Shown in pieces: positions 1 through 9,161 of a stretch of DNA of 9,161 nt. The stretch lies in assembly GCA_905479025.1 (NCBI GenBank), contig CAJQKX010000200.1, positions 1 to 9,161 on the forward strand, written 5' to 3'. The stretch's first letter is position 1. Each line of letters begins with the position of its first letter. The translations under genes were made by a program, and so were the position numbers. The stretch comes from an uncultured Paraglaciecola sp. (GTDB lineage Bacteria > Pseudomonadota > Gammaproteobacteria > Enterobacterales > Alteromonadaceae). The notes under the pieces were generated by a model. The model was not told where the DNA came from. It saw nothing but the letters and a program-made list of their open reading frames with translations, and did not search any database.

Positions 1-36
1 ATCAGATAAATCTGGAATTCCATCTCCATCAGTATC
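1..36 (-). repeat. Start of a second thrombospondin type 3 repeat, cut by the window edge
   Basis: Residues 778-789 read DTDGDGIPDLSD, the same calcium-loop motif as the main tract, directly after the Ig/MBG-like segment. The protein therefore probably alternates type 3 repeats with beta-sandwich domains beyond the window. Confidence 0.7.
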
Positions 37-2367
37 AGTTACGTCATCAATCACAGTGATCGAAGCAGTAGTCAAAGAAGCTTCAAAGTAACTTGGATCG
101 GCTGGCGCAGATATTGTTATTGTAAATACTCCGCCTGTTAGCGGTGTCACCGATCCACTTGCATCTACTGTTGCAAGTGTTACATTTGCCGAAGCTTGAG
201 TTACTAAAGTGATTGCCCCTGTACTGTTATAAGGAACTGATAAAGTAACTCTGCCATCTGAACTTGGAAAAGAATCAGGTCTGTGAGCTTTGATGTCGTG
301 TGTTCCACTACCTCCATTGCTAAACAAATCAGTTTCGTTTAAACTACCACTCTTACCATCAGAACTCACTCTCAATGCTGACAGCCAAGTTTCCATTTTT
401 TGAACGACATCCGCACCTGATTGGTCAACACTAGCAAGGATATAAGGGTCTTGGTTTGCTAAAAAGTCGGAATATGTGCCGTTTACAAGCTGCTCCAACT
501 TCCATCCGCTATAAGTTTCACCCGCAACAAGTCCGTATGCTGATGGGTAGTTTGCAGAAAGTTGCATATCTTCTTGATAAACAATTCTAAACTGTCCTTC
601 GCTTATCCCTAATGCTGTACCAGCGCTGTTTTCGTAAACAGGATTTCCATTAACTGATTCTTCAGCTTGTACATAAACAATTGAACCTATAAGCCCGTTT
701 CCTTCGTGCCCAACTCCAAAATGCCCAACAGGGGATGTTGCAATTGATGTGTTGCTTATTACGTACGTAAGCGCAAGCCCTGAATCGGTAAAAGCTCCCA
801 AAGAAAAAGAGCCATCACTCAAGTTGTGGGAAGTATCATTGTTCCAAGTGATCGTTTGAGCTTGCTGAGAATCTAGCGGAAAGTCGTCATTAACGTCTAA
901 CACTCCATCGCCGTCATCGTCATCATCTGCAACGTTTCCTATTCCATCTCCATCTGTATCAATTGGTTTAGAGTTGTCGTCCAATGGATCGGAACCTTCT
1001 ACAATTTCCTCGGCATCGCTCCATCCGTCACCGTCATCATCTGTGTCTGCATTATCTCCTGTTCCGTCGCCGTCTGTATCAGTATCTTCTGTGGGGTCTA
1101 GCGAAAAATCGTCATCAAAGTCTGGAGTTCCGTCGTCGTCATCATCTCCGTCAAATTCATCGTCTTGTCCATCTCCGTCAGTATCCGTTCCTGACGCTTT
1201 ATTTGGGTCAAGAGGAAAGTTATCTTTGTCGTCTGACACTCCATCGTTATCATCATCTAGGTCTGCATTATCTCCTATATTGTCACCGTCTGTATCAGTA
1301 TCTTCTGTGGAATCTAGCGGAAAATCGTCGTCGACATCTAGGGTTTCATCGTTATCATCATCTGTGTCTGCATTATCTCCTTTTCCGTCACCGTCTGTAT
1401 CAATTGATTCTGACGGGTCAAAGGGAAATGCGTCATCTTTATTCAATACTCCATCTGCATCTTCGTCTTGATTTGGGTCAATTTTAACGTCGATGGTGAA
1501 TGTTTTTACCGCAGCGCTTCCCAGTAACCCTATAGCTGTTAGTTTACAAATAAAAATTGGATTGCTTTCTTGTGCAGAGTTTGGTCCAGCTGGGGCATTT
1601 ATAAAACTTAAAGAATAAACATCTGGATGAAATTCTTCGCTTAGTGATGAAGAATTGTTTGTTGCGTTTCTGGAAGATTTTTCGATTTTAAAATATTTGC
1701 TTGATCCTTCTTCCACGCTAATCTGGCCTTGCATTGAGTTTGGGTGAGATTTGCAGCGATAAGTATAATTACCTATTGATGTAGGCTTGAAGGTTGTAAC
1801 TTGGTTAACTTGAGTAGCTACAACAGCTCCGTTCGAATTTAAAATTTCAAGCGGGTGTCCACTGCTGGTATTTGTAAAAAGATAAACACTACCTTCTTTT
1901 AAATTTGAAAGAGGTATATTCTCTGAACTTCCATTTACTGAAAGCTCGACTCCATCTTTAGTTAATGTATATGAAGTTGATCCATTGGGGGTTAATTCGT
2001 AAAATAACTGCTCTCCTAAGACAATATCTCTGTATGTCATATTATTTGGACGCAATAAACTCGCTAAATCATTTTCTATATTTAGCGTGCCTTCTATGTG
2101 GCTAATGCTTTCTTCCTCAAGCAGCCATTCTGGAGGGGGAGCGATAACTCCCGCTTGAGAAAGCAACCTTTTCATTTCTTTTTGAGTAAAAAATGTCTGC
2201 GAACTTAAATTCTCTCCGTTTAATGTGAGATTTCCTTCTACATTAAGGTTTTGATTTATTTCAACGCTTTTACTTACTTCTATAGAACTTCCGGTAGATT
2301 GAAACTCATCTATCCATAGAACCTTTCCGCTAATTACGTCTGAGTTGAATATATGGTTGGAGTTCAT
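1..2367 (-). CDS. Giant phage tail adhesin/fibre-like protein with cupredoxin-like domain and thrombospondin type 3 repeats (partial, C-terminus beyond window)
   Basis: An uninterrupted reading frame of 789 codons runs from the ATG at 2365-2367 to the window edge with no stop, so the product is longer. Domains in order: residues 1-110, an unrecognised N-terminal part rich in Asn and Ser; about 130-218, a cupredoxin-like beta domain with H171, C205, H208 and M212; 297-499, an acidic tract of about five thrombospondin type 3 cassettes (DTDGDG, DDDNDG, FPLDP motifs) expected to bind calcium; about 504-546 and 717-773, segments resembling the two halves of an Ig/MBG-like domain, separated by about 170 unrecognised residues; from 778, a new type 3 repeat. 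No signal peptide or membrane segment is seen, which fits a virion protein. It lies 24 bp downstream of two fibre-like paralogs, so a host-contacting tail adhesin is the best inference. A large bacterial surface adhesin is less likely because of the phage context. The start has no Shine-Dalgarno sequence; TATATAAA lies 3 nt upstream. Confidence 0.85.
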   Translation of the reverse strand, partial: MNSNHIFNSDVISGKVLWIDEFQSTGSSIEVSKSVEINQNLNVEGNLTLNGENLSSQTFFTQKEMKRLLSQAGVIAPPPEWLLEEESISHIEGTLNIENDLASLLRPNNMTYRDIVLGEQLFYELTPNGSTSYTLTKDGVELSVNGSSENIPLSNLKEGSVYLFTNTSSGHPLEILNSNGAVVATQVNQVTTFKPTSIGNYTYRCKSHPNSMQGQISVEEGSSKYFKIEKSSRNATNNSSSLSEEFHPDVYSLSFINAPAGPNSAQESNPIFICKLTAIGLLGSAAVKTFTIDVKIDPNQDEDADGVLNKDDAFPFDPSESIDTDGDGKGDNADTDDDNDETLDVDDDFPLDSTEDTDTDGDNIGDNADLDDDNDGVSDDKDNFPLDPNKASGTDTDGDGQDDEFDGDDDDDGTPDFDDDFSLDPTEDTDTDGDGTGDNADTDDDGDGWSDAEEIVEGSDPLDDNSKPIDTDGDGIGNVADDDDDGDGVLDVNDDFPLDSQQAQTITWNNDTSHNLSDGSFSLGAFTDSGLALTYVISNTSIATSPVGHFGVGHEGNGLIGSIVYVQAEESVNGNPVYENSAGTALGISEGQFRIVYQEDMQLSANYPSAYGLVAGETYSGWKLEQLVNGTYSDFLANQDPYILASVDQSGADVVQKMETWLSALRVSSDGKSGSLNETDLFSNGGSGTHDIKAHRPDSFPSSDGRVTLSVPYNSTGAITLVTQASANVTLATVDASGSVTPLTGGVFTITISAPADPSYFEASLTTASITVIDDVTDTDGDGIPDLSD
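49..858 (-). other. Ig/MBG-like beta domain apparently split by an insertion of about 170 residues
   Basis: Residues about 504-546 of the adhesin (QTITWNN... through GLALTYVISNTSIAT) resemble the first half of MBG/bacterial Ig-like domains, in which a GLxVTYxxSNxSVAT strand is typical. The expected second half does not follow directly. It seems to resume at about 717-773, with VDASGSVTPLTGG, then FTITISAPADPSY and a closing ASITVID strand. The intervening residues, about 547-716, are unrecognised; they contain GHFGVGHEGNG and a Trp/Tyr-rich part. An alternative is two separate, divergent beta domains. Confidence 0.4.
871..1479 (-). repeat. Thrombospondin type 3 repeat tract, near-identical DNA repeats of about 105-108 bp
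   Basis: This encodes residues 297-499 of the large adhesin. About five cassettes of roughly 35-36 codons alternate D-x-D-G-D-G calcium-loop motifs, DNAD spacers and DDFPLDP linkers. The DNA is itself repetitive: plus-strand stretches at 1045-1113 and 1261-1329 align over 69 bp with few mismatches at an offset of 216 bp. A related stretch begins at 1366, another 105 bp along. Similarity at the nucleotide level suggests recent unit duplication or gene conversion. Long open frames antisense to this tract are by-products of its composition. Confidence 0.85.
1714..1980 (-). other. Cupredoxin-like domain with putative type 1 copper ligands
   Basis: This encodes residues about 130-218 of the large adhesin. 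The segment has the plastocyanin-type pattern: hydrophobic strand VYLFTNT, then SGHPLEI (H171), then a G-x-Y-x-Y-x-C strand leading into C205-K-S-H208-P-N-S-M212, then QGQISV as the closing strand. A His far upstream followed by C-x2-H-x3-M is the ligand arrangement of type 1 copper sites. Plastocyanin usually has four residues between His and Met and amicyanin two, so three is plausible. From memory, a similar H...C-x-x-H-x-x-M module recurs in marine phage structural proteins. Whether copper is bound cannot be told from sequence. Confidence 0.6.
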
Positions 2368-2391
2368 GTTTTTATATACACAGTTTTTAAT

Positions 2392-3228
2392 TTATCTGAC
2401 CGCATGAGTATGTATTCTGCAAGGGTCTTTTAATTGTGTTCCAAATAATATATGAAAGGAATTTTCGGACACTCCAGAAACTAGGTGCAGTAATGCAGGC
2501 CCTTCGGTTTCTAAGCTATTAGAGATTGTCGGGGTCGCATGAAATGTATTTGGAAAATTAATCTCATAAGAATCTTGTCCGGTCGCTAGGTCTGTAAAGA
2601 AAGATTGCGTGGTAGTTTTGCTTGTTGAGGATTGACCTGTTGCTCTTGTTGAAGTGTGCATTTTATATGCGTCGCTTCCGAGAGTTTCATCAAAATTTAC
2701 ATAATATTCTGAAGTGTTAACTCCTGAAATAGAATAAGGAATAATTTTTGTTGCTCCGTCAATTTCCAAAGATAGTGTCACTGCTGGAGGTTCTCCGAAA
2801 GTCTTCGGAAAGTCTATTTTATAACTATCACTTCCTGCTGCAAGCGGAGTAACAAAAGATACTGATTCATCTGACCCTCTTGAAACTTTATTCCATTCTC
2901 CATCTTCTGATTTTATAAAAACATTTTCCAAAAACGCATCTCCAGATACATTGACTCCGTCAAGAAATGTACAAGAGTCTGCAAAATTTTTTTCACCACT
3001 AATTAATTGATCTCCTGTTAGTAGCATAGTATTATCCAATATAGAACTTTTTAAATTCTTGTATTGTATTTTTTCATTGTATTGTCCTGAATTTGAAATT
3101 AAAAATAATACTTCATCATCTTTATTTCCTTGAGTATTGATTTTTGCACTGCTTGGAAAAGGTTCTAATCCGTCAGATGACAGTTTTTGTGTATGAAAAA
3201 GATTAGATATTCTATTATCTTTGTTCAT
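2392..3228 (-). CDS. Phage tail fibre-like protein with two tandem H-lectin-like domains (paralog B)
   Basis: This 278-residue protein is a paralog of the protein encoded directly upstream (3231-4094). Residues 1-80 match that protein in pattern: RISxL, LExFPSSA, NEKIxYxNLKSSILDN and LTGxQLISGEK; the last resembles the LTGxQTISGxKTF motif of phage tail fibres. Two copies of a beta module of about 70 residues follow, at about 122-193 and 209-277. Each has the pattern L-x-x-G-x-D-S-Y-x-I-x-F-P-x-T-F-x-x-x-P, then an I/L-x-x-x-I/V-S-G-V strand and a final M/I-H-T strand. This spacing is reminiscent of H-type lectin domains, but the match is by eye. The likely role is a receptor-binding or baseplate-associated fibre component. 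The ATG is 2 nt beyond the upstream stop, so the pair is co-transcribed; no Shine-Dalgarno sequence is visible. Confidence 0.8.
   Translation of the reverse strand: MNKDNRISNLFHTQKLSSDGLEPFPSSAKINTQGNKDDEVLFLISNSGQYNEKIQYKNLKSSILDNTMLLTGDQLISGEKNFADSCTFLDGVNVSGDAFLENVFIKSEDGEWNKVSRGSDESVSFVTPLAAGSDSYKIDFPKTFGEPPAVTLSLEIDGATKIIPYSISGVNTSEYYVNFDETLGSDAYKMHTSTRATGQSSTSKTTTQSFFTDLATGQDSYEINFPNTFHATPTISNSLETEGPALLHLVSGVSENSFHILFGTQLKDPCRIHTHAVR
2398..2604 (-). other. H-lectin-like beta module, copy B2
   Basis: Residues about 209-277 of the 278-residue fibre-like protein form its C-terminus (SFFTDLATGQDSYEINFPNT to IHTHAVR). The module repeats the pattern of copy B1 and of both copies in the neighbouring paralog. 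Confidence 0.55.
2650..2865 (-). other. H-lectin-like beta module, copy B1
   Basis: Residues about 122-193 of the same protein (SVSFVTPLAAGSDSYKIDFP to MHTST). It is joined to B2 by a Ser/Thr-rich linker (about residues 194-208). Confidence 0.55.
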
Positions 3229-3230
3229 TG

Positions 3231-4094
3231 TTATGATCTTTTTGTTCCCTGAGTGCTAGAGAAGGTGTGTATCGTATAGTCGTCATTAACATTTGTTCCA
3301 AAAGTGATTGTGTATGAACTATTGTTTACACTAGATATCGTGTAAGGAATAATCTTGTTTGTTCCTTCTACACTGATCGTAACAATAGGAGCTTGTGAGT
3401 ACGCAAAAGGAAAAAATATTTCGTATTGATTTGAACCTTTTGTTAATGTGCTGCGAAAAGCCTGAATTTGCTTTTCTTCGGTTGTTTGAGACAAAGCCGT
3501 GGTATTAAGATAGTAGTTTTGACCTTGAGTTTTGGAACTTAATTTTAAAGAAAAATCGTACCTTGTAACGTTTGAAATTATGAACGGCTTTATTGCTCCT
3601 CCATTCTCGCTTTCAAGGTTTGCGCATATTACTGGATTCGATTCAAATGTTTTTGGTAAATTTATTTTAAATTCATCGAACCCTTCTTTTAACCGAGTTT
3701 TGAATGCTACTGTCTCATCTTTTATTGATGAAATTTTGAAAAACTCTGCGGAGGGCTGTTCTTGAATGAACGCGTTTTCCAAAAAACAGTTTCCTGATAT
3801 CGACAGATCTTTGGTTGGGCCAGCCGAATTAAGCGAGCAGTTAGAGTTAAAAGTTTTTTCTCCGCTTATCAATTGAGTTCCTGTTAAGCATACTGCATTA
3901 TCTAATATCGAGCTTTTTAAATTCGAGTAAGATATTTTTTCATTTCTTTCTCTTGGTCTAGCCAGTAAGAAGTCTATTTTTTTGTCATGCTCTGTTTGCG
4001 AGTTTAAATGCGCAGAACTTGGAAAGCTCTCTAGAGTTAAATCAGAAATTAATATTTCTTTTTCTTGTAAATCTGAAATTCTTTTATTAGGCAT
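3231..4094 (-). CDS. Phage tail fibre-like protein with two tandem H-lectin-like domains (paralog C)
   Basis: This 287-residue protein is the first gene of the left minus-strand block. It shares its whole architecture with the next gene downstream: an N-terminal region (RISDL, LESFPSSAHL, NEKISYSNLKSSILDN, LTGTQLISGEKTF, residues about 5-82), a short linker with SGNCFLENAFI, and two beta modules at about 129-200 and 211-280. The shared N-terminus could be a particle-attachment or trimerisation region, while the more varied C-terminal modules could contact the host. That division is inferred from general fibre organisation. The DNA of the two paralogs differs at many synonymous sites, so the duplication is not recent. 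A TATAAATA octamer lies 11 nt upstream of the ATG, making this the probable head of a late transcript running into both downstream genes. Confidence 0.8.
   Translation of the reverse strand: MPNKRISDLQEKEILISDLTLESFPSSAHLNSQTEHDKKIDFLLARPRERNEKISYSNLKSSILDNAVCLTGTQLISGEKTFNSNCSLNSAGPTKDLSISGNCFLENAFIQEQPSAEFFKISSIKDETVAFKTRLKEGFDEFKINLPKTFESNPVICANLESENGGAIKPFIISNVTRYDFSLKLSSKTQGQNYYLNTTALSQTTEEKQIQAFRSTLTKGSNQYEIFFPFAYSQAPIVTISVEGTNKIIPYTISSVNNSSYTITFGTNVNDDYTIHTFSSTQGTKRS
3255..3464 (-). other. H-lectin-like beta module, copy C2
   Basis: Residues about 211-280 of the 287-residue protein: G-S-N-Q-Y-E-I-F-F-P, then a VTISVEGTNKIIPYTISSVN strand pair and a final YTIHT strand. Its core (IIPYxISxVN) is closest to copy B1 of the neighbour. 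Confidence 0.55.
3495..3710 (-). other. H-lectin-like beta module, copy C1
   Basis: Residues about 129-200 of the 287-residue protein (AFKTRLKEGFDEFKINLPKT onward, ending YYLNT). It is the most diverged of the four copies: the central strand is IKPFIISNV and the final His is replaced by Asn. Confidence 0.5.
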
Positions 4095-4105
4095 GGCGAG
4101 TCTTT

Positions 4106-4113
4106 TATTTATA
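4106..4113 (-). promoter_or_regulatory. T4-type late promoter octamer TATAAATA
   Basis: The plus strand reads TATTTATA, so the minus strand carries TATAAATA, the consensus of T4 late promoters read by the gp55 sigma factor. It lies 11 nt upstream of the ATG at 4094, in the 51-bp divergent gap, and points at the fibre-like genes. The leader would be only a few nucleotides. AT-rich DNA yields such octamers by chance, so position is the main support. Confidence 0.45.
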
Positions 4114-4145
4114 CACTTAATTAATAAAAAGGTGTAATCAGTTTA

Positions 4146-5273
4146 ATGGCTAAACCTTCTCCTACTAGAATCACATACGAAAGGCTTGGAATTATGGTAT
4201 CTGATTCTCCCGCTTATAAAGAGGCAGGTTCTGTTTTCAAAAACTTGATAAGAGTTCAGGATGTTGATTATGATTTTTCACATCCCGCTTTAGATTTAAA
4301 GTCTGTTGGTTTTGATAATTTAATTGTTAAAGACGAAGAGTCTCCTGTTGTCAGGCAGGGTGATGTTCGGTGTAATATTTCATATCTTTTTTCTAGCGGA
4401 CAAAACGAAGAAGCTATCGGTTTTAATTTGAGCCCTAGCGAAACAATTTTAAAAAATTTTATAGATGCTCCTGGCCACAACGACAGTAATATAGTTATTG
4501 TCGCCGCAAACGAGGTTGACTCTATAGATTTAAACAATATAAAAGATCAAGATTCTTTTGAGGGATATAATGTAATAGGTTTAGGTAACTCCTTTTTGAT
4601 CGATTATAACTATGAAGCTTCTGTTGGGCAGCTGCCTTCTGCTTCAGTTACTTATGACTGCGGAAACATGAAATTCGATATTTATGAGCACAGTAACCCC
4701 CCCTCTTTTCCTTCTTTAAAGCTAGGCTCTGATAATAAATTTTCAGAAGAAAAAATTAATATAACTTCTGAAACGTTTTCTCCACAAGTATCTGCAGACT
4801 GCAATGCAATTATGCCTGGAGATATTTTGATAGAAATAACTAAAAAAGCTGGAGATTACGGAGGTGTCCCTTTGGAAAAAGTAAACGCAGCAATACAAAG
4901 CGTATCTATCGATGTTCCAATTCCTCGGCAAAATATTTTTGGATTTGGTAGTAATTATGTTTTTGATAGAAAATTAAAACTTCCAATTATAGGATCGTGT
5001 GCTATAGAAATGATTGTTCGGGAATTTGATGAAGGTCAGATAGACTCTTTTTTTACAAAAGGCTCTGTATACGACATCAAAATCAAGCATACTGATAGAG
5101 ATTTAAATGACGGCAGGGTTGAAGTTTCTTCTGTGATTAATACATTTTTAATAGAGGGAGCGCAATTAAAACAGCAGGCATACAGAGCTGGAATTGGTGG
5201 CCAAATGACTGTTGGAACTTTTTTTACTTTTGGAATAGGTAGAAAAAAGGGATTAAAGTTATATAGACAATAA
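4146..5273 (+). CDS. Tail tube-like structural protein, second paralog, on the opposite strand
   Basis: This 375-residue protein is clearly related to the 509-residue protein encoded convergently at 5324-6853. Matching blocks are RVQDVDYDFS (36-45) with RVQSANYSFS (55-64), VIGLGNSFLIDYNYEASVGQ (143-162) with VIALGNGFVSNYSIEAAVGG (162-181), MPGDILIEI with RPGDITLSL, and IQSVSIDVPIPR (250-261) with IQSFSIDVPLSR (369-380). The C-terminal IEGAQ... block also corresponds to LEGES.... The N-terminus is shorter and the CBM-like insertion is absent. Possible roles are a minor tail tube, tail tip or tube-initiator protein, or a decoration protein; sequence alone cannot decide. The ATG has AAAAAGGTG 11 nt upstream, one of the better ribosome-binding candidates here, though rather distant. 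The stop overlaps the terminator at 5273-5301. A C7 run lies at 4697-4703 with the frame intact. Confidence 0.85.
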   Translation: MAKPSPTRITYERLGIMVSDSPAYKEAGSVFKNLIRVQDVDYDFSHPALDLKSVGFDNLIVKDEESPVVRQGDVRCNISYLFSSGQNEEAIGFNLSPSETILKNFIDAPGHNDSNIVIVAANEVDSIDLNNIKDQDSFEGYNVIGLGNSFLIDYNYEASVGQLPSASVTYDCGNMKFDIYEHSNPPSFPSLKLGSDNKFSEEKINITSETFSPQVSADCNAIMPGDILIEITKKAGDYGGVPLEKVNAAIQSVSIDVPIPRQNIFGFGSNYVFDRKLKLPIIGSCAIEMIVREFDEGQIDSFFTKGSVYDIKIKHTDRDLNDGRVEVSSVINTFLIEGAQLKQQAYRAGIGGQMTVGTFFTFGIGRKKGLKLYRQ

Positions 5274-5301
5274 AAAACCCGCCGAATAAAGGCGGGTTTT
5301 T
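5273..5301. terminator. Bidirectional intrinsic terminator between convergent tail tube-like genes
   Basis: A perfect 6-bp GC stem, CCCGCC (5278-5283) with GGCGGG (5291-5296), encloses the 7-nt loop GAATAAA. It is extended by an A run on the left and a T run on the right, giving a U tract in either direction. It sits at the stop of the plus-strand gene (TAA at 5271-5273) and 22 bp beyond the stop of the minus-strand gene, so it can end both transcripts. Confidence 0.93.
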
Positions 5302-5323
5302 ATTAAAGATAATTAATAGTATC

Positions 5324-6853
5324 TTATCCAGAATACCATCCAGGTAGGTTTTCAACGTCTAAAGCGTTTCTAGATCCTAGTATAAATAAACCTCTTGCTT
5401 TATCTTCTGGAGCTCCAACTTGAGCAGTAAAGGTTAAGTCTACAGATTTATTATCTCCAATGCTTGAACTGAACGACTCTCCTTCGAGAAGAGCTCCCTT
5501 TACAACATATTGCATTGCTACTGGGCCATTTCCCATTTGAGCTGGCTCACGCATTGTAAATACTAGATCGTGCTCTTCAGTGTTCCATAACAGCTCTGCT
5601 ACGTCGCCTTTTTTGAGGTCTGCTAGTATTGCATTTACTGAAATTGAAATGTTTACTGGATAATCTACCACTCTGCTGTATCCATATGGAGATCCTAATC
5701 TGTTTAATACAGATCTTGAAAGAGGAACATCGATACTAAAGCTTTGAATGTGTGCTGACCCTGCAACAGAGTAGTCTTTTTTCGGGTCATCTTGCACTGA
5801 AACCGAAGTGCCATCGTCAAATTTTTGATTTTCCGCTAAATCCCAATTACCGTCTTGTCCTGTGGGTACTGCTGTGTTTGAGGCTGTTAACGATTTGTAA
5901 AGATGTGGGCCATCTGCGTTCACCCCTGTGTTCTGAATAATATCGCCTAAACCGTAAGTTGTGTTAGCTTCGTAACTTGGGTATGCATTGATATATTTTC
6001 CCTTAACTGTATTTCCGTAGTCGCTTGCTCGAGGATCTTCGCCTGGAAGAAGCTCGAATTCTGCAGCTCGTCCATCTGTTCCAAGAGATAGTGTTATATC
6101 TCCAGGGCGCAAGCAAGACCAACCTTCTGATTCTTGATCTGTGTCTGTAGCGCTGTCATTTAAAACGCCACTAACTGCAGGAGGAATACTAAATTTAACG
6201 TCTGTAATTGGTGTTCCATAATTAGTATTAACTGCTGGAATTTCAAGATCTTTGCATCCTGTATAACTTTTTAAGTTTAAACCGTCAACTGTAACATTCG
6301 CAGTTGGCATTCCGCCTACTGCAGCTTCTATTGAATAGTTTGAAACAAAACCGTTTCCAAGCGCTATAACACTTTTATTGTCTGAACTTGTTGTGTCTGC
6401 ACCGACCGCATCTTTTCCTTCGCAGGTTGTTAATATAAAAAAGTTTTTTCCTGCAGCGTTAACGCTTTCTCCACAAACAACTCCATCCATAATTTCGCTT
6501 GAAAGTGCGCTTTGTTTTCCGCTAACATTCATTCCTAGCAATCTTTCATTTATTCCGTTTGTTAAGTAATATGAAAAATCGAGAGTTACTGTGGGAGGCT
6601 CTATCGAGACTGAGTCTACTCGAGCAAGCTGACCAAATTGATTTACGTCTTGACGATTAATACTGAAACTATAGTTTGCGCTTTGTACTCTTCGAAGTTG
6701 TTGAATGCCTGTTTTGTCTACGCCAGCCACGTCAGTTGCTTTGCCTACGTTGCCGTCTGCGAAGTGGTGTCCTGTTGCGTCAACTGTTCCGGCATATAAT
6801 GCCTCGCTTTGATAAATTACTCGCGCTCGTCCTGGTAAATTTTTGTCTGCCAT
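5324..6853 (-). CDS. Probable major tail tube protein with CBM5/12-like insertion
   Basis: This 509-residue protein lies downstream of connector and tail-terminator-like genes, where tail tube genes usually sit. The N-terminal half has RVQSANYSFSI and FGQLAR followed by a PPTVTLDFSYYLTNGINERLLG block; from memory this block is characteristic of major tail proteins of uncultured marine phages. IALGNGFVSNYSIEAAVGG (163-181) and IQSFSIDVPLSR (369-380) are shared with the plus-strand paralog. Between residues 258 and 368 there are 111 residues where the paralog has 18; the extra part holds a CBM5/12-like segment (about 288-341). It is much longer than compact tail tube proteins such as T4 gp19 (163 residues), so surface decoration is likely. 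Other possibilities are a major tail protein of a siphovirus or a tail-surface protein. The ATG follows a 66-bp gap, so it may have its own promoter. It ends at the shared terminator. Confidence 0.85.
   Translation of the reverse strand: MADKNLPGRARVIYQSEALYAGTVDATGHHFADGNVGKATDVAGVDKTGIQQLRRVQSANYSFSINRQDVNQFGQLARVDSVSIEPPTVTLDFSYYLTNGINERLLGMNVSGKQSALSSEIMDGVVCGESVNAAGKNFFILTTCEGKDAVGADTTSSDNKSVIALGNGFVSNYSIEAAVGGMPTANVTVDGLNLKSYTGCKDLEIPAVNTNYGTPITDVKFSIPPAVSGVLNDSATDTDQESEGWSCLRPGDITLSLGTDGRAAEFELLPGEDPRASDYGNTVKGKYINAYPSYEANTTYGLGDIIQNTGVNADGPHLYKSLTASNTAVPTGQDGNWDLAENQKFDDGTSVSVQDDPKKDYSVAGSAHIQSFSIDVPLSRSVLNRLGSPYGYSRVVDYPVNISISVNAILADLKKGDVAELLWNTEEHDLVFTMREPAQMGNGPVAMQYVVKGALLEGESFSSSIGDNKSVDLTFTAQVGAPEDKARGLFILGSRNALDVENLPGWYSG
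5831..6007 (-). other. CBM5/12-like carbohydrate-binding segment inserted in the tail tube protein
   Basis: Residues about 283-341 contain the pattern A-Y-P-S-Y-E-A-N-T-T-Y-G-L-G-D-I-I, then LYKSLTASNT, then a terminal G-N-W-D-L. The order (aromatic, T-Y-x-x-G-D-x-V, L-Y-x-S/A, final W) is that of small chitin/cellulose-binding CBM5/12 modules often found in phage tail proteins. The homologous position in the plus-strand paralog has no such segment, so it is an insertion here or a loss there. Confidence 0.5.
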
Positions 6854-6919
6854 AATATTGTTTGTATAAAAGTTAGTTCTGTGTTAGTTACATTTTTTTG
6901 TATATAAAGGGAAATTTTT
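6854..6919 (-). promoter_or_regulatory. Intergenic gap, candidate promoter for the tail tube gene
   Basis: This 66-bp AT-rich gap is the only real gap inside the right minus-strand operon. On the minus strand it has TATATACA followed by an A run (6899-6906) and TTTATACA (6863-6870), the latter ending 9 nt before the ATG. Both are near but not equal to TATAAATA. A separate promoter would suit a gene needed in high copy number. No hairpin is evident. Confidence 0.25.
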
Positions 6920-7765
6920 CTATCGAGGAAATCTTAGGCTAGTTACTTCGAAGTCTATAAAGCCTACAAATAAAGATGGATCTATATTTTTGCTAACCCT
7001 GTCGCTTAGCTTGGAAACTCTTGATTCTTCAACGTGAAATAATGGATATCTTTTTGAATTTATAAATTGTTTATAATTGAATTCTATAACATCTCCATAT
7101 TCATTGAATGGATAATCTTCGAAATTTAATTTTGCAAATACTTCATTTTTTGCATCTGCGAAAACAGATAATGCTCCGTCTAATTGGTATGTGTTTTCTG
7201 CAAACACTACGCATCTGATGTTTGTTGTTGTTTTGTCTTCACCTCCAAATGCATAAGGTTCGTTTTCTGAAAGTTCAGGGTTTACAAAGATAGCGGGAAC
7301 AACTTGTTTGTATGGAGCTATGCCTGACACATCCTGCTTGAATCTTCCGTTTACATCAAATTTACTGTCAACAATTAATTGCTCTTCTGTTTGATTTGTT
7401 ATATAAAAATTGAAATCTTTTACTGCATAAGATCCACTAACCGTTGTGTTCGACGATCCAAAAGACGAATCAAATATTGCGCGCCCATTGTCAAAGTCGA
7501 ATTGCAGACCTTCGTCTCCTCGATTCATAAAGGTTCCGTTGTCGAATACCCCACTTGGAATGCTTGCGCCTTCGACGCTTGAATCGTAAACCCATTGTTT
7601 GTGTGGACTGCTGTAACTTACGAGTCCATCTCCAAGTCTGTCATCTGAATCGTTTGAATAAAAAGTTGATGTGTGATTAGTAAATGCTTCTGCTTTATTT
7701 GTTATAAAGTTGTCTGCCCAAAGCATAAAGCTTGTTGTTAATTCATGTTGAAATTGTGGTTTCAT
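6920..7765 (-). CDS. Probable tail terminator / tail completion protein
   Basis: This 281-residue protein shows no signal peptide or transmembrane segment, consistent with a virion component. Positional support is good: it follows head-closure- and gp10-like genes and precedes the tail tube gene, the usual place of the tail terminator. Its length is close to T4 gp15 (272 residues). The N-terminus (MKPQFQHELTTSFMLWADNF) looks helical, the centre is rich in Asp, Ser and Asn (DNGTFMNRGDEGLQFDFDNG), and the C-terminal half has alternating strands ending in VGFIDFEVTSLRFPR. No diagnostic motif is present, so the function is mainly inferred from gene order. Its ATG overlaps the upstream stop by 1 nt (TAATG), implying translational coupling; no Shine-Dalgarno sequence is seen. 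Confidence 0.75.
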   Translation of the reverse strand: MKPQFQHELTTSFMLWADNFITNKAEAFTNHTSTFYSNDSDDRLGDGLVSYSSPHKQWVYDSSVEGASIPSGVFDNGTFMNRGDEGLQFDFDNGRAIFDSSFGSSNTTVSGSYAVKDFNFYITNQTEEQLIVDSKFDVNGRFKQDVSGIAPYKQVVPAIFVNPELSENEPYAFGGEDKTTTNIRCVVFAENTYQLDGALSVFADAKNEVFAKLNFEDYPFNEYGDVIEFNYKQFINSKRYPLFHVEESRVSKLSDRVSKNIDPSLFVGFIDFEVTSLRFPR

Positions 7766-8388
7766 TAAAAATAAGATTTTGATACTCTTGATGCTTGAAT
7801 TGAATTTAAATCTTTTTCAAAATTATTTAATAAAGACTTTATATAGGAAGTTTTTACTCTTCCTCCTCCTGATATTTTACTGTTTTGAATTCCTGTTCCT
7901 GATCTTCCTTTTGAGGATCTTTTGAAAATGTATTGTCCTAAGTTTGGTATTCCTCCGCCTTCCATTTCTCTGAGCCAGCTTAATCCTTTTGCCCACGGCA
8001 TCGGGGTTGCCTTGTATAAATCATTTAAAGAGGGCGCGGTTATTATATAAGTCCAAATTAAACCTTTTGTTCCTATCGATCTTCTTTTGAGTATAATTTC
8101 TGTTTTTTGAAGTAATGATTCGACGGTTGATAATGGATCTGTCTCTACATTAAATCCAATAAAACTAAAAAGATTGCCGCGAGGAGTCAATCCTGAGGAA
8201 CTTGATGCGTTTGGGCCGCTTTTTAATTCTCGAGTAACAGGGTGAGATTCAAAATCTTTCATCATTTTATTGTGCAGAACTTTAAATTCTTTTTGTATCA
8301 AGTTTCTTGTTTTGAGCATCAGCTCATTGTCTCTCTGTAATTGTTTTACAATAGAAGTTTTTATTGATCTATCTAATCGCGCAGCCAT
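7765..8388 (-). CDS. Neck / HK97-gp10-like head-tail connector protein
   Basis: This basic 207-residue protein has a helical Lys/Arg-rich N-terminus (residues about 1-50), a Ser/Gly-rich linker (SGPNASSSSG, 57-66), then GNLFSFIGF and a central part with WTYIITAP. A conserved-looking MPWAKGLSWLREMEGGGIPN and GQYIFKRSSKGRSGTGIQ block follows, with a helical C-terminus. The R-S-G-x-G-I-Q motif before a final helix is typical of gp10-like neck or tail-completion proteins of marine phages, from memory. It joins its neighbours by TAATG overlaps at both ends, so the three genes form one coupled unit. A head-tail joining role is inferred from this context. Confidence 0.75.
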   Translation of the reverse strand: MAARLDRSIKTSIVKQLQRDNELMLKTRNLIQKEFKVLHNKMMKDFESHPVTRELKSGPNASSSSGLTPRGNLFSFIGFNVETDPLSTVESLLQKTEIILKRRSIGTKGLIWTYIITAPSLNDLYKATPMPWAKGLSWLREMEGGGIPNLGQYIFKRSSKGRSGTGIQNSKISGGGRVKTSYIKSLLNNFEKDLNSIQASRVSKSYF

Positions 8389-8849
8389 TATACTTCTGTT
8401 GGTCTTAGGAACAAGGTGTAAAATTGAACTTTGTCGAAAAGTCCGTGAGCTCTGGGGTCAGACTCAACATGGAACATTCTTCCGTCAAGCTCTATTCTTT
8501 TTGCGTCTTTTATATATTGGTAGTCTTCTATTTTTAGTTTAATTCTTACCATACTGTTAGCATCAGGCTTTGACACTTTAACTTGTGCGTCTGTATCTCC
8601 GAAATATTCTAAGCTTCTATCTGTGTCGTACCTTATTCTTGCTTTAAATACTTTTTTTACGGGAACATTTTCCACGCTATTTGTTTGAGCTCCAGCTGTA
8701 TTATATAAATAGTTGTAATTTGGGTCTGTACTAATGATGACTTTTTGAGCCTCTTTATATACAATAATATCTCTTCCAAATGTATCGTGAAGGTTTAATA
8801 AATTTGCCGCAATGTCTGCTCTGTCTGAAGGTGATAAGAATTCTACCAT
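8388..8849 (-). CDS. Head closure / head-tail adaptor-like protein
   Basis: With the ATG at 8847-8849 the product is 153 residues (MVEFLSPSDRADIAANLLNL...). This start is preferred over one at 9014, because the longer form would add 55 residues of poor composition that cross the divergent gap and overlap the plus-strand gene. The N-terminus looks helical. The middle (RDIIVYKEAQKVIIS, KVFKARIRY) and C-terminus (IELDGRMFHVESDPRAHGLF, then a VQFYTLFLRP strand) form a beta-rich core. That closing block (G-x-x-F-x-V-x-S-D-P-R-x-H-G) resembles head-closure proteins with an SH3-like barrel. It is first in the operon and overlaps the next gene by TAATG. The expected role is to seal the portal and accept the tail. 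Confidence 0.8.
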   Translation of the reverse strand: MVEFLSPSDRADIAANLLNLHDTFGRDIIVYKEAQKVIISTDPNYNYLYNTAGAQTNSVENVPVKKVFKARIRYDTDRSLEYFGDTDAQVKVSKPDANSMVRIKLKIEDYQYIKDAKRIELDGRMFHVESDPRAHGLFDKVQFYTLFLRPTEV

Positions 8850-8906
8850 GAATAACTTTACACTAAACAATATTTTTTGTGTATATCGTTTTAGGTATAA
8901 GGTTTT
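8850..8906. promoter_or_regulatory. Divergent intergenic region with candidate promoters
   Basis: These 57 bp separate the minus-strand connector operon from the plus-strand gene and must direct transcription both ways if each starts here. The minus strand has GATATACACAAAAAATATTG; the plus strand has TGTGTATATCG and TTAGGTATAAGG. No exact TATAAATA or clear sigma70 pair is present. The plus-strand AAGG at 8899-8902 is a weak, close ribosome-binding candidate. Confidence 0.3.
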
Positions 8907-9161
8907 ATGGACGCAGAAGGTATTTTTAAAAAATCCTGTCAAAGGAATACGGTTTCCCTTTTTAAGGGTTTCCTCGTTATGCTTGAAGACTTGCATAATG
9001 AGCATCAGATTCATTTTAATAAATTAAAATACAATCTTCCTGAGGGCTGTTCCCCTATTATTGATCAAGCAAACTATTTTGATGATGATAAACTTCAATA
9101 CTTAAGAAAAAGAACTTTAGATATTGGTAATGAAACAATTAGAAATATCGAAGGCGAATTA
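8907..9161 (+). CDS. Uncharacterised phage protein (partial, C-terminus beyond window)
   Basis: An open frame of 85 codons runs from the ATG at 8907-8909 to the window edge without a stop. It encodes a soluble, mostly helical, charged protein: SLFKGFLVMLEDLHNEHQIH, then FNKLKYNLPEGC and IIDQANYFDDDKLQYLRKRT, then LDIGNETIRNIEGEL. I do not recognise a family with known function. The pattern looks like a small phage protein that could bind other proteins or nucleic acid. An alternative start is the ATG at 8979-8981, which has AAGGG 10 nt upstream. The earlier start is kept because the extra 24 residues read as a plausible continuous helix. It is divergent from the head-closure gene, so it likely begins a separate transcript. 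Confidence 0.7.
   Translation, partial: MDAEGIFKKSCQRNTVSLFKGFLVMLEDLHNEHQIHFNKLKYNLPEGCSPIIDQANYFDDDKLQYLRKRTLDIGNETIRNIEGEL

Follow-up and report, generated by a model that had tools for sequence, protein, structure and literature searches.

A likely cupredoxin domain with a complete type 1 ligand set in a predicted phage tail adhesin

The window analysed here, a stretch of 9161 bases, corresponds to bases 58352–67512 (minus strand) of a near-identical 75.8-kb virus record, from which it differs by five mismatches over the 9161 bases. Genes in this record matched lambda J-like tail tip, tape measure and minor tail families, indicating that the record is a tailed phage. A predicted tail adhesin ORF occupies bases 1–2367 of the window (minus strand). 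Translation of 2367–1 gave residues 1–789, where the window edge cuts the ORF, and the protein is 1210 aa long in the near-identical record. Beside it on the same strand lie a gene for a protein with an H-type lectin domain (2392–3228; Pfam 24.0 bits against a cut-off of 24) and a second lectin-like gene (3231–4094) whose product is 37% identical to the first. The genes at 4146–5273 (plus strand) and 5324–6853 (minus strand), also in the tail cluster, share 27% identity over 220 columns and may be paralogues of which one copy is inverted; inverted repeats around the opposite-strand gene were weak. Also in this record, the C-terminal half of an 861-aa protein from locus L005 (7793–10378, minus strand) matched a tail sheath family in PHROG, an odd companion to a lambda J-like tail tip. 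In L004 and L005 (bases 1–28000 of G000), the starts of a run of genes partly resembled glycosyltransferases and sugar-related enzymes when examined by eye.

Pfam scans of the adhesin gave one match above the cut-off, to Big_2, and a sub-threshold match to Cupredoxin_1 at residues 181–217. Aspartate-rich thrombospondin type 3 repeats extend over residues 303–500 or thereabouts (868–1461, minus strand; limits set by eye), with matches to TSP_3 (residues 357–390) and TSP3_bac (residues 443–463) that were both below the cut-off, and a tandem array with a period of 105 nt covers approximately residues 323–445. These repeats are probable Ca2+ sites. Three near-identical relatives of the adhesin (P0001, P0002 and P0003) are 1210, 1314 or 1418 aa long, differing in steps of 104 aa, and have 100% identical cupredoxin domains despite the differences in length. 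The longest variant has additional copies of a Big_2-type repeat region relative to the shortest, and together with the regular steps this indicates that the length of the adhesin fibre seems to vary by whole repeats.

The cupredoxin domain is encoded at 1705–1998 (minus strand), covering residues 124–221 approximately, and is supported by an AlphaFold2 model, fold matches and profile matches. The interval 1714–1980, to which the original prediction had assigned a copper-site-like ligand set, corresponds to residues 130–218 and lies inside it. The model of residues 120–227 had a pLDDT of 87.6 and was all beta, with nine strands. When it was compared with the PDB using Foldseek, all 50 of the 50 matches listed were cupredoxins or proteins with cupredoxin domains, and a second structure comparison agreed with this cupredoxin-type Greek-key beta sandwich. 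The nearest structures were the N-terminal domain of a nitrite reductase, rusticyanin and auracyanin. The plastocyanin-like beta domain proposed originally is thus a cupredoxin in fold, though not nearest to plastocyanin in particular.

Profile searches of the PDB with phage domains led to the same family, with amicyanin, plastocyanin and rusticyanin among the matches. Profile A2 matched 2dv6 (E value 8.8e-11) and amicyanin (7.5e-8); profile A1 matched 4hcf (1.7e-6). As A1 was assembled after a motif scan and many A2 rows were fetched by a Y-C-H-M-G pattern, a pattern-free control (A4) was built from the window copy and 19 domains from a tblastn-confirmed scan. It matched seven PDB sequences at an E value of 0.01 or better, all of them type 1 copper proteins, and the best was plastocyanin (3.3e-4), with the Cys and second His in register and the first His about two columns off. 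This control makes the PDB match slightly weaker and leaves our assessment unchanged. No phage chain was present among the best 60 of 140 (A1) or the best 60 of 70 (A2) PDB matches. Searches with the window sequence alone retrieved only identical copies of the domain or weak matches, including 4hcf at a non-significant E value of 0.67, so that the claims of distant relationship rest on profiles. The window protein fell below the Pfam cut-offs for cupredoxin families. Its relatives L121 and L128 reached that of PF00127 Copper-bind (22.1 against 21.2), while L127, L177 and S-SZBM1_206 did not. Models in BFVD of giant-virus proteins (A0A7D3QVK4 and others) match the cupredoxin domain too; one is named as a blue type 1 copper protein (Fadolivirus) and several as beta-sandwich proteins.

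The four predicted metal ligands were located by translation and are in the place and order first proposed. They are His171, the first ligand, within a GHP motif (1855–1857), Cys205 (1753–1755), His208 (1744–1746) and the axial ligand Met212 (1732–1734), all on the minus strand. In the A2 alignment the His, Cys, His and Met are all in register with those of amicyanin, as expected of a full type 1 set, and the strand order in the AlphaFold2 model agrees with this alignment on a site at which the four side chains would converge. Residues 124–221 or thereabouts are therefore almost certainly a cupredoxin with a complete type 1 ligand set. A chance motif was ruled out by shuffling, by invariance in A2 and by the ligand-column counts in 139 domains described below. 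When the 789 residues were shuffled 20,000 times, the pattern C-x2-H-x(2-4)-M appeared anywhere in only 10 of the shuffled sequences, a count for which neither the upstream His nor the fold was required. Stronger evidence than the shuffles is that distant relatives show the ligand set again in the same columns of the alignment. Cys is rare in the window part of the adhesin (2 of 789 residues), and a disulfide is not favoured as the reason for Cys205 because the cupredoxin domain holds a single Cys.

The spacing C-x2-H-x3-M noted at the outset is correct for the window copy, which has one residue more between His208 and Met212 than most of the copies counted; the amicyanin row has x2, as do most phage copies counted, with C-x2-H-x2-M found in 108 of 111 domains from a tblastn set of viral contigs. 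The longer loop is not an oddity of the window. The x3 pattern retrieved 91 viral loci, of which 84 carry a cupredoxin domain with that spacing, two of these being near-identical copies of the window domain. In cellular genomes, 117 of 120 loci with the motif C-x2-H-P-x2-M, among the matches listed, carry a domain matching the A2 profile. The window copy therefore belongs to a subclass shared with cellular cupredoxins, and the x3 form is a real subclass that is used by cells too. No relative turned up when cellular genomes were scanned with the close subclass A3.

The original prediction also proposed checking whether the four residues are co-conserved, and would be undermined by homologues that lose Cys or His freely. 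Such losses were sought with a profile in which the ligand columns were masked, searched against the ORFs of 303 loci. It yielded 383 rows, of which three groups were excluded: 35 gapped at a ligand column, the four own copies and 205 that fitted the selection patterns. In the remaining 139 domains, none of them picked by the C-H-M pattern, all four ligands were present in 125, none in eight and only the Met in three; one domain each had the first His only, lacked the first His alone, or kept the Cys and Met. Hence 12 domains lose three or four ligands and two lose one or two. By column, the residues corresponding to His171, Cys205, His208 and Met212 are kept in 126, 127, 126 and 130 of the 139, respectively. 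These counts come from related sequences: 113 of the domains came from one scan with six peptides, one containing the first His and one the Cys; some contigs are present twice, and under the lax score limit used, some of the rows without ligands match only in part or weakly. Four of the eight ligandless cases amount to two domains, each present in both L053 and L278, and six remain when identical rows are removed. On a tree of 192 domains built with the ligand columns removed, there were nine changes between the full and deficient states. The 12 domains that keep one ligand or none, against two with partial loss, make loss near all-or-none, so that the free loss envisaged is not what was found, and the four ligands appear to be kept or lost nearly as one set. 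Five other columns are more conserved in the 139 domains than any ligand, led by the Tyr two before the Cys. The 58 rows of A2 have 24–41% identity with the window copy and agree throughout at the four ligands, the same Tyr and a Gly. In many rows the retrieval pattern itself imposed these residues, with the exception of the first His, for which the selection patterns did not ask and which is kept in all 58.

L053, L076, L278 and others contain cupredoxin domains from which most or all ligands are missing, a natural contrast set for what a metal would do, and in L053 and L076 two such ligand-deficient domains adjoin within one protein. Their existence suggests that the fold does not need the four residues. 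It also speaks for an immunoglobulin-like spacer whose ligands are relics of a cellular copper protein and which holds no metal in the virion. Beta-sandwich spacers are common in tail fibres, and the ligandless copies, adjoining ones included, remain recognizable to the masked profile, so that a metal is probably dispensable to the domain. However, relics would drop single ligands at random, and independence predicts about 0.007 of 139 domains with no ligand (by hand arithmetic), compared with the eight observed. Together with the unselected retention of the first His, this makes a spacer that never carries metal unlikely.

The recurrence in marine phages that was originally suggested is borne out. 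The domain of P-SSM2 matched 351 of 50,697 phage records at an E value of 0.01 or better, many of them near-identical isolates, and by first name they comprise 269 Synechococcus, 55 Cyanophage, 19 Prochlorococcus, four Marine, two Pelagibacter and two others, so that 343 of the 351 carry cyanophage names. The matching records include genomes of 37 and 45 kb. When 60 records were taken at even steps from a laxer search (370 records), 47 named a baseplate or tail protein, 12 a hypothetical protein and one gave no name. The cyanophage copies are often in proteins called baseplate wedge/tail fiber connector. In S-SZBM1, the domain lies at the end of SSZBM1_206, which has a T4 gp9/10 N-terminus, and retains all four ligands. 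In PMC9146016, S-SZBM1_206 (498 aa, 9, 24.9%, figures taken here as peptides and coverage) is listed among the proteins detected by mass spectrometry in CsCl-purified particles. On that source, a protein with such a domain is in the virion; it is a homologue, and the window protein is a predicted tail protein.

The tail setting of the window protein, presumed in the original prediction, agrees with the tail-gene matches of the record and with the architecture of two relatives related to the lectin-like neighbours. In the L121 protein (3030–4676, minus strand) and the L169 protein (9384–11033, plus strand), the cupredoxin domain sits between parts homologous to both ends of a lectin-like protein. 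The C-terminal and N-terminal parts of L121 matched one neighbour at 8e-19 and 3e-11, and both end parts of L169 matched the other at 2e-18 and 7e-8 (single-comparison E values). In L127 and L128 the domain is found in other long proteins whose starts resemble tail fibres by eye. From these varied settings, the domain looks like a module that has moved between adhesins.

The recurrence of this module in tail and baseplate proteins of ocean phages, with ligands that behave nearly as one set, suggests that the particles carry metal, probably copper, and on balance we consider it probable that metal is bound in the virion. If so, the role is probably structural or in recognition rather than redox. 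Electron-transfer proteins have this fold and this ligand set, and a redox-active site could exchange electrons with surface or periplasmic partners, or sense redox state to trigger a step of infection. However, a domain search of the 75.8-kb record found only a single match, and the tail and baseplate proteins in which the domain occurs belong to phages of different types, an indication that its role is generic and not tied to one pathway. These two observations are why a copper-stabilized adhesin is favoured, and a redox function appears improbable. The metal of cupredoxins is buried and tightly held, hence a poor bait. That a metal-uptake receptor of the host recognizes the site as bait, an idea put forward for iron on HxH tail fibres (PMC11705849), is more improbable still, as no such receptor is known here, even though the domain sits in likely host-recognition proteins.

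The reading we favour, with moderate confidence, is that of a true cupredoxin module with type 1 ligands in a predicted tail adhesin, in which copper serves the adhesin. The site would bind copper acquired either as the protein folds inside the host or once it has been released into the water. By holding in place the beta-sandwich loops that bear His171 and the C-H-M loop, the metal would create a rigid surface that could help the fibre to hold or recognize the host envelope. The copper module would act beside the Ca2+-type repeats of the adhesin and the adjoining lectin-like proteins.

The cupredoxin fold itself is already known, and it is the virion setting and the concerted conservation that are surprising. 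Among the open-licence papers listed in literature searches, none was concerned, by its title or the opening of its abstract, with a cupredoxin domain in phage tails, which is weak evidence of novelty. Genes for soluble plastocyanin (petE) are known in cyanophages (PMC3037559) and are different from the tail domain. A likely identity can now be given to the domain in proteins that are labelled connector or hypothetical in records. Should copper occupy the sites, many particles of ocean viruses would be copper proteins, an idea absent from the papers listed, and phage adsorption could depend on trace copper. A bolder extension is rather doubtful: that a large share of ocean phage virions, those of cyanophages above all, are copper proteins with loaded type 1 sites needed for attachment, the particles forming part of the sea's organically bound copper pool and adsorption being copper-dependent. 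The copper question is testable in cultured phages (P-SSM2, S-SZBM1 and other cyanophages).

The window domain has its fold and ligand order in common with amicyanin, plastocyanin, pseudoazurin and rusticyanin, all of them small, free electron carriers, and the alignment with amicyanin adds the Tyr two before the Cys as a feature common to the phage domain. The window copy differs from these type 1 copper proteins in its C-x2-H-x3-M spacing, in the Pro after the first His and in forming one module within a protein of 1210 aa, whose record contains tail genes, rather than a small free-standing carrier. In the three-domain copper nitrite reductase (PDB 2dv6), the N-terminal cupredoxin domain serves an enzyme; unlike that context, Pfam scans of the adhesin found no enzyme domain at cut-off. 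The iron-binding HxH tail fibres of the T4 gp37 type also place metal on a phage fibre, but with different ligands, and no HxH was found in the 1210-aa adhesin or its two longer variants. The cellular C-x2-H-P-x2-M cupredoxins of archaea, Chloroflexi and others have the same loop spacing as the window copy. In about 30 cellular x3 copies that were read, the first His was mostly in PHN, PHT or HS/HT-like contexts, whereas in phages it is mostly in GHP. The domains of the cyanophage baseplate wedge/tail fiber connector and the P-SSM2 tail spike are homologous to that of the window and have the four ligands at the model columns in seven of eight phage rows. All eight of these named-phage rows have C-x2-H-x2-M, in contrast to the x3 of the window, and the proteins that carry the domain differ.
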